From Leptonema illini DSM 21528 (GTDB lineage Bacteria > Spirochaetota > Leptospiria > Leptospirales > Leptonemataceae): a DNA stretch of 64,000 nucleotides. The DNA lies in assembly GCF_000243335.1 (NCBI RefSeq), contig NZ_JH597773.1, positions 2,916,983 through 2,980,982 of the forward strand, written 5' to 3'. This document shows, piece after piece, positions 1 through 64,000 of the stretch (positions within the stretch are counted from its first letter, which is position 1; each line of letters begins with the position of its first letter). Position numbers and translations under genes: made by a program. The notes under the pieces were generated by a model. It was not told the DNA's origin. It searched no databases and saw only the letters and a program-made list of their open reading frames with translations.

Positions 1-87
1 GACGGTCAGAAGCATGACGATGCCGTAACGGAGAATGGCGTTGTAGAGCTGCGGTCGAGGCATGGGAATTGACATCGCCCGATACAT
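1..87 (-). CDS. N-terminal fragment of an unknown membrane protein
   Basis: An open frame on the minus strand begins near 87 (ATG at 87, 75 or 63, all in frame) and runs off the left edge. Only about 29 residues are visible. They end in a hydrophobic stretch (ILRYGIVMLLTV) that could be a signal or membrane anchor. No family can be assigned. A real gene is plausible because the frame stays open to the edge and no other gene covers this stretch. Confidence 0.35.
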   Translation of the reverse strand, partial: MYRAMSIPMPRPQLYNAILRYGIVMLLTV

Positions 88-171
88 ACGGCGTGGCAAG
101 TTTTTCTCGTAAGAGCCCCACGCCTCTTGCGCCAACACTGGTTACGGAAGATAAAGGGAAAAAGGAAGCTG

Positions 172-244
172 CTCCCCCGGTAGGATTCGAACCTACGACC
201 AATTGATTAACAGTCAACTGCTCTACCGACTGAGCTACAGGGGA
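172..244 (-). tRNA. tRNA-Asn (GUU)
   Basis: A complete 73-nt cloverleaf on the minus strand. The acceptor arms TCCCCTG and CGGGGGA pair, the D-loop has the usual AGTCGGTAGA, the anticodon loop is CTGTTAA (anticodon GTT), the T-loop is GGTTCGAATCC, and G is at position 73. CCA is not encoded. A TTGACA lies upstream at 285-280 but no convincing -10 follows at the right distance. Confidence 0.97.
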
Positions 245-354
245 GTGTTCGGAGGACAGAGTCTTTGCGCCGGTGCCTCTGTCAAACCAATTGAATCTGC
301 CAGATTCGCCGCGCGATAAAAAAGTTGACAGAACTGCCCAGCCCTCGATTTTTA

Positions 355-370
355 AATCAAACGATTGATT
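355..370. promoter_or_regulatory. Candidate TetR operator upstream of the methyltransferase-TetR pair
   Basis: AATCAA-ACGA-TTGATT is a perfect 6-bp inverted repeat of the size TetR dimers bind. It ends 52 bp before the ATG at 423, and its right arm could serve as a -35 element. A second inverted repeat, GAATCTG-C-CAGATTC, lies at 293-307 between this site and tRNA-Asn. That the TetR-type gene at 1175 acts here is inferred from position only. Confidence 0.4.
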
Positions 371-422
371 AAATTGCCCGTTTGAGTACCATAAGATCCC
401 CGGATAAGAGGTTCCCCTGAAA

Positions 423-1187
423 ATGAAGCGACGCCAGCTATTTGAATTCCTCGACCTTCCGTCTATTCCAGCTTTATTCAAGGCCTTTGAGACGGACTAC
501 CTGCTCTTTGTTTCGCAGAAGCTGCGCCTGCATCGCCCGATCGTGCCTTACGTAAAGCGCCTCCTCGAAAAGTCGCACGCCGCTCGTCCCTGCCTCATCG
601 ACCTCGGTTCCGGCAGTGGCGGACCGGCCTTCGACCTGCAGAAAGAGCTGGCACAGGACGGCACACACTTCCATCTCTTTTTCACCGATCTGCAACCGGT
701 GCCAGCGCATATGCGATCCGCAACCGGCAAAGATGCGACCTACTTCGACGAGTCCGTTGCCGCCGATCGCGTGCCCGCTCATCTTAAAGGTCCGCGCACG
801 ATGCTGAACGTATTCCATCATCTACGCCCCGAAGAGGCCCGTCGTGTGCTTGAGGCGGCGATGCGTGACGGGCAGCCCATCGGTATCTTCGAGGCGAACG
901 AGCGTAGCGTGAAATCCCTTCTTGCGATGATTCTGATCGTGCCGCTGCTTGTGGTTTTTATGACGCCGCTGATCCGGCCGTTTTCGGTGCGACGGCTCTT
1001 GTTCACGTATATCGTGCCCGTCATGCCTCTGATGATTGCGTGGGATGGCTTCGTCTCCTGTCTGCGCACCTACATGCCCGAAGACCTCAACGCTCTGACC
1101 GATGGCCTGCCCGGCCGATGGGAAAAGGGCTTTGCCTCAGACGAGCGAGGCGTTCGCTGGGTCTACTGTCTCGGATGGCCCGCCTGA
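423..1187 (+). CDS. SAM-dependent methyltransferase-like protein with C-terminal membrane segment
   Basis: This 254-aa protein carries a glycine-rich SAM-binding motif (IDLGSGSGGPAFDL, about residues 59-72) after a basic N-terminal region. A short HHLRPEEA segment follows, where class I methyltransferases have their post-motif II helix. About residues 163-185 are strongly hydrophobic and probably membrane-associated, which is unusual for a soluble methyltransferase and suggests a lipid or membrane-bound substrate. The gene overlaps the downstream TetR-family regulator by 13 nt, so the two are probably co-transcribed. The substrate is unknown. Confidence 0.65.
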   Translation: MKRRQLFEFLDLPSIPALFKAFETDYLLFVSQKLRLHRPIVPYVKRLLEKSHAARPCLIDLGSGSGGPAFDLQKELAQDGTHFHLFFTDLQPVPAHMRSATGKDATYFDESVAADRVPAHLKGPRTMLNVFHHLRPEEARRVLEAAMRDGQPIGIFEANERSVKSLLAMILIVPLLVVFMTPLIRPFSVRRLLFTYIVPVMPLMIAWDGFVSCLRTYMPEDLNALTDGLPGRWEKGFASDERGVRWVYCLGWPA

Positions 1188-1816
1188 AAGAACAACAATC
1201 GGAACTCGACGCCGCCGCAAGACTGAAGCGCGCGGCCACGGAGCTTTTCTCGCAAAAGGGCTATGATGCGACGTCGACGCGTGAGATTGCCGAGCGTGCC
1301 GGCGTCAATCTATCGCTGATCCGGTATTATTTCAAAGGCAAAGAAGGGTTATACAGGCGACTGTTATCCGACTATGCCGAGATCAGCGCCGCCGGTGCCG
1401 GACCGCTGCTTGCGCACCTGGAAACGATCGAACCGACGCTGGAGCAGCTGCATGCTCTTTTTAAAGGCCTGTTGCTTGCATTGATCGAGCAGCGCATGGC
1501 CTTTCCCGAGCTCTCGCGTATTCTACAGAGAGAGTGGATTGCCGGATTGCCGCATGCACAGCATAGCTACGACGAGACGTTCAGCAGGGTGGCCGACCGC
1601 CTTGCCATGCTTCTGGAACAGGCCGCCTCTGCCGGAGTCCTGCGTCCGGTGAACGCCTATTCCGTAATCCTCATGCTTCTGAATTGCGTCGAGATGCACT
1701 TCGCCGCTAAGGAATCGGGAATATCCTGGACGAAGAAGATCATGCAGCTACCCGAGCAGTCCGAGCTTTTTGCCGAAGAAACGGCGACGATGCTGCTTGC
1801 GGGAATTAAGAGGTAG
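1175..1816 (+). CDS. TetR/AcrR family transcriptional regulator
   Basis: The 213-aa protein begins at the ATG inside the end of the methyltransferase gene. A longer upstream frame exists but would add 45 unrelated residues. The N-terminal DNA-binding domain is classic TetR: LKRAATELFSQKGYDATS, then TREIAERAGVNLSLIRYYF, then KGKEGLYRRLL. The rest is a variable all-helical ligand domain. The overlap with the preceding gene and the palindrome at 355-370 suggest autoregulation of a two-gene operon. The ligand is unknown. Confidence 0.9.
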   Translation: MARLKEQQSELDAAARLKRAATELFSQKGYDATSTREIAERAGVNLSLIRYYFKGKEGLYRRLLSDYAEISAAGAGPLLAHLETIEPTLEQLHALFKGLLLALIEQRMAFPELSRILQREWIAGLPHAQHSYDETFSRVADRLAMLLEQAASAGVLRPVNAYSVILMLLNCVEMHFAAKESGISWTKKIMQLPEQSELFAEETATMLLAGIKR

Positions 1817-1917
1817 CAAGGGGAATATCTCAGCTATCCACAGTTAAAGCACCTACGCGAACATATTTTATGTAAAAATGTATCGACACTGGCCATTTTT
1901 TATGCAATTTTGACCAC

Positions 1918-3060
1918 ATGGTGAGCAGAATTTTAGAGAAGTCCCTTGCTCAGAGCCCAAAAAGTGTCTTGCTCATTGGCCCCCGGCAGGTTGGGAAATC
2001 GACTCTTCTTAAGAATCTCAAGCCCGACCTCGCTATCAACTTGAGCTCCGAGGCAGAGTTCTATCGGTTTTCCTCCAACCCCGATCTGCTCTCTTCTCTC
2101 ATCCGCGGTTCTGATCCAACCACCGTTCTCATCGACGAAGTCCAGCGCCTCCCTTCGATCTTGAATACCGTGCAGGCTATTCTCGATGACTGGCCCTCTC
2201 CGCCCAGGTTCTTCCTCTCCGGATCGAGTGCGCGCAAGCTCCGGCGAGGCGGGGCAAACCTTCTGCCAGGGCGGATTCTCACGTATCAGATGGGAGGGCT
2301 GTCATCTGCTGAGCTGGACTATGCCCTGGACATACAGAAGGGGATGAGCGTCGGATTCCTCCCTCAGCCGTATCTGGAAACCGATCATGCTCTTGCCGAA
2401 AATCTCATGCTGGACTATGCGACGACATACCTTGTGGAAGAGATCCAGGCCGAGGCACTGACGAGAGATATCCAGGGCTTCAGCCGTTTTTTGAGGATTA
2501 TCGCCCCTGCATCAGGGCTCATCCTGGATACATCCAAACTGGCAAAAAAAGCTCATGTATCTCGGTCGACATTGAATCGCTACCTGGATATTCTTGAGGA
2601 TACCCTGATTGCCCGACGGGTCTTTTCTTTCACAGATACGGACGCAGACGTTATACGACATCCCAGGCTTTTCTTTTTTGATCCGGGGGTTTATAACGGA
2701 TTATTGGAGAATTTTACCGCTTCCCTCGATCGTGTGGGCACTCTGTTCGAGCACGCCGTCTACGCCCAGATTTTGAATTCAGCAAAGGCAGCTCATACTC
2801 CGGTCAACATCTCTTACTTTCGCACGAGAGGAGGGACGGAGGTTGACTTCATTGTAGAGCTTCGCGGAAAAATCTATGCCATAGAGGCGAAGTACGGGCA
2901 TGTAAACGCCGCAGACATCAGGGGGTTAAACAGATTTCGCGAATATTACCCCGATGTTTTCAAATCAATAATCGTCTCTACAGAACCAAGCCGTCTTGTA
3001 CTCGCAGATGGAACCGTCGCCTGCGACATCAATCTTCTGATGAAAGAGCTGGCGCTTTAG
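1918..3060 (+). CDS. AAA_14/DUF4143 family ATPase
   Basis: 380 aa. The Walker A motif is GPRQVGKST (residues 21-29), the Walker B is VLIDEV (70-75), and a sensor-like FFLSGSSARKL spans 98-108. The DUF4143 half follows, with a helix-turn-helix-like segment near 208-225. A C-terminal EVDF...AIEAK (308-325) resembles the PD-(D/E)XK-like core these proteins carry. The family is widespread in bacteria and archaea, often orphan and horizontally moved, and its function is poorly defined. The gene stands alone after a 100-bp AT-rich gap. No toxin or antitoxin partner is visible next to it. Confidence 0.85.
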   Translation: MVSRILEKSLAQSPKSVLLIGPRQVGKSTLLKNLKPDLAINLSSEAEFYRFSSNPDLLSSLIRGSDPTTVLIDEVQRLPSILNTVQAILDDWPSPPRFFLSGSSARKLRRGGANLLPGRILTYQMGGLSSAELDYALDIQKGMSVGFLPQPYLETDHALAENLMLDYATTYLVEEIQAEALTRDIQGFSRFLRIIAPASGLILDTSKLAKKAHVSRSTLNRYLDILEDTLIARRVFSFTDTDADVIRHPRLFFFDPGVYNGLLENFTASLDRVGTLFEHAVYAQILNSAKAAHTPVNISYFRTRGGTEVDFIVELRGKIYAIEAKYGHVNAADIRGLNRFREYYPDVFKSIIVSTEPSRLVLADGTVACDINLLMKELAL

Positions 3061-3091
3061 GGGATCAGGTCACACTCGCCCCATTCGCAAT

Positions 3092-4108
3092 TCATTCGTT
3101 CATCCATTCCGCCGCTTCAAGCGCATGATACGTGAGGATGATGTCGGCGCCCGCACGACGGAAGGCGGTGAGCACCTCAAGCACGCAGCGACGGTAATCC
3201 AGCCAGTTGCGCTCGGCCGAGGCGCGAAGCATGGCATACTCGCCCGATACGTTATACACGGCGACGGGAACGGGGCTGCGCTCAGCAAGAGCTCGCACGA
3301 CATCGAGATACGGCAGGCCCGGTTTGACCATAACCATGTCGGCGCCTTCTTCTACGTCGAGATCAAGCTCGATCTCGGCCTCGCGCACATTCGCCGGATC
3401 CATCTGATACGTCTTTTTATCGCCGAACTTCGGAGCGCTGGATAACGCATCGCGAAAGGGCCCGTAGAAGGCCGAGGCGTACTTCGCCGTATAAGAGAGG
3501 ATGCCGACGTCGGTGAATCCGTTTTCGTCAAGGGCGGCTCGAATATAACCCACTCGACCGTCCATCATATCGCTCGGAGCGACGAAATCGGCGCCGGCAC
3601 GGGCCTGTGTGAGCGCCATCTGACGCAGGATCTCAAGCGATTCGTCGTTCAGGATGCGACCGTCCTCGGCGACAAGGCCGTCATGTCCGTCTGAGCTGTA
3701 TGGGTCCATAGCGACATCGGTGAAGATCTGAAGCTCGGGCACGGCTTCTTTCAGGGCGCGGATGGCCTCGGGGTAAAGTCCGTCAGGATTGGCCGACTCT
3801 GTTGCGAGACGATCCTTCTTTGAGTCGGGGATCACGGGAAAAAGCGCAATGCCCGGAATGCCGAGAGAGAAGGCGCGCTTTGCATCGACGATCATCTCGT
3901 CGATGCTCAGTCTGTAGACTCCAGGCATGGAGGGGATGGGCTCGCGCACCGCACGTCCGTCTTTCACAAAAAGCGGCAGGATCAGGTCGGAGGGATCGAT
4001 CCTCGTTTCACGAACCATGCGCCGTATCGATTCATTCTTGCGATTCCGTCGCGGACGGCGTGTTTGATCATAATAAGAAGATTCCATGCCTCCGGTTTTC
4101 TGCGGCAA
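3092..4108 (-). CDS. hemB: Delta-aminolevulinic acid dehydratase (porphobilinogen synthase)
   Basis: This enzyme condenses two 5-aminolevulinate molecules into porphobilinogen, the second common step of haem synthesis, in the cytoplasm. The two Schiff-base lysines are visible in SYTAKYASAFYGPFR (K209) and VMVKPGLPYLD (K262). The metal region reads DVAMDPYSSDGHDG without the cysteines of zinc-type enzymes, which indicates the magnesium-type subclass. The longest frame starts at TTG 4108. An in-frame ATG at 4087 gives a more usual length, although its GGAGG lies only 1 nt upstream, so the start is unsettled. The gene is divergent from the carbonic anhydrase. Confidence 0.95.
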   Translation of the reverse strand: MPQKTGGMESSYYDQTRRPRRNRKNESIRRMVRETRIDPSDLILPLFVKDGRAVREPIPSMPGVYRLSIDEMIVDAKRAFSLGIPGIALFPVIPDSKKDRLATESANPDGLYPEAIRALKEAVPELQIFTDVAMDPYSSDGHDGLVAEDGRILNDESLEILRQMALTQARAGADFVAPSDMMDGRVGYIRAALDENGFTDVGILSYTAKYASAFYGPFRDALSSAPKFGDKKTYQMDPANVREAEIELDLDVEEGADMVMVKPGLPYLDVVRALAERSPVPVAVYNVSGEYAMLRASAERNWLDYRRCVLEVLTAFRRAGADIILTYHALEAAEWMNE

Positions 4109-4200
4109 AGCGAGCCGTCAACGTAGATCAGAATTGCGCCCTGCTCCCTTTTCAGAAAGCTGTCGTAAAGCGATGAACTGATACAGGAGCCACATAGTCT

Positions 4201-4809
4201 ATGGAAGAGATTCAGAAACTGCTGGAAGGCAACAGAGAATGGGTTGAGAAGATCAAGGCAGAGCATCCGGATTTTTTCTCTCAGCTATCACAGGGGCAGT
4301 CGCCGAAGTTCCTCTGGATCGGATGCTCTGACAGCCGCGTTCCGGCCACCGAGATCACCAACCAGCTGCCCGGCTCGATCTTCGTTCACCGTAATATCGC
4401 CAACCTTGTTCTGAATTCGGACTTCAACCTGCTCAGCGTGCTTTATTATTCGCTCTATGTTCTGAACATCCGGGACATCATCGTCGTCGGCCACCATCAC
4501 TGCGGCGGCGTAACGGCCGCTCTGAATCCGAAGAACCTCGGCTTCATGGAAGGATGGATCGGCCACATCCGCAACATCAGCCGCATCCACGCCGCGGAGC
4601 TACTCAAGTTGCCCACCGAAGAGGATCGCATCGATCGCCTCTGCGAGATCAACGTGCAGGAACAGGTGAAGAATCTTGAAAGCGTGTATTTTGTCGGAGA
4701 GCTTGTCGACGCCGGTGAAGAGATTCGACTTCACGGATGGCTCTATGATGTACGTGATGGATTGATTCGCGAGCTCACGCGAAAGACGCTTTCACCGTCA
4801 AAACAGTAA
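4201..4809 (+). CDS. Beta-class carbonic anhydrase
   Basis: This 202-aa enzyme interconverts CO2 and bicarbonate. The zinc ligands are clear: C42 within CSDSR (also D44 and R46, the catalytic dyad), and H98 with C101 in GHHHCGG. The order and spacing match the plant/bacterial beta class. Its length is typical of a bacterial cytoplasmic enzyme and no signal peptide is seen. The 3' end overlaps the last codons of the convergent phosphotransferase/kinase gene by 12 nt. Confidence 0.96.
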   Translation: MEEIQKLLEGNREWVEKIKAEHPDFFSQLSQGQSPKFLWIGCSDSRVPATEITNQLPGSIFVHRNIANLVLNSDFNLLSVLYYSLYVLNIRDIIVVGHHHCGGVTAALNPKNLGFMEGWIGHIRNISRIHAAELLKLPTEEDRIDRLCEINVQEQVKNLESVYFVGELVDAGEEIRLHGWLYDVRDGLIRELTRKTLSPSKQ

Positions 4810-6387
4810 GTCCATGAGCTGCTTCATGGCGGCGACTCCCGTCTCTTCTTTCGTGCCTTTAGACGAGTCGATGCGCACGATGCGGTTCGACGGCAGCTCG
4901 TCGGGCGCCGAATACTTCGCGTCAAGGAAAGACAGATCCTCGGTCCGCGCATCGCTCTGATTCGGACGAAAGCGTCGACGCTCCAGGCGCTCCCTCCTGA
5001 CGCGATCCGGCGCCGAAACCTCGACGAAGAGAAGCTCTATGCCACCAGCTGAAAAACGTCGGATCGCTTCTGCGCGACGTTGCGTCGACGAGAAGGTGGC
5101 ATCGAGTATGGCGATACCCTTCGTTTGAGCGTCATGCAGAGCCAGTTCCATCATCGTATTGTAGGTCTTTTCGCTGGTCGCCTCATCATAGACGAGCGGC
5201 TTCATCACGTCGGGAGTGGGTTGAAGCACCGGCAGGCCGGATAACTCTTTACGAATACGATCCGAGGACTGCGCTTCCACGCCAAGACAGGAGGCGGCAA
5301 ATCTCGCAAAGGCCGATTTGCCGCTGCCGACCTTGCCGACGACGGCGATGGCCTTCTTTTCTGTGCCGGCCAGGGCATACCGCAGCGCAAGATTCACGTA
5401 ACGGCGAGCCGTGTTAACGCAAGCAGATCTTTCTTCAGGCGAAAGCTCTTCGTTAGTCGATGTAAGCACGTTCACTTTCGCACGCACGCAGGCCCTGTAA
5501 GCACGCAGAAGCGGCTGTAGAGCGATCAGGCCATTATCATTAAGGGCATCGGCAACGGCCTTGCAAAATGCCTCGGATTGCTTTCGGTATCCCCGGTAAT
5601 CGAGATCCATGCACAGGAAGGCGATATCGGCGGCACGATCGATCTGCCTGAAGGCGTCGTTGAATTCGATGCAGTCGAATATGCAGAGAGACGGATGCTC
5701 CTGTGAAGGTAGAACGATATGCTGCAGATGCAGGTCGCCGTGAAAATCGCCGACACAACCGTCCTGCATGCGCTGCATCAATAAACGGCGATGCTTCTCC
5801 AGCGACGTTTCGAAGAAATATCGCAACAGATCGAGCATTTCAACCGCCACCTCAATCGGATAGCTCTGATACGGCGGCAAATTTTCCAGCATCGGCTGGC
5901 GTACATTCTGATAGTAGGTATCGGGATCGAAATGAAGCGATGACGCTTCTTTATAGAAAGGAGCGAGTCGATCAACAAGCTGAGTCAGAGGGAAATCGGC
6001 ATCGTCGATGTGACCGCCATCGAGCATGCGGTTCCCGAGAAATCGATCGGAGTCGATCTCATGCATGGCCACGCAATACTCGACGATCTCTCCTTCTTCA
6101 AAATTAAGGCGACCATCTTTTTCAAAGAGCGGCACGGCAGAGTCGGTCATGTATATTTCGGGGCACAGACGACTGTTCAGCTCAATCTCCCGGTTACAAT
6201 CATCTTTGCGTTTTTCCAGGGTGGAGAAATCCACCCATCCGAAATTAACCGGCTTGCGAAATTTATAGACAGACGGCGTTGCAAGGGCGACGATTGATAT
6301 ATGCGTTTCGATGATGCGAACCGATTGCGGTCCGTGTTTATAAGAAGCGGGATTCTTCAAGAAGTCGAGCAATCTCTGTCTTTCCAT
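4798..6387 (-). CDS. Fused aminoglycoside-phosphotransferase-like and P-loop kinase protein
   Basis: The first half of this 529-aa protein is an APH/choline-kinase fold: catalytic loop HGDLHLQH (216-223), metal-binding IFDCIEFND (D238), and DIAFLCMDLDYRG. The second half is a zeta-toxin/AAA_33-like kinase starting with GKVGSGKS (351-358), followed by DATFSS and an arginine-rich lid. The ATG at 6387 is chosen because it lies 10 nt after the mlaF stop, while upstream alternatives run through mlaF. Annotated homologues are called bifunctional aminoglycoside phosphotransferase/ATP-binding proteins, but the real substrate is unknown. Its position suggests co-expression with mlaEDF. Confidence 0.85.
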   Translation of the reverse strand: MERQRLLDFLKNPASYKHGPQSVRIIETHISIVALATPSVYKFRKPVNFGWVDFSTLEKRKDDCNREIELNSRLCPEIYMTDSAVPLFEKDGRLNFEEGEIVEYCVAMHEIDSDRFLGNRMLDGGHIDDADFPLTQLVDRLAPFYKEASSLHFDPDTYYQNVRQPMLENLPPYQSYPIEVAVEMLDLLRYFFETSLEKHRRLLMQRMQDGCVGDFHGDLHLQHIVLPSQEHPSLCIFDCIEFNDAFRQIDRAADIAFLCMDLDYRGYRKQSEAFCKAVADALNDNGLIALQPLLRAYRACVRAKVNVLTSTNEELSPEERSACVNTARRYVNLALRYALAGTEKKAIAVVGKVGSGKSAFARFAASCLGVEAQSSDRIRKELSGLPVLQPTPDVMKPLVYDEATSEKTYNTMMELALHDAQTKGIAILDATFSSTQRRAEAIRRFSAGGIELLFVEVSAPDRVRRERLERRRFRPNQSDARTEDLSFLDAKYSAPDELPSNRIVRIDSSKGTKEETGVAAMKQLMDLLF

Positions 6388-6397
6388 AGCGGCCCTG

Positions 6398-7201
6398 TTA
6401 ACGACGTCTTTTTCGCGTCGGATCGCCTGCGTCGATTTCAAGCGGTCCTTCCGTACGTCCGTGAATGAATTGCTGCACGAGCTGATTCTCTGAATTCCGA
6501 AGCTCTTCGGGCGTTCCGACGAATTCAACGCGGCCCTGATAGAGGAACGTAATACGATCAGCGATATAATAGGCGGAGTTCATATCGTGCGTTACGACAA
6601 GCTGTGTTACTCCGAGCTCTTTCTGCAAGCGGCGCACGAGTTCGTTGATGACCTGGCTCATGACGGGATCAAGGCCCGACGTCGGCTCGTCGTACATCAG
6701 GATTTCGGGATTCGTTGTCAGAGCTCTTGCGATACCGACACGCTTCTTCATACCACCGGAGATGTTCGACGGAAGTAGATGCATGGCAGGAAGAAGCCCG
6801 AGCCATTCGAGCTTTTCACGTACGATGCGTTCGATCTCTTCTTCTGATGCAAGGCGATGCTCTCGTAGCGGCAGGGCGACGTTATCGTAAACGCTTAACC
6901 AGTTGATCAACGCTCCGCTCTGGAAGAGCACTCCCATACGCGAACGAGTCCTTTCAAGCGTGCGGCGCGGTCCGTGAAGAATAGACTGTCCGAAAACGCG
7001 TACGTCGCCTTTATCGGGCTTGAGAAGTCCGGTAATATGCCGAATGCTCACCGATTTGCCGGTACCCGATCCGCCGAGCAGCACCATGACCTCGCCGCGA
7101 CGCACGTTCAGGCTGACACCGCGCAGGATGTGCCGCGTCCCGAACGATTTTTCGACGTCTATCATTTCAATGACCTTTTCTGTCGATCCTGCTGACATCA
7201 A
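6398..7201 (-). CDS. mlaF: MlaF-type ABC transporter ATPase
   Basis: The ATPase of the Mla phospholipid-transport complex, which moves lipids between the inner membrane and the outer membrane. Walker A is GGSGTGKS (43-50), the signature is NISGGMKKR (146-154), which is the Mla/Ttg2 variant rather than LSGGQ, Walker B is ILMYDEP (167-173), and the switch histidine is H205. At 267 aa it has normal length. The start overlaps the mlaD stop by 4 nt, and a second Met codon at 7198 is an alternative. It is the third gene of mlaE-mlaD-mlaF. Confidence 0.95.
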   Translation of the reverse strand: MMSAGSTEKVIEMIDVEKSFGTRHILRGVSLNVRRGEVMVLLGGSGTGKSVSIRHITGLLKPDKGDVRVFGQSILHGPRRTLERTRSRMGVLFQSGALINWLSVYDNVALPLREHRLASEEEIERIVREKLEWLGLLPAMHLLPSNISGGMKKRVGIARALTTNPEILMYDEPTSGLDPVMSQVINELVRRLQKELGVTQLVVTHDMNSAYYIADRITFLYQGRVEFVGTPEELRNSENQLVQQFIHGRTEGPLEIDAGDPTRKRRR

Positions 7202-8010
7202 GGAGCTCCTGCAGCGACTGATATGACCGGAATAAGATATCCCTCCATCAGATCAATAGAGGCGCGACTCTCGCGCAGGCTCTCATAGAGGTCGCGACCG
7301 TCACGAACGAGACCGTCGGTTTCAAGCAGGGTCTCTTCAAGCCCCAGCATCAGTCTGTCGTCGTTGATCAGAGCTGCAATCGTCCCGTGTCCGTTGTTGA
7401 TCTTGTCGGTGATCTCTCTCGTATTACGGATGACATGACGCAGAGCAATCCTGTTCTCGGCCAGTACGTCGGCGACGGCCGTCAGAGGATCATCATAATT
7501 CTGGGCCTCGGGAATCGTTTTCCCGGCGAGCGAGATGCGCCCGTGCTTCATCAGATAAAACACCTCGTTCGGGCTTAGATAGCTGACTGGCATGATATCG
7601 GCGACCGGTCCATTGCCCGGATGTATATCGACGACCTTATCTGAAATGACGGTCGTATAACGTGTGCTTATGCGATAATCAGGCCGCAGCTCGACGGGAT
7701 CATTCATATGAAGAATGGCCAGCACCTTCTGCCCCTGTTGTCTGCCGCTCCCAATATCTTCTTCGGTGATGATGCGTCCGATACGATCGACGGGTAAATA
7801 GGTTAGATGAAGAACAGTCCCTTTATCAACGCCAAGCACCGTTACCCGGCTGCCTTCGCGAAGCCCCTGAGCGCTTTTGAGAATGACCGGCATGTAGATG
7901 CGCGCAAGACGATCCTTCTCGGCAGGAAGAACGATCGTCTGCACGAAAAGCAGGATCATCGCCACCCAGAAAAACATACCAAACGCCGCTTCTTTCCAGT
8001 TCTCTCGCAT
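7198..8010 (-). CDS. mlaD: MlaD-like MCE-domain protein
   Basis: A 270-aa inner-membrane-anchored lipid-binding protein. One N-terminal membrane segment (about residues 11-29) is followed by an MCE domain. The motif SAQGLREGSRVTVLGVDKGTV (about 46-66, with a central GLREGSxV) is the family hallmark. The C-terminal part is helical and probably forms the hexamer tunnel. It lies 4 nt downstream of mlaE and overlaps mlaF, which fixes its role as the periplasmic subunit of this transporter. Confidence 0.9.
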   Translation of the reverse strand: MRENWKEAAFGMFFWVAMILLFVQTIVLPAEKDRLARIYMPVILKSAQGLREGSRVTVLGVDKGTVLHLTYLPVDRIGRIITEEDIGSGRQQGQKVLAILHMNDPVELRPDYRISTRYTTVISDKVVDIHPGNGPVADIMPVSYLSPNEVFYLMKHGRISLAGKTIPEAQNYDDPLTAVADVLAENRIALRHVIRNTREITDKINNGHGTIAALINDDRLMLGLEETLLETDGLVRDGRDLYESLRESRASIDLMEGYLIPVISVAAGAP

Positions 8011-8014
8011 GCCC

Positions 8015-8824
8015 TCACCTGTAAAAGATTGCCGAAAGGAAATACCCGAAAATGATTACAAAGAGAAAAGACTGTACGACCGCCTGCCTTACGGCGATAC
8101 CGACTCCGATCGCTCCGCCTTTTGCTGAGAGTCCCTGATGACACGAAATGGCCGATATGGTCAGTCCGAAAATATAGGCCTTGAAGTTGCCGACCCAGAT
8201 GTCTTTCAAACCGTTCTTGCTTTTCAGGATCTCAAGAACAAGCGTATAATACGTATCGAATTCCACTCCGAGTTGTGTGTTGGCGACCAGACTGCCGCCG
8301 ACGATGCCGAGTGTCGAGGCGTAGTTCGCAAGAACGGGGATCATGATCGTAAAGCCGATGACGCGCGGAAGAACGAGATATTTTATCGGATCAATCGACA
8401 TCACCTCAAGGGCGTCGATCTCTTCAGAAACCTTCATGGTGCCGATCTCGGCCGCCATCGCCGAGCCCACAGAGGCGCTGAGAATGAGCGCCGTCATGAA
8501 AGGAGACATCTCACGCGTCAGTGTGACGACGATGACCTGTCCGATCAGATCCTGCTGACCGAAGTCCAGCAGAGCGAGCCCGGTTTGCAGGCTGATAATC
8601 ATGCCGGTAAAGGTGGCGACGATACTCACGACAAACAGGGATTTGAATCCGGCGAGATACATCTGCGTCAGCGTCTCCTGACGTTTGAAGAAAAGGTGTG
8701 GCAGCACAAGAGCGGTGCGCAGCAGGAGGAACAGGGTTTCGCCTGCTCCAATGAAAGGATCGACCAGATAAACAAGAACGAGCTTTTTCAAATGATTCAT
8801 GGAGGGCGAGACAACGATATACAC
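8015..8824 (-). CDS. mlaE: MlaE-family lipid-transport permease
   Basis: A multi-pass permease of the Mla complex (MlaE/YrbE family). The conserved membrane core with ATREMSPF-like LTREMSPFMTALILSASVG, the cytoplasmic GTMKVSEEIDALEVM coupling helix and VLPRVIGF are all present. I place the start at GTG 8824 because GGAGG sits 7 nt upstream (8836-8832), giving 269 aa. An ATG at 8800 lacks a good ribosome-binding site. It is the first gene of the mlaE-mlaD-mlaF-kinase operon. Confidence 0.93.
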   Translation of the reverse strand: MYIVVSPSMNHLKKLVLVYLVDPFIGAGETLFLLLRTALVLPHLFFKRQETLTQMYLAGFKSLFVVSIVATFTGMIISLQTGLALLDFGQQDLIGQVIVVTLTREMSPFMTALILSASVGSAMAAEIGTMKVSEEIDALEVMSIDPIKYLVLPRVIGFTIMIPVLANYASTLGIVGGSLVANTQLGVEFDTYYTLVLEILKSKNGLKDIWVGNFKAYIFGLTISAISCHQGLSAKGGAIGVGIAVRQAVVQSFLFVIIFGYFLSAIFYR

Positions 8825-8884
8825 GACTGCCCCTCCAGGCAATCCGAAAACGGGTATTTCTTTTATAAGCCGGAGGATGCGAGG

Positions 8885-9367
8885 CTATGTTTGCAATACT
8901 CTCGCGAGCTTTCTGGTGACTGCATCGACAGAAATGAAACAAATCACAACCGGATTCCAGTGGCCCTTCTCACAGACTGGTTGAGTTCCTCCATTCTCCA
9001 GACAGATTACCCCCATTGCAACGAGCATCAGGTAAACGAAGATGTAACAACGGGAGAAACCAGTAGAATTCGAAATCGCAGCCAGCCGCCCCCAGTCCCG
9101 ATCGTCCGGATAAAAATTCACGCGCACAAGCCCCTGCCCTTCTTCCTGATACTGCTTCTTCCATTTGCCGGTCTTCTCAAGGAACCTGAGCTTATAATCC
9201 AGCAGCGGATCGTCCATAAGCATGCCCAGATAGGCCCCAAGGGCCCAATGCTCCACCTTCACATAGGGGCTCCGCCAGAAGAACCGCTTGAAATATTCTT
9301 CTGGAATTAGCAGCGTTGAGCGGGAGCGATAATAGGGCTCCCGATCCACGCGATTCTGTTCGTCCAT
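8885..9367 (-). CDS. DUF1564 family protein
   Basis: A 160-aa protein resembling the Leptospira-specific DUF1564 family. The N-terminal STLLIPE and the central VRVNFYPDDRDWGRLAAISN followed by STGFSRCYIFVYL match the conserved core of that family as I know it (LLIPE..., F.P....W..L..IS...G.SRC.LF.YLL). The order resembles a ribbon-helix-helix or helix-turn-helix protein, but no function is established. A perfect 14-bp palindrome lies 39 bp upstream. It precedes mlaE by 60 nt on the same strand. Confidence 0.7.
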   Translation of the reverse strand: MDEQNRVDREPYYRSRSTLLIPEEYFKRFFWRSPYVKVEHWALGAYLGMLMDDPLLDYKLRFLEKTGKWKKQYQEEGQGLVRVNFYPDDRDWGRLAAISNSTGFSRCYIFVYLMLVAMGVICLENGGTQPVCEKGHWNPVVICFISVDAVTRKLARVLQT

Positions 9368-9405
9368 ACACTCAGTAGGTCGAAAGAAGGCCAGATTGAT
9401 GGAAA

Positions 9406-9419
9406 ATTTCGGCCGAAAT
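9406..9419. promoter_or_regulatory. 14-bp perfect palindrome upstream of the DUF1564 gene
   Basis: ATTTCGGCCGAAAT is fully self-complementary and lies in the 84-bp gap between the DUF1564 gene and the aldose epimerase gene, 39 bp before the DUF1564 start. It could be an operator for a dimeric regulator. No strong promoter hexamers could be placed with confidence around it. Confidence 0.35.
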
Positions 9420-9451
9420 GGAAAATCTCTATCGTGTGAGCGGTATGAGAC

Positions 9452-10447
9452 CTATGCCCGAGGGCGTTCAGAAACCTCAAGAGCAAAGCCCAGGCGACAC
9501 TGCTCCCCGGGTTCAAGCCAGCGCAGCTTCCACCCTCCGACGTGTGCCCGGTGCCAGCCGTTCGTCGGCGCCGTCATCGGTTCGATACAGATAAAGTCAG
9601 GCCCGGGCGCGTAGAGAACGGCCACAGGAAACTCCAATCCCCAGCGCAGGCGAAGCGAACCGACCGGCCCCTTAAGAGCGAGAAAATGCTCCGGTTCGTT
9701 GACCAGCAAAAAGCCATCATCCAGCGCACGCCAGCGACGAGGCTTTCCGGGCCAGAACTGCTCTGCATCGACAAGCTGCCCTGTCGGGATCAGCCGCTCA
9801 TCGGTTTCTATATGAGCTGCAAGAGGAAGCTCAAGGCGCAATTCATCCGTAGAATGACAGAGCGCATCCAGCCTGAAATACGGATGAAAGCCGGCCGCCA
9901 GCGGAAGCGGCCGCTCACCGTTTTCAATAATGAGAGCGACTTCAAGCGTCGTGGCAGATGCCGTTTCGCTGAGCGTCACCTCCAGCTGTAGATGGTATTC
10001 CAGCGGAAAAACCCGTAGATCCAGGTCGTCGGGCTGAAAGCACAGGATTGCCTGATCCGATCCATTGCCGGGTCGACGCCCATGCAGCGTATCGGCGCGT
10101 TCTGCGCGCTGCATCTCAAAAGGCTGCCAGGCGCGCTTCAGCATGGTGCCATGCAGAGGCAGTCCGTTGCCGTCCGTCCAGATACGACGTCGCGCCTCCA
10201 TCGGTATCTCATGCGCGCCTGATGATGTTATCGTATGCCAGGACTGCAGGCGGTTCGCCCAGGGGAAAAGAAGCGGAATGCCTCCAAGAGACCGGCTGCT
10301 ACGGTAGATATCAGGCGACTCATCGCACCACAGCCATTCGCGGCCATCGACCCGAAACGAGAGGACGGTTCCCGTCTCTGGCTGTAGCAACGCCCGGCTG
10401 CGATTTGTTTGAAGCGTAATCATTTTTGAAGCGTGATCATGGTCCAT
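9452..10447 (-). CDS. Aldose 1-epimerase family protein
   Basis: A galactose-mutarotase-like protein of up to 331 aa. Family features are the early GTVLSFRVDGREWLW segment, GGIPLLFPWANRL (substrate loop), a conserved AGFHPYFRLD containing the catalytic-type His, and the late FICIEPMTAPTNGW with the catalytic Glu. It interconverts alpha and beta anomers of a hexose or a hexose phosphate. An in-frame ATG at 10423 (MITLQT) is a likely alternative start. No sugar operon is nearby, so the physiological sugar is unknown. Confidence 0.88.
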   Translation of the reverse strand: MDHDHASKMITLQTNRSRALLQPETGTVLSFRVDGREWLWCDESPDIYRSSRSLGGIPLLFPWANRLQSWHTITSSGAHEIPMEARRRIWTDGNGLPLHGTMLKRAWQPFEMQRAERADTLHGRRPGNGSDQAILCFQPDDLDLRVFPLEYHLQLEVTLSETASATTLEVALIIENGERPLPLAAGFHPYFRLDALCHSTDELRLELPLAAHIETDERLIPTGQLVDAEQFWPGKPRRWRALDDGFLLVNEPEHFLALKGPVGSLRLRWGLEFPVAVLYAPGPDFICIEPMTAPTNGWHRAHVGGWKLRWLEPGEQCRLGFALEVSERPRA

Positions 10448-10495
10448 TGCATCTGTGGCGGCCGCCTATCGGGCCTGGCCCTCCGGTCTTTTCTC

Positions 10496-11242
10496 CTACA
10501 TGGCCGTCATGCCGCCATCGACAACGATACACTGCCCGGTCATGTAGGCCGAGGCATCAGAGGCAAGCAACATCGCCGGACCGACCAGATCTTCGGGGCG
10601 TCCGATACGCTTGAGCGGGATGGTATCGATCATGCGGCCCATCAGACCTTCGCGCGACTGAATATGCGACGTCATGTCGGTCTCGATAAATCCCGGGCAG
10701 AGCGCATTGACGCGAAAGCCGGCTCCGGCCCATTCAACGGCAAGCGCCTTTGTAAGCTGTATCAGAGCGCCCTTCGTTCCGCAGTAGACCGAGGCAAGAA
10801 CGGTAGCAACGATGCCCATGACCGACGATACGTTGATGATCACCCCGCCATGTCGACGCTGTGCCTTGTAGTAGGCCTGGCAGAGACGCATCGCTCCTTT
10901 GAAATTCGTTTCGAGCATCTGTTGCATCTCTTCCTCTTTATAATGAGATGCCGGAGTCGTCGAAGAAATACCGGCATTGTTGATGAGGCAGTGCAGTCGC
11001 CCATGTCTCTCGACGATTTCCTTGATAAGAGGAGCGGCCTGATCATGCGAGGCAACGTCAAGCAGCCGACCGTTTACGCCGTTGTCCTGCATCCATGCGA
11101 TGGAGTCTTCGCGGGTGCCCGTTCCATAGACGATGGCGCCTGCATCACGAAAGCCTTCGGCCATGGCCCGTCCGATACCGCGGCTGGCGCCGGTAATGAG
11201 GATCACGCGATCCTGAAAAGAGAACGCATCTTTCATATTCAT
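10496..11242 (-). CDS. Short-chain dehydrogenase/reductase (FabG-like)
   Basis: A 248-aa classical SDR. The cofactor motif TGASRGIG (about 18-25), NNAG, the serine in NVSSVMG, the catalytic YCGTK and the C-terminal PGFIETDM and ASAYMTGQCIVVDGG are all present. It reduces or oxidises a carbonyl/hydroxyl with NAD(P). The motifs are close to FabG-type 3-oxoacyl reductases, but the substrate cannot be read from sequence. An A-rich tract on its coding strand (T-rich on the plus strand, 11338-11408) lies upstream. Confidence 0.9.
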   Translation of the reverse strand: MNMKDAFSFQDRVILITGASRGIGRAMAEGFRDAGAIVYGTGTREDSIAWMQDNGVNGRLLDVASHDQAAPLIKEIVERHGRLHCLINNAGISSTTPASHYKEEEMQQMLETNFKGAMRLCQAYYKAQRRHGGVIINVSSVMGIVATVLASVYCGTKGALIQLTKALAVEWAGAGFRVNALCPGFIETDMTSHIQSREGLMGRMIDTIPLKRIGRPEDLVGPAMLLASDASAYMTGQCIVVDGGMTAM

Positions 11243-11337
11243 TGCCCGGATTCTAAAGAGGCCTTCGTATACGGCAACTGTTTTCGTACGTAAAGGTTGC
11301 CCGCGTCCATCCGGAGAAAAGCAGCACGCCGCCGTGG

Positions 11338-11408
11338 CATTTTTCTCTTTTTCCGGATTTTCCCATTTTCTATTTTTTCTATTTTTTCAATTTTTCCCAT
11401 TTTTTCTA
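11338..11408 (+). repeat. T-rich low-complexity tract with (CTATTTTTT)-like units
   Basis: A run of T-rich units (TATTTTTTC, TTTTCCCAT) precedes the first 5S gene. It lies on the 3' side of that gene's promoter-proximal region and at the 5' end of the divergent SDR gene. Its last 17 bases, TTTTCCCATTTTTTCT-like, recur before the second 5S gene, so part of it belongs to the duplicated segment. Confidence 0.6.
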
Positions 11409-11429
11409 TGCCCTTGATATAAATTGTGT

Positions 11430-11458
11430 TTGACCGGAAGAACCGCTCACCATACATG
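11430..11458 (+). promoter_or_regulatory. Promoter of 5S rRNA copy 1
   Basis: TTGACC (11430-11435), a 17-bp spacer and TACATG (11453-11458). The predicted start falls at about 11464, coinciding with the 5' end of the 5S RNA. The same TTGAC and TACAWG boxes precede the tRNA-Thr gene. Confidence 0.65.
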
Positions 11459-11462
11459 GTTC

Positions 11463-11583
11463 TTGCTGGCGCCAATAGAGAGGGTGATACACCTGTTCCC
11501 ATCCCGAACACAGAAGTTAAGCCCCTCATCGCCGATGGTACTGCAGAGTTCGCTCTGTGGGAGAGCAGGACGGTGCCACACAG
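11463..11583 (+). rRNA. rrf: 5S ribosomal RNA, copy 1
   Basis: About 121 nt. The loop B/C core CCCGAACACAGAAGTTAAG, the CGCCGATGGTACTG segment and the GGGAGAGCAGG end are universal 5S features. UGGCGCC (11467-11473) pairs with GGUGCCA (11572-11578) as helix I. No 16S or 23S gene is nearby. Ends are estimated by alignment to the E. coli 5S from memory. Confidence 0.95.
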
Positions 11584-11604
11584 CACTCATACAGCAATCA
11601 AAAG

Positions 11605-11629
11605 ACCCTCGCTTCGGCTGGGTTTTTTT
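11605..11629 (+). terminator. Rho-independent terminator after 5S copy 1
   Basis: An imperfect hairpin, ACCC..GC-TTCG-GC..GGGT, with a stable UUCG tetraloop is followed directly by seven T residues. It lies 22 nt after the 5S gene. Confidence 0.8.
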
Positions 11630-11769
11630 ATGCCCTGACACGGCCGCCCTGACCGCCCTCGAACGGAGAATGCTATCGACATCTGCTCAGCAGGTTCGAA
11701 AGCGGGGCACGAACCGAATTGTAAAAAAAGTTCTCCTTATTTTGGTTTTTTCCGTCAGACGGATTAGTC

Positions 11770-12789
11770 ATGAAAAAAATACTGTTAACGGCGTCGCTTG
11801 CCGTCCTGCTTCCCACCACTTCGCTTCTTGCAGAGGACTCCGGTCTGGTGCGCCTGCTTGAAGTGGCCGCCACCTACGGAAACACATCGAAACAGGGGCC
11901 TGAAACGATCGGTTCCATTCTCAGCTCCGTCCGTCTTGCAAACAGTCTCACGTCCAATACGCAAGAGTTCTTCAGCGAGACGAATAAATCGGGGGGCTCT
12001 GGTTATACTCCGCGCATCCGCTACAGTCATCAGTTCACAGATAGCTTTTTTGTCGGTTTGTCGTATACTCGCGGAGCGGACGTCTTTTACGACCGCACAT
12101 CGGTGGGAAACCAGGGAGCTTACATCAAGGATAAGACGAAAACGCGTCAGTATCAGGCAGGCATCCGTTTTGGTGCCGGTCCGCTGGATTACCTGGCATC
12201 GGAATCTACGGAATTTTCAATCGGCTATGAACAGAACAGACAGGAAGGCCCTTATATGACTACGGGCTTTCGCCTGCCCAGGTACGATTCCAATACGAGC
12301 AGTTTTACCGACCTGTCTCTGCTTTTTGGTAACGGAACGATCGATTTTCATCATAGAGCCTTCTCGCTAAACTTCGGAGCCAGCTCCACAGGCGATATCT
12401 TCGGATTCTACGTGCTCGGCGACTTTCAGTTTATCGGCGGTAGCCTGACTCTAACCTCGCATACGCTCGACACATCCATTCCAGCTTCGGCCGTCCCGAG
12501 TTTTGTCATTTCGGAGCAACCGCAGCTCACCTACATCAACTTCCCGACCCTTCAGGGTATGCTGATGAGCATGGAGCTGGGAATGATCATCAAATTCACG
12601 GATTCTTTCGGCATCAGGGGCGGCGGTTATTATCAACTGGCCTATATCGATTACGGCGTTCCAAAAGGATTCTACTATGCCAATGGAACATGGAGCGAAG
12701 TGAGCTCATCCGCCGAACTGACTTCTGCGGAAAAACGAAGACAGCTGGGTTTCTGGGGTTTCAACTTCGGCGTTGTAACAAAACTCTAA
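11770..12789 (+). CDS. Putative outer-membrane beta-barrel protein
   Basis: A 339-aa exported protein. A signal peptide of about 21 residues (MKKILLTASLAVLLPTTSLLA) is followed by alternating aromatic/polar strands typical of barrels, such as YTPRIRYSHQFTDSFFVGLSYT, RQYQAGIRFG and FGIRGGGYYQLAYIDYG. The C-terminal strand WGFNFGVVTKL does not end in a classical terminal Phe. No named family is recognised. The gene lies between the two 5S copies and has its own upstream region after the 5S terminator. Confidence 0.65.
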   Translation: MKKILLTASLAVLLPTTSLLAEDSGLVRLLEVAATYGNTSKQGPETIGSILSSVRLANSLTSNTQEFFSETNKSGGSGYTPRIRYSHQFTDSFFVGLSYTRGADVFYDRTSVGNQGAYIKDKTKTRQYQAGIRFGAGPLDYLASESTEFSIGYEQNRQEGPYMTTGFRLPRYDSNTSSFTDLSLLFGNGTIDFHHRAFSLNFGASSTGDIFGFYVLGDFQFIGGSLTLTSHTLDTSIPASAVPSFVISEQPQLTYINFPTLQGMLMSMELGMIIKFTDSFGIRGGGYYQLAYIDYGVPKGFYYANGTWSEVSSSAELTSAEKRRQLGFWGFNFGVVTKL

Positions 12790-12803
12790 GTCCGGCGCGC
12801 CCC

Positions 12804-12874
12804 CAATCTCACCCGTGCGGGTGGCGCTTTGTTAATCCGAGGAGATTGAAGCCGCGGCTTCTGGTGCCCGCGGC
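12804..12874 (+). other. Highly structured intergenic segment
   Basis: Three nested or adjacent inverted repeats follow the barrel gene: CAATCTC/GAGATTG (12804-12810 with 12842-12848) encloses ACCCG-TG-CGGGT (12811-12822), and GCCGCGG/CCGCGGC (12851-12857 with 12868-12874) is next to it. No T-run follows the last stem. It may be a factor-assisted terminator or a small structured RNA. Confidence 0.45.
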
Positions 12875-12931
12875 AGGGCTTTCTAATTGAGAATTTTCCC
12901 ATTTTTTCTGCACCCTTGATATAAATTGTGT

Positions 12932-12960
12932 TTGACCGGAAGAACCGCTCACCATACATG
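12932..12960 (+). promoter_or_regulatory. Promoter of 5S rRNA copy 2
   Basis: Identical to the copy 1 promoter: TTGACC (12932-12937), 17-bp spacer, TACATG (12955-12960), with a predicted start at the 5' end of the 5S RNA. Confidence 0.65.
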
Positions 12961-12964
12961 GTTC

Positions 12965-13085
12965 TTGCTGGCGCCAATAGAGAGGGTGATACACCTGTTC
13001 CCATCCCGAACACAGAAGTTAAGCCCCTCATCGCCGATGGTACTGCAGAGTTCGCTCTGTGGGAGAGCAGGACGGTGCCACACAG
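12965..13085 (+). rRNA. rrf: 5S ribosomal RNA, copy 2
   Basis: Identical over its whole length to the copy at 11463-11583. It has its own, unrelated terminator. Confidence 0.95.
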
Positions 13086-13113
13086 CACTCATACAGCAAA
13101 CCGATAGACTTAG

Positions 13114-13137
13114 AAAAACTCCTTTACGGGAGTTTTT
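13114..13137 (+). terminator. Rho-independent terminator after 5S copy 2
   Basis: AAAAACTCC-TTTA-CGGGAGTTTTT forms a strong hairpin whose right arm flows into CTTTTTT. It lies 28 nt after the 5S gene and just before the membrane protein gene. Confidence 0.85.
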
Positions 13138-13164
13138 CTTTTTTATAACCTGCTGGTTGCTTCC

Positions 13165-14769
13165 ATGAACCGACCCGGCATCCTTCGATACAGCATCTTC
13201 GCTCTTTCCGTTATTATCATTGTCTTCGCCTGGATCGGTTCACAAAGACAGTTCAGCTTCAACTTTGACTCACAGAATAAGATCTACCAGGCGCACTCTC
13301 TTGTTCAGAACGGATTCCAATCCGAGGCGCTTGTATATGCCGGGCAGGACATCGACTCCGAAGGGCTTTTTGATCCCATCCCCCATTCGGTAGTTCTGAA
13401 GGATGGCCGGAAGGTGGGCGCCTTTCCGCTTGCCTTTTCGTTTCTTGCCACTCCGTTTATATTGATCGACAATCAGTTCGGGTATGGCCTTGAACTATCG
13501 GCTCTGCTGAGCTTGCTCCCGCTTCTCGGAATATGGGCGCTGCTTCTGTACTGGAGATTGCCTCCCCTTCTCCTGATCATGGCCTTCTGGGGGAATTTTC
13601 TCTGGCTGCAATCCTTTGAATTCTCAGAATACCTGCTTGCCACTTTTCTTTCTTTCCTCGGCTATACCCTTTCTCTGCATGAAAGATACCGGCAGAAGGG
13701 AGACTTCCATCATCTGCTTGCGGGGATGATTTTCGGGCTTGCCGTCTTCTTCAGGCATGAGGCCATCGTTGCCAGCGCCTCGGTCATCGGAGCCCTTCTG
13801 TTTCTTCAACTGAGCGGTCAGAAGCCCCCGGCCAATCAGATGAGGCGCGCTCGATTCTTTGTGGCCGGCTCAATATCGGTTCTCTTCCTCTGGCTAACCT
13901 CGAATCAGCTCGACTACGGGCATTTTCTGGGCCCTCGCTTCCTTGCAAATCAGGCCACTCAGTTTCAGGGGATTGCCGAAACTCTGCGTCGCTACATGGT
14001 GCTGTATTTCGGCGGAGGACTGAAATTCGGCCTCTTTGTCTTTATGCCGCTTCTTCTGATCCCTCTCTTCTTGCCTGTTCTACGTTTCTTCCAGAGGCGG
14101 GGCGAAGAAGAAGGTCGCTCCTTCTCTGAACGGATTACGCTCGTTGCCACGGTTCTTTATCTGGCCGTCATTCCTCTTATTGTTCCAAACGATGGTGCCG
14201 GAGGATTCGGCCCGCGTTATCTGATCTTTGCCGTTCTTCCTGGATTCATCCTGATCAAAAACTGGATGGAGCGGCGACCATCTTCGAAGACGAAGTATCT
14301 CGTTCTCTTCTTTACGGTCATTTCCATTCCCCTGCCTGTGTTACTGCATCAAGTGCAGGAGCAGGGCACCGCTCAACAGAAGGCGGTTTATTCGGATTAC
14401 GCGAAAATTAGGGCCGATATCTGGATCTTTCCAAACCAGTCTCTCTATTATTACGCCGGTCTCGACACGGTGCGATATGAAAGCTATATCGCATCGACCG
14501 ATGCGGGCTTACTCGATCTCACGAAACGACTGCACAGTGCGCGTGACGGGAAGAGCATCGCCATCGTTACTCTGAACGAACAGGTCGCCCGAAGCGCCGA
14601 GGCCAACCTTGCAGGAAAGGATTCGGAACTTGCACGGGCCACTCTCATGATCATTCGATCGGCGCAGCGCGATGTCGCTTTGATCCGCAAGCGTTACCCA
14701 GACGCAGTCCATATTCAGGGAAAACAGGCCGACGTTATCCTGCTCGCACCGGCGACGAAGCGCCAGTAG
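13165..14769 (+). CDS. Polytopic membrane protein, glycosyltransferase-39-like
   Basis: A 534-aa protein with an N-terminal membrane helix followed by an extended loop containing FNFDSQNKIYQA. About ten further hydrophobic helices run to residue 400, and the C-terminal domain of about 130 residues is soluble. The overall plan resembles GT-C fold lipid-linked-sugar transferases (ArnT/PMT type), where an acidic residue in the first periplasmic loop is catalytic. I do not see a diagnostic motif, so the assignment rests on topology. A Leptospiraceae-restricted membrane protein is an alternative. Confidence 0.55.
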   Translation: MNRPGILRYSIFALSVIIIVFAWIGSQRQFSFNFDSQNKIYQAHSLVQNGFQSEALVYAGQDIDSEGLFDPIPHSVVLKDGRKVGAFPLAFSFLATPFILIDNQFGYGLELSALLSLLPLLGIWALLLYWRLPPLLLIMAFWGNFLWLQSFEFSEYLLATFLSFLGYTLSLHERYRQKGDFHHLLAGMIFGLAVFFRHEAIVASASVIGALLFLQLSGQKPPANQMRRARFFVAGSISVLFLWLTSNQLDYGHFLGPRFLANQATQFQGIAETLRRYMVLYFGGGLKFGLFVFMPLLLIPLFLPVLRFFQRRGEEEGRSFSERITLVATVLYLAVIPLIVPNDGAGGFGPRYLIFAVLPGFILIKNWMERRPSSKTKYLVLFFTVISIPLPVLLHQVQEQGTAQQKAVYSDYAKIRADIWIFPNQSLYYYAGLDTVRYESYIASTDAGLLDLTKRLHSARDGKSIAIVTLNEQVARSAEANLAGKDSELARATLMIIRSAQRDVALIRKRYPDAVHIQGKQADVILLAPATKRQ

Positions 14770-14831
14770 CGGAAGGCATATCAAACACCGGTACGGATGT
14801 TCTTTCGATAGTCTGCAGAGAAGTCGTGCGA

Positions 14832-16418
14832 TTAAAACCGCATCCAGAATAGATGCAGGTATCGCCGATCTTCGGCCGTTTCAGGCCGGCCCTGATTATA
14901 GAGTCCTGGATAGAAACGCAGAGGAGTGCCGTCTACAAGCTGAGTCTCTCGCGAGTAGCCGATTAAGCCGCCGAGAAATCCGACCTCGAAGAGATAGGGG
15001 GAGTTCGTATAATGGAAGCCGGCGAAGAAATACCGGCTGGAATCCTCCCCCAGATACACAGAAAAGAATCGAAACAATAGCGAGAAGTAAACGTCGTCGT
15101 TTGATTCACGACGCCACTCGGCCAGCGAATAGAGCGGCCCCCATGTTCGCTCAAGATAGTCGTCGGGAAGCGGCCACAGTGCCAGTACACGCCACCCGTT
15201 CGCTCCGTCGGACTGTCGGTAGCCGCTTGCAAGAGGCCAGAGTTTCCACTGCCATACCTCTTCTCTCTCCTGTGGATAATAGCGATGATGGCGATAATAG
15301 AACGGAATAAAGAAATCGTAAGATGATTCTACGATGGCGGATTTCGTGCGTAGATTCCCGAGAAGAATGAGGTAAAAGTTCATCTCATTATAATATTTTT
15401 CCTCTTTATCGCCGAAACGGTAATGCGCATAAAACGGAAATATGACAAGCTTGCGAATATGCGGATCGCCGCTTTTCATATTCTGGAAGAGAAACCAGAG
15501 CGCTCTGTATTCCGTGGTGTTACGCCGCTCATCGAATCCCCAGGCGAAAAGCGTAAAAGGCCATAGAATACTGTAAGACTGCATTGTACCCGATTCTGAT
15601 CGCTTCTGAGCATAAAACGGGAAGAAAAAATAGAAATGACGGGGATCCTTTTTGTCGAGATCATCAGCCCCCCATTGAAAGAAGGGCCAGAGTACGGTCT
15701 TGTGATTGTACTTACCGGAATGCACTTTACTGGAATAGAACGGGAAGATCCTGAGATCGCTTCGCTTCTTAAAGCCATTCTCATCTTCGGGCGTGCCGCC
15801 CCACATAATCAGAGGCCACAGTAGCGAGCGGGCCTTATAGTCCTTGTAAGACCATGACGAATACAGCGGGAACATGACGAAGCTGATCTCAGACCAGGCC
15901 AGCTTGTCTTTGATCGTTCCATAGAACGGGAAGATGCTGAAGTACTGTTCTTTTTCTGTGTCGCCGCTGCCCCAGTAGAAAAGCGGAGCGAGCAGATACT
16001 CATCGTCCCGCTTTTCATCTTCGTGGTATTTGTTCTCAAACGTGAAGAGATAAAGAAACGTGCGATAGTTCCAGTAGTTCGTCCCGGCGCTGTAATAAAC
16101 GGGATACAGAACGCCCGAGTGCTTGTAAGCACGCTCGTCGTTACGATATCGCCCGTAAAGCGGATGAATCATGAACTCTTTCTGTCCCGGCGTATATGTC
16201 GATTCGTAAAGGAACAGAAACTGAAAGTAGTCTCGCGGCGCCTCTCCTGAAACGGCGTCGGGCATACGCGCGAAAAGCGGAGCGCTGAAAAACAGCAAAA
16301 AAAGAACGCCTGCCTGGCGACTGAGACTGAAACGGAACACCGGACTCAATCGAAAACAAAACGTCAGAGCAGGCAAGCACTTCGCGCTCCGTTCATACTC
16401 CCCTTTTTTCATTGACAC
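14832..16418 (-). CDS. Secreted protein built from WPFY/LWP repeats
   Basis: A 528-aa protein with an N-terminal hydrophobic signal (VLFLLFFSAPLFA). The mature part is a series of units of about 45-60 residues that begin with an (I/F)FPFY or MFPLY strand and continue to an LWP(L/F) strand plus a GG or WG turn: FPFYGTIKD, MFPLYSSWS, LLWPLIMWGG, IFPFYSSKV, VLWPFFQWG, FFFPFYAQK, ILWPFTLFAWG, VIFPFYAHY, FFIPFYYRH, KLWPLASGY. The alternating aromatic pattern suggests a beta-barrel or beta-solenoid in the outer membrane. An alternative start at 16412 is possible. No function is known. Confidence 0.7.
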   Translation of the reverse strand: MSMKKGEYERSAKCLPALTFCFRLSPVFRFSLSRQAGVLFLLFFSAPLFARMPDAVSGEAPRDYFQFLFLYESTYTPGQKEFMIHPLYGRYRNDERAYKHSGVLYPVYYSAGTNYWNYRTFLYLFTFENKYHEDEKRDDEYLLAPLFYWGSGDTEKEQYFSIFPFYGTIKDKLAWSEISFVMFPLYSSWSYKDYKARSLLWPLIMWGGTPEDENGFKKRSDLRIFPFYSSKVHSGKYNHKTVLWPFFQWGADDLDKKDPRHFYFFFPFYAQKRSESGTMQSYSILWPFTLFAWGFDERRNTTEYRALWFLFQNMKSGDPHIRKLVIFPFYAHYRFGDKEEKYYNEMNFYLILLGNLRTKSAIVESSYDFFIPFYYRHHRYYPQEREEVWQWKLWPLASGYRQSDGANGWRVLALWPLPDDYLERTWGPLYSLAEWRRESNDDVYFSLLFRFFSVYLGEDSSRYFFAGFHYTNSPYLFEVGFLGGLIGYSRETQLVDGTPLRFYPGLYNQGRPETAEDRRYLHLFWMRF

Positions 16419-16458
16419 CTGATTCCGTATCGCTGTGCTTTACCGTCCAGGAAAACCC

Positions 16459-17664
16459 ATGACCGTTCGCGAATACTTGAACTCCGTCTTTATACGCTCG
16501 CCGGGCGAGATTCCGGCGTTGACCGGCTTTCGCGGCGTGGCGATCTTTATGCTCTATTATGTGCATCTGTTTCGCAATTATGAGGCGCAGATTATCGAGA
16601 AGAACTTTTTCCTCAGCACTTTCCTGCATAACGGTTCGGCCTCTATCGACATGTTTTTCGTTCTGAGCGGCTTTCTCATTGCCGGTCCGCTTTTAAAAGA
16701 GCTGCGTAAATCGGGAACGATCAACCTGAAGGCCTTCTATATAAAAAGGTCTTTACGTATATTTCCGCCCTATTACATCTTTCTTGCGCTTCAGTTCTTC
16801 CTGATCATTCCCTTTTTCGCCAGAGGCGGAGGGGAGTTCGGCGAGATGCTCATGTCGACTCGCTGGCGAATCGTTTTCGACCTTACCTATATCAGCAACT
16901 ACTATCCAGGAACTCTGTTTCACGGCTGGTCCCTTTCCCTCGAAGAACAGTTTTACATGATCTTCCCGCTCTTCCTGATGCTCGTATTCCACCGCATTCC
17001 AGAGCGTTTCCAGCTTCCGTCACTCTGGGTGCTTGTACTGTTGCCGATGGCTTACAGATTGTACATTCTGCCTGCCATAGCGGCGCAACCGCACCCTTCC
17101 GGTCCGTATCAGGCCTGGATCTATTTTCCATTTCACGGGCACATCGACTCCGTCATCATCGGAATCATCACAGCTTACATTTATCAATTCCGCAGGCACT
17201 GGGTTGACTATGTCTACGACAGACCGGCTCTGAAGTCCGCATTGCTGGGTGCGTCCGTCATCCTCTTTTTTGCCTACTCGATCTTCGTTTTCGAGTATCT
17301 GCCGACAATTGAAGGCATGGTCGTTCGGTTTCCGGTGTTCTCGATTCTTTCGGCCTTAATTATGATCCTTTCCATTCCCGAAGGCGGATGGGTGAACCGT
17401 GTCCTTTCATGGAAATGGTTTATTCCCGCGGCCAAACTCTCTTACTGCGCCTATATCATTCATATCGTAGTGATGATCCCGCTCTCTCGTAAGATCTTTG
17501 GCGGCGGCGAGCTTCACTACTACCACATCTTCCTCTGGTTCATTCCAATCGGGCTGGTGATCTTCTTCTTCGCCTATCTCTTCCATCTTGTAGCCGAACG
17601 ACCGTTTATGATCTGGAAGGATCGGTATACCGATATGTTGAAGGCCCGTAGAGCGGCTGCTTGA
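16459..17664 (+). CDS. Acyltransferase 3 family membrane protein (OafA/YrhL-like)
   Basis: A 401-aa integral membrane O-acyltransferase. The family pattern is clear: PALTGFRGVAIFMLYYVHLFR (with the catalytic-type His and RG near the N-terminus), FFVLSGFLIAGPLL, a RRIFPPYY-like KRSLRIFPPYY, and SWSLSLEEQFY as GWSLSLEEQFYMIFPLFL. About ten membrane helices follow. It probably acetylates or acylates a cell-surface polysaccharide. The ATG at 16459 has AGGA upstream and is preferred over GTG 16435. It is divergent from the WPFY-repeat gene across 40 bp. Confidence 0.88.
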   Translation: MTVREYLNSVFIRSPGEIPALTGFRGVAIFMLYYVHLFRNYEAQIIEKNFFLSTFLHNGSASIDMFFVLSGFLIAGPLLKELRKSGTINLKAFYIKRSLRIFPPYYIFLALQFFLIIPFFARGGGEFGEMLMSTRWRIVFDLTYISNYYPGTLFHGWSLSLEEQFYMIFPLFLMLVFHRIPERFQLPSLWVLVLLPMAYRLYILPAIAAQPHPSGPYQAWIYFPFHGHIDSVIIGIITAYIYQFRRHWVDYVYDRPALKSALLGASVILFFAYSIFVFEYLPTIEGMVVRFPVFSILSALIMILSIPEGGWVNRVLSWKWFIPAAKLSYCAYIIHIVVMIPLSRKIFGGGELHYYHIFLWFIPIGLVIFFFAYLFHLVAERPFMIWKDRYTDMLKARRAAA

Positions 17665-17708
17665 ACCAGCCTGAACGCTCGTAACCGTCTTAGCGCAATG
17701 AGACCGAG

Positions 17709-17741
17709 AACGGACAGGCGGATCGCCCGCAGCTGTCCGTT
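17709..17741. other. Strong intergenic hairpin after the acyltransferase gene
   Basis: AACGGACAG pairs with CTGTCCGTT, and an inner GCGG pairs with CCGC around a 5-nt loop. No T-run follows. A second inverted repeat (GCCAGCC/GGCTGGC) lies just downstream near 17757-17792. Either could end transcription of the acyltransferase gene with Rho or act as an mRNA 3' end. Confidence 0.4.
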
Positions 17742-17799
17742 GCGCCCGACGACAAAGCCAGCCCCCTGATCACCCTGACCTCAAGGCTGGCCTCTGGAC

Positions 17800-17831
17800 A
17801 AAAGAAAAGGCCGGCTTTTGAGGCCGACCTT
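17800..17831 (-). terminator. Rho-independent terminator of the LysM gene
   Basis: On the minus strand, AAGGTCGGC-CTCAAAA-GCCGGCCTT forms a 9-bp stem with one G-U pair, followed by TTCTTTT. It lies 29 nt after the LysM gene stop. Confidence 0.85.
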
Positions 17832-17859
17832 CTCAGTCTGTTTTAACAGTTCCTTTGAA

Positions 17860-18501
17860 TTACTTCGCAGGAATCTTAAGAACATCACCCGGACGGATTT
17901 TATTCCACTGAACCTTCGGGTTTGCCTTCTGGATATCAGCAGCCGGTACTCCGGTTTTCTGAGCGATTTTGCTGAGCAAATCCCCTGCGACAACGGTGTA
18001 GGTCGTCTCAGCGGAAGCAGGCTTTTCCTGTTCTGGCTTAGCTTGCTCGGGTTTGGCGGGTTCCTGCTCTGGCTTTGCCTGCTCGGGTTTCGCAGGTTCT
18101 TGCTGCGGCTTTGCAGGCTCGCTGATAGCCGGCTTCGTCGGAGCCTTATCTTTACCACACTGTCCCTTGATCAGGTAGAACCCGACGATCAGAACGATGG
18201 CAAGGACGGCAATGCCGATCATGCGGAAGCGAGAAGATTCTCCACCCTGCTCTTCCGATGCAGAAGATGCATAGGATACGTTGTCGTCGCGCATCGATGA
18301 GCTGTAGATGTCGCTGTCTTCGTATCTATTTGAAACTTCAGAGTCAAATACGGATGTTTGCAGGGCCTCAAGGCTACGGGTCGACGAGCTGGTCTTCTTC
18401 GCAGCCTTTTTAGTCGACTTTTTGACTGCCTTTTTAGCAGTCTTCTTTGCAGCTTTCTTGGCTGACTTTTTGGCGGATTTCTTGGTGGCCATGTTGCCCA
18501 T
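17860..18501 (-). CDS. LysM membrane protein with histone-H1-like lysine/alanine tail
   Basis: A 213-aa protein with four parts. Residues 7-36 are KKxAKK repeats (KKSAKKAAKK, TAKKAVKKST) like bacterial histone-H1-type tails. Residues 40-92 are Ser/Asp/Glu-rich linker. One membrane helix spans 93-112. Residues 128-162 are Pro/Glu/Lys repeats (EPAKPEQAKPEQ), and a C-terminal LysM domain (168-212: YTVVAGDLLSKIAQKTGV...VLKIP) follows. LysM domains bind peptidoglycan. RFR before the helix favours the N-terminus in the cytoplasm, so the tail would face DNA and the LysM the wall. DNA binding is inferred. A second start at Met4 is possible. Its own terminator follows. Confidence 0.85.
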   Translation of the reverse strand: MGNMATKKSAKKSAKKAAKKTAKKAVKKSTKKAAKKTSSSTRSLEALQTSVFDSEVSNRYEDSDIYSSSMRDDNVSYASSASEEQGGESSRFRMIGIAVLAIVLIVGFYLIKGQCGKDKAPTKPAISEPAKPQQEPAKPEQAKPEQEPAKPEQAKPEQEKPASAETTYTVVAGDLLSKIAQKTGVPAADIQKANPKVQWNKIRPGDVLKIPAK

Positions 18502-18696
18502 TCTGTAAACGATTCGCCGGATTCAAGAATTTTTCCCTCTGTTTTGATAAGAATGCGCTCCGGAAGAAATTTTTTTTCATAACGCCGGCCTGGAAAGGGG
18601 GAATGCTTCCTGTATGTGATTCTCAGAGTGAACCGGTGCCTTGATTGCGCGGCGATTATCAGTTGCCCTGCGCCGTTTCTACATTTTTATGGGATT

Positions 18697-19152
18697 GTGA
18701 ATCGGAAGCTTGCTCTGACCCTGGTCCTCATCCTTGCCGGACTCGGCGGTCTTTACCTCTTCTCGGGCTCGCTCATTCAGGAATCCGTCGTCATCGCCGA
18801 TGCCGACATGATTGCGAGCGATCCGCAACGTTATCAGGACCGTGAGCTTCGTGTTCGCGGTTTTGTGAAGCCCGGCTCCATCGTTCGCACGGCCAACCAG
18901 GCCAGCTTTGTCATCGAACATAACGGCAAAGAGCTGCCTGTCTTCTTTACCGGTCGCACTCAGCTGCCCGATACGTTCGCCGATGCCGCTCCCGTGCGCG
19001 CCGACGGACATCTGGAGAACGGCCAGCTTGTATCGACCCGCGTCGAGGCGAAGTGCGCCTCAAAATACGATGCCGAATATGCCGAAGGCAAGGCGCATCC
19101 GGCGTCTATTTCTCTTGAGTATAACGACTACAAAAAAAATAAAAGCCCCTGA
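18697..19152 (+). CDS. ccmE: Cytochrome c maturation haem chaperone CcmE, CxxxY type
   Basis: A membrane-anchored periplasmic haem chaperone that receives haem from CcmC and passes it to CcmF. Starting at GTG 18697 gives 151 aa: a short basic N-terminus, membrane helix 4-24, and an OB-fold (DRELRVRGFVKPGSI...VEAKCASKYD). The usual covalent haem ligand is a histidine in a KHxxxY motif. Here C120 and Y124 form C-A-S-K-Y, the CxxxY variant known from some archaea and delta-proteobacteria. A longer frame from GTG 18616 adds residues without homology. It starts the ccm cluster and is 11 nt from ccmF. Confidence 0.88.
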   Translation: MNRKLALTLVLILAGLGGLYLFSGSLIQESVVIADADMIASDPQRYQDRELRVRGFVKPGSIVRTANQASFVIEHNGKELPVFFTGRTQLPDTFADAAPVRADGHLENGQLVSTRVEAKCASKYDAEYAEGKAHPASISLEYNDYKKNKSP

Positions 19153-19163
19153 GTGGAGAGAGC

Positions 19164-21742
<2,579 letters not shown>

Positions 21743-21743
<1 letters not shown>

Positions 21744-21892
21744 TGGTCCTCTGGATCGTCATCTTCCTGTTTATTCTGACCGGCGTTCTCGCCGGTCTTC
21801 GATTCCTAAAAAAGAAAGATCCTTTCGGCGGCCTTGATTCAGAGACACAATCGAAGAACGATTCTGCCGGAGATTCCGGAAACCATACATGA
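21743..21892 (+). CDS. Small single-pass membrane protein in the ccm cluster (CcmD-like position)
   Basis: A 49-aa ORF. One N-terminal membrane helix (VLWIVIFLFILTGVLAGL) is followed by LKKKDPFGGLD and an acidic tail. It begins on the last base of the ccmF stop (TGATG) and ends overlapping the next gene as ATGA, so it fits translational coupling on both sides. Size and topology recall CcmD or other small Ccm assembly factors, but the sequence has no family hallmark that I recognise. Confidence 0.65.
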
Positions 21893-23220
21893 CTCAACTG
21901 ATCGGTATTCTCAGCGTTATTGCCATCCTTATTCTTATCGCCTTTCTCTTCTGGCCCGTTCTTCGAGATAGCTCGGGTAACGACTTCTATCGCACAGGCA
22001 TCACGAAGAAGAAAGAACGCCAGACGCGCGAAGAGTTTCTGCTGCGCCGCATCGCCGACCTCGATCTCGATCGCGATAGCGGCAAGCTCAGCGCCGAGGA
22101 ACATGCAGAATTGATCCGCCCGCTTCGCGAAGAGCTTGATGCCGTCGTCGGCGCCGCTCGTGCCGATGCCGAAAGTGCGGATGCTGGCAAAACCGATGGA
22201 CGCACTCGAACGCCCGTAGCATTGCTCTTTCTCTTCGCCGGCATGGCACTGGCACCGGCGCTTCATGCAGCTCCAGTCGCCGTCGAAGGCCGCATCATCA
22301 ACGGAACAACCGGACAGCCGGCTCGCGTAGAGCAGCTTGAGCTTCTGAAGATCCAGGAAGGCATGCAGGTCGTCGAAACGCTAAAAGCGGCCGGGCCGAA
22401 TTTTCGCTTCACACCGATCGAACAGGCCGGAGCGCCGCTGCTTGTGCGGGCGACCTATGCGGGCGATAGCTTCATATCGGTGATCCCACCCGTTGAAAGG
22501 CCCGGACAGGAAGCGCTGCAAACGGACCTCACCGTCTACGAACGCGGAGCTCGCATCGACGATATCGAGTTCCATTCCGGATTGCAGATCTCCAGGCTGC
22601 GAGAAGGCCTCGACGTCACTCTTGTATATGCCATCAACAACAACTCAAAGCCGGGGCGCTCTTTCGACATATCTGATCTGACCTTTCCCGTGCCCGCCGA
22701 CGCAAAAGAGCTGCGCGTCAGCGTCGCCCATCAGTCGGGCGGTATGCCCGTCACTCTCGAACCCGAGACCGTAACTGGCGGCATCCGGCTCAAGCGGGCG
22801 CTACGTCCCGGTATGTCTGAGCTGTCCATACGTTTCGTCACCGATACGCATATCTTCAAAGACCGCGTCGATTTCACGAAGGATCTGCTCGTGAACCGCG
22901 GCGACGGCCGGCCCTTCTTTCGCGTGCTGATCTGGCGACCGGCCGATGCCATCCCCGCAATCACGGGAGGCAATGGAACGGAGCTTGACATCCCGAATCT
23001 TGGCAAGGCCATGCAGGTCGTATACGACGAAGATGAAGTGATCTACGAATTCAAGGCCGGCGGCATCTGGTTTGAGAATCCGATGGCATCGGACGAAAAT
23101 CCGATCTTCGATCACCCCTGGAAAAGCGGCATCGGAGTGCTTCTCGGTCTGACCATTCTGCTGCTCTTTCTCTCCATTCTCACGGGATCGAAGTTCCGAC
23201 TGACGCGCGACGAGAAATAA
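21889..23220 (+). CDS. CcmI-like N-terminus fused to a periplasmic domain protein
   Basis: A 443-aa protein. An N-terminal helix (LIGILSVIAILILIAFLFWPVL) is followed by a cytoplasmic stretch, LLRRIADLDLDRDSGKLSAEEH. This resembles the N-terminal region of CcmI/CycH-like proteins (FDRDxGKLSxEDY). A second hydrophobic segment near residues 112-130 precedes a large periplasmic beta-rich domain (about 132-415), and a C-terminal membrane helix ends at SKFRLTRDEK. It sits between the 49-aa ORF and ccmA. A role in apocytochrome handling is inferred from position. The periplasmic half might instead be a carboxypeptidase-regulatory-like or redox-inactive scaffold domain. Confidence 0.65.
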   Translation: MTQLIGILSVIAILILIAFLFWPVLRDSSGNDFYRTGITKKKERQTREEFLLRRIADLDLDRDSGKLSAEEHAELIRPLREELDAVVGAARADAESADAGKTDGRTRTPVALLFLFAGMALAPALHAAPVAVEGRIINGTTGQPARVEQLELLKIQEGMQVVETLKAAGPNFRFTPIEQAGAPLLVRATYAGDSFISVIPPVERPGQEALQTDLTVYERGARIDDIEFHSGLQISRLREGLDVTLVYAINNNSKPGRSFDISDLTFPVPADAKELRVSVAHQSGGMPVTLEPETVTGGIRLKRALRPGMSELSIRFVTDTHIFKDRVDFTKDLLVNRGDGRPFFRVLIWRPADAIPAITGGNGTELDIPNLGKAMQVVYDEDEVIYEFKAGGIWFENPMASDENPIFDHPWKSGIGVLLGLTILLLFLSILTGSKFRLTRDEK

Positions 23221-23221
23221 G

Positions 23222-23944
23222 ATGCTGCGGCTCGAAAAGCTCAGTCGGGCCTACGGGCATCATACGGTCCTTCATGAGATCGACATCGAGCTGAAAGACG
23301 GCGAGATCGTCTGTGTGATGGGACCGAACGGAGCCGGTAAAACGTCGCTTGTCGAGGCTATCCTTTCACATAACCGTCCGGCCGGCGCCCGGCTTTTCTT
23401 TCACGGCGAAGAGATTCGCGGCATCGAGGCGCATAATCGCTTCCTCTCTCGCTGCGCGTATCTGGGCCACGAACCCGGACTGATGTATGATCTGAGCGCC
23501 CTTGAGAATCTAAAATTCTTCGCCGACTTCCACTGCACGGTCCGCCCGACAGAAGAGAGGCTGCGTGCGTTGCTTGCCGCCGTCGGACTGGAACGTCGAG
23601 CCAATGATGCGGCTCGTATCTTCTCACGCGGAATGCGACAGAGGCTGGGGCTTGCGCGCTGCCTGCTGCATGATCCCGATATGCTCTTTCTTGACGAGCC
23701 GTTAACGGGACTTGATCAGGAAGGCATCAAAAGATTGATCGAACTTCTGCGCCCGGTTCGCGAACGCCGCGCATCCGCCCTTATCATCACGCATGACGAC
23801 GCTCCCTTTCTCGACGTCGCCGACCGCTATCTTTTCATCAAAGACGGTCGGCTTGTCGCCGACATCGAACGGAACCGATACACAGATGCCGCACGACGGC
23901 ATCTGCGTTCGCTTCTCAGTACGGACGATGCGGTCGTCCGCTGA
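23222..23944 (+). CDS. ccmA: ABC transporter ATPase, CcmA-like
   Basis: A 240-aa ATP-binding subunit. Walker A is GPNGAGKT (34-41), the signature region reads FSRGMRQRLGLAR, Walker B is DMLFLDEP, and the switch region is IITHDD. In other bacteria CcmA works with CcmB and CcmC to release holo-CcmE. Neither partner gene is in this window. The start is one base after the previous gene and the 3' end overlaps the convergent pfk gene by 29 bp. Context makes CcmA the best call, but a generic exporter ATPase cannot be excluded. Confidence 0.8.
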   Translation: MLRLEKLSRAYGHHTVLHEIDIELKDGEIVCVMGPNGAGKTSLVEAILSHNRPAGARLFFHGEEIRGIEAHNRFLSRCAYLGHEPGLMYDLSALENLKFFADFHCTVRPTEERLRALLAAVGLERRANDAARIFSRGMRQRLGLARCLLHDPDMLFLDEPLTGLDQEGIKRLIELLRPVRERRASALIITHDDAPFLDVADRYLFIKDGRLVADIERNRYTDAARRHLRSLLSTDDAVVR

Positions 23945-25130
23945 TCTTCTCGCCTTTCATCGCCACGTGCGCATCCATCGGACGGCCGAAGCAGAGGCCA
24001 AGCGATTCATAGACCTTCACGTCGCCTTCGTCGATGAAGCGCTGCTGGATGGCGTCTTTGATATCCATATACTGCACCATGCCGTTGCGCGAACCGGCGA
24101 CGGTTACGCCAAAGGTGCCTTCAAGGGCAAGGTGCACGGCGCCGGCGCCGACTTCGAGGCCGAAGCAGGCATCGACGGGCGTGGTGAAGCCGCAGCGCAC
24201 AAGGTGGCCTGGACGAAGCTCACGCACCTCGGGAATCTCGTACACACCGTCGACGAACTGGCCCGTGCGCTTCATGAATTCACGAATCTCGGGATCTTTC
24301 TTGATGCGATCTTCGATCTGTTTTACGACGTAACGGCCCGCTCCCATCAGCTTCTTATGGCCGAACGAATCAAGCGGCGCATTCGGGTCGACCAGCTCGT
24401 TACCCGAAGCGTCGCGCAGGCCTTCTGCGACGACGATCATAACCGTGCCGGCATGCACGTCGCTTTTACCGATGCGATCAAAAAGACGGTCACGAACGAA
24501 CTTATAGAGAAAATCAAAATCAACGGGAATCTCGGGAACGAGCACCGCATCGGCGCCGGCCGCGACGCCGCCGCGGAAGGCCGTATGGCCTGCATAGCGA
24601 CCGAAGACTTCCATGACGATGACGCGGTTATGCGTTCTGCCTGTGGTCCGCAGATCACGTGCAAACTCGGCGATACGCTGAATGGTGCTATCACCGCCGA
24701 CCGAGTAGGTCATCAGGTCGAGATCCATCGTTTTGGGAATATGAATGCACTTGATTCCCTGTTCGCTCAGATCGGCAACGACAGAGCCTGTATCGTCGCC
24801 GCCGGCGATGAGCAGGGCGTCGATGTTGAATTTCTTGAGTCCGTCACGAATGCGCTCGTATTTATGCTCGTCTTGAATCTTTGAAACTTTCACGCGAGAG
24901 TTCCCGGCCTCTGAGCCTGCCGCGCAGATGTCGATCTGCTCGATGCGATCCTGCGTGAGCTCGGTGATGCGATCGAAGGTGACGAGATTATAAAGCCCCG
25001 CATAACCATTGGGGATGATAAAAGACTTCAGGCCTCTATTCTGTGCCGTAAGGGCGATGCCGCGAATCACGGCGTTCAGACCGCCGCAGTCGCCGCCCGA
25101 TGTGATGATACCGATGTTCTTGATTGCCAT
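23916..25130 (-). CDS. 6-phosphofructokinase, probably pyrophosphate-dependent
   Basis: A 404-aa phosphofructokinase-family enzyme that phosphorylates fructose-6-phosphate in glycolysis. GGDCGGLNAVIRG starts the fold. Two positions separate ATP and PPi enzymes: GGDDT (110-114) has Asp where ATP-type enzymes have Gly, and PKT (132-134) has Lys where ATP-type enzymes have Gly. Both indicate PPi as donor. The catalytic segment reads TMDLD instead of the usual TIDND, keeping both aspartates (D136, D138) but replacing Ile and Asn. The GRYAGHTA and MGAGRY substrate motifs are present. The pfk gene lies downstream of the tRNA operon terminator. Confidence 0.88.
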   Translation of the reverse strand: MAIKNIGIITSGGDCGGLNAVIRGIALTAQNRGLKSFIIPNGYAGLYNLVTFDRITELTQDRIEQIDICAAGSEAGNSRVKVSKIQDEHKYERIRDGLKKFNIDALLIAGGDDTGSVVADLSEQGIKCIHIPKTMDLDLMTYSVGGDSTIQRIAEFARDLRTTGRTHNRVIVMEVFGRYAGHTAFRGGVAAGADAVLVPEIPVDFDFLYKFVRDRLFDRIGKSDVHAGTVMIVVAEGLRDASGNELVDPNAPLDSFGHKKLMGAGRYVVKQIEDRIKKDPEIREFMKRTGQFVDGVYEIPEVRELRPGHLVRCGFTTPVDACFGLEVGAGAVHLALEGTFGVTVAGSRNGMVQYMDIKDAIQQRFIDEGDVKVYESLGLCFGRPMDAHVAMKGEKISGRPHRPY

Positions 25131-25170
25131 AGCGGGATGATGCTATGAGCATCGCCGTGCTTACAAGCAG

Positions 25171-25200
25171 AAAAAGAAAAGGCCCCTCACGGAGCCTTTC
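25171..25200 (-). terminator. Rho-independent terminator after the tRNA genes
   Basis: On the minus strand, AAAGGCTCC-GTGA-GGGGCCTTTT forms an imperfect hairpin followed by CTTTTTC. It lies between tRNA-Tyr and pfk. Confidence 0.75.
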
Positions 25201-25224
25201 AATTCTTAAACAATTTGAGAGATG

Positions 25225-25309
25225 TGGGCAGGGGAGGATTCGAACCTCCGTAACCCTCTCGAGTGCCAGATTTACAGTCTGGTGCCATTAGCCGCTCGGC
25301 CACCTACCC
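25225..25309 (-). tRNA. tRNA-Tyr (GUA)
   Basis: 85 nt with a long variable arm (class II). The acceptor GGGTAGG pairs with CCTGCCC and the discriminator is A. The anticodon loop CTGTAAA gives GTA. The T-arm is GGAGGTTCGAATCCTCC. It is the second gene of a tRNA-Thr/tRNA-Tyr unit with 7 nt between them. Confidence 0.97.
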
Positions 25310-25316
25310 ATTCGCT

Positions 25317-25389
25317 TGCTGCCTGTAGGCCTCGAACCCACGACCTGCTGATTACAAATCAGCTGCTCTACCGACTGAGCTAAGGCAGC
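25317..25389 (-). tRNA. tRNA-Thr (UGU)
   Basis: 73 nt. The acceptor GCTGCCT pairs with AGGCAGC and the discriminator is A. The anticodon loop TTTGTAA gives TGT. The T-arm reads GTGGGTTCGAGGCCTAC. It is followed by tRNA-Tyr. Confidence 0.97.
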
Positions 25390-25402
25390 TACTACTGTGC
25401 CC

Positions 25403-25430
25403 CTTGTACGCAGGCCCTCTCTGGCGTCAA
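25403..25430 (-). promoter_or_regulatory. Promoter of the tRNA-Thr/tRNA-Tyr unit
   Basis: On the minus strand, TTGACG (25430-25425), a 16-bp spacer and TACAAG (25408-25403). The predicted start is at about 25396, 7 nt before tRNA-Thr. The boxes match those of the 5S genes. Confidence 0.6.
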
Positions 25431-25454
25431 CCGTTTTCGGTATGCACAATCGGA

Positions 25455-28193
25455 CTACTGCGGCTTCGACAGCAGTTCGACAAGGCGCTGCGCCGATTGA
25501 TTCTGCGGATCAAGGGCGAAGACCTTTTCGATGAAATACTCAGCTCTCGCCATGTTACCGGCCCTGGAATGACAGTAGGCCAGGTTGAGCAGATTCTTCA
25601 ACTGACCGGGCTCACGCAGATACACACGTTCTCCGAGGTCGATGGCTCGACTGTACTGACGCTTCTTGCGATACGCGTAAGCAAGCAAATAGAGGATCTC
25701 AAGGTTGGCCGGATTCGCTTCAATATATGACTCGCCGTATTTCAGGACCATATCGTATTCTTCGCGCTTCAGATGATAATTGATCAGCTCTGAAAGCGCC
25801 TTGCGATGCGTCGGCTCGATCTGCAAGACCGACAGGTAACTGTCGAGCATTCCCTGTGTATCGTCGGCCTCTTGAGCCTTTCGTGCAGAATCGAGAAGAG
25901 AGACGATGCGATGTCGCGACTCCTGATCGACGGCAGGTCGGTAGGTAATACGAAGAAGCGAGAGGTCATCGGTGAGCTCTCCCATTCCGTTTACCTCTTC
26001 GTAAATGGCATCGAGGTCGCCCTTGCACTTCTCGACGGTTCTAAGGAAAAGCGTCTCGTCTTCATTCATGGCAAGCGAATCCGCCGCATCGAAGCGGATA
26101 TCGTCCTTCCCATCGGAGCCGAAGAAGAGCATATCGCCCGCTCGCATCTGCATCGTTTGAATGGCAAGCACGTCGTCGGGATCATCGACGCCCAGCCGTT
26201 TCAGCCTGGTCTCGGTTTCGATGAAGCTTGCCTTTCCTTTGCGATAGAGAACGCCAAACGGATGCTCGGCGTTGATGTAGTACACCATACCCGTCGCATC
26301 TTCAACAAGACCGATAACGATCGAGGCTCCCATCGCTCCGTTGAACGACTCAAAGATCTTGCGCAGCTCCATAAACGTGTTCTTCAGCCAGCGCTCCGGA
26401 TAATAATCCTTGAACACGAAGGCCGACACCGTTCGTTCGAGAATCGAACCGAATACCGATCCGATGACCAGGGCGCCACCGGCTCCCTGGATCGACTTGC
26501 CCATTGCATCGGCGTTCATAAAGACGGTGTAATCCCGCTCTTTCAGTCGGATGGACCGGGCGATGCAGAGGTCTCCGCCGATTTCGCCCTCCCATTTACG
26601 AAAGACGAACTGCTTCTTCTGTTTGATTAAGAAATCGATGTCGACGGTTTCGCTTTCGGTGTGATTGGCGCCGAGCGGCTTGAGCAGCAGAGAGGTGAGG
26701 TAATAGTCGCCGTCCTGTCTTGTTTTCAGATCCTGAACCGTCGCAAGGGTATTTTCCAGTTCCTGTGTGCGCTCGCTCACTCGCTGCTCAAGGTTCGCCG
26801 CATATTCCTGTAGCTTCAGATTACTGCGCCGGATGTTGCGCAACATCTTGTTAAAGCTCTTTGCGATATAGCCGATCTCATCGTTGAACGATCGCCTGAT
26901 ATGCGTATCGAGCTTACCTGCATTCACCTCGGTGATCGCCTCATGCAGCGACTCCAGCGGATCCATGATGTTCATACGCAAAAATACGATAACCGTCGCC
27001 GCCATGATAAGCGATACGGCGCCGGCAATGATGTAAATATTCACGCGAAGACGCTCCACCTGAGCAAGAGCATCGTCTTCGTAAGCTCCGCAGGCGACGA
27101 CCCAGGTGGCCGGCAATGACGGATGCTCGAAGGTCTTCATATAGACGACTTTGTAGCGCGGTTTCTTTTCTCCCGGGTTCTTCCATGCGTAGCGATAATG
27201 CCCCTCTTTACGTAATATTATGTTACGAACGACTCGTATACCGTCGTACTCGGAGTTGTCGAGGTCCTGATCTTCCTGATACGGGTGCACGTCGGCGATC
27301 AATCCGCGCGGAGGTTTGTGTTCTTCCGTTACGTCAGCCGTGATGAGTTTCAGATTCGCTTCGCCGTTTCGTCCGTATTTTTCAGTGTACCGTTCCAGCG
27401 CCTCGCCCTTCAGGCTTGTGCCGGCAAAGTGCGTATCATAGCGGTGCATGATGGATTCGCGCGTATAATCGTCGGGGTATTTGGTTCCGGGGATCAACCA
27501 GCCGGGCGTGTACATTCGGAGCGCATATACATAGCCGTCGGTGCCGATCTTGATGGAGCTTCCCGATAAATCCCGTATGATGCGAATCTGAAAGACGTCG
27601 CGAAACAAATTCTTGCGTTCCGGAGAAAGGTCGTAGTAGCCTGCGTACAGCTTTCGTACGAGCTCAGCGTCTTTAACGCGAAACCGGATGGCCTCCCCTT
27701 CTTCTTCTACTACTGCAATGATCCGTCGCCCCTTTCCTTCGCCCGTAAAGAATTCAAGTGGAGTCCCTTCTTTCTGCCGCCCCGATCGCAGATCTATGCC
27801 GTTCAGCGCTTTCGCGTCCAGAAGGCCGATCATCTTTCGAAACTGCGCTTCATTGTCTCCACCGCTGCGCGTACGCAACACGATTTCAGAGAGCGGACCC
27901 GCAATACGGTTGCGGATCTCATCAAGGGCTTTTTCGGTCGTGATTTCCTTGCGGTCGACGCGCTCGAAGGAGGCCGTGATCTCGTTATAGGCGTTCGTTG
28001 TCGTCATCTGCACCATGTATTCAAGTCGCTGCACGGCGGAGTCGCGCGTCGCCATGTACATGTATTCGACCAGGATTACGGTAAGGGTAAAAAAACCGAT
28101 GCTGAAGGTGGCCATCGCCTTGCGGCGAATGGAGATCCCCTGAACTAACGCCACCCCCTTGATCGTCCATCGCTTCAATTTCGTCAGGAACAT
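25455..28193 (-). CDS. Cache/HAMP SpoIIE-type serine phosphatase with TPR repeats
   Basis: A 912-aa membrane signalling protein. After a first helix (FSIGFFTLTVILVEYMYM, about 30-47) comes a large extracytoplasmic sensor of Cache type (about 50-370, including VYALRMYTPGWLIPG and WVVACGAYEDDALAQ). A second helix (IYIIAGAVSLIMAATVIVFL) leads to a HAMP domain and a coiled coil with EQRVSERTQELENTL. The PP2C/SpoIIE domain shows GGDLCIARS and a FGSDGKDD segment. The last 130 residues are TPR repeats. It probably dephosphorylates an anti-sigma-factor antagonist in response to a periplasmic ligand. No partner gene is adjacent. Confidence 0.88.
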   Translation of the reverse strand: MFLTKLKRWTIKGVALVQGISIRRKAMATFSIGFFTLTVILVEYMYMATRDSAVQRLEYMVQMTTTNAYNEITASFERVDRKEITTEKALDEIRNRIAGPLSEIVLRTRSGGDNEAQFRKMIGLLDAKALNGIDLRSGRQKEGTPLEFFTGEGKGRRIIAVVEEEGEAIRFRVKDAELVRKLYAGYYDLSPERKNLFRDVFQIRIIRDLSGSSIKIGTDGYVYALRMYTPGWLIPGTKYPDDYTRESIMHRYDTHFAGTSLKGEALERYTEKYGRNGEANLKLITADVTEEHKPPRGLIADVHPYQEDQDLDNSEYDGIRVVRNIILRKEGHYRYAWKNPGEKKPRYKVVYMKTFEHPSLPATWVVACGAYEDDALAQVERLRVNIYIIAGAVSLIMAATVIVFLRMNIMDPLESLHEAITEVNAGKLDTHIRRSFNDEIGYIAKSFNKMLRNIRRSNLKLQEYAANLEQRVSERTQELENTLATVQDLKTRQDGDYYLTSLLLKPLGANHTESETVDIDFLIKQKKQFVFRKWEGEIGGDLCIARSIRLKERDYTVFMNADAMGKSIQGAGGALVIGSVFGSILERTVSAFVFKDYYPERWLKNTFMELRKIFESFNGAMGASIVIGLVEDATGMVYYINAEHPFGVLYRKGKASFIETETRLKRLGVDDPDDVLAIQTMQMRAGDMLFFGSDGKDDIRFDAADSLAMNEDETLFLRTVEKCKGDLDAIYEEVNGMGELTDDLSLLRITYRPAVDQESRHRIVSLLDSARKAQEADDTQGMLDSYLSVLQIEPTHRKALSELINYHLKREEYDMVLKYGESYIEANPANLEILYLLAYAYRKKRQYSRAIDLGERVYLREPGQLKNLLNLAYCHSRAGNMARAEYFIEKVFALDPQNQSAQRLVELLSKPQ

Positions 28194-28214
28194 GAATTTT
28201 TCCGTTTTTCGCAG

Positions 28215-28242
28215 ACAATATAAACTACGTAGTTTTTATCAA
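28215..28242 (-). promoter_or_regulatory. Promoter with a 14-bp palindrome in its spacer
   Basis: On the minus strand, TTGATA (28242-28237), a 16-bp spacer and TATTGT (28220-28215). The perfect palindrome AAACTACGTAGTTT (28222-28235) fills the spacer. This fits a repressor operator for the SpoIIE-phosphatase gene starting at 28193. Confidence 0.5.
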
Positions 28243-28423
28243 TCTTTTTTATTTTCGGACCATCATACCTACCGTCGCATTCAAAAAAATCATAAAAGCG
28301 CTTTACGGAAGGGGCTACGAAACGGTCAAAACGTGTCTTTCACGATCTGGCCGACTGTATGCGCATCTGAACCTCGCTCAGATTTTGATCTTGACCCGAA
28401 AAACGCCGCCGCGAGCCTCGAAT

Positions 28424-29218
28424 ATGCCCTCAAAGCGCTATGCCCTTTTCGATCTCGACTACACGCTCATCCCGCAAGACACCTTGCTTCTTTTCTGCAA
28501 TTACATCCTGCGCCGACACCGCGCCCGCATCCTGTTCATTTTCGTCTTCGCTCCGATCCTGCCGCTTGTCGCCCTGAAGCTGGTCGGATCAAAAGGCCTC
28601 AAACGCTTCTTCCTCAGCTTCCTCTTCGGATTGCGTCGCGAATACATAGAGTCGGCCGCTCAGGATTTTGTGCGACGAAGCGTATTGCCGCGCATCTATC
28701 CTGAGATCCGCGCCGAGGTCGATCGTCACCGCAAAGAGGGACGCATCACCGTACTCAACACTGCCTCTCCATTTTTCTACGCGAAGTATATCGGTGAAGA
28801 ACTGGGCTTCGATCATGTATACGGAACTCCCGTCGTTCTGCCCGATCGTTTTCCGCTTATCGGCCGCATCGACGGCAAGAACAATAAGCGCTACGCGAAG
28901 ATCGAGCAGATGATGGATATTCTGCCGTCGGCCGTTCAGATTCTTCTGCGCACTACGCCGCCCCATAAACCCTCACGCCCGAACTATCCCGACGCAGCCG
29001 TGCTTGTGGACTCATGGTCGTACTCTGACAGCGATGCCGACCTGCCCATGCTTCGACTGACGGAACATGCGCGCCTTGTACATCCCGAGAAGCAATCGCT
29101 GATCGACGAAGGTCGCGCGAAAGGATGGACGGTCTTTCATCCGATCCGGCCGTATCACAGCCGCTCAGGTAAGATCTATCATTCGATAAAGCAACTGCTC
29201 GGTCTTTATCCGGATTGA
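28424..29218 (+). CDS. HAD-superfamily phosphatase (HAD-IB, SerB-like)
   Basis: A 264-aa enzyme using Asp10 as nucleophile: motif I is DLDYT (10-14), motif II is LNTASPF, the motif III lysine lies in GKNNKRYAK, and motif IV is YSDSDADLPML. Subfamily IB members dephosphorylate small molecules such as phosphoserine, or lysophospholipid-type substrates. Two hydrophobic stretches (ILFIFVFAPILPLVALKLV) suggest membrane association, as in lipid-linked members. ATG 28424 is preferred. A TTG at 28385 lies upstream in frame. Confidence 0.85.
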   Translation: MPSKRYALFDLDYTLIPQDTLLLFCNYILRRHRARILFIFVFAPILPLVALKLVGSKGLKRFFLSFLFGLRREYIESAAQDFVRRSVLPRIYPEIRAEVDRHRKEGRITVLNTASPFFYAKYIGEELGFDHVYGTPVVLPDRFPLIGRIDGKNNKRYAKIEQMMDILPSAVQILLRTTPPHKPSRPNYPDAAVLVDSWSYSDSDADLPMLRLTEHARLVHPEKQSLIDEGRAKGWTVFHPIRPYHSRSGKIYHSIKQLLGLYPD

Positions 29219-29270
29219 TTGCATTCAAAAAAAATAACGATCTGCATGGCCGCAGATTCAGGAAGAGTGT

Positions 29271-31733
29271 ATGAGAAAGATCCGTAAGATTGCAGCCGTC
29301 ATCGCGACGGCGCTCATCCTTGCCGTCGCATCGGGCTGGTGGCTTGCAAGTAGCCGCCTGCCTGAAATCGACGGAGCTATCCAGGCGCCTTTGAAATCGG
29401 AGGTCGTTATCCGACGTGATCGCTACGGCGTTCCTCATATCGAGGCGCGCACGGCGGAAGACGCCTACTTCGCCCTCGGCTTTACCGTCGCCCAGGATCG
29501 TCTGTTTCAGATGGAGCTACAGCGCCGCCTTGCACAGGGTGAGCTGGCCGAGATCCTCGGTCCATCTCTCGTGAAGATCGATCGCCAGTTCCGGACGTTC
29601 GGCTATAAGCGCATCGCCGAGAAGCAGTTGCTTGCCGAAGAACAATCGCCGGCCTCGCAGCGGGCGCTCGCGCTGCTTGACGCCTATTTAGCCGGCGTAA
29701 ATCATTTCATCGCCACACAGAAGTTACCCGTAGAATACACGTTGATCGGAGCCAATGCCCGGCCTTTCACGCGCATCGACGTCATGTCCATGATGGCCTA
29801 TATGTCGTTCTCGTTCGCTCACGGGCATACGACCGACTCGCTATTCAGTCTGCTGAAAGAGAAGTATCCTGACCGTAATCTGCGCGAGCTCTTCCCCGGC
29901 TACACGGGCGAACGACCGGTGACCATTATCGAGAATCAGGTGACGTATAACCCGGGTGGCAAAGCCCGTCCAGAAAGCCCTGTTCTTGCATCGCCGCTCA
30001 CATCTAAGTTATCGATACCGGACTCTCTATCGCTCGCCTCGCTTCTCTTCTCTGAAGATTCGCTCGATGCCCTGATTCCTTCGTTCCACGGAAGCAACTC
30101 CTGGGTGATCGCCCCGTCCAGATCGGCATCGGGGGCGGCTCTGCTTGCCAACGATCCGCATATCAGCCTTTCCAATCCCGCCGTCTGGTATGAGGCTCAT
30201 ATTAAATATGACGGCTTTGAGAACTACGGATATTATATTCCCATCTTTCCTTTTCCGCTGCTCGGTCATAATCGAGAGCGCGCCTGGGGATTAACGATGT
30301 TTGAGAACGACGACATCGATCTCTACCGTGAGACGTTTCACGCCGATGATCCGTCGCTTGTGATGTATCGCGGTCAGTATGTACCTGTGACGACGATTAA
30401 TGAAAAGATCAGAGTCAAAGGAGCGGCCGATGAAGAGTTAACCATACGCATAACGGCGCACGGTCCGATTATCAGCGATTACCTGAAAGGCTACGAAGGG
30501 CCTCCACTGGCTATGTGGTGGATCATCGATCAACAGCCGAATCCGATCATTCGCTTCACGCATGCCATGTTGCATGCCCGTTCGATGCAGGAATTCGAAT
30601 CCAGCCTTGCCCTGCTTGCCGCACCCGGGCTCAACATCTCCTATGCCGACAACGCCGGCAACATCGCCTGGTGGGCCGTCGGACGATTACCAATCCGCCC
30701 GCCGCACATCCACAGCCGTGAGGTGCTTGACGGAGCTTCAGGGCGCGACGAGATTACGGCCTTCTTACCCTTTGCCCTGAATCCTAAACTGATCAATCCG
30801 CCGTCGGGTATTATCGTCACGGCGAACAACAAGTCGACCTCTGCACCGGTCGGGCCGATTCGTGATCTTGAAGGATACTGGGCTCCGACCGATCGTGCGG
30901 CACGGTTAACGGAACTGCTTTCGGCTCGCGAGAAATGGGATCTTGAGTCGCTGAAAGCGGTGCAGACGGACGTACATGCACAGGCAGGCGCCGCATTTCA
31001 AGAGCAGATCAAGGCTCTTATCGACAGAGCGACGCTTGACGAAAAGCAGAGTCGTGCACTCGATGAGCTGCTGAATTGGGATCGCAACGCCCGTATCGAC
31101 TCTATCGGTGCGACGATCTATCACGTAACGCTCTATCACATACTGAAAGGCCTCGTCATGGACGAGCTGGGGCCGGAGCGATTCGAGGTCTATGCCGACT
31201 CGATGGACTACTGGTCGTTCTTGAAAAATGTCATCAGCAACGACGGCTCGGCTTATTGGGACGACGTGACGACGGAAAAGAAAGAAACGCGCAAAGAGAT
31301 CGTACAGACCGCCTTTATCGCCGCCGTCGATGAACTCACGGATCGCATGGGCGGCATCGACTCCTGGCGATGGGGCGAGCTGCATCAGATCGTCTACAAA
31401 CATCCGCTCGGGTCAAAGAAGCCGTTGAACCTGATCTTTAATATCGGTCCTCATCCGGCGCCGGCCGAGGCTCATTTTGTGAACCGAATGAAATCGAGTT
31501 TCGGCAAGCATGATTACGTCGTCAGCTCCACGCCATCGACGCGAAGGCTGATCGATTTTTCGAATCCCGAAGAGGCCGTTTCCATTCTGCCTTCGGGAAA
31601 CTCGGGTAACTTCATGAGCCCGTACTTCGACGATCAGGTACAGGACTTCTTGCGAGGCGACTATCGTCCAATGATCCTGAACGTAGAGAAGGCAAAAGAA
31701 GAGATGCGCCATACGCTGACGCTTCGCCCCTGA
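29271..31733 (+). CDS. Penicillin acylase family (Ntn hydrolase) amidase
   Basis: An 820-aa Ntn-hydrolase precursor. A membrane anchor or signal (residues 8-27) is followed by an alpha-chain segment (RRDRYGVPHIEA...). The self-cleavage site GSNSW has S275 as the predicted new N-terminal nucleophile, and the beta-chain begins SNSWVIAPSRSASGAALLANDPH. Downstream GLTMFENDDIDLY and NPPSGIIVTANNK are family-typical. Such enzymes hydrolyse amide bonds of penicillins or of acyl-homoserine lactones and other N-acyl compounds. The substrate here is unknown. It converges on the DUF1501 gene with 7 bp between stops. Confidence 0.92.
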   Translation: MRKIRKIAAVIATALILAVASGWWLASSRLPEIDGAIQAPLKSEVVIRRDRYGVPHIEARTAEDAYFALGFTVAQDRLFQMELQRRLAQGELAEILGPSLVKIDRQFRTFGYKRIAEKQLLAEEQSPASQRALALLDAYLAGVNHFIATQKLPVEYTLIGANARPFTRIDVMSMMAYMSFSFAHGHTTDSLFSLLKEKYPDRNLRELFPGYTGERPVTIIENQVTYNPGGKARPESPVLASPLTSKLSIPDSLSLASLLFSEDSLDALIPSFHGSNSWVIAPSRSASGAALLANDPHISLSNPAVWYEAHIKYDGFENYGYYIPIFPFPLLGHNRERAWGLTMFENDDIDLYRETFHADDPSLVMYRGQYVPVTTINEKIRVKGAADEELTIRITAHGPIISDYLKGYEGPPLAMWWIIDQQPNPIIRFTHAMLHARSMQEFESSLALLAAPGLNISYADNAGNIAWWAVGRLPIRPPHIHSREVLDGASGRDEITAFLPFALNPKLINPPSGIIVTANNKSTSAPVGPIRDLEGYWAPTDRAARLTELLSAREKWDLESLKAVQTDVHAQAGAAFQEQIKALIDRATLDEKQSRALDELLNWDRNARIDSIGATIYHVTLYHILKGLVMDELGPERFEVYADSMDYWSFLKNVISNDGSAYWDDVTTEKKETRKEIVQTAFIAAVDELTDRMGGIDSWRWGELHQIVYKHPLGSKKPLNLIFNIGPHPAPAEAHFVNRMKSSFGKHDYVVSSTPSTRRLIDFSNPEEAVSILPSGNSGNFMSPYFDDQVQDFLRGDYRPMILNVEKAKEEMRHTLTLRP

Positions 31734-31740
31734 TCGTACC

Positions 31741-33033
31741 TCAGAACAGTGCCTGAACGGGCTTTGCCTTCGACACGAGTTGAAACGGCCGTCCAAACGA
31801 TGTCGTAAGGACGGCGTCGCCTTTCAGACCGGCCGCAGCATAGATCGTCGCCATCTGCTCGGGAACGGAGACGGCGTCCTTGACCGGACGCTCGCCTTTT
31901 TCATCGGTCTGTCCGATCACGCGTCCGCGCCCCAGCGATCCGCCGCCGATCAGCGTCGTCCACACTTTCGGATAATGATCGCGTCCATCCCCGTTAGACG
32001 AAACATCGGGTGTGCGACCGAATTCGCTCGATAAAACGAAAAGCGTCTGCTTCAGAAGGCCCGACGAATCCATATCGGCGAGAAACGTTGCAAGTGCGGG
32101 ATCAAGCTCCGAGGCGATCTTAGCGATGCGATCGCGGTTATTATCATGCGTATCCCATCCGCCGATGCTGATTTCGATGAAGGGGACTTCGACGGCAGCA
32201 AGTCGACGGGCGAGCAGAAGCGCCTTGCCGGTCATCGTTTCACCGTAACGCTTGCGCACCGCTTCGGGCTCGCTCTGCAGCTCAAACACCGACAGACGAT
32301 CGGAATTCATAAAATCAAGGGCCGATTTCTGTAGCTGCTCGTAGACCGCAACATTGGCTCCCTGGACTCGTGCAGAAAAATCCCCGTTGATCAGATCAAG
32401 CAGCATCTCGCGACGCATCATGCGGGCCGAATCGACCGATCCCCATGCCGGTTTCAGATTCGACACCGGCCGATCAAGGTTCGAAACGTGAAAGGAAGCG
32501 AAGCGGTTGCCGAGAAATCCGCCCTCGCCGACCAATCCGCCTTTGCCGCCGATCGTAATATGCTCGGGAAAGTAAGTTCCCTTACTCTGCTTCGCGAAGG
32601 CGATCACGGCGCCAAACGAAGGGATGTCGTTGAAACCGGCGATGCGCTTGTGCGACGTATGCAGAAGATGCTGGGCCCCGTCATGGTCGCCGACATCAGA
32701 GTTAACCGTTCGGATTAGATTAACGCGATGCAGCTCCCTTGCCGTTCGTGCGAAGGGCTCGCCGACGCTGACGCCCGGAATGCTTGACGGAACCGAACGA
32801 AACATCGACGTCTTTTTCGGATCAAAGGTATCGACGTGACTCATGCCTCCCATCATGTTCAGAAAGACGACGGATTTGACGCCGCCCGGCAGCGTTAGCT
32901 GATCGGCACTGTTTCCTTCGGCCTGCAGAGGATGGATCTTCGTCCCGAAGAGGGCGGCCATAGCGGCCCCTCCCCTTACAAGGAAGTCTCTTCGTGATAA
33001 CCCTTTATGTGATGAATCGTTGCTGCGTTTCAT
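31741..33033 (-). CDS. DUF1501 protein with Tat signal
   Basis: A 430-aa protein of the DUF1501 (sulfatase-like/alkaline-phosphatase-like fold) family. A twin-arginine signal, SRRDFLVRGGAAMAALFG, lies near the N-terminus. Core motifs GGMSHVDTFDPK, DHDGAQHLLHTSHKR, GGWDTHDNN and SSEFGRTPD (metal-binding candidates) match the family. The start at 33033 follows AAAGG by 7 nt; the longer frame would run through the upstream gene. The gene follows the DUF1549 gene by 19 nt. This pair is a hallmark of Planctomycetes and related bacteria. The function is unproven. Confidence 0.88.
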   Translation of the reverse strand: MKRSNDSSHKGLSRRDFLVRGGAAMAALFGTKIHPLQAEGNSADQLTLPGGVKSVVFLNMMGGMSHVDTFDPKKTSMFRSVPSSIPGVSVGEPFARTARELHRVNLIRTVNSDVGDHDGAQHLLHTSHKRIAGFNDIPSFGAVIAFAKQSKGTYFPEHITIGGKGGLVGEGGFLGNRFASFHVSNLDRPVSNLKPAWGSVDSARMMRREMLLDLINGDFSARVQGANVAVYEQLQKSALDFMNSDRLSVFELQSEPEAVRKRYGETMTGKALLLARRLAAVEVPFIEISIGGWDTHDNNRDRIAKIASELDPALATFLADMDSSGLLKQTLFVLSSEFGRTPDVSSNGDGRDHYPKVWTTLIGGGSLGRGRVIGQTDEKGERPVKDAVSVPEQMATIYAAAGLKGDAVLTTSFGRPFQLVSKAKPVQALF

Positions 33034-33052
33034 AATGATACCTTTACGAGAA

Positions 33053-34828
33053 TCAATAGATGTGGATGAATTCACGGCTCTGCAAGATGCTCCAGACAAG
33101 ATCCTGTACCTGATCTCGCTGGAAGCCTCCCTGCGCCTCGAAGCGGCTCGAAAAAACGCGCTGCAAGCCCGCCTTCTCTTTCTCGGACGGATGCCGCGAG
33201 AGCAGACTGACATAGATCGTGTCAAAGAGATCATCCATGCGTTTCGTGCGCTCGAATTCCTGTAAGATGAAGGAATTCTTATTCGGGTCGCCGTATTCCC
33301 GCCAGATGCGCGACGTCAGCTGCCCGTTCATGAGCGCCAGCACCTGATCGATGTCGGGACGTATCTCGTCATCGTCGACGTCTTCGCGTCGTCCCGCTCC
33401 GAAGATCGAAAGAAACGTCGAGCTATGCACAGGCTTCGGCACCTCGCAGGCGTTTGTGAATCCGGCTTTATTGTCTTTTACCGCCTGTTTCAGAGCGCCC
33501 TGTCCCGTCAGATCAAGCGAGGTCGTAGCGCTGCGCTCCCAGACGTGCGGCACCGAGGCGTTATTCGTGCCGCGCAGCATCGAATTGAAAAGCTGGGCAT
33601 AGTCCATGCGCGAAGGCGGAAAGCTCGCAAGGGCGCTTTCATCGCCGTTAACCGATTCTCCGGGAGCCGGGGCACGGCGCCTGTAGGCGTCCGATGTGAC
33701 GATATACAGGATCAGGTCCTTGATACGATAGTCCTTCTCGACGAACACGGCATCCAGATGATCGAGAATCTCAGGAGACCGTATCTTCGTTTCAGGTCCC
33801 CAGTCGTCCAGCGGGGTAAAGAAGCTCCATCCCATCAGACGCGTCCGGATACGATTGATGATGACCTTGCGAAAGCGGTCGTTCGTTTTCGCCGTCAGCC
33901 ACTTTGCAAGCACCTCGCGACGATCCGCTCCCGCTTCTATGATGGCCGGCTTTCCGTCAGGATAGACGGGCTTCACAAGGTCGCCGCCCGGGCTGTCGTC
34001 GGTGTGTGGAAAGCGCAGGCCGAGCTCGGGCAGAACGTCGATCTGTGCGAAAGGCAGCTCGTTCTGTTCGCGCAGCTTTTTGCGCTGCGCGTCGCTCAGC
34101 TTATCCCAGTTCATCAGCGCACGCAGACGACGCATCTCGTCTTCGTATTTCTTGCGCGCGTCGACGGGCAGGTCTTCGCGACGATTCCAGGGAATCTCAT
34201 CGAGCTTGTTTTTGCGCACGAAGGTCTGGCTGAAAAACGACGCCAGTCCGTAAAAATCGCGACGCTTGTAATTCGGATCTGTCGGATGGTCATGGCAACG
34301 AGCACACGATAGGCGGCGACCGTAAAAGACGCGCGAAACGTATTCGGCGGCCTCAAGCGGATCGGCGTTATCCCTGAGATAAAAAAGCCCGGCCGCGTTC
34401 TGATCGACAGGGCCTTTTGCTGTAATCAGATCACGCACCATCTGTCGATACGAACGATTTTCGTGAAGGGACTTTGCAAGCCATGCCTGATAGGCGTCAT
34501 ACGGAGCGTCACGCTGATCGCTTCGCGCACGCAGCATGCTGCCCAGTACGCCCGACCAGTAATGGGCGTAGTCGGCGTCGCGTAAAAAGCGAGCTGCAAA
34601 CAGTTCGTTTCTTGTATCGGGATTGGCGGATTCGAAGGCGCGCACCTCTTCAGCGGTCGGAATCACGCCGCGAATCTGCAACGACATGCGCCGCAGAAGA
34701 ACGCCCGGCGGCGCGTTCTCGGCAAAGTTAGAGTGCTTTCTGTAAACGTCATCAAGCGGATGCGCCGACAGAGACGGCGGTAGTAACGCTATCGTTATGA
34801 GCAGACAGGCCAGGGCACGATGTTTCAT
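33053..34828 (-). CDS. DUF1549/DUF1553 protein with CxxCH motif
   Basis: A 591-aa exported protein (signal ALACLLITIALLPPSLSA). The N-terminal DUF1549 region includes LSCARCHDHPTDP, giving a CARCH motif at 175-179 that could bind c-type haem. DUF1553 covers the C-terminal half (RAPAPGESVNGDE, NACEVPKPVHSSTFLSIFG, RHPSEKEKAGLQRVF). The ccm cluster in this window is consistent with haem attachment. Planctomycete members are called PSCyt-type. The gene precedes DUF1501 in the same operon. A structured leader lies upstream. Confidence 0.88.
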   Translation of the reverse strand: MKHRALACLLITIALLPPSLSAHPLDDVYRKHSNFAENAPPGVLLRRMSLQIRGVIPTAEEVRAFESANPDTRNELFAARFLRDADYAHYWSGVLGSMLRARSDQRDAPYDAYQAWLAKSLHENRSYRQMVRDLITAKGPVDQNAAGLFYLRDNADPLEAAEYVSRVFYGRRLSCARCHDHPTDPNYKRRDFYGLASFFSQTFVRKNKLDEIPWNRREDLPVDARKKYEDEMRRLRALMNWDKLSDAQRKKLREQNELPFAQIDVLPELGLRFPHTDDSPGGDLVKPVYPDGKPAIIEAGADRREVLAKWLTAKTNDRFRKVIINRIRTRLMGWSFFTPLDDWGPETKIRSPEILDHLDAVFVEKDYRIKDLILYIVTSDAYRRRAPAPGESVNGDESALASFPPSRMDYAQLFNSMLRGTNNASVPHVWERSATTSLDLTGQGALKQAVKDNKAGFTNACEVPKPVHSSTFLSIFGAGRREDVDDDEIRPDIDQVLALMNGQLTSRIWREYGDPNKNSFILQEFERTKRMDDLFDTIYVSLLSRHPSEKEKAGLQRVFSSRFEAQGGFQRDQVQDLVWSILQSREFIHIY

Positions 34829-34849
34829 AGCTATTCAGATAGACGGAGC

Positions 34850-34895
34850 AAAGGCCGGTCCGTCGTGCTTTTTTTTGCGGATACGGCCGGCCTTT
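34850..34895 (-). other. Long hairpin upstream of the DUF1549-DUF1501 operon
   Basis: AAAGGCCGG pairs with CCGGCCTTT (34850-34858 with 34887-34895). The stem extends through CCGT/ACGG across one bulged A, for about 13 bp in total. The loop holds eight consecutive A residues on the minus strand. It ends 22 bp before the start codon and is not followed by a T-run. It may be a 5' UTR structure or an operator. Confidence 0.4.
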
Positions 34896-34992
34896 TCAGA
34901 AGCAAGCGAAGCGTTATTTTTCAGCTCATAGGGGACCACCGCAAAGGCGCGACCATTTCAAGCAATACTCCCATAAATTTCAATATTCATAC

Positions 34993-35021
34993 TTGACAGA
35001 AGCCATCCCCGGCTCTAATCC
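34993..35021 (+). promoter_or_regulatory. Sigma-70-type promoter of the lipoprotein gene
   Basis: TTGACA (34993-34998), a 17-bp spacer and TAATCC (35016-35021). The predicted start at about 35028 leaves a leader of about 3 nt before the ATG at 35031, so the message may be leaderless. No ribosome-binding site is visible. Confidence 0.5.
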
Positions 35022-35030
35022 AGATTGATC

Positions 35031-35903
35031 ATGAGGCGCTTGCATGAAAGCAGTCGTATCCACTTCTCACTGAGAACCGCTCGCCTTTGCTCAAGGCTTG
35101 TCCTTTTACCGATCGTCAGCCTGTGCCTGCTCTCATCCTGCCTCACGTTCGTTCTCAACAGCGTGGTCAGTCCAGGTGCTGAATCTCGGCTCGACCAACC
35201 CGAGCGTATTGTCGACGTAGAGGCGGGCGATGCGGGCTGGTTACGACTGGTCTTCGAGGGATTGCATGAAGATGCAATCTATGAACGGTGTGTGAGTTAT
35301 TCGGGTAATCGACTGACCGGATGTCCGAACGAGTTCGGGCCCGCCGAACGCCTGCCCGATATTCTTGCTGGTGGGAACGAGAAAGCCATCTACTACATGG
35401 ACGGTAACCTTGTCTTCAAAAGCCCTTACCTGAACAAAGTCTTTCTAAAAAGTGAACCGCAATTCGGATTTCCAAGCGCGATCAGAATCTCAACGGACGG
35501 AACTGAGATGATGATAACGCACTACAATCGCCTGATAGGCAGAACGATCTGTTATCATCAGAGGATTGAATATGAAAGAAACGATTTTTTCTTCCTCAAC
35601 GATTGTGAGCGAGCGATTTCGACAAAGACGTTCGTCACGGCGCGCAGAGAAAGAGTGACCGATACGGTCGTATTCCTTTACAATCCAGGCGCAGCCCATC
35701 AGGCCGGATCCGATGATATTCAGATCTATGCCGTTCGGCAGCAGGGGCCGAATCGCATCATTCCCATTCACAATGTCTCAGGCGTTCGACATAGAACCGA
35801 TCGCTACTATCTCTACCCTCTGTATCCGGTCGCCTTTTTGCTCGATGTCGTTACCTTTCCGATTCAGTATTTATTCTGGCGGCCTCCCAATCCGCTGGGA
35901 TAG
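35031..35903 (+). CDS. Putative lipoprotein of unknown function
   Basis: A 290-aa protein with a basic N-terminus, a hydrophobic stretch (LVLLPIVSLCLLSSC) and a lipobox-like LSSC. The mature part has no motif that I recognise. Its end, LYPLYPVAFLLDVVTFPIQYLFW, has a hydrophobic segment that could lie in or on the membrane, vaguely like YceK/DUF1375 proteins. The ATG at 35031 is chosen; the longer frame starts at a TTG 6 nt upstream. Confidence 0.65.
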   Translation: MRRLHESSRIHFSLRTARLCSRLVLLPIVSLCLLSSCLTFVLNSVVSPGAESRLDQPERIVDVEAGDAGWLRLVFEGLHEDAIYERCVSYSGNRLTGCPNEFGPAERLPDILAGGNEKAIYYMDGNLVFKSPYLNKVFLKSEPQFGFPSAIRISTDGTEMMITHYNRLIGRTICYHQRIEYERNDFFFLNDCERAISTKTFVTARRERVTDTVVFLYNPGAAHQAGSDDIQIYAVRQQGPNRIIPIHNVSGVRHRTDRYYLYPLYPVAFLLDVVTFPIQYLFWRPPNPLG

Positions 35904-35984
35904 CTCCACCCGGATAACTTTACCTACCAGAACACAGCTTCGCCCGTGCCCGAACAGGATGGCGAAGACTGCGCTGAGGCTCTG

Positions 35985-36821
35985 TTAACTATTTCGTGAG
36001 CGCCCCTGAGCGGCGTTTGAAACCGACTCCCATTCTTCCCAGACTTTCAGACGATCTGCGTAAACAGAGCGCACCCACGGCAGGGCATGACTGCCCAGGA
36101 AAAGACGCAGCGGAGGATTCTCTGCATCAACGAGCTTGAGGACCGCCTCTGCCGTCGCCTCCGGATCGCCTTTTTCAAGCGTTGCGATACCACCCATAAT
36201 CTCGTCACGAAGTCCATTGTAAATATCGAGGCCTGCGGCTAACTTCAGAGACTGAGCGCTTCCAAACTCCGTAGCATAGGCGCCCGGTTCGATAATCGAT
36301 ACGTTGATGCCCCAGCCCTTCACCTCAAGGGCCAGGCTTTCATGAATCGCCTCAAACGCCCATTTTGACGAGCAGTAATAGCCGATCAGCGGCATCGTCA
36401 CATGGCCGAGCGTGCTGGAGACGCCGACGATGTGCCCTCCGCCTTGAGAACGCAGAAGCGGCAGAGCTGCCTTGATGACGGAGAGCGTGCCAAATATGTT
36501 CGTCTCGTACATGGCACGCACCTCATCGGCCTCGGCCTCTTCAATCATGCCGACAAGAGAGTAGCCGGCATTGTTCAAAACGACGTCAAGCCGGCCAAAA
36601 TGTGCATGTGCCTGCTGGACGGCGCTTTTTGCCTGCTCTGCATTCGTAACATCCAGCTCAAGCGTGAGCACGTTCTCGCCATATCTCTTCTTGAAATCGG
36701 CGATGCTTTCGAGCGATCGAGCCGTCGCAGCCACTCTGTCGCCGCGCTTCAGCGCAGCCTCGGTCCAAACCCGTCCGAAGCCGCGGGAGGCGCCCGTGAT
36801 AAACCAAATTTTATTAGACAT
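35985..36821 (-). CDS. SDR family oxidoreductase
   Basis: A 278-aa classical SDR. It carries TGASRGFG near the N-terminus, LNNAGYSL, VSSTLG, and catalytic YYCSSKWAFE. The NADP-binding Arg follows in ATARSLESI. The ATG at 36821 has AGGAG 6 nt upstream. A longer frame (to 36941) overlaps the divergent TetR gene region and is rejected. The gene is divergent from a TetR-amylase operon across 111 bp that contains a perfect palindrome. The substrate is unknown. Confidence 0.9.
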   Translation of the reverse strand: MSNKIWFITGASRGFGRVWTEAALKRGDRVAATARSLESIADFKKRYGENVLTLELDVTNAEQAKSAVQQAHAHFGRLDVVLNNAGYSLVGMIEEAEADEVRAMYETNIFGTLSVIKAALPLLRSQGGGHIVGVSSTLGHVTMPLIGYYCSSKWAFEAIHESLALEVKGWGINVSIIEPGAYATEFGSAQSLKLAAGLDIYNGLRDEIMGGIATLEKGDPEATAEAVLKLVDAENPPLRLFLGSHALPWVRSVYADRLKVWEEWESVSNAAQGRSRNS

Positions 36822-36871
36822 GCAATTCTCCTGTATGTATCTGATGCTGATCCTATCCGAATCAGCAATTA

Positions 36872-36889
36872 CGATACTCAAGAGTATCG
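36872..36889. promoter_or_regulatory. Palindromic operator in the SDR/TetR intergenic region
   Basis: CGATACTC-AA-GAGTATCG is a perfect 8-bp inverted repeat with a 2-bp centre, in the 111-bp gap between the divergent SDR and TetR genes. On the minus strand it overlaps a possible -35 (TTGAGT) for the SDR gene, with a GATAGG-like -10 about 18 bp further. It is the likely binding site of the TetR regulator starting at 36933. Confidence 0.6.
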
Positions 36890-36932
36890 GAACTGTCCGG
36901 TTCCGGCCACAAGAAATTACGCGAAGAGCCAG

Positions 36933-37640
36933 ATGACTCAAAAAAAAACAGACCCGGACTCAAGAAGCTCCACACAGGATTCTGAGCCCTGCCAGCCGGC
37001 AGCGGTCGGGCGAAAAAGGGATCCCGGGCTTGATGAGAAGATCCTACAGGCGACGGTGGACGCCCTGGCCGATCTGGGCTTTGATGGCATGACCATGGAT
37101 ATGGTGGCCGCTCGCGGTAAAGCAGGAAAGGCAGCCCTGTACCGACGCTGGCCTTCTAAGACAATGCTTGTCAAAGACGCTCTGATCTGGATGAGTCGCA
37201 AGCATCTGCTTCCGGGTAGCCTGCCCGACACTGGCAACCTGCGTAACGATCTGCTCGCCCTGATAAAGCCGCAATCGATTCAAGAAGGACAGCGTAAGCT
37301 CCAGGTACTGGCCGGCCTCGGTTCCTTCTGGAAACAGGAAGAGATCGCCGAGACCGGTGTTACAGAGATCTTCGAGCCATGGGCCGAGGCCAACCGTCAG
37401 TTGATCCAGAGGGCCATCAAACGGGGGGAGATCTCGGATCGGGCCGAGGTCGATCAGGCATGCAAGGTCATCTCGGCCATGACGTCCTATCGAAGCCTCA
37501 TAGAACGCAAAACAGCCGATCGCGATTTTTTCGTATCACTGATCGATTGCGTTATCCTGCCTTCTCTGTTGAATCCACCTGTAGATACGGCCGCTAAAAA
37601 GAAGAAAAACTCAGAACCGAAAAGGAAGGGATCTTCGTGA
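36933..37640 (+). CDS. TetR family transcriptional regulator
   Basis: A 235-aa regulator whose DNA-binding domain reads DEKILQATVDALADLGFDGM then TMDMVAARGKAGKAALYRRW and PSKTMLVKDAL. A short basic-acidic N-terminal extension precedes it. The ATG at 36933 is the only reasonable start, since upstream in-frame codons lie in the palindrome or in the SDR gene. It overlaps the amylase gene as GTGA, so the two are translated from one message. Control of the divergent SDR is inferred. Confidence 0.88.
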   Translation: MTQKKTDPDSRSSTQDSEPCQPAAVGRKRDPGLDEKILQATVDALADLGFDGMTMDMVAARGKAGKAALYRRWPSKTMLVKDALIWMSRKHLLPGSLPDTGNLRNDLLALIKPQSIQEGQRKLQVLAGLGSFWKQEEIAETGVTEIFEPWAEANRQLIQRAIKRGEISDRAEVDQACKVISAMTSYRSLIERKTADRDFFVSLIDCVILPSLLNPPVDTAAKKKKNSEPKRKGSS

Positions 37641-38896
37641 ATACGGAAAAGGCATCGGTCATCACGCGCGGCAACGGACGCGACATTATCCTGCAGGCCT
37701 TCCACTGGAATCTTGTAAAAACAAAGGGGACGGGTACCGTCGACGGAAGCGGCAGCAGCTGGTATAAGACGCTTGCGGCCCGGGCCGACGACATTGCCGC
37801 CGCCGGATTCACCGTCGTCTATTTACCGCCGCCGTGGATCGACGACTCTCTCTGGGAGAAGGACGGCCGGCACGGCGGAGGCGAAGGCTATTTCTGGAGA
37901 GACTTCGATCTTAATTCGCGTTATGGAAGCAAGGAAGAGCTGAAGACCCTCGTTTATGAGCTGCATGCCCGCAATATCAAGGTCATCGTCGATATCGTTC
38001 TGAATCACCGCGATCGCTTTCGCATGCAAAAAGATCTCTGGCCGTACCCAGGACCGCAGTGGCGCTCGCTTGCAGGTAGAGATACGGGAGGCGCCTTTCT
38101 TGACGGATCAAGCGATCTGAAGCTCGATCATCCCGATGTGTATAATGCCTTTCACAGAGCCCTGACGGAGCTTCTTGATGAAGTCCATGTGGATGGCTGG
38201 CGCTGGGATTTCGTCTGGGGTTATCATCCGCGCGATGTGCTCTCGCTGATTCGTGATACCGAGAAGACCGAGTATCTTTCCGTGGGCGAATACTGGCAGG
38301 CCGGCTCGATTCCCGATGATCCGATGTTCATGCGTTACGGCGGTTGCGAGCGAAGCCGTCTTATCGGATGGGCGCTCGAAACGGGATCGTGCGTTTTCGA
38401 CATGGTTCTGAAACGGGAATTGAATACGGGCAATCCCGCTCATTTCAAATACGGCATCAACTGCGATCCATCGCCCGAACTGAGGGCGGCTTCCGTGACG
38501 CTTGTGGATAACCATGATACAGGCGCCTCGCCGTATTCGCCGGCGAATGGCTGGGGTCAGAAGGTCTGGGAGTGTGCTCCTCATCTGAAGTCGCGGGCCT
38601 ACGCCTTTATTCTCATGATGCCGGGTACGCCCTGTATCTACTGGCCCGATCTTTTCGACTGGCAGCTGCATGAGATCCGTGACCTCATACAGATTCGCAA
38701 GCAGGCCGGCATAGTAGCCTCTTCAGACTGGACCGATCTGACGGACAGGCACTCAGGCTTCGCCGCCTTCGTGCACGATGAATCGGGCGACCCACGCCTC
38801 GCCCTCTCAATAGGGTCGGATTTCGCCGATCCCGGTGCAGGGTTCACCCTTGCATTTGAAAAACCCGGCGAATACCGCATCTGGCTGAAAAAATAA
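37637..38896 (+). CDS. Alpha-amylase family glycoside hydrolase (GH13)
   Basis: A 419-aa cytoplasmic amylase (no signal peptide). The four GH13 regions are visible: DIVLNHRD (119-126), GWRWDFVWG with nucleophile D191, VGEYW with the acid/base E218, and VDNHD with D294. The pattern with PPPW and YGSKEEL resembles maltooligosaccharide-forming amylases. It starts at GTG with AAGGAAGG upstream and overlaps the TetR stop. Hydrolysis of intracellular glycogen or maltodextrin is expected. The TetR partner suggests induction by a small molecule. Confidence 0.9.
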   Translation: MNTEKASVITRGNGRDIILQAFHWNLVKTKGTGTVDGSGSSWYKTLAARADDIAAAGFTVVYLPPPWIDDSLWEKDGRHGGGEGYFWRDFDLNSRYGSKEELKTLVYELHARNIKVIVDIVLNHRDRFRMQKDLWPYPGPQWRSLAGRDTGGAFLDGSSDLKLDHPDVYNAFHRALTELLDEVHVDGWRWDFVWGYHPRDVLSLIRDTEKTEYLSVGEYWQAGSIPDDPMFMRYGGCERSRLIGWALETGSCVFDMVLKRELNTGNPAHFKYGINCDPSPELRAASVTLVDNHDTGASPYSPANGWGQKVWECAPHLKSRAYAFILMMPGTPCIYWPDLFDWQLHEIRDLIQIRKQAGIVASSDWTDLTDRHSGFAAFVHDESGDPRLALSIGSDFADPGAGFTLAFEKPGEYRIWLKK

Positions 38897-39033
38897 GGGG
38901 CGGTGCGTTACCCGGCGCTTCCGCTGTGTGCCCGATCTGCACTGTCGCATGTTTTTCGTTGTCGTTCGCAAAAACCTGCATACTTTAATCTCAGCGCTCT
39001 TCGCGTGAATCAACTCTCCAACGGAGTCACTAC

Positions 39034-39435
39034 ATGCACAACGTAACCCTTGCGGCCCGCATACTGCTTGGCCTGCTTTTCACGGCAGCCGGGCTGTTCG
39101 GCCTGCTTGCCAATCCCGAGCCCCCGCCCGATCTTCCCGAGAAGCTGATCGCTTTTAACAAAGGACTGGCAGCCACGGGCTATTTCTTTCAGTTTCTGAA
39201 GCTGACCGAAACGATATGCGGACTTCTCATCCTCACAGGCGTGTATGCCCGCATCGGCCTTGTCGTTCTTGCGCCAATCTCGATCAACATCTTTCTTGTG
39301 CATGCCTTTCTCACGCCCGGCATCGAAAACATCATTCTGCCCGTCGTGATACTCGTGCTGCACGTCACGGCGGCCAGCGCCTACTGGAGCACATACGCGC
39401 GTCTTTTTGAGCGCAACAACTGGCTCGGTCGTTAA
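39034..39435 (+). CDS. DoxX-like membrane protein
   Basis: A 133-aa protein with four membrane helices: residues 5-25 (ARILLGLLFTAAGLFGLL), a helix near 50-70 (FLKLTETICGLLILTGVY), one near 75-92 and one near 98-115. This is the DoxX/SURF4-like pattern. DoxX members are linked to thiosulfate oxidation or stress, but most are uncharacterised. GGAG precedes the ATG. A terminator follows. Confidence 0.8.
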   Translation: MHNVTLAARILLGLLFTAAGLFGLLANPEPPPDLPEKLIAFNKGLAATGYFFQFLKLTETICGLLILTGVYARIGLVVLAPISINIFLVHAFLTPGIENIILPVVILVLHVTAASAYWSTYARLFERNNWLGR

Positions 39436-39445
39436 GCATCCGGCG

Positions 39446-39477
39446 AAGGGGCAGGCATTGGGCCCGCCCCTTTTTTA
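39446..39477. terminator. Bidirectional terminator between convergent genes
   Basis: AGGGGCAGGC-ATTG-GGCCCGCCCCT forms a strong GC-rich hairpin followed by TTTTTTATTT on the plus strand. It lies 10 nt after the DoxX stop and overlaps the end of the convergent methyltransferase gene. Confidence 0.8.
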
Positions 39478-40899
39478 TTTCTTTAGTTTGAGAAACATCT
39501 GCACGCCCGAATCCTCGTAGCCGATGCTTCGCTCCGTCGTATCGGGAAGTTCTGAAGCGAGGCTGAGCATATCTTCGGGCGATTTATACAGAAGCGGCCA
39601 GTCCATCAGATGATCCATGTAGTGCCGATCCGGGCTTTCTGACGTGTAGTTCCCGATCATCAGCTGTGCTCCGGGCGCCGAGAGTTCATGCAGGCGCGTC
39701 ACCAGGGCCCGTGCAACCGGAATCGTCAGATAATCAAACAATCCCATCGTATACACAAAATCAAAGCGTACATCGTCGAAGAGGGCGGACGCATCGCGAC
39801 GCAGTAGAGTTCGAACGGACTCTTTAACAAAACGCACGTTTGGCGAGTCGGGATCGCCTCCTCCGAGAATGATGCTCTGCCTGGCCTCGTCCAGAGCCTC
39901 CTGATCCTGATCGAGAAGATAAATGCGGATGCGGTCCTTATAGGCGCTGGACGAGAAGAAATCCTTCATCTCCCACGCCGGACCGCAGGCCACAGAGAGC
40001 ACGTTCACCGTTTCTCCTGGATGCGCCGCTATATACGCCTCCAGCTCGGCGCAGATCAGCCCGCGGCGATTACGGACGGCCTGTGCCGAAGGAATGCGTA
40101 GCGGATGACGATGAAGGAATCGCGCAAAGCTTGAATTGCCCTGGTAGCCGTCTTCATAGACCATCTGCATCATCATGGAATCGCCCGGATAGCCGCGCGG
40201 CTTTTCGATGACGCGACGCAAGAACGGAGCGCCTTCCAGATACGGCCAGAGGATGCTTCGCAGATACGATGCGGCGCTCTGACGCTCTTCTTCGGGGCGA
40301 TCGGCGACAATGCGCTCAAGATAGGCGACTTTCGCGTCCATGAACTGCCATAGCTCGGCGCCGATACCGTTCTCCATGACCTGAAAGATGCTTTTCTTCA
40401 TTGAAGAGCTTTCTTTGCGAATCCCTTCATCCAGAGCGTCAAGGCGCTGCTTGAACACGGCAAGACCGGCAGCGAAATCGGCTGCATATTCGCGAACACG
40501 CGTATCGAGCTTTTCATAGTCGCTGAGCAGCGAACGGATGCCTTTAATCTCGTCGTCTTGCAGATGAAACTTACGGTTCTGAAGCAGCTTATCGAGGTCG
40601 ATGAACTGCTCCACAAGCATCAGACCTACGAAATGACTGCCCAGCTCTTTATGCGAACGAGCGATCCTACCATCGCCCAGATGCCGGCTGTCGCCGTAGG
40701 CCTGAATACGAATGTCCTGTACCTGCGAACCCCTGCCTGGAAGTGACATCGAAGCCTCCATACACAGACCGAGTCCAAATCGAGAATAATCCCAGAGCGA
40801 GCCCTGGTGTTCGCTTCCTTTATGCGTGAACGAAATCAAGATATTCTCCCGATCTCCTACCGGATAGCGGGGGGTGTTGCGTTTTTCCTGTACTTCCAT
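39475..40899 (-). CDS. PilZ-domain fused to a PhcB-like SAM methyltransferase
   Basis: A 474-aa protein. Residues 5-100 look like a PilZ domain: RxxxR is R7 and R11, and DYSRFG (37-42) fits D/N-x-S-x-x-G, which together bind cyclic di-GMP. A coiled middle follows. Then comes KPRGYPGD, typical of PhcB-type 3-hydroxy fatty-acid methyl-ester synthases, and a SAM-binding VNVLSVACGPAWEM near residue 295. PhcB enzymes make diffusible 3-hydroxypalmitate methyl ester in Ralstonia. The ATG at 40899 has GGAG 7 nt upstream; a GTG at 40911 is an alternative. The substrate is unproven. Confidence 0.72.
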   Translation of the reverse strand: MEVQEKRNTPRYPVGDRENILISFTHKGSEHQGSLWDYSRFGLGLCMEASMSLPGRGSQVQDIRIQAYGDSRHLGDGRIARSHKELGSHFVGLMLVEQFIDLDKLLQNRKFHLQDDEIKGIRSLLSDYEKLDTRVREYAADFAAGLAVFKQRLDALDEGIRKESSSMKKSIFQVMENGIGAELWQFMDAKVAYLERIVADRPEEERQSAASYLRSILWPYLEGAPFLRRVIEKPRGYPGDSMMMQMVYEDGYQGNSSFARFLHRHPLRIPSAQAVRNRRGLICAELEAYIAAHPGETVNVLSVACGPAWEMKDFFSSSAYKDRIRIYLLDQDQEALDEARQSIILGGGDPDSPNVRFVKESVRTLLRRDASALFDDVRFDFVYTMGLFDYLTIPVARALVTRLHELSAPGAQLMIGNYTSESPDRHYMDHLMDWPLLYKSPEDMLSLASELPDTTERSIGYEDSGVQMFLKLKK

Positions 40900-41043
40900 T
40901 TTTTTCTCCACAGCCCGGAGTTTCGTGAAACCGCTTCACTACTGGCCATCTCAAAAATGGCCTCTGATAAAAAAACAATTGTCTCGCGAATCCGACAGCG
41001 TTTGGTTGCTTGATGATCCTTTTCTACAGAAAGGAAACCGTAT

Positions 41044-41088
41044 ATGCCAGACGTCCAGTCCAATCTGAGCTTCGCGCGAAAACTCTGA
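41044..41088 (+). other. Possible 14-codon upstream ORF followed by a hairpin
   Basis: AAGGAA precedes ATG 41044, which opens a 14-residue frame (MPDVQSNLSFARKL) ending at TGA 41086-41088. An inverted repeat, AGGTTTT..CG and CG..AAAACCT, begins right after the stop (about 41089-41117). It is in the 299-bp gap before the chemotaxis receptor gene. The arrangement resembles a regulatory leader, but chance is not excluded. Confidence 0.25.
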
Positions 41089-41210
41089 AGGTTTTTCGTA
41101 CCGTCTTCGAAAACCTCGGTGAGCAGCGAGCGTGCCGTATTGATAACCCCTCGAACATTAACCGAACCGACCACATATAAAAGGCGAATTTACAACATGC
41201 GAGCAACCCG

Positions 41211-42773
41211 ATGAGCGACTTCCGAGTATATCAACGAACACTTATACATAGATGGATTAAGATCCTTCTATTCCTCGGTATTTTCCTGATTCCGCTCTAC
41301 AGCATTCTCGATTACTTCACCGTTCCCGAGGGGCTTTTCCTTCCGTTCCTGATCGCCCGCCTCACCGCCTCGGCCCTGCTTATAGTGATTACGTTAGTCG
41401 TACACTTTTCGCCCGTTTCGGCCATCGATCATCTGTACGGATATCTGTTCACGATCGTCGTCGGCGGCGTCATCGCCTGGATGACCGTAAAACTCGGCGG
41501 ATTCGATAGCGGATATTACGCCGGTCTGAATCTCGTCGTCATAGCGGTCAACCTCGTCGTTCCCTGGAAGTACGTTCATACGATTGCAAACGCCCTGCTC
41601 GTTCTTCTCATGTACATTGCGCTTAACCTTCTTACGCCGCAGCCCTTTCAGTGGACCATTCTCATCAACAATCTGTATTTTCTCACATCTACGGCTCTGA
41701 TCGTATCGGTGATCAGCTGGCTGCGCTACGACCTCGTCAAGAAAGAGTACGACTCACGTCAGAAGGCCGATGCGTCACAGACTGAAGAGATTGCCGAGCT
41801 TGCACGGGCCGCCGAACGTCTTTCTTCGGGAGACTTTACGGTGAATCTCGACCTCGAATTCAGCTCCACGGCGGGTACGCTGCTTTCTGCTTTTCAGAAG
41901 ATGCGTGAGGATCTAAAGAACGCATTACGCCAGATCTCCCTGGCTTCGCACAACGTCGAAGGCTATGCGCGGCAGATCATGGACCATACGCATCTGATGG
42001 CCGAAGGTACCGAGAAACAGTCCGCTCAGGCAGAAGAGTCGGTCGAAACGATCAAGGCGCTTGCCAATCAGATTCGCGAAAATGCCGAAGAAGCGACGCG
42101 ACTCTTCCATACGGCCGAGGCCGGCGAAAAGCGTGCCCTTGCCGGTCGCGAAGGCGTCGCCGAGGCGGTGCGCGGCATGAAAAGCATCGACACCATCGTG
42201 TCGGGCCTTGCAACAAAAGTGCAGAACCTCGAATTATCGAGTCGGCGCATCGGCGATATCATCAAGGCCATCATCGAGATCGCCGATCAGACGAACATGC
42301 TTGCTTTGAACGCCTCGATCGAGGCCGCTCGAGCCGGCGAGCAGGGTCGCGGCTTCGCCGTCGTCGCCGAAGAAGTCGGCAAGCTTGCCGATCGCACGAC
42401 GCATGCGACGCGCGAAACGAACTCCATCATACAGGCCATCCAGAACGATATTCAGGCGGCGATCGGCGCCATGGAAACCGGATCATCTGAGATTCAAAAG
42501 ACCATCGGCTCGGTAGAGAAGGTTTCTTCGCTTGCTCAAGAAGTGTCGGAATTCACGACCAATCTGATCGGAGCGGTACGCGATATCGCCGAAACCGGGC
42601 GTAACCAGGCCCGCTCAAGCGAGGGAATCAACAGCAGCATCGAAGAGATTCGCACGCTGACGACGTCGACTTCAAAATCCATCCACGGCGTCGCCTCGGC
42701 AGCCGAAGAACTGCACAAAATCACCGAAGATCTGAAGCAGCTTGTAAGCGGATTCCGGATCAACGGCAACTGA
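41211..42773 (+). CDS. Methyl-accepting chemotaxis protein with polytopic membrane sensor
   Basis: A 520-aa chemoreceptor. Five or six membrane helices span residues 14-170, without a large periplasmic domain, so it probably senses a membrane or intracellular cue. A HAMP-like segment ([16 protein letters not shown]) precedes the signalling coiled coil. The hairpin tip is [20 protein letters not shown] followed by [20 protein letters not shown], which binds CheA/CheW. Many Gln/Glu pairs in the helices fit methylation sites. The gene has a 299-bp upstream gap with a possible leader ORF. Confidence 0.93.
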
Positions 42774-42816
42774 ATTTTGCTTGCCCCCGGGGGGTATATT
42801 GTGCTTTTCTGTAGCC

Positions 42817-43029
42817 ATGCCGTACTATGACTACAGCTGCCGGGATTGCCACTCCGTTACGTCGATCAAGGCTTCCATCGAAGAGAAGGAAGCCGGTCTT
42901 GTTGTCCGCTGTGAGGCCTGCGGTTCTACAGAAACCGAGCAGGCCTTCCTGAATGTAGCCATCACAACAGGCGGACGCGCAGAGGCCGGCCCCTGCGGCC
43001 ATGCCTGCGGATGCTTTCCGGGCAATTAG
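42817..43029 (+). CDS. Small FmdB-like zinc-ribbon protein
   Basis: A 70-aa protein starting MPYYDYSCRDCHS, the FmdB/CxxC zinc-ribbon pattern (C8, C11, then CEACG). A C-terminal CGHACGCFPG tail adds three more Cys and one His. Such proteins are often regulatory or chaperone-like. ATG 42817 is chosen over an upstream TTG. Confidence 0.75.
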   Translation: MPYYDYSCRDCHSVTSIKASIEEKEAGLVVRCEACGSTETEQAFLNVAITTGGRAEAGPCGHACGCFPGN

Positions 43030-43097
43030 CAGGTTGCTGAAAACTGCCCGAAGGTCTGCCGTATAGCCCGGAAAAAAACAACTACTTGAGGTTTAGA

Positions 43098-43295
43098 ATG
43101 TGTATTGAAAGAGTTCATCGAATTATGATGGCATCGGTTATTTCTATTGGAGCCTACCTGCTTTATACGGGTTCGGTAATCGGGCTTGCCATCCTTGGCT
43201 TCGTCGTTTTCATGCTCCTTCTCTGGGCCTTCACGAACTTCTGTCCCTCCGTTTTCATGCTGGGACGTTTCCTGAAGCCCTGCTGGAAGGAATGA
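43098..43295 (+). CDS. DUF2892-like small membrane protein
   Basis: A 65-aa protein with two hydrophobic helices and AFTNFCP near the C-terminus, the hallmark of DUF2892 (YgaP-type membrane segment). ATG 43098 is preceded by TTGAGG. The stop overlaps the next start as ATGA, so it is coupled to the inositol-monophosphatase-family gene. Confidence 0.7.
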   Translation: MCIERVHRIMMASVISIGAYLLYTGSVIGLAILGFVVFMLLLWAFTNFCPSVFMLGRFLKPCWKE

Positions 43296-44134
43296 GTTTC
43301 GATCTACAGAACGAAGTTAACCGTCGACTGGACGCTGTAGAGGGGCTGCTGCCCGAGCTACAGCGTCTTCTGACGACGATGCAGGAAGAGGATCTTCAGA
43401 TCCGCACCAAATCGACGCGCCGCGATCTCGTTACAAAGGCCGACGTCGCCTCAGAAGAGACGATCCTGCATTTTCTGCGTAGCCTCTTTCCAGGCGACGC
43501 CATACTGGCAGAAGAATCGGGCCAGCATCAGGCCCTTTCATCCAGTGTGCCCGTTTCGGGACTGACATGGTGCATCGACCCCGTCGACGGAACCGTGAAC
43601 TACGCCCACGGGCTGCCGCTTTATGCCGTATCGTTCGGCCTGCTCTTTGAGAACGAACCGGTTGGAGGCCTTGTTTTTCTGCCTGCATTGAACGACACCT
43701 ATAGAGGAGCGGTGCAGAGCGGAGCGACAAAAAACGGGCGCCCGATTCGCGTCTCACCGAACACGGATCTTGAATCGGCCCTGATCGTTACGGGATTCCC
43801 CTACAGACGTCAGGAGATGATCGACATCCTCACCGGATCGCTTCGCGGAGTGTTGCTGAACGCTCGCGGAATTCGCCGCACGGGTTCGGCCGCTCTTGAC
43901 CTGTGCTGGGTGGCCGAAGGACGTTTTGACGGCCACTACGAATGGAATCTTTCGCCGTGGGATACGTGCGGAGCGTTAACCATCCTGCGAGAGGCAGGCG
44001 GCACGGCGACGAATCTCAAAGGCGAACATTTTCGCCTTGAAGAAAAGATGCTTGTAGCGACGAACGGCTTTGTTCATGAACAGCTGCGCACGACGCTGAT
44101 TGAGGCAGGCGCCTCAGAACCGCATGCGGAATGA
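43292..44134 (+). CDS. Inositol monophosphatase family protein
   Basis: A 280-aa magnesium/lithium-sensitive phosphatase. The metal motifs are AILAEESG, WCIDPVDGTVNYAHG and WNLSPWDTCGA, all in order. Possible substrates are inositol-1-phosphate, fructose-1,6-bisphosphate or 3'-phosphoadenosine 5'-phosphate; SuhB-like members also act on rRNA antitermination. It is coupled to the upstream DUF2892 gene, and its end overlaps the convergent FN3-like gene by 21 bp. Confidence 0.9.
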   Translation: MSFDLQNEVNRRLDAVEGLLPELQRLLTTMQEEDLQIRTKSTRRDLVTKADVASEETILHFLRSLFPGDAILAEESGQHQALSSSVPVSGLTWCIDPVDGTVNYAHGLPLYAVSFGLLFENEPVGGLVFLPALNDTYRGAVQSGATKNGRPIRVSPNTDLESALIVTGFPYRRQEMIDILTGSLRGVLLNARGIRRTGSAALDLCWVAEGRFDGHYEWNLSPWDTCGALTILREAGGTATNLKGEHFRLEEKMLVATNGFVHEQLRTTLIEAGASEPHAE

Positions 44135-44884
44135 TATCGTCCCATCCTGTACGATAACGGCCGACCGATCATCCTCAAAGAAAGATATATCGATCCAGTG
44201 AAGGGCTACGACGCCGATGGCGGCCATTCCGGCCAGCCGCTGATTGCGCTGATGCGCATCATAAAGCTCTCTCTGCTGTGAACGCCTGATCCACAGAGCA
44301 TTACCAAGCGCAGCATACGAAGAGATACTGAGCGGCATGATAAGATCGGGATCGTTCAGAGCATCGGATGCGATGAGATCTCCGCGTCGCTTCTGATCCC
44401 AGGCATACACGGCCAGCAGACCGAGCGCCGATGGATAGGCCCATCCGCGCCACTGCTGACGCTCGATCTGCACCCATCCGGGAACGGAGCGCTTCCATAG
44501 CGGCGGAGCAGTCGTTTGCGATACGGTCTCTTTCTTTGCCGGCTCTTCGGGCCGATTCAAATCGAGCGATTGTTTTTGAGCGGCGTCTTCGACGCGAAAC
44601 GTCTTCCAATCCGACCAGCCAGCAGGTTTACCGAAACGATTCAGAGCCGATACGCGAATGCGATACTCGCCCGCCTCGAGACTCAGTTCCACAACGCTTG
44701 TGGCCGACTTTTGCTGCACGACGCGACCATCGCTTCCCGTCCATTCGACGGCATAACCGCTTGCTCCCGGTACGCCCGACCAGCGGATCGACATGGATCT
44801 TTTTTCCGTCTTCTCGGCAAACATGACGGAAGACAGGAACAGAAGGAGCGCAGAGCAGATTACTCGCCGTCGTCGGTGCATCAT
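44114..44884 (-). CDS. Exported protein with fibronectin-III-like domain
   Basis: A 256-aa protein with a signal peptide (VICSALLLFLSSVMFA). The next 90 residues form a fibronectin-III-type domain (SIRWSGVPGASGYAVEWTG, EYRIRVSALNRFGKPAGWS). The C-terminal half carries hydrophobic helices (AYPSALGLLAVYAW, MAAIGVVALHWID) like DUF5683-type membrane proteins. Its start overlaps the FecR-gene stop as ATGA, and it is the last gene of the cyclase-FecR-FN3 operon. Confidence 0.7.
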   Translation of the reverse strand: MMHRRRRVICSALLLFLSSVMFAEKTEKRSMSIRWSGVPGASGYAVEWTGSDGRVVQQKSATSVVELSLEAGEYRIRVSALNRFGKPAGWSDWKTFRVEDAAQKQSLDLNRPEEPAKKETVSQTTAPPLWKRSVPGWVQIERQQWRGWAYPSALGLLAVYAWDQKRRGDLIASDALNDPDLIMPLSISSYAALGNALWIRRSQQRELYDAHQRNQRLAGMAAIGVVALHWIDISFFEDDRSAVIVQDGTISFRMRF

Positions 44885-46410
44885 CGTATCTCCAGTTCGG
44901 GCGGCGCGAGGTTCTCATGCAGCACGATCGTGAACTTTGCCTGAGCGTTGTCTTTCGCCGATTCAAGCGTCCATCTGAAGACGCCCGTATCAAGCACGGA
45001 AAGATCGGTTAACGTAAATGCATTGCCGGTCACCCTCGTCTGAAAGACGACCGTTCCTGTGGCGTCGCGAAGCATGAGCGTTCGCTCTGCCGGGACGCCC
45101 TTCCATCGAAAAAGCAGGAAATTCTTTCCCGTCATGTCGACGACGCCGGTCGGATAAAGAAGCGTGAGCGGCTCGGCCGCGGGCCCGGGCGCTTTCTCTG
45201 ATGCCGGTGCGTCGGTATCGAGCTGCCCGTCTTTTCCCGAAGGTTTCTCGGCCTCGCCTGAAGGCGATGGGGCGGCGGCCACGACCTCAAAGCTGGAGAT
45301 CGAGCTTTCAGAGTCGGCGCCTGGAACGCTTCCCCTTGCGAGTACTCGCCAGTAATACCGGCCAGGAGAGAGCTGTATCGACAAACCCGTTCGACGCACA
45401 TCCTGATAGGCGACGCGATCGGTAAAGCTGCGGTCTCTTGCCAGCTCGATAAAATACGACGAGGCCGATTCTTCCTCTTTCCAGCGAAAAGACACGTAAC
45501 CAGGATCGGATGCGATGCGAATCTTCGCCTCGGGACGCGGCATCAATAGTTGAGGGCTGCTTTTGCGACGCAGACGCAGCCGTCGCAGCGGACCGACCTC
45601 GTCGCCCTGTCGCACTCTCCAGAAATAGTTAGCCGCCTTCAGTTCAAGCACAAGCCTTGAATCGTTCTGGACGTCATAAATTTGTAGATTCTTTTCAAGC
45701 GGAGCGCCTGCATAGAGTTCGACGGTCGTCGTTCCGGCCGCCCCCTGCCAGCGGAACTCAACCTCCATGGAATCGCCCGTATAAAAAAAGCGAGCGTTAT
45801 CCTCGGGGCTGATAGCGGCGATCCCTCTTCGTATTCTGCGGTCTTTGCCATCTTTCGTCTGCAACGATTCGCCGGGGCGCAGAATTACGGTCACATCGTC
45901 AGCAAGCACAGAGGCAGTGCCGTCCGTTTCGATCTCGCCGTCTTTATCGTTCAGTGGATCGACGAAAAAGCGTGTCGGGCCGGCCTCGGTCGTAAAACGT
46001 CTTCCGGACCGCTCGACAACGACGCCCTGACTGCCTGGCCTGATAATCGCCGACCCTTTTACGAGTGTGACCGTCATCTTCTCGCGCAGATGAAGAACGA
46101 TGAGGCTTTCAGGATCAAGCTCGATCTTAGACCCGTCTTTCAGGTCGATGACGGCCTCTGCCGTTTCGTCGGTACGAACGGAATCACCGTCAAAGACCGT
46201 GTCTCCTGGATTCAGGCGCTGCCACACGACCTGAGCAGGATCTCGCCGCTGTACGATGCGATTGCGATAGCTGACATCACCGACCGGACGTCCAGTCCCT
46301 TCGCCATAGCTCAGCGTCATCTCCAGATAGAGAAGAACGGCGCTCATGACGAGTATGGCAGAGCATATAATGAGAACGACGATATCTGTCCGGCTCAGCT
46401 TACGGTTCAT
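44881..46410 (-). CDS. FecR domain protein with fibronectin-like repeats
   Basis: A 509-aa protein with an N-terminal membrane helix (IVVLIICSAILVMSAVLLYL). A FecR domain follows (WQRLNPGDTVFDGDSVRTDE, DLKDGSKIELDPES, TVTLVKGSAIIRPGS), then two or three beta-sandwich repeats (YWRVRQGDEVGPLRRLRL, YYWRVLARG, FRWKGVPAE). A Glu/Pro/Ser-rich linker near residues 395-420 separates them. FecR-type domains in spirochaetes often sit with cyclases. The gene overlaps the cyclase gene by 11 bp. Confidence 0.85.
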   Translation of the reverse strand: MNRKLSRTDIVVLIICSAILVMSAVLLYLEMTLSYGEGTGRPVGDVSYRNRIVQRRDPAQVVWQRLNPGDTVFDGDSVRTDETAEAVIDLKDGSKIELDPESLIVLHLREKMTVTLVKGSAIIRPGSQGVVVERSGRRFTTEAGPTRFFVDPLNDKDGEIETDGTASVLADDVTVILRPGESLQTKDGKDRRIRRGIAAISPEDNARFFYTGDSMEVEFRWQGAAGTTTVELYAGAPLEKNLQIYDVQNDSRLVLELKAANYFWRVRQGDEVGPLRRLRLRRKSSPQLLMPRPEAKIRIASDPGYVSFRWKEEESASSYFIELARDRSFTDRVAYQDVRRTGLSIQLSPGRYYWRVLARGSVPGADSESSISSFEVVAAAPSPSGEAEKPSGKDGQLDTDAPASEKAPGPAAEPLTLLYPTGVVDMTGKNFLLFRWKGVPAERTLMLRDATGTVVFQTRVTGNAFTLTDLSVLDTGVFRWTLESAKDNAQAKFTIVLHENLAPPELEIR

Positions 46411-48712
46411 TGGAGCCCTCCGGCATGCCCGGACGATAGGCGATTCGCAACTGTTCTCTGAGCTGTTCCAGCGATCGGGGCGCTTCGGAGTCGTTCTTTC
46501 GCCCCAGAACGGCGTAGGTTAACTGTGGTTCTGCCTTACCGCGAATGGGTACGGGAGGCATGGCGACGAGATGATAATCGTCACCGAGTATGCGTCGCGT
46601 GCTTTCAGAGATGAGGATGTCGGTACCGAATTCTTTATTCAAATATTCGATACGGGATGCAAGGTTAACGGCGTCGCCGATGACGGTAAATTCAAGGCGC
46701 TTCTCTGATCCGACCTGGCCGGCGATCACCGGCCCCGTATTAATGCCAAGGCCGAAATTTATATGCGGGATGCCTTCGAGCGCGAAAGAATGATTGAGAT
46801 CTATCAGAGACTGTCGCATGAGCAGAGCCGAATTGACGGCGCGCTTCGCCTCATCCTTCTGCGGAAGAAGGGCTCCCCAGTGAGCCATGATCGCGTCGCC
46901 GATGAACTTATCGACGACGCCGTCCGTAACCGTCACGCTATCGACCATCGCCGTGAAATAGCGGTTCAGAAAATCCACGACCTCTTCGGGTTGACGGGAC
47001 TCTGAGAACTGGGTGAACCCTCTGATATCGGTGAAAAGAACCGTACAGTGCTTTTTCTCGCCACCGAGACGCAGACTACCCTGAATGGCGCGCTCGGCGA
47101 TTTCAGGATTCACGAACTTACCGAACTCTTCTTTGATCTTCTGACGTTCGCGCAGTCCATGCACCATCTGTATAAAGGCCACGGTTAACGAACCGATCTC
47201 GTCACGCGTGCTCGGCTTGATCTGAACGGCATAGTCGCCCTGCTCGATTCGGCGCGCCGCATGAAGAAGTTCGACGATGGGCAGTGTCAACGTTCGCGAG
47301 AAGAGATAGACGATGATGAAGGCGACCGTGAGAATCATCACGACGATGAGGATGTTCTGTCGCTGCACGCGAAAGACGGCCTCAAAGGCCCGATCGGCCG
47401 GGACAAGAGAGATCACGCCGAATCCGTTTTTCAAGATGCGAAACGAGCCGAGATATTCATGGCCTTCTGATTCAAAGAGCTGAGAGCCGTTGTCGACGGG
47501 ACTGCGCAGCATTGACTGTACGATAGGCAGGTCCTCGATTTTCTGAATGGCGCCATCGGTGGCCGAAATCAGCCGGCCCTGCCCGTCGACGAGTAGAAGC
47601 CTGAATATCTCGGTCTGCCTGGCGCTGCGGTAGCGCGCGAATAACCGCTCGGGTGAGAGAACGATCAACTGAACGGTATCTTCGGAGTCAAGCCAGAGCG
47701 AAAGTATAAGGAGCAGAGAACCATCCGCTCGCACAAACGGGCTGAAAACAGGTACATCGGGCGAAGCATTGAAAAACTCGTCCGATTTATCGGACTGAAG
47801 AAGCGAAATCATTTCGGCTTCGGTAACTCCGTAGTCTTTGCTTAACGCCTCGTTTAGATGAATGGACTCGGCCTTTACGGTATCGGTCTTGCCATCACGC
47901 TTGAGTAAGGCCACCGACACGGCCGAAGCGTTCTTAGCAAAAAAGCTCTGCGGGCTTTCCTGACCCGAACCGAGCAGGCGCCCCCATGCATATACGTTAT
48001 CCAGATCGGAATCGAGTGCATCGCCGATCATACGCGAAAGGCTCAGGTTATAATCCTGTATAAGAACCGTGCTGAGTTTTTTGAAAAGATCGCCCGTCAG
48101 CGTGATGATCACGACGCTGGAAAGCACGACGATACCCGTAATAATCGAAAGCAGCTTACGACGAATCGAGAACCGTCCGCCCGGCTTGCCGATCATAGTC
48201 TTCGCCGTTTGTGGAAGATACGGATGGATGCTTCGCGCATATTCGGCGACGATTTTGCGCACCTCTTCGGGAGCTTCAGGGCCGTCTACGACTTCGGCGG
48301 CGCGATCGGGCGAGATTTCAACCGGATGAATGAGCAGCGTGGGCAGGAATCCTCTTACAGCGGCCGAGGCCTCCTGCGAGTGAAGAAACAGAACATGCCC
48401 CTTCCATAGATGAGTGCGCAGCTCTTGATTGAGGCGACGGAAATAAGAGAAGTCAGGACGCGTAAGCGAAGCGACCGATGCAAGAAGAATCGGCATGCCC
48501 TCTTCGCGACAGATGCGGTGCCATTCGGACAGCTCGTCAGATCCCATCCACTTCAGATCGGGAGCAAGCACGAGAAGAGAAACCTGATTCCTCTTCCAGC
48601 GACGAACGCGACGCGCAATACCATCCGCTCCTTCTGACGAGAACTTATCGTCAAGCGAAGGATCGTGATACAGAGCGAAGCCGCTTCGAAATCGAATTCT
48701 ACCTTTCTCCAT
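46400..48712 (-). CDS. Membrane class III nucleotide cyclase with HAMP
   Basis: A 770-aa cyclase. The N-terminal 170 residues are soluble and unlike known domains. A membrane helix near residues 187-207 leads to an extracytoplasmic sensor (about 208-440), a second helix, a HAMP domain (RTLTLPIVELLHAARRIEQG) and a class III catalytic domain: TVLFTDIRGFTQFSE, FIGDAIMAHWGAL and VIGDAVNLASRI. Both metal aspartates are present. Adenylate versus guanylate specificity cannot be decided by eye. It is the first gene of the FecR/FN3 operon. Confidence 0.9.
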   Translation of the reverse strand: MEKGRIRFRSGFALYHDPSLDDKFSSEGADGIARRVRRWKRNQVSLLVLAPDLKWMGSDELSEWHRICREEGMPILLASVASLTRPDFSYFRRLNQELRTHLWKGHVLFLHSQEASAAVRGFLPTLLIHPVEISPDRAAEVVDGPEAPEEVRKIVAEYARSIHPYLPQTAKTMIGKPGGRFSIRRKLLSIITGIVVLSSVVIITLTGDLFKKLSTVLIQDYNLSLSRMIGDALDSDLDNVYAWGRLLGSGQESPQSFFAKNASAVSVALLKRDGKTDTVKAESIHLNEALSKDYGVTEAEMISLLQSDKSDEFFNASPDVPVFSPFVRADGSLLLILSLWLDSEDTVQLIVLSPERLFARYRSARQTEIFRLLLVDGQGRLISATDGAIQKIEDLPIVQSMLRSPVDNGSQLFESEGHEYLGSFRILKNGFGVISLVPADRAFEAVFRVQRQNILIVVMILTVAFIIVYLFSRTLTLPIVELLHAARRIEQGDYAVQIKPSTRDEIGSLTVAFIQMVHGLRERQKIKEEFGKFVNPEIAERAIQGSLRLGGEKKHCTVLFTDIRGFTQFSESRQPEEVVDFLNRYFTAMVDSVTVTDGVVDKFIGDAIMAHWGALLPQKDEAKRAVNSALLMRQSLIDLNHSFALEGIPHINFGLGINTGPVIAGQVGSEKRLEFTVIGDAVNLASRIEYLNKEFGTDILISESTRRILGDDYHLVAMPPVPIRGKAEPQLTYAVLGRKNDSEAPRSLEQLREQLRIAYRPGMPEGSNEP

Positions 48713-48950
48713 TCTGATCCATCCAGAAAATCAGCGGCCCCGTCAGAGCACACTACAAATCAAATCGACCCATCTACCAGGGAAAATCCATCACGGCTAT
48801 GCTACAACCATAAGATCAAGCGTTCAGCCTGCACCGGATTGGTATGCGACGAAAACTAATCCTTTTTCCTTATCAAATTACACCATCCGGTGTATTGACC
48901 GACGGTAATAAAAATGCAATCCTCTGATGTAGAAAGATAGGAGGATCATC

Positions 48951-50222
48951 ATGAAACGCATCGTAACAAACCTCAGCCTGCAGATCCTCGTCGCATTCCT
49001 GGGAATGCTCATGGTCTCAGCCTGTACGCGCGAGGATGAAAATCTTGCATGGCTTCTTGCCGTCACCGACCCTCTGGCCGACATTGAACCGACGACGGAG
49101 GCCGAAACCATCCCCTTTCATATGGATGTCGAAGACGTGAACGGCCCCACGGATTTTATCTTCGAGAATACGACGACCTACCCGGTCAGGGTAACCGTGA
49201 TCGACGGCGTGAACCCGGTAGACAGCACCCTTGTTCAGATTATGGAATATACGTCGGGCGGTCCGCGCGTTTCCTTCCGCGCGGTCACCGATGCCGAGGG
49301 CAATGTCAGCGGTAGCTTCACGATAGAGAATCGTGCCGAACCGCGGGTTACGGTGGAACTCACATATCTCGGTAAAGAGTATCGCTTCGAAATCGACCTG
49401 ACAAATGTCCGCGAAATCAAGCGCTACATCTACGTTGACGGCTACCTCGAGCAGATCGAGATCAGCGATCGCGACGGCGACGGTATTGCCGACGAGCTGG
49501 ACGATTATCCCGATGATGCCGGTCGCGCCACGCTTGTTAAGATTCCGGCCGACAACTATTTCACCATCGCCTTCGAAGATCTCTTCCCCACTCCGGGCGA
49601 CGCCGACTTTAATGACTATGTTGTGCGAGTGAAAAGCGAGCAGGACCTCGATGCGCAAGGTAAGGTCGTACGCATGCGCAGCGAGTTCACACACGTGGCG
49701 AAAGGAGCCGGCTACAACCATACCTTCCATATGAAGTTACCAGGAACGGGACAATATACGCTGAAGAGAACAGCGGCAGATGGAACCGTCGCCTTTGATA
49801 CGACCCTTCCGCTTACCGATGCCGGAGTCGAGATCTTGCCCTCCAGCGAAACGACGCTTGCTCAATCCAACACTGCGACGGGACAGATCTTCGTTACGGG
49901 CATGACGGCGCAATTCGAAGCCGTATTCGAGACGCCGCTGACCGGACTGGCCTTTCCCTATGACATGTATCTCTATGTGAAGAATACGAAGAAGGAGATT
50001 CACTTCCCCGGCAAATACACAAATAGCGACGGAAGCGATCCCTATATGGATGCGAACGGATTCCCGTGGGCCCTGTTGATTCCAGGAGACTGGAGCTGGC
50101 CTCTCGAACGTAACAACATCCATCAGGCGTATCCGCTCTTTCAGAGCTGGTACGAAACGGCGGGACAGCAAGCTGCGGAATGGTATAAAACAGCAGACTT
50201 CAATCTCGTCTTCAACAAGTGA
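48951..50222 (+). CDS. LruC-domain lipoprotein
   Basis: A 423-aa outer-surface or outer-membrane lipoprotein resembling Leptospira LruC. The signal ends with a lipobox (LMVSAC). A calcium-type loop DRDGDGIADELDDYPDDAGR precedes the LruC domain with EDLFPTPGDADFNDYVV and FPYDMYLYVKNTKKEIHFPG. A strong AGGAGG lies upstream. LruC in Leptospira is immunogenic. An inverted repeat TACACC/GGTGTA lies before its candidate TTGACC -35. Confidence 0.88.
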   Translation: MKRIVTNLSLQILVAFLGMLMVSACTREDENLAWLLAVTDPLADIEPTTEAETIPFHMDVEDVNGPTDFIFENTTTYPVRVTVIDGVNPVDSTLVQIMEYTSGGPRVSFRAVTDAEGNVSGSFTIENRAEPRVTVELTYLGKEYRFEIDLTNVREIKRYIYVDGYLEQIEISDRDGDGIADELDDYPDDAGRATLVKIPADNYFTIAFEDLFPTPGDADFNDYVVRVKSEQDLDAQGKVVRMRSEFTHVAKGAGYNHTFHMKLPGTGQYTLKRTAADGTVAFDTTLPLTDAGVEILPSSETTLAQSNTATGQIFVTGMTAQFEAVFETPLTGLAFPYDMYLYVKNTKKEIHFPGKYTNSDGSDPYMDANGFPWALLIPGDWSWPLERNNIHQAYPLFQSWYETAGQQAAEWYKTADFNLVFNK

Positions 50223-50252
50223 ACTTCCAACATCCGCTGGAAGGCTGAGGGG

Positions 50253-50282
50253 GCCGGTGCGAAATGCGCCGGCTTTTTTTTG
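50253..50282 (+). terminator. Rho-independent terminator of the LruC gene
   Basis: GCCGGTGC-GAAAT-GCGCCGGC forms an 8-bp stem with one G-U pair, followed by TTTTTTTTG. The ATG at 50264 in the stem is therefore unlikely to start the next gene. Confidence 0.9.
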
Positions 50283-50317
50283 TTTACCGGCAACCCCGTG
50301 TCGCATTCTTCACTGGA

Positions 50318-51301
50318 GTGAAGCTTGATCCGGCCTATGCAGAACAGATCCTATCAGGCATCTCGCCGCTTTTCACGATCAATCAAAGGCAGGAGTTGCG
50401 CTTTGTAAACCGGCCGTTCGAAGAAGAATTCGGAATAAAAGCGGCGACCGTACTCGGCCGACGCATCTTCGACATACTGCCGCTTCCCGTACTCGATCGC
50501 GAGGCGATGCTCGACGCTCTGCAGCGCAAGGGCGGACGCAAAAGCGTGAACCATCAATTTCGCTTTCGACGCCGTATCTATGGTTATACAGTATTCCCGG
50601 TCGGAGCGGATCAGGGCATCATACTCAAAAATATTACCGACATACGCCGCCTGGAGCGCAAGGTACAGAATCTGCATTCGCGTCTTCTCAGCGCCCAGGA
50701 AGAAGAACGACAGCGCCTTGCCGCCGAACTGCATGACGGAGTCGGGCAGACCATCGTCGCCGCAAAGATCAACCTGATGGCGTATAACGCCGACCGTGCC
50801 CGGAACGAATCCCGATTTACGATGGCCGTCGAACTGATCGATCGATCAAGCGACGAACTGCGCGAAATCTATTCGAATCTGTATCCTTCCGTGTTACGGG
50901 AGCTCGGTCTGACCTCGGCGATTCGAGCCGCTCTGAAGGCCCTTGAAGGCGCCTCGATTCATGTGGATGCCGATATAGATATTAAACGCGCCTTACCCGA
51001 AGACCTTGAGGTCCAGGTTTACAGGCTTCTGCAAGAGCTGATCGCCAATACTTTGAAGCATTCGTCGGCGACGGCGGTTTCCGTTCATATCTTTCAAAAC
51101 CGCAACCTGCTTCATCTGCAATTCGACGATAACGGAACAGGCTTCGACACGGGACGAAGCGCCGAGAGCGGATTCGGGCTTCAGAATATGCGTCGCCGCG
51201 TCGCCGACTGGCAGGGATGGTTGCAGCTGATTTCATTTCCTGGGGGCGGAAGCAGCGTGCAGATACGCCTGCCTGTTCGCCGGAGGACGGCTCCTCTATG
51301 A
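50318..51301 (+). CDS. PAS sensor histidine kinase (NarX/DegS type)
   Basis: About 327 aa. A PAS-like domain (residues 8-110 in the longer frame) precedes a HisKA_3 dimerisation helix with the phosphoacceptor histidine in ERQRLAAELHDGVGQT, and an HATPase domain with LLQELIANTLKHS, DDNGTGFD and GFGLQNMRRRV. There is no membrane helix, so it senses a cytoplasmic cue. A longer frame from 50264 would begin inside the LruC terminator; GTG 50318 is therefore proposed. The stop overlaps the response-regulator start as ATGA. Confidence 0.88.
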   Translation: MKLDPAYAEQILSGISPLFTINQRQELRFVNRPFEEEFGIKAATVLGRRIFDILPLPVLDREAMLDALQRKGGRKSVNHQFRFRRRIYGYTVFPVGADQGIILKNITDIRRLERKVQNLHSRLLSAQEEERQRLAAELHDGVGQTIVAAKINLMAYNADRARNESRFTMAVELIDRSSDELREIYSNLYPSVLRELGLTSAIRAALKALEGASIHVDADIDIKRALPEDLEVQVYRLLQELIANTLKHSSATAVSVHIFQNRNLLHLQFDDNGTGFDTGRSAESGFGLQNMRRRVADWQGWLQLISFPGGGSSVQIRLPVRRRTAPL

Positions 51302-51945
51302 AAGAAACCAGACTCTATCTTGCCGACGATCATGCCATCGTCCGAGAAGGCCTTCGCTTCATCCTGAGCTCGCAGCCCCATTACAAAATCGTCGGCGAAT
51401 CAGGAGACGGACCGATCGCCTTGCAGCAGATCGAAGAGATCAAGCCCGATATCGCCATCCTCGACATCTCGCTTCCCGGCATGACGGGTATTGAGATCGC
51501 CCGGCAGATTCGCCGATATCATCCCGACATCAGAATCATCATGCTTTCGCGTCACGATAACGAAGAGTATCTGCGTGAGCTTCTTAAATATAAGATCCAC
51601 GGATATGTTTTGAAAGATGAGGCGGGCAGCGACTTAATAAGGGCTATCGATGCCGTTATGAGCGGCGAAACCTATCTGAGTCCGCGCATGGTTTCAATGC
51701 TCGTGCGCGAAAAAGAGGCCGGAACGGACGCCGATACGGGCCTTTTTTCCCTGCTTTCAAACCGTGAACGAGAGATACTCAAGCTGCTGGCCGAAGGCAA
51801 GACGAACGAAGAGATCGGAACGCAGCTGCGTATCTCTCCTCATACGGCGAAGGTTCACAGACAGAATATCATGAAGAAGCTCAACCTTCATAAAACGGCC
51901 GATCTTGTGCGCTATGCGGTGCGTACAGGGTTAATCGAAGGCTGA
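51298..51945 (+). CDS. NarL/FixJ-type response regulator
   Basis: A 215-aa response regulator. The receiver domain has the acidic pair LADDHAIVREG, the phosphorylated Asp in DIAILDISLPG, and the K in HGYVLKDEAGS. The C-terminal LuxR-type helix-turn-helix reads LSNREREILKLLAEGKTNEE then IGTQLRISPHTAKVHRQNI. It partners the histidine kinase directly upstream. Confidence 0.96.
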   Translation: MKETRLYLADDHAIVREGLRFILSSQPHYKIVGESGDGPIALQQIEEIKPDIAILDISLPGMTGIEIARQIRRYHPDIRIIMLSRHDNEEYLRELLKYKIHGYVLKDEAGSDLIRAIDAVMSGETYLSPRMVSMLVREKEAGTDADTGLFSLLSNREREILKLLAEGKTNEEIGTQLRISPHTAKVHRQNIMKKLNLHKTADLVRYAVRTGLIEG

Positions 51946-51977
51946 GCGGCTATCGTTGCGCGAACGGCTTGCTGCGC

Positions 51978-52652
51978 TTAACGCACGCAGAGAAGGGAAA
52001 GAGGTATTGAGCAGTCCCCACCAAAACCGCCATCAGCAAAAGCCGCCGGCCCCGTCACGGCACCTACGCCAAAAGCGCCATTGCCCACCGTATCCGTCCA
52101 GTCGGTACAAGTAGATGGTCCCAATTCCATCCAATCACTATCCATTCCCGTCCACCACTGGCCTGCGGCAGCAAGCGGAGCATTCAAGCCCGCCGTCATT
52201 AGAAAGATGCCTGAGGCATTCGTCGTAAAGACGACCGTTCCATCGGGGCGTTTGTAGCTCGTATTCGCGCGCAGCACCCAGTCTACATGCTCGGAGCTGC
52301 CGCCTGCACAGTTAATCGACGTGCAGGCGACTCGATTGCCAGAATCGATAAGAAGCGCTCTGTATTCTGATCCTGTTCCAGGAAGCGCCGGCTGCTCACT
52401 GTCCTTTGCCTGAGCGCAGAGACTATCGGCCCCTTCAATGCCGGTCGCCCCCCCACCGGCCATAAGTAGATTGCCGTTGTAGGTGGCCGAAGTCGCAAAG
52501 ATGTAATGATCAAAGGTACTGGCAAGACTGAGCAGGCTAACCGCTCCGCCTTCGGGAAAAGGTTTCGAGCATTGCAGGAACAATCCAGAAAAGACGCTCA
52601 TCGTCGCGATAAAAACACGGCTCGATAACATAGGATTCAATGAGCGCCCCAT
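51978..52652 (-). CDS. DUF1554-type exported protein
   Basis: A 224-aa protein with an N-terminal hydrophobic segment (FIATMSVFSGLFLQC) that may be a lipobox, although Gln before the Cys is atypical. The mature region matches the Leptospira DUF1554 pattern: IFATSATYNGNL, IEGADSLCAQAKDS, YRALLIDSGNRVAC, and WTGMDSDW. The family is found mainly in leptospires; its function is unknown. An ATG at 52631 is an alternative start. Confidence 0.78.
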   Translation of the reverse strand: MGRSLNPMLSSRVFIATMSVFSGLFLQCSKPFPEGGAVSLLSLASTFDHYIFATSATYNGNLLMAGGGATGIEGADSLCAQAKDSEQPALPGTGSEYRALLIDSGNRVACTSINCAGGSSEHVDWVLRANTSYKRPDGTVVFTTNASGIFLMTAGLNAPLAAAGQWWTGMDSDWMELGPSTCTDWTDTVGNGAFGVGAVTGPAAFADGGFGGDCSIPLSLLCVR

Positions 52653-52739
52653 ACGTTTAAGATATGATGACGTCGTAAGAATACAACACATTTCGAGGTT
52701 CGGTAAGCACAATAATGTTGCTCTATTGCCTATACCATC

Positions 52740-54827
52740 TCAGGCTGAACGTCCTTCATTTCGCGGCACAAGCTTATCGAGCTTGCGAATATAGAGAGCG
52801 GCCGCTTCATCCTCGGGATTGGCCCTGAGAATGCCCTCGAAAAGCTTGCGAGCCTCGTCATATTCGCCTCTATGCAGGGCCATGATGCCCTTCTCGAATT
52901 CCGTACGCGTCACCTGCTTCACGATTCGCATCTCTGTCGGATCAAGGTCAAAAACCTCGAAGACAGAGACGGGCTCCGTCTTACCTTTCACGCGCACCTT
53001 GCCCAGGAAGCGATAACAGAACTTGTTCGGATCTTCAAGACGTACCAGACTTTCTTCGCTGATGACGATCGATGATCCGTAGCTTCTCGTCAGACCTTCG
53101 ATACGAGAGGCAAGGTTAACTGCATCAGAAATGACGGTGCCGTCCATGCGCTCCTGTTCGCCTACGGTTCCGAGCATCAGCCGGCCCGTATGAATGCCCG
53201 CCCCAACGCGGATGGCGGGGCGTCCCCACTGTGTCAGCTCTTCGTTGAATACATTGATGGCCTTTTGAATCTCAAGAGCGGCCTGAAGCGCGTCTTCGGC
53301 GCCTTCGGGAAACAGAGCCATGAGACCGTCGCCGAGGTATTTGTCGATAAAGCCGTTGTTCTTTCGAATCAGAGGTCCGATACGACCGAGATAATCGTTC
53401 AGAAAATCAAAATTCTCTTTCGGCGTCATATGCTCTGAAATCGTCGTGAACGATCGAATGTCGACGAAAAGCACCGTCATCTCGGTCTGCACCTGATCGC
53501 CGAGATGAATATCAAGAATGCTCTCTTTCTGTAAAAAACGAAGAAACTCGCGCGGCACAAAACGACTGTAGGCCCGGTTGTACCTCTGTAGATTTTCAGA
53601 GAGCGCCTCAATCGTCGAGAAGGCCCTTGAGAACTTCAACGACAGGATAAACGATTGTGAGAAAATGAATATAAAAAGACCGAATCCGACCATCTGAAAC
53701 GTGAAGATGACCTGCTGGTTATACAGGATGTCGTTGAGTACGGTCAGGATAAAGATAAACGACGTAAGCGAGACGACGACGGCCCCGTCTCTGCGTCGCA
53801 CGACGGATTTCAGAAGCCCGTATGTGCACAGAAGCACGCCGACGACGATAACAAGCTGATGAAAATCGACGGAATGCGAATAGATGCGCGCCGGCGTAAC
53901 AAGCACAAGCAACACAAGGGCAAGATCGATGCCGATTAAGATCTGCGTCATGCGCAGAGGAATCTCGCTCGGATAAAGCGAGCGCAGGAAGAGCAGGAAA
54001 AGCGGTAAGCCGACGTTCATCGAGATGTACTCGACTTTGAGCAGGGCCTCCCAGTATTCGAAGGGCACGACGCCGTGCAGAATGCGCTCGCCGGTTACCA
54101 TGGTGCGAAGGGCGATATCAAGACAGAAAAGACCGAACCAGAGCGTGGAGCGATCCTTCTTGCGCAGCAGGAACAGGCCTATATGATAGAAGCCCATGAT
54201 CACAAGGCTTCCGGCAAGAAAGCCCTCGAAAATCAGCATGTATTCTCGATAAGAATGGATGGCATCGTAGCTGCCGAACTTGATCGGCTCCCATATACCG
54301 CCTTTGCGATGATGAAAGTTAGCCACCTGTATAACGAGTTCGACGGATTCGCCGGGAGCGATCAGATCATACAGCGCCGTTCGATACGAAGGCATAGCCT
54401 CGTCTGGATTCGATGAAACGACGCCCGCTCCGCCATAGTACTGTCCGTTCACCCAGAAGCGATAGCTTGAACCGGAATCCAGAAGCTTCAATGAAAGCGG
54501 AGGCGAATTTTCGGGAAGCAAGATGCGCAGACGGTAGGTAGCATAGCCTGTGCCACCGAGTTCATGACCGGCGATGCGTGCAGCATTCCATGCATCAGGC
54601 TCATCAAGAAAGATATCGGGGGCGGGCGCTTTTTGAAAATCCCCGGGAGTCAGGAGACGCTTCCAGTAGAATTCCCAGGCGCCATCGAGATTGAGAATGA
54701 AGGACGAATCCACCTGCGCCGATCTCAGGTCAAGTACGCCATCCTGCACTTTGTACGAGGTACGCTCAGGCGAGCATCCGAGAAACAACAGAGGGGCAAC
54801 AAACAGCATCCAGATAGGTCGACGCAT
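52740..54827 (-). CDS. 7TM-sensor class III nucleotide cyclase with TPR tail
   Basis: A 695-aa cyclase. A lipoprotein-like N-terminus (LLFLGC) leads into a 7TMR-DISM-like extracytoplasmic beta domain (about 20-180, GAWEFYWKRLLTPGDF) and seven membrane helices (about 190-400). The catalytic domain has TVLFVDIRSFTTISEH, YLGDGLMALFPEG and VISDAVNLASRI. The C-terminus has a TPR-like helical repeat (GIMALHRGEYDEARKLFEGILRANPED). Start ATG 54827 gives the shorter signal; the longer frame adds 13 residues. The substrate purine is undetermined. Confidence 0.88.
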   Translation of the reverse strand: MRRPIWMLFVAPLLFLGCSPERTSYKVQDGVLDLRSAQVDSSFILNLDGAWEFYWKRLLTPGDFQKAPAPDIFLDEPDAWNAARIAGHELGGTGYATYRLRILLPENSPPLSLKLLDSGSSYRFWVNGQYYGGAGVVSSNPDEAMPSYRTALYDLIAPGESVELVIQVANFHHRKGGIWEPIKFGSYDAIHSYREYMLIFEGFLAGSLVIMGFYHIGLFLLRKKDRSTLWFGLFCLDIALRTMVTGERILHGVVPFEYWEALLKVEYISMNVGLPLFLLFLRSLYPSEIPLRMTQILIGIDLALVLLVLVTPARIYSHSVDFHQLVIVVGVLLCTYGLLKSVVRRRDGAVVVSLTSFIFILTVLNDILYNQQVIFTFQMVGFGLFIFIFSQSFILSLKFSRAFSTIEALSENLQRYNRAYSRFVPREFLRFLQKESILDIHLGDQVQTEMTVLFVDIRSFTTISEHMTPKENFDFLNDYLGRIGPLIRKNNGFIDKYLGDGLMALFPEGAEDALQAALEIQKAINVFNEELTQWGRPAIRVGAGIHTGRLMLGTVGEQERMDGTVISDAVNLASRIEGLTRSYGSSIVISEESLVRLEDPNKFCYRFLGKVRVKGKTEPVSVFEVFDLDPTEMRIVKQVTRTEFEKGIMALHRGEYDEARKLFEGILRANPEDEAAALYIRKLDKLVPRNEGRSA

Positions 54828-54893
54828 GCGGCACGATCTATCAGAGCTTCGATGCTGCCGACTCAAATTTCAAGCGCGGCTTTGCGAGCTCTT

Positions 54894-55130
54894 CTATGAG
54901 CCGCCATAGATGGACCGTTCGCCGGCCGGCGTCAGCGTCGGTCCTTCCGGATGACCTTCCTGTATCAATCCATGCCCGACAAGTGTGTGCCAGGCATCGC
55001 GCACCATCATCTTTTCATCGGCGGGCCATGCCTTGATCTCATCCATCATGAGCTTCTTTGATAGAACGCCGCCCGCTCGAATACCGTGCGCCTGAAAAAT
55101 CTGAAGAATCTTGTGAACTATCTTTTCCAT
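54894..55130 (-). CDS. Small hypothetical protein, winged-helix-like
   Basis: A 78-aa protein, mostly helical with a final beta hairpin (HTLVGHGLIQEGHPEG, TLTPAG), which resembles a winged-helix fold. No close family is recognised. No strong ribosome-binding site precedes ATG 55130. It is on the same strand as the cyclase and the acyltransferase, so it may belong to their unit. Confidence 0.5.
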   Translation of the reverse strand: MEKIVHKILQIFQAHGIRAGGVLSKKLMMDEIKAWPADEKMMVRDAWHTLVGHGLIQEGHPEGPTLTPAGERSIYGGS

Positions 55131-55220
55131 AATATGAGCTGCCGCAATAAGAACTATAACACTGAGTCGAGTCTTTTGCTTCGGCCTCTCTCGTCACACG
55201 TTTTCTTGCGGGCTCTGGCG

Positions 55221-56486
55221 TTACTTCAGAGTCAGATGCCTTATATTATTCGCGTTCCATGCGATATCATCAACGGTACGCTCCGACTCAGCGAACTTGC
55301 TGATCGATTTTTCGCAGAGATAATAGCGATGCCCTTCTCGACGCAGCCACCTCTTTCCTTTGCGCCTCAAAAAACTGCCCAGCTGATGATGCCGGAAGGT
55401 CTCGTCACGCAGGCGCTCGTCGATGGCAAAGCCCGATTCAACCGCGGCCAGACAGTAATCCTCGTAGCGCTTCTTGAAATCCACAAGATCAAAGCTTGTC
55501 TGCTCCGTTAAACGAATATGCTGAAGCGCTGAGGCGATCAGATGGCTGGCCGTGATGATGCTGCTTTTCTGTAGCGTATGGCGCAGATGCGCCAGATAAT
55601 CGGGCAGCTGTCTTTTATCGGTCGGATGCGGGATGGGTTCGCTCACTTTAAGCCAGGCCGTGATGCGACCGAAGCGGTCGGTGCAGAGCTCGTCATAGGT
55701 AAGAGATACGGGAACAAGGGCTCGCTCCTTTCTCAGAGCGACGATGCCCGCAAGATCCTGCATCTCGGCAATACCGCCGTCATGACAGTACTTGCCCTCA
55801 GGAAAAATCACAAACGATCGATTGAGCTCGATCAGCTCTTTCTGCACGGCGACGACAGAAGACATCGTCGTGCGGCCCGCATGCCTCAGAAACTCTGAGT
55901 AGTCCATCTTCATCACGTGCGGGCCGGCGAAGATGTGATCGTAGTAGATGTCTTCAGGCGGAAGATCGACGCCTTCTCTGAAAACAGGATTGGCATGAAA
56001 GGAGCGCGCAAAGCGATTCGTCAGCCGACCGGCCAGTCGTGAGAAGGCAGCCAGAGGACGCACAAGCGGGCCACGCTTCAGAAGCTCGGGAACGAGGTCG
56101 CGATACGTATAGATGCCATAGAATAGCCCCGCCTGCGCTACAAGCGTGATGTCATGAGAACGTTCAAGAGGTCGGCCGGCCATGAAGGCAAGAGCCGAGA
56201 AAACGTCATGCAGCTTCTTGTGGGCGATGGCGACAATAGGAGCCGATTCTTTACGCTGCGGAAAGTTCTCATACCCCTGCACATATACGTCGTACATCGC
56301 TCCCGGGAAATAGGCCATACGATGCAGCCTCTCGGCCCAGCGTACGATATGCTCGTCAAGGCATTCGATCATTTCAGGACGACGACTGAGGTTAGCACGA
56401 AAGGTCTGCTTTGCAGAGATGAAACCGGGCGGTAACCCCTTCCCGTTTGACGACGATCCGCCTGTCGGCGATTCTTTCAACGACAT
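55221..56486 (-). CDS. PlsC-type acyltransferase
   Basis: A protein of about 421 aa. A H-x4-D motif (HKKLHD) and FPEGKY (like FPEGTR) are the catalytic and substrate motifs of glycerophosphate/lysophospholipid acyltransferases. ATG 56486 has GGAG 6 nt upstream and is preferred. The longer frame would start at TTG 56573, overlapping the stop of the sigma-54 regulator gene. Its place after the regulator gene suggests co-expression. The acyl acceptor is unknown. Confidence 0.8.
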   Translation of the reverse strand: MSLKESPTGGSSSNGKGLPPGFISAKQTFRANLSRRPEMIECLDEHIVRWAERLHRMAYFPGAMYDVYVQGYENFPQRKESAPIVAIAHKKLHDVFSALAFMAGRPLERSHDITLVAQAGLFYGIYTYRDLVPELLKRGPLVRPLAAFSRLAGRLTNRFARSFHANPVFREGVDLPPEDIYYDHIFAGPHVMKMDYSEFLRHAGRTTMSSVVAVQKELIELNRSFVIFPEGKYCHDGGIAEMQDLAGIVALRKERALVPVSLTYDELCTDRFGRITAWLKVSEPIPHPTDKRQLPDYLAHLRHTLQKSSIITASHLIASALQHIRLTEQTSFDLVDFKKRYEDYCLAAVESGFAIDERLRDETFRHHQLGSFLRRKGKRWLRREGHRYYLCEKSISKFAESERTVDDIAWNANNIRHLTLK

Positions 56487-56569
56487 GTAACACTCCGGAG
56501 CTCTATCTTTATCGGGCCGGGCTGAACCGGCCGTCGGCTCTTCCATTTGCGGAATGAGAACGTTATCTG

Positions 56570-58267
56570 TCAATCAAACATCTCATCGTTCAATCCCAGC
56601 TGGCGAATCTGATAATTCAATCTACCCCTTGATATGCCGAGCATCTCAGCCGCCCGACTTCGGTTCCCGCGACTTCGCTGGATGGCTTCGGCCAGTAACC
56701 GCTTTGCGTAGGCGTTCATCATACCCTCAAAATCAAGCGTTACCCCCGAAGCAAGACCGAGGCTCTCCTGAGCGTCTCGCTCGGCCTGGAGATCATCTTC
56801 CAAACCGACACCAACATTGCCTGTCCCATCCGACATCAGAACCGACGCAGCGACGGCCCTTCCGGGATACTCAAGGGCGATTCGAGCCGATAGATTCTCA
56901 AGTTCCCGAACGTTACCGGGCCAGTCGTAGCGTCGCATTCGTTCAAGCAGCTCAGTCTGTGGTCGAGCCGGCTCAAGCTGCCACTCCTCCGCATAACGAT
57001 GTAAGAAGTGCTCGAAAAGAACGGGAATATCGGCAGGCCTCTCTCGCAGAGGCAGCAACCTCTGCTCGAAAACGCAGATGCGATAATAGAGATCCTGTCT
57101 GAATCGCCCCTCGCGTACAAGCCGGCTCAGGTCTCTGTGCGTGGCAAAAACCATGCGACAGAGAGCCGGCCGCTCTTTCCGTGCTCCGACCGGAATGAAG
57201 TTCTTCTCCTGAAGAAGGCGCAAAATCTTCGGCTGAATCTCAAGCGGCATCTCGCCGATCTCATCAAAGAAAAGCGTACCGCCGGCAGCGATATCGACAA
57301 GGCCGGGACGATTCTCTTTCGCATCGGTAAAGGCGCCCTTCGCATAACCAAAGAGCTCGCTTTCCCACAGAGAGGCGGGAATGGAGGCGCAGTTAACCGG
57401 AACAAACGGTCCGTTGCTTCGCGAATGCAGGTGAATCCAGCGAGCCAGAAGCTCCTTACCTGTTCCCGTTTCGCCTACGATGAGCACCGGAAGATCTGGT
57501 CCCGCAATACGTGCGGAACGCTCCACCGTTTCGCGCATCCGATCATCCGAAAAAACAAGCAGCCGATTCTCAAGAGGTATCTCCGTGCGAATCGAACGGT
57601 CGGCCTCCGGACTCTCATTTCTGTGTGAATCGGCGTCAGAGGACGCCTGATCGGTCGTGACTTCGGATAACCCTGCAAGGCGCAGACGGCTGTTTTCGAT
57701 ACGAATACCCGCATTGCGCACGGCAAGAGCAAAAGCGACGCTGCCGAATTCAAGAAAGAACCGATCGGCATCGGTATACGAGCGCCAGCCGCGCTTCGGA
57801 CCGAGAAACAGATAGGCAAACAGCTCACGTTGAAAGAAAACAGGAAAAAAGAAGACAAAGCCTTCGCCTCGTAGATCGGCAAGTAAGCGATGCCATAGAT
57901 CGATGGCCGGATCGGCAAACGCCGGACCGCCGCCTTTGCTCATCTGTTCAAAGAGGTCTTTCAGCGCTCTGTAACGCTCTCCTGGCAATCGATATCTTGT
58001 CGTTAACGTCCGTCCCTCGCCGGGCAGCTCCGTCAGGTCACCGACGATAATAGGCGGATGGTTCGCCTCGGTCAGAACGATCCCACCCTTTTCAAAATCA
58101 AAACGACGGCGCAGCAGTTCAAGAACCCGACGCAAGAAGCTCTCGGGATCTTCATAGGCGTGCCCGATGACCTGCATAGCCTGAAGCAGCTGCTGTAGAT
58201 CGTCTTCGATAAGCCGATCCGGGCCGAGGATCAATCGTTCCATCCAGTTGCGCAATCGTCTTTTCAT
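56570..58267 (-). CDS. GAF-type sigma-54-dependent transcriptional activator
   Basis: A 565-aa activator. The N-terminal 200 residues form a GAF-like sensor, with no receiver domain. The AAA+ core has Walker A GETGTGKE, the loop GAFTDA in place of the consensus GAFTGA, and FFDEIGEMP. A C-terminal Fis-type helix-turn-helix reads SRAAEMLGISRGRLNYQI. It probably activates the sigma-54 promoter at 58460 from sites near its own gene. GAFTDA is a known natural variant, so it is not taken as a defect. Confidence 0.92.
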   Translation of the reverse strand: MKRRLRNWMERLILGPDRLIEDDLQQLLQAMQVIGHAYEDPESFLRRVLELLRRRFDFEKGGIVLTEANHPPIIVGDLTELPGEGRTLTTRYRLPGERYRALKDLFEQMSKGGGPAFADPAIDLWHRLLADLRGEGFVFFFPVFFQRELFAYLFLGPKRGWRSYTDADRFFLEFGSVAFALAVRNAGIRIENSRLRLAGLSEVTTDQASSDADSHRNESPEADRSIRTEIPLENRLLVFSDDRMRETVERSARIAGPDLPVLIVGETGTGKELLARWIHLHSRSNGPFVPVNCASIPASLWESELFGYAKGAFTDAKENRPGLVDIAAGGTLFFDEIGEMPLEIQPKILRLLQEKNFIPVGARKERPALCRMVFATHRDLSRLVREGRFRQDLYYRICVFEQRLLPLRERPADIPVLFEHFLHRYAEEWQLEPARPQTELLERMRRYDWPGNVRELENLSARIALEYPGRAVAASVLMSDGTGNVGVGLEDDLQAERDAQESLGLASGVTLDFEGMMNAYAKRLLAEAIQRSRGNRSRAAEMLGISRGRLNYQIRQLGLNDEMFD

Positions 58268-58301
58268 TCGATGAATTCCAGAGCGGGCTCATGGTGGGGA
58301 C

Positions 58302-58347
58302 TGATCAAAATTCGTCAAAGAGATTTTTGATCGATCAAAATTGATCA
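58302..58347. promoter_or_regulatory. Cluster of GATCAAAATT repeats and a 16-bp palindrome
   Basis: GATCAAAATT occurs at 58303-58312 and 58333-58342, 30 bp apart (about three helical turns). The perfect palindrome TTTTGATCGATCAAAA is at 58325-58340, and TTGATCA follows it. The cluster lies 35 bp upstream of the sigma-54 regulator start and 113-158 bp upstream of the sigma-54 promoter. It fits the upstream activator sites that bEBPs bind. Confidence 0.6.
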
Positions 58348-58459
58348 GCTGCGCTACTGGGATTGGTTCAGAGGGTGCAAATGAGCGCTCTATTCTCAAT
58401 TTGGGGGCTGTTCTGGGCTGAAAATCTCAAATCAGCGCATTTCTCGTTACGCTCATGGC

Positions 58460-58480
58460 TGGCACAACCTTTGCTATAAT
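58460..58480 (+). promoter_or_regulatory. Sigma-54 promoter overlapping a sigma-70 -10 box
   Basis: TGGCAC (58460-58465) and TTGCT (58471-58475) match the sigma-54 consensus, with GG-N10-GC exactly. TATAAT lies at 58475-58480. Both predict a start at about 58486-58487, where a GTG codon opens the permease gene. Confidence 0.75.
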
Positions 58481-58486
58481 AATCCC

Positions 58487-59242
58487 GTGCTCTCTTACGT
58501 GGATCTACTGCTGCTTGGCTCGCTTGTGTTCTTCTCTTACACGGCACAGGCCATGACAGGCTTTGGCAGCATCGTTGTGGCGCTCACAGTTGGCTCGCTC
58601 TTTTTCCCGATTCGCACGATACTGCCCGTGCTTGTTGCCCTGAACATCCCGCTCTGTCTGTGGATTCTTTATAAAAGGCACTCCGAGATCGACGTGCGCT
58701 TCTTACTTCTGCGCATCCTGCCGCTGATGGGCATGGGCGTGATCGTCGGGGTGTTGCTCGACGAACAGCTTGAAGGTCCGATACTGCGTCGCGTCTTCGG
58801 CGTTCTTATTCTTGGCTTCTCGCTGCGAGAACTGTATCTGCTTTTCTTTAAAAAGGAGCAGATGAAGGCCGACGAAACGCAAACACATGCAAGCAGCGTC
58901 ATCGGCTCATTCTGGATTCTTATCGCCGGAGTCATCCATGGCATCTATGCATCGGGAGGCCCACCGCTTGTGCATGCCCTGAGCCGCATGGCGATGACAC
59001 GGCAGGCCTTTCGCGCGACATTAACGGCGGTCTGGCTGATTCTGAACGGAGCGCTGCTCGGCCTGTATTTCGCGAACGGAAGATTCGCCGGCGAAGAGAG
59101 CCGGCAGTTTCTTCTATTGCTGCCCGCCATCCCGCTTGCCCTTCGCGCCGGAGAGTGGCTGCATGGCCGCGTATCGGAACGCTCGTTTCGCATAACGCTG
59201 CAGGGCCTTCTTGCCCTCTCTGCCGGAGCGCTTCTTGTGTAA
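58487..59242 (+). CDS. TauE/SafE family permease
   Basis: A 251-aa membrane protein with eight hydrophobic helices. The TauE/SafE core is visible: VDLLLLGSLVFFSYTAQAM, AMTGFGSIVVAL and GVIHGIYASGGPPLVHALS. Family members export sulfite or sulfoacetate, or take up other small anions. The GTG at 58487 coincides with the predicted transcription start, so the message may be leaderless; GTG 58499 is an alternative. It is the first gene of a series that continues with a ThDP enzyme. Confidence 0.85.
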   Translation: MLSYVDLLLLGSLVFFSYTAQAMTGFGSIVVALTVGSLFFPIRTILPVLVALNIPLCLWILYKRHSEIDVRFLLLRILPLMGMGVIVGVLLDEQLEGPILRRVFGVLILGFSLRELYLLFFKKEQMKADETQTHASSVIGSFWILIAGVIHGIYASGGPPLVHALSRMAMTRQAFRATLTAVWLILNGALLGLYFANGRFAGEESRQFLLLLPAIPLALRAGEWLHGRVSERSFRITLQGLLALSAGALLV

Positions 59243-59257
59243 ATCTGACGCTGCAAT

Positions 59258-59293
59258 ATTCTATAGAATCCCTGATTTTCAAGTGGATTCTAT
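59258..59293. promoter_or_regulatory. ATTCTATAGAAT palindrome and GGATTCTAT half-site
   Basis: ATTCTATAGAAT (59258-59269) is a perfect 12-bp palindrome. ATAGAATCC at 59263-59271 and GGATTCTAT at 59285-59293 form a 9-bp inverted repeat around 13 bp. The elements lie between the permease gene and the ThDP enzyme gene, so a second control point may exist there. Confidence 0.4.
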
Positions 59294-59356
59294 GTTCGCT
59301 GTGTGCAAAGCCATTGTTGAAATGATCCGTAACGAAAAGAAAAGAGGAGAGAAACG

Positions 59357-61117
59357 ATGAGTGCAGAAGAGTGGAGCGGAGGAGCCGTCGTCGCACGGAT
59401 CCTCAAACAGGAAGGAGTAGAAAAGGTTTTCGGTATTATCGACGGAACCTATTTCGGCTTCTATTCATCCGTGGTGAAAGAGAAGATGGAGCTCATTACT
59501 CCTCGCCACGAAACAAGCGCCGCGCATATGGCGGCCTCGTACGCACGGTTAACCGGCAAGCTCGGCGTCTGTATGGCGTCGAACGGTCCGGGCGTGGCGA
59601 ACATTCTACCCGGCCTTGTCGTCGAGCAGGCCGAAGGCAATCGAGTGCTGCTCATCACAAGCGCGCGACGGACGGGCATCATGTATCCAGATCGCGGAGG
59701 TACGTATCAGTGCTTCGATCAGGTCGGCGTCATCGGCAAGATCGCCAAGCACAGCGTCGCCGTTCCGTCCTTTGATCGCATTCCAGAGATACTGCGCATG
59801 GCTCTGCGTCATTGCTATGAGGGCCGACCGGGCATCGTTCATGTCGATATTCCCGAGAACATCATGAACGGTAAGGTGAAGGCCTCACCCGACTTCAGAC
59901 AGCCGCATCGCTATCGACGCACGACTCCGATCATGCCATCTGACGAGCAGATCAAACAGGCCGCCGAGATGCTTATCTCTGCCGAGCTGCCCATCATTCA
60001 TGCAGGCAGCGGTATCTATCATGCACAGGCCTTTGAGGAACTGGAGACCGTCGCCGCGCTGCTGCACGCTCCGGTTACGACAAGCTGGGCGGCCCGCGGC
60101 GCCTTTCGCGATACGTCCGAGCTGGCCATCCCCATGGTGGACGTACAGCTTAACCATCGCATCCGCAACGCCGCCGACGTCGTGCTGACGCTTGGCTCAC
60201 GCATCGGCGAAACGGACTGGTGGGGAAAGGCCCCTTACTGGAAGCATCCTTCGCAGCAGAAGATGATCCAGGTCGATCAGGATGGCATGATTCTCGGCGC
60301 CAACAAGCCGGCCGATCTGGCTATTCTGGGCGATGTGAAGCAGTTTCTACTTCTGCTTGCCGATGAGCTGCGTCAGAACGTCGCCCGCATCGATGTGGCG
60401 CGACGCAAGCGATCTCTCGAACAGTTCGCGAAATACCGCGAGAAGTATCGGGCGAAACTCGACGCCGCCCTTGCAAAAGAGAGCCAGTTTGTGCATCCGG
60501 CGCGAGCCGTTGCCGCCGTACGTGATGCCGTCGGTGATGACGCCGTTCTCGTAGCCGACGGCGGCAACACGGCCATCTGGGCGAATTTCTACTGGCCGGT
60601 ACGCAAGGCGGGCACGATCCTTTCAACCTTCAAATTCGGCATGCTCGGCGCCGGCGTGGCTCAGGCGTTAGGCGCCGCCGTCGCACGTCCCGATAAGAAA
60701 ATATGCTGCCTTATCGGCGACGGGGCGATGGGATTTCATCCGCAAGAGATCGAAACGGCCGTCAGGCATAACCTGCCCGTTCTCTATGTCGTATTCTGCG
60801 ATCGGCAGTGGGGCATGGTCAAGATGAACCAGTCCTTCACGCTGCGTCCGTGGAAGATGCTTCTTTATAAGAAGCTTGACCCGAGCGAGAATATCTCGGC
60901 AGATTTAGGCGAGATTCGCTTCGATCGCCTTGCCGAAGCGATGGGCGCTCACGGCGAGCACGTTCAGCGAAACGAGGATCTTGCAGCCGCCATCGATCGT
61001 GCGCTCCGTAGTGGACGCCCGGCCGTCATCCATGTGGATGTCGATCCTGTCGCACACATGTGGGCTCCGGGATTACGTTACTTCAAAGATATGCATCTCG
61101 AACCGAAGGGGAAATGA
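59357..61117 (+). CDS. Thiamine diphosphate-dependent lyase/acetolactate-synthase-like enzyme
   Basis: A 586-aa ThDP enzyme with the three-domain plan of acetolactate synthase, oxalyl-CoA decarboxylase and 2-hydroxyacyl-CoA lyase. The catalytic glutamate is in ITPRHETSAAHMA (about residue 52), and the ThDP motif is GDGAMGFHPQEIET with VVFCDRQWG. The usual NN is replaced by CD, which keeps one possible metal ligand. An ALS regulatory subunit is absent, so it may not make branched-chain precursors. Good ribosome-binding sequence (AAGAGGAGAG). Together with TauE and the BASS carrier, it suggests a 2-oxo or sulfonated acid pathway. Confidence 0.85.
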   Translation: MSAEEWSGGAVVARILKQEGVEKVFGIIDGTYFGFYSSVVKEKMELITPRHETSAAHMAASYARLTGKLGVCMASNGPGVANILPGLVVEQAEGNRVLLITSARRTGIMYPDRGGTYQCFDQVGVIGKIAKHSVAVPSFDRIPEILRMALRHCYEGRPGIVHVDIPENIMNGKVKASPDFRQPHRYRRTTPIMPSDEQIKQAAEMLISAELPIIHAGSGIYHAQAFEELETVAALLHAPVTTSWAARGAFRDTSELAIPMVDVQLNHRIRNAADVVLTLGSRIGETDWWGKAPYWKHPSQQKMIQVDQDGMILGANKPADLAILGDVKQFLLLLADELRQNVARIDVARRKRSLEQFAKYREKYRAKLDAALAKESQFVHPARAVAAVRDAVGDDAVLVADGGNTAIWANFYWPVRKAGTILSTFKFGMLGAGVAQALGAAVARPDKKICCLIGDGAMGFHPQEIETAVRHNLPVLYVVFCDRQWGMVKMNQSFTLRPWKMLLYKKLDPSENISADLGEIRFDRLAEAMGAHGEHVQRNEDLAAAIDRALRSGRPAVIHVDVDPVAHMWAPGLRYFKDMHLEPKGK

Positions 61118-61118
61118 G

Positions 61119-62027
61119 ATGCTGCCCATCGATCAGATTCAGCTGAACTTCAACCCGGGTTCGCTGATGCTCCTGAACGTGATCCTCGGCCTTGTGATGT
61201 TCGGTGTGGCGCTTGATATGCGCCTCACCGACTTCAGGCACGTGCTTGTGACTCCGAAGCCTGTGATCATCGGAATTGTCGCTCAGTTCGTCTTTCTACC
61301 CGCGCTGACATGGGTAATGACGATGATCTTCAGGCCTGCGCCGAGCATCGCACTCGGTATGATGCTTGTAGCGGCTTGCCCGGGCGGAAACATATCGAAC
61401 TTCATAACGCACTACAGCAGGGGCAATACGGCGTTAAGCGTCAGCATGACGGCCATCTCGACGGCCGTGGCGATCTTTATGACGCCCTTCAACCTGACGT
61501 TCTGGGGCTCGATGAATCCCGATACGGATCGGCTTCTTACCGAAATCGCCCTTGATCCGCTTGAGATGCTGCTTTCCGTTTTTCTGTTGCTCGGCGTTCC
61601 GCTGATACTCGGGCTTCTGATCTCGCATAAGGCGACGGGCGTGGCCCGAAAGCTTCGAAAACCGATGCGCATCTTTTCGATGGCCGTTTTCGGTCTGTTC
61701 GTTCTCGGAGCGCTGGCCGCCAACTGGACGCATTTCCTGAACTACGTCGGCTACGTCGTTCTTTATGTGCTCGCGCAAAACGCCATCGCCCTTTCAACGG
61801 GATACTTCTCGGCCTTTGCTGCCGGGCTTCGCGAAACGGACAGGCGCGCCGTCGCCGTCGAGGTCGGCATACAGAATTCAGGGCTCGGGCTAACCCTCAT
61901 CTTCACGTTCTTTCATGGCCTTGGCGGAATGGCTCTGATCGCCGCATGGTGGGGCATCTGGCATATCATCTCGGGCATGGCGCTCGGCACCTTCTGGTCA
62001 CGGCGCCCGCCGGAGGAGCATACATGA
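61119..62027 (+). CDS. BASS-family sodium-dependent organic anion carrier
   Basis: A 302-aa carrier with ten helices. The crossover motifs of the bile acid:sodium symporter family are present: CPGGNISNFITHYSRGNTAL and VEVGIQNSGLGLTLI. Members transport bile acids, pyruvate, 2-oxo acids or pantoate with sodium. ATG 61119 follows the ThDP gene stop by 1 nt with GGGG upstream, and the stop overlaps the next start as ATGA. The longer frame in the ThDP gene is rejected. Confidence 0.88.
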   Translation: MLPIDQIQLNFNPGSLMLLNVILGLVMFGVALDMRLTDFRHVLVTPKPVIIGIVAQFVFLPALTWVMTMIFRPAPSIALGMMLVAACPGGNISNFITHYSRGNTALSVSMTAISTAVAIFMTPFNLTFWGSMNPDTDRLLTEIALDPLEMLLSVFLLLGVPLILGLLISHKATGVARKLRKPMRIFSMAVFGLFVLGALAANWTHFLNYVGYVVLYVLAQNAIALSTGYFSAFAAGLRETDRRAVAVEVGIQNSGLGLTLIFTFFHGLGGMALIAAWWGIWHIISGMALGTFWSRRPPEEHT

Positions 62028-63055
62028 AGGTGCTCGTAACGGGAGCCGGTGGTTATACAGGATCAAACCTGATCGCCGGCCTCACCGACTGTGACGTTCT
62101 TGCAACAGACGTTCGCTTTGCGCATCCTGAGTCGCCAGCGGCAGAGGACGCCGTGACGGTGGCGGGTAAAGACGCTTCTCACGCCGGACGCAGACAGATG
62201 CGATGCGATGTGCGCGATCGTGACGCCCTGATGCGTATGTTTCTGGATTTCAGGCCTGATGTCGTCGTTCACCTCGCTTCGATCGTCACTCCGGGCAAAA
62301 AGAGCAGCAGGGATTTCGAATATGAAGTCGACGTTACCGGAACGCAAAACGTGCTCGATGCCTGCGTCGCCGCCGCAGTACGACGACTGATCGTTACGTC
62401 AAGCGGAGCGGCATATGGCTACCATGCCGACAATCCCGTGCCGCTGAAAGAAAGCGATCCCGTGCGCGGGAACTATGAATTCGCCTATTCCTATCACAAG
62501 CGACTCGTCGAAGAGATGCTTGCGCGGCATACGGCGACGAAGCGGCTACCCGAGATCGTGATCTTTCGCGTCGGCACAATACTCGGTCAGATGACGAACA
62601 ACCAGATCACGGCGCTTTTCAAGAAGAAGGCGCTGCCCGGCGTAAAAGGTTCGAATAGCCCGTTTGTTTTCATCTGGGATCAAGACGTCATCGGAGCGAT
62701 CCGCCGTGCCCTGACAGTCGACCCGGCCGGTCGGTTTATCGCGCCGGCCGGCATCTTCAATCTTGCCGGTGATGGCTGGATGACCATCGACGAGATAGCG
62801 GCCCGACTGAAAAAACCAGTGCGCCGATGGTCGCCGCTTCTTCTTAAAATCCTCTTCGGTATCCTGAAACCCATCGGTGTCAGCCGTTACGGCCCCGAAC
62901 AAGTGCGATTCTTACAGTACAGGCCCGTACTGGATAACGCAAGACTTAAAGGCGTATTCGGATATGTGCCGCAGAAAACAAGCGCTGAGGCCTTTGACTT
63001 TTTCTGCAAGGCGCAGATTGACGGGACGAACGGGACAAGCGGCACAAACGGCTAA
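62024..63055 (+). CDS. NAD-dependent epimerase/dehydratase-like (extended SDR)
   Basis: A 343-aa extended-SDR protein. The Rossmann motif is VTGAGGYTGSNLI (TGAGGYTG), the acidic residue after strand 2 is ATDVRF, and the catalytic pair is SSGAAYG and YSYHKRLVE. Activities in this family include NDP-sugar epimerases, 3-beta-hydroxysteroid dehydrogenase-like and ketol reductases. It overlaps the BASS gene and precedes another SDR. The C-terminus ends in a short DGT-NGT-SGT-NG repeat. Confidence 0.85.
   Translation: MKVLVTGAGGYTGSNLIAGLTDCDVLATDVRFAHPESPAAEDAVTVAGKDASHAGRRQMRCDVRDRDALMRMFLDFRPDVVVHLASIVTPGKKSSRDFEYEVDVTGTQNVLDACVAAAVRRLIVTSSGAAYGYHADNPVPLKESDPVRGNYEFAYSYHKRLVEEMLARHTATKRLPEIVIFRVGTILGQMTNNQITALFKKKALPGVKGSNSPFVFIWDQDVIGAIRRALTVDPAGRFIAPAGIFNLAGDGWMTIDEIAARLKKPVRRWSPLLLKILFGILKPIGVSRYGPEQVRFLQYRPVLDNARLKGVFGYVPQKTSAEAFDFFCKAQIDGTNGTSGTNG
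63021..63051 (+). repeat. Tandem 9-bp repeat at the end of the epimerase gene
   Basis: ACGGGACGA, ACGGGACAA, GCGGCACAA and ACGG repeat with a 9-bp period, encoding (D/N/S)GT units at the C-terminus. The copy number could vary among strains. Confidence 0.5.
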
Positions 63056-63098
63056 CGATAGCTTTAGAATCCGGTCCCATTCCAGAGGAATTCATCGA

Positions 63099-63869
63099 AT
63101 GAAGACGAAAAAACGAACGCTGCACGGGGCCCGCTTCGTGATCACCGGAGCGGCCGGCGGGCTCGGGCTGGCTCTATGTGCCGAGCTCGGCCGCATGGGC
63201 GCTCGCATCATCGGCTTTGACGCCGATCCCGAGGCGTTGAAAGCGGCCTCGGCGGCCTTACAGCAAGAGGGCATAGACCATCACCTGCAGCTTCTCGACA
63301 TCACCGATGCAAATGCAGTCAGACAGGCGCTGCAAGGCCTCGACGTGCAGCCGATCGACGGTTTGATCTTGAACGCCGGTATTACGCGCATCCTGCCTTT
63401 TCGCGAAATGCCCTTCGAACAGTTCGTTAAAGTGTTCGAGGTGAACGTTTTCGGCGCTGTCATCTTCGCAAAAGAGCTGATCGAGTCCCTGCGTTCTACT
63501 GAAGGGGTCATCGTCGGCATATCAAGCGTCAGCGGATTCGCTCCTCTGATGAATCGCACGGCCTACTCCGCCTCGAAACATGCACTCGCAGGATTTCTCG
63601 AAACCCTGCGCAGCGAAGAGCCCGACCTGAACGTGCTTGTCGTGTATCCGTCGTTTTTGCAAACAGGTATTCGCAGTCGGGCTGTTAACGATACGGCCGC
63701 TCATCATAAGGCCGGCGAGCTTTCCGCGAATGCGGCCGCTGCCCGTATCGTCGATGCCATCATCGATCGCAGGCGTCGGCTCTATATGCCTTTTCAGGCA
63801 CGTCTTGCGCGCCTTGTATGGAATATCTTTCCCAATCTATATATCAAGCTAATGAAGAAAAGAGCGTGA
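63099..63869 (+). CDS. Short-chain dehydrogenase/reductase
   Basis: A 256-aa classical SDR. TGAAGGLG near the N-terminus, NAGIT, SSVSG, and YSASKHAL give the cofactor and catalytic core. The end (QARLARLVWNIFPNLYIKLM) is hydrophobic and may associate with the membrane. ATG 63099 has AGAGGA 8 nt upstream. It continues the series started by the sigma-54 promoter. The substrate is unknown. Its end overlaps a convergent esterase gene by 21 bp. Confidence 0.9.
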   Translation: MKTKKRTLHGARFVITGAAGGLGLALCAELGRMGARIIGFDADPEALKAASAALQQEGIDHHLQLLDITDANAVRQALQGLDVQPIDGLILNAGITRILPFREMPFEQFVKVFEVNVFGAVIFAKELIESLRSTEGVIVGISSVSGFAPLMNRTAYSASKHALAGFLETLRSEEPDLNVLVVYPSFLQTGIRSRAVNDTAAHHKAGELSANAAAARIVDAIIDRRRRLYMPFQARLARLVWNIFPNLYIKLMKKRA

Positions 63870-64000
63870 GGCTACGAACTGTTGCTTCGAGATTCGTCCG
63901 ATCAGACCGGCTCCCAGATACTGCACTCCTCCTGGCCAGGTATGGCCTCCGCCATGAACTTCATAGAGTTGAAGCTTCGACCTGGGGCATTGCCAGTCAT
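63849..64000 (-). CDS. C-terminal end of a PHB-depolymerase-like esterase
   Basis: The minus-strand frame runs in from the right edge and stops at TAG 63851-63849. About 50 residues are visible. LYEVHGGGHTWPGG carries the catalytic histidine of the polyhydroxybutyrate-depolymerase/feruloyl-esterase-like family (LpqC type). The rest of the gene lies outside the window. It is too short for a listed ORF. Confidence 0.75.
   Translation of the reverse strand, partial: DWQCPRSKLQLYEVHGGGHTWPGGVQYLGAGLIGRISKQQFVASRSFLH

Follow-up and report, generated by a model that had tools for sequence, protein, structure and literature searches.

The Chlamydia protein Hc2 carries histone H1-like repeats that bind DNA. 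AKKA repeats are both necessary and sufficient for DNA binding by HbhA of Mycobacterium tuberculosis, and the AKKA/H1-like repeats of HupB from the same species also bind DNA, yet its RplV, which has AKKA repeats as well, failed to bind DNA and binds 23S rRNA (PMC10665949). Rv3852 ("H-NS") of M. tuberculosis combines H1-like repeats with a transmembrane (TM) anchor and is bound to DNA at the membrane; it affects wall synthesis via Wag31, and without its helix it condenses the nucleoid (PMC8233713). HubP has a periplasmic LysM domain and one TM helix, and its cytoplasmic part acts via ParA1 to position the origin of the chromosome (PMC8789113). PhaF and AlgP of Pseudomonas contain H1-like K/A-rich domains and are thought to tether bodies to DNA; AlgP localises to polyphosphate granules, and a fragment of it binds DNA (PMC9239181). 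The first-pass annotation of the Leptonema illini DNA studied here knew of no described protein with both a lysine-rich tail and a wall-binding end. This claim has to be narrowed, as HubP and Rv3852 each cover half of such a connection. In the open-access literature, searched by title and abstract, no described protein was found in which LysM is joined directly to a lysine-rich or DNA-binding part.

In L. illini 3055T, a 213-codon open reading frame is open at 17860-18501 (-) of the window, by which we mean the whole 64,000-nucleotide stretch analyzed. Its translation reads MGNMATKKSAKKSAKKAAKKTAKKAVKKSTKKAAKKTSSS...SSRFRMIGIAVLAIVLIVGFYLIKGQCGKDK...KPEQEPAKPEQ...TYTVVAGDLLSKIAQ...PGDVLKIPAK. 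The protein probably starts at the second ATG, because all of the aligned relatives begin with MATKK or MAKKK and show no conservation upstream. From the N to the C terminus it comprises a basic tail, a Ser/acid-rich segment, one membrane helix, a flexible linker and a LysM domain (Table 1). The architecture originally read from the DNA (H1-like tail, single helix, Pro/Glu/Lys spacer and LysM) was borne out by sequence, hydropathy and Pfam; tail, helix and LysM are all present in one protein, with the correction that the tail is N-terminal. The helix has a mean Kyte-Doolittle value of 2.57 over 19 residues, and no other peak exceeds 1.6. The LysM match to PF01476 (E value of 3.5e-11) scored 43.3 bits, above the gathering cutoff of 20.9. 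A single-sequence AlphaFold model (pTM of 0.29), to be trusted chiefly for LysM and for a portion of the helix, placed the helix at residues 90 to 113 and gave pLDDT values below 50 for residues 122 to 161. The Ser/acid-rich segment contains an SLxxLxxSVF-like motif that is partly common to the relatives.

Table 1. Positions of the gene, its encoded segments, its neighbors and the other tail sites (window coordinates unless stated otherwise)
Feature	Position	Strand	Basis or remarks
CDS of tail-TM-LysM protein	17860..18492	-	210 aa from probable start MATKK; ORF open from 18501, 213 aa
H1-like basic tail (MATKKSAKKSAKKAAKK...)	18391..18492	-	Within first 40 residues, net +17
Ser/acid-rich segment, predicted cytoplasmic	18223..18390	-	Most of segment net -7; ends in RFR
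Single TM helix MIGIAVLAIVLIVGFYLIK	18166..18222	-	Hydropathy; AlphaFold model
Flexible Pro/Glu/Lys linker, predicted periplasmic	18001..18165	-	Composition; low pLDDT
LysM domain	17869..18000	-	PF01476 match, residues 168-211; LysM chains in PDB
Intrinsic-terminator-like hairpin 3' of gene	17804..17834	-	12 pairs, 7 GC; weak evidence, the scan giving 4 sites vs 2.1 +/- 1.6 expected
ccmE, ccmF, protein without Pfam match, ABC ATPase	18616..23944	+	Pfam, synteny; divergent
Other tail sites, contig C1 (outside window)	near 192k, 330k, 794k, 881k, 1030k, 1478k, 1775k, 2407k, 3097k, 3217k, 3428k, 3912k

The membrane topology had been argued from the positive-inside rule and an RFR motif. This motif does lie directly before the helix, but the argument is weak: the 15 residues before the helix contain two K/R and the 15 after it contain three, and the flanking charges do not favor the N side. 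The helix begins about 90 residues into the protein and is therefore predicted to be a signal-anchor, not a cleaved signal peptide. To bind the wall, LysM must lie in the periplasm. Together, the approximately 90-residue N terminus and the LysM domain make an N-in/C-out topology likely.

The nearest functional precedent is Rv3852. Like Rv3852, the Leptonema protein has lysine-rich H1-like repeats together with one TM anchor, and in both the H1/HupB-like K/A repeats lie at the end assigned to the cytoplasm. The likeness seen is one of layout, with differences: the TM helix of Rv3852 is C-terminal, no wall-binding domain has been described in it, and its contact with the wall is made via a partner. 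HbhA, HupB and Hc2 differ from the Leptonema protein in that they have no TM-LysM layout, and PhaF and AlgP have neither LysM nor TM helix, the tethered body in their case being a granule. Membership of the HubP/FimV family was considered and rejected. In HubP, FimV and TspA, LysM precedes the TM helix, and the long, acidic cytoplasmic part contains TPR and reaches the chromosome via ParA1 rather than by a basic tail. In the Leptonema protein, LysM stands at the C terminus, and the basic tail opens the N-terminal region. Proteins of the SAG1386/EF1546 family, which are Gram-positive surface-associated LysM proteins, likewise run from a helix through a linker to a C-terminal LysM, and the family model NF042931 matched residues 80 to 210 (E value of 1.4e-15). 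The match begins after the Leptonema tail, and its 57.8 bits fall below the curated cutoff of 80, so the protein was not assigned to this family either.

We propose a bitopic inner-membrane protein whose first approximately 90 residues would be cytoplasmic and whose one helix would span the membrane. The flexible linker would let LysM bind peptidoglycan, which adjoins the cytoplasmic membrane in these spirochetes; the peptidoglycan of Leptospiraceae is described as associated with that membrane (PMC3746420). The H1-like tail would bind DNA non-specifically by charge, and the protein would loosely hold the nucleoid to the wall, much as the nucleoid of M. tuberculosis is held to the membrane by Rv3852, with LysM replacing the partner protein. 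The conserved Ser/acid-rich segment may be a competitor of DNA for binding to the tail, or it may bind a partner. DNA binding by the tail is plausible by analogy with HbhA, HupB and Rv3852, wall binding would be expected from what is known of the LysM family, and we infer any effect that the protein may have on the nucleoid. That the tail binds DNA and the protein tethers the nucleoid to the wall is our tentative proposal, to which we give somewhat less than an even chance. In more general terms, a connector of DNA or another polyanion to the wall is the best reading.

The type of tail is not unique to the LysM protein in this genome. Pattern searching (KKxxKKxxKK) and reading of the open reading frames found H1-like lysine tails on at least 12 other L. 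illini proteins: a PUR-like protein and a putative helix-turn-helix protein (both by eye, with no Pfam match), an ExoIII-family nuclease, RsfS, two small free basic proteins, a peroxiredoxin, a CxxCxxCC metal-chelating protein, an alpha/beta hydrolase, a GlpD-like oxidoreductase, a methyltransferase and a DUF1569 protein. Some of these tails are N-terminal and some C-terminal, many are on enzymes, and none of the other tailed proteins was seen to have the TM-LysM layout. Of the 43 pattern matches, 37 are on the minus strand of the largest contig, C1 (14 of the 17 sites). About half of the other tailed proteins have no obvious nucleic-acid role; therefore, the tail alone is no indicator of DNA. 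With the same topology, the tail could bind another polyanion, such as acidic inner-membrane phospholipids, ribosomes or RNA, or polyphosphate granules, and the protein would then organize the membrane or hold such bodies, not DNA, at the wall. GlpD-like enzymes are membrane-associated as a class, and the presence of such tails on RsfS (a ribosome factor), the GlpD-like oxidoreductase and others fits this explanation, as do the granule-bound AlgP with its H1-like repeats (PMC9239181) and the 23S rRNA-binding RplV (PMC10665949). However, such repeats bind DNA in several tested proteins (HupB, HbhA and the AlgP fragment), and no linkage to polyphosphate or lipid genes was seen. We regard a polyanion other than DNA as a real possibility, if a somewhat unlikely one.

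Full-length orthologs with the whole layout were found by protein and then profile search in 15 of the 22 genomes of the family, L. illini included; several of the family genomes without a match are incomplete, and absence there is not firm. Outside the family, profile search found no ortholog either in the order's sister family or in the remaining families of the class; the matches there were weak and partial or extended over no more than LysM or the C-terminal half. A collection search with the L. illini protein alone, its own genome excluded, returned no relatives, and a query taken from genome G001 returned two relatives in metagenome-assembled spirochete genomes and one LysM-only match. 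The gene adjoins ccmE-ccmF of the cytochrome c maturation (ccm) operon in 10 of 14 loci (13 relatives and the window) and is immediately adjacent and divergent to the ccm genes in nine of them. In genus g4 the ccm operon is present but the gene is missing beside it, nor did a full-length copy turn up at another site; therefore, the protein is not essential to the family. No DNA-related genes were seen among the neighbors.

The basic tail is kept in all 15 orthologs, with a net charge of +8 to +19 over 40 residues in every ortholog measured, and in two genomes (G006 and G005) the charge is retained even though the KKxAKK rhythm has decayed. An origin of the tail by slippage of a 12-bp DNA repeat was rejected: self-identity of the tail DNA at lag 12 was 0.593, not in excess of the 0.595 +/- 0.032 expected for the same amino acids with random synonymous codons. 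These results bear on the explanation that the tail is a low-complexity decoration which the lineage adds to many proteins and which has no specific role here. The number of other tailed proteins in the genome favors this idea, and the tails of PrxQ and RsfS are inconstant from one relative to the next, a long tail being present in 4 of 20 genomes for PrxQ and 1 of 19 for RsfS and mostly absent. Unlike those two, the LysM protein has its tail throughout, and both the charge kept after loss of the repeat pattern and the missing repeat excess at the DNA level speak against decoration; we consider mere decoration improbable.

Substitution ratios were compared between the segments in two genera. 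In genus g2 (four genomes), pN/pS was 0.30 for the linker, 0.18 for LysM and 0.04 for the tail (6 nonsynonymous versus 34 synonymous pairwise differences), the last being a noisy ratio, as the 5' half also shows little synonymous divergence (pS of 0.23 versus 0.7) and recombination is possible. In genus g3 (three genomes), the values were 0.36 for the tail, 0.33 for LysM and 0.75 for the linker. By these ratios, the tail ranks among the more constrained parts of the protein. Synonymous divergence was itself uneven in the g2 orthologs (L055, L063, L064 and L065), with pS about threefold lower in the tail, middle segment and TM helix than in the linker and LysM; recombination or an extra nucleotide constraint may account for this.

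The Ser/acid-rich middle segment had a pN/pS of 0.08 in genus g2, nearly as constrained as the tail. This is what might be expected of a scaffold like FtsN, RodZ or HubP, in which the cytoplasmic segment (tail plus Ser/acid motif) would bind a cytoskeletal or division protein, LysM would position it on the wall and DNA would be uninvolved or incidental. The partly shared SVF-like motif points the same way, as do relatives in other spirochete families that add a conserved domain of about 85 residues, also cytoplasmic, before the basic segment. In genus g3, however, the middle segment evolves like the remainder of the protein, and none of the loci examined showed a recognizable link to genes for division or cell shape (Pfam on ten neighbors only). 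A scaffold of this kind is, in our view, unlikely.

The relatives just mentioned came from a profile search that covered 296 genomes from across the phylum, in which 13 of the best matches outside the family were read. Since the search profile includes the tail, the matches are biased to tailed proteins, and what is known of them is likeness of layout, not orthology with the Leptonema group. Nine of the 13 have a basic segment, helix and LysM (L181-L184, L186, L187 and L189-L191), and six of those nine carry the domain of about 85 residues ahead of the basic segment; in L185 the domain occurs without a strong basic segment. The domain (L181, L182, L184, L185, L187, L189 and L191) follows the pattern YYKKIKGKxYDxxLL...VKGxGDGRISLxDA...IEKxTxxYIRDNYxFT...WFRxEIRKWAA, and the examples scanned gave neither a Pfam match nor a PDB match that rose above noise. 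One distant relative had a weak HC2 match (E value of 0.0016, below the cutoff). A conserved spirochete family that joins DNA to peptidoglycan in one polypeptide, with versions in several families and one with an extra cytoplasmic domain, is possible but rather doubtful.

What keeps the nucleoid in place with respect to the envelope is not settled, particularly for thin helical spirochetes. A nucleoid-wall tether of the kind proposed, in which one protein grips DNA as well as the wall, would, if true, answer this very simply. Should the ligand be something other than DNA, the conservation of the tail and the constraint on it still point to a real link between cytoplasm and wall.
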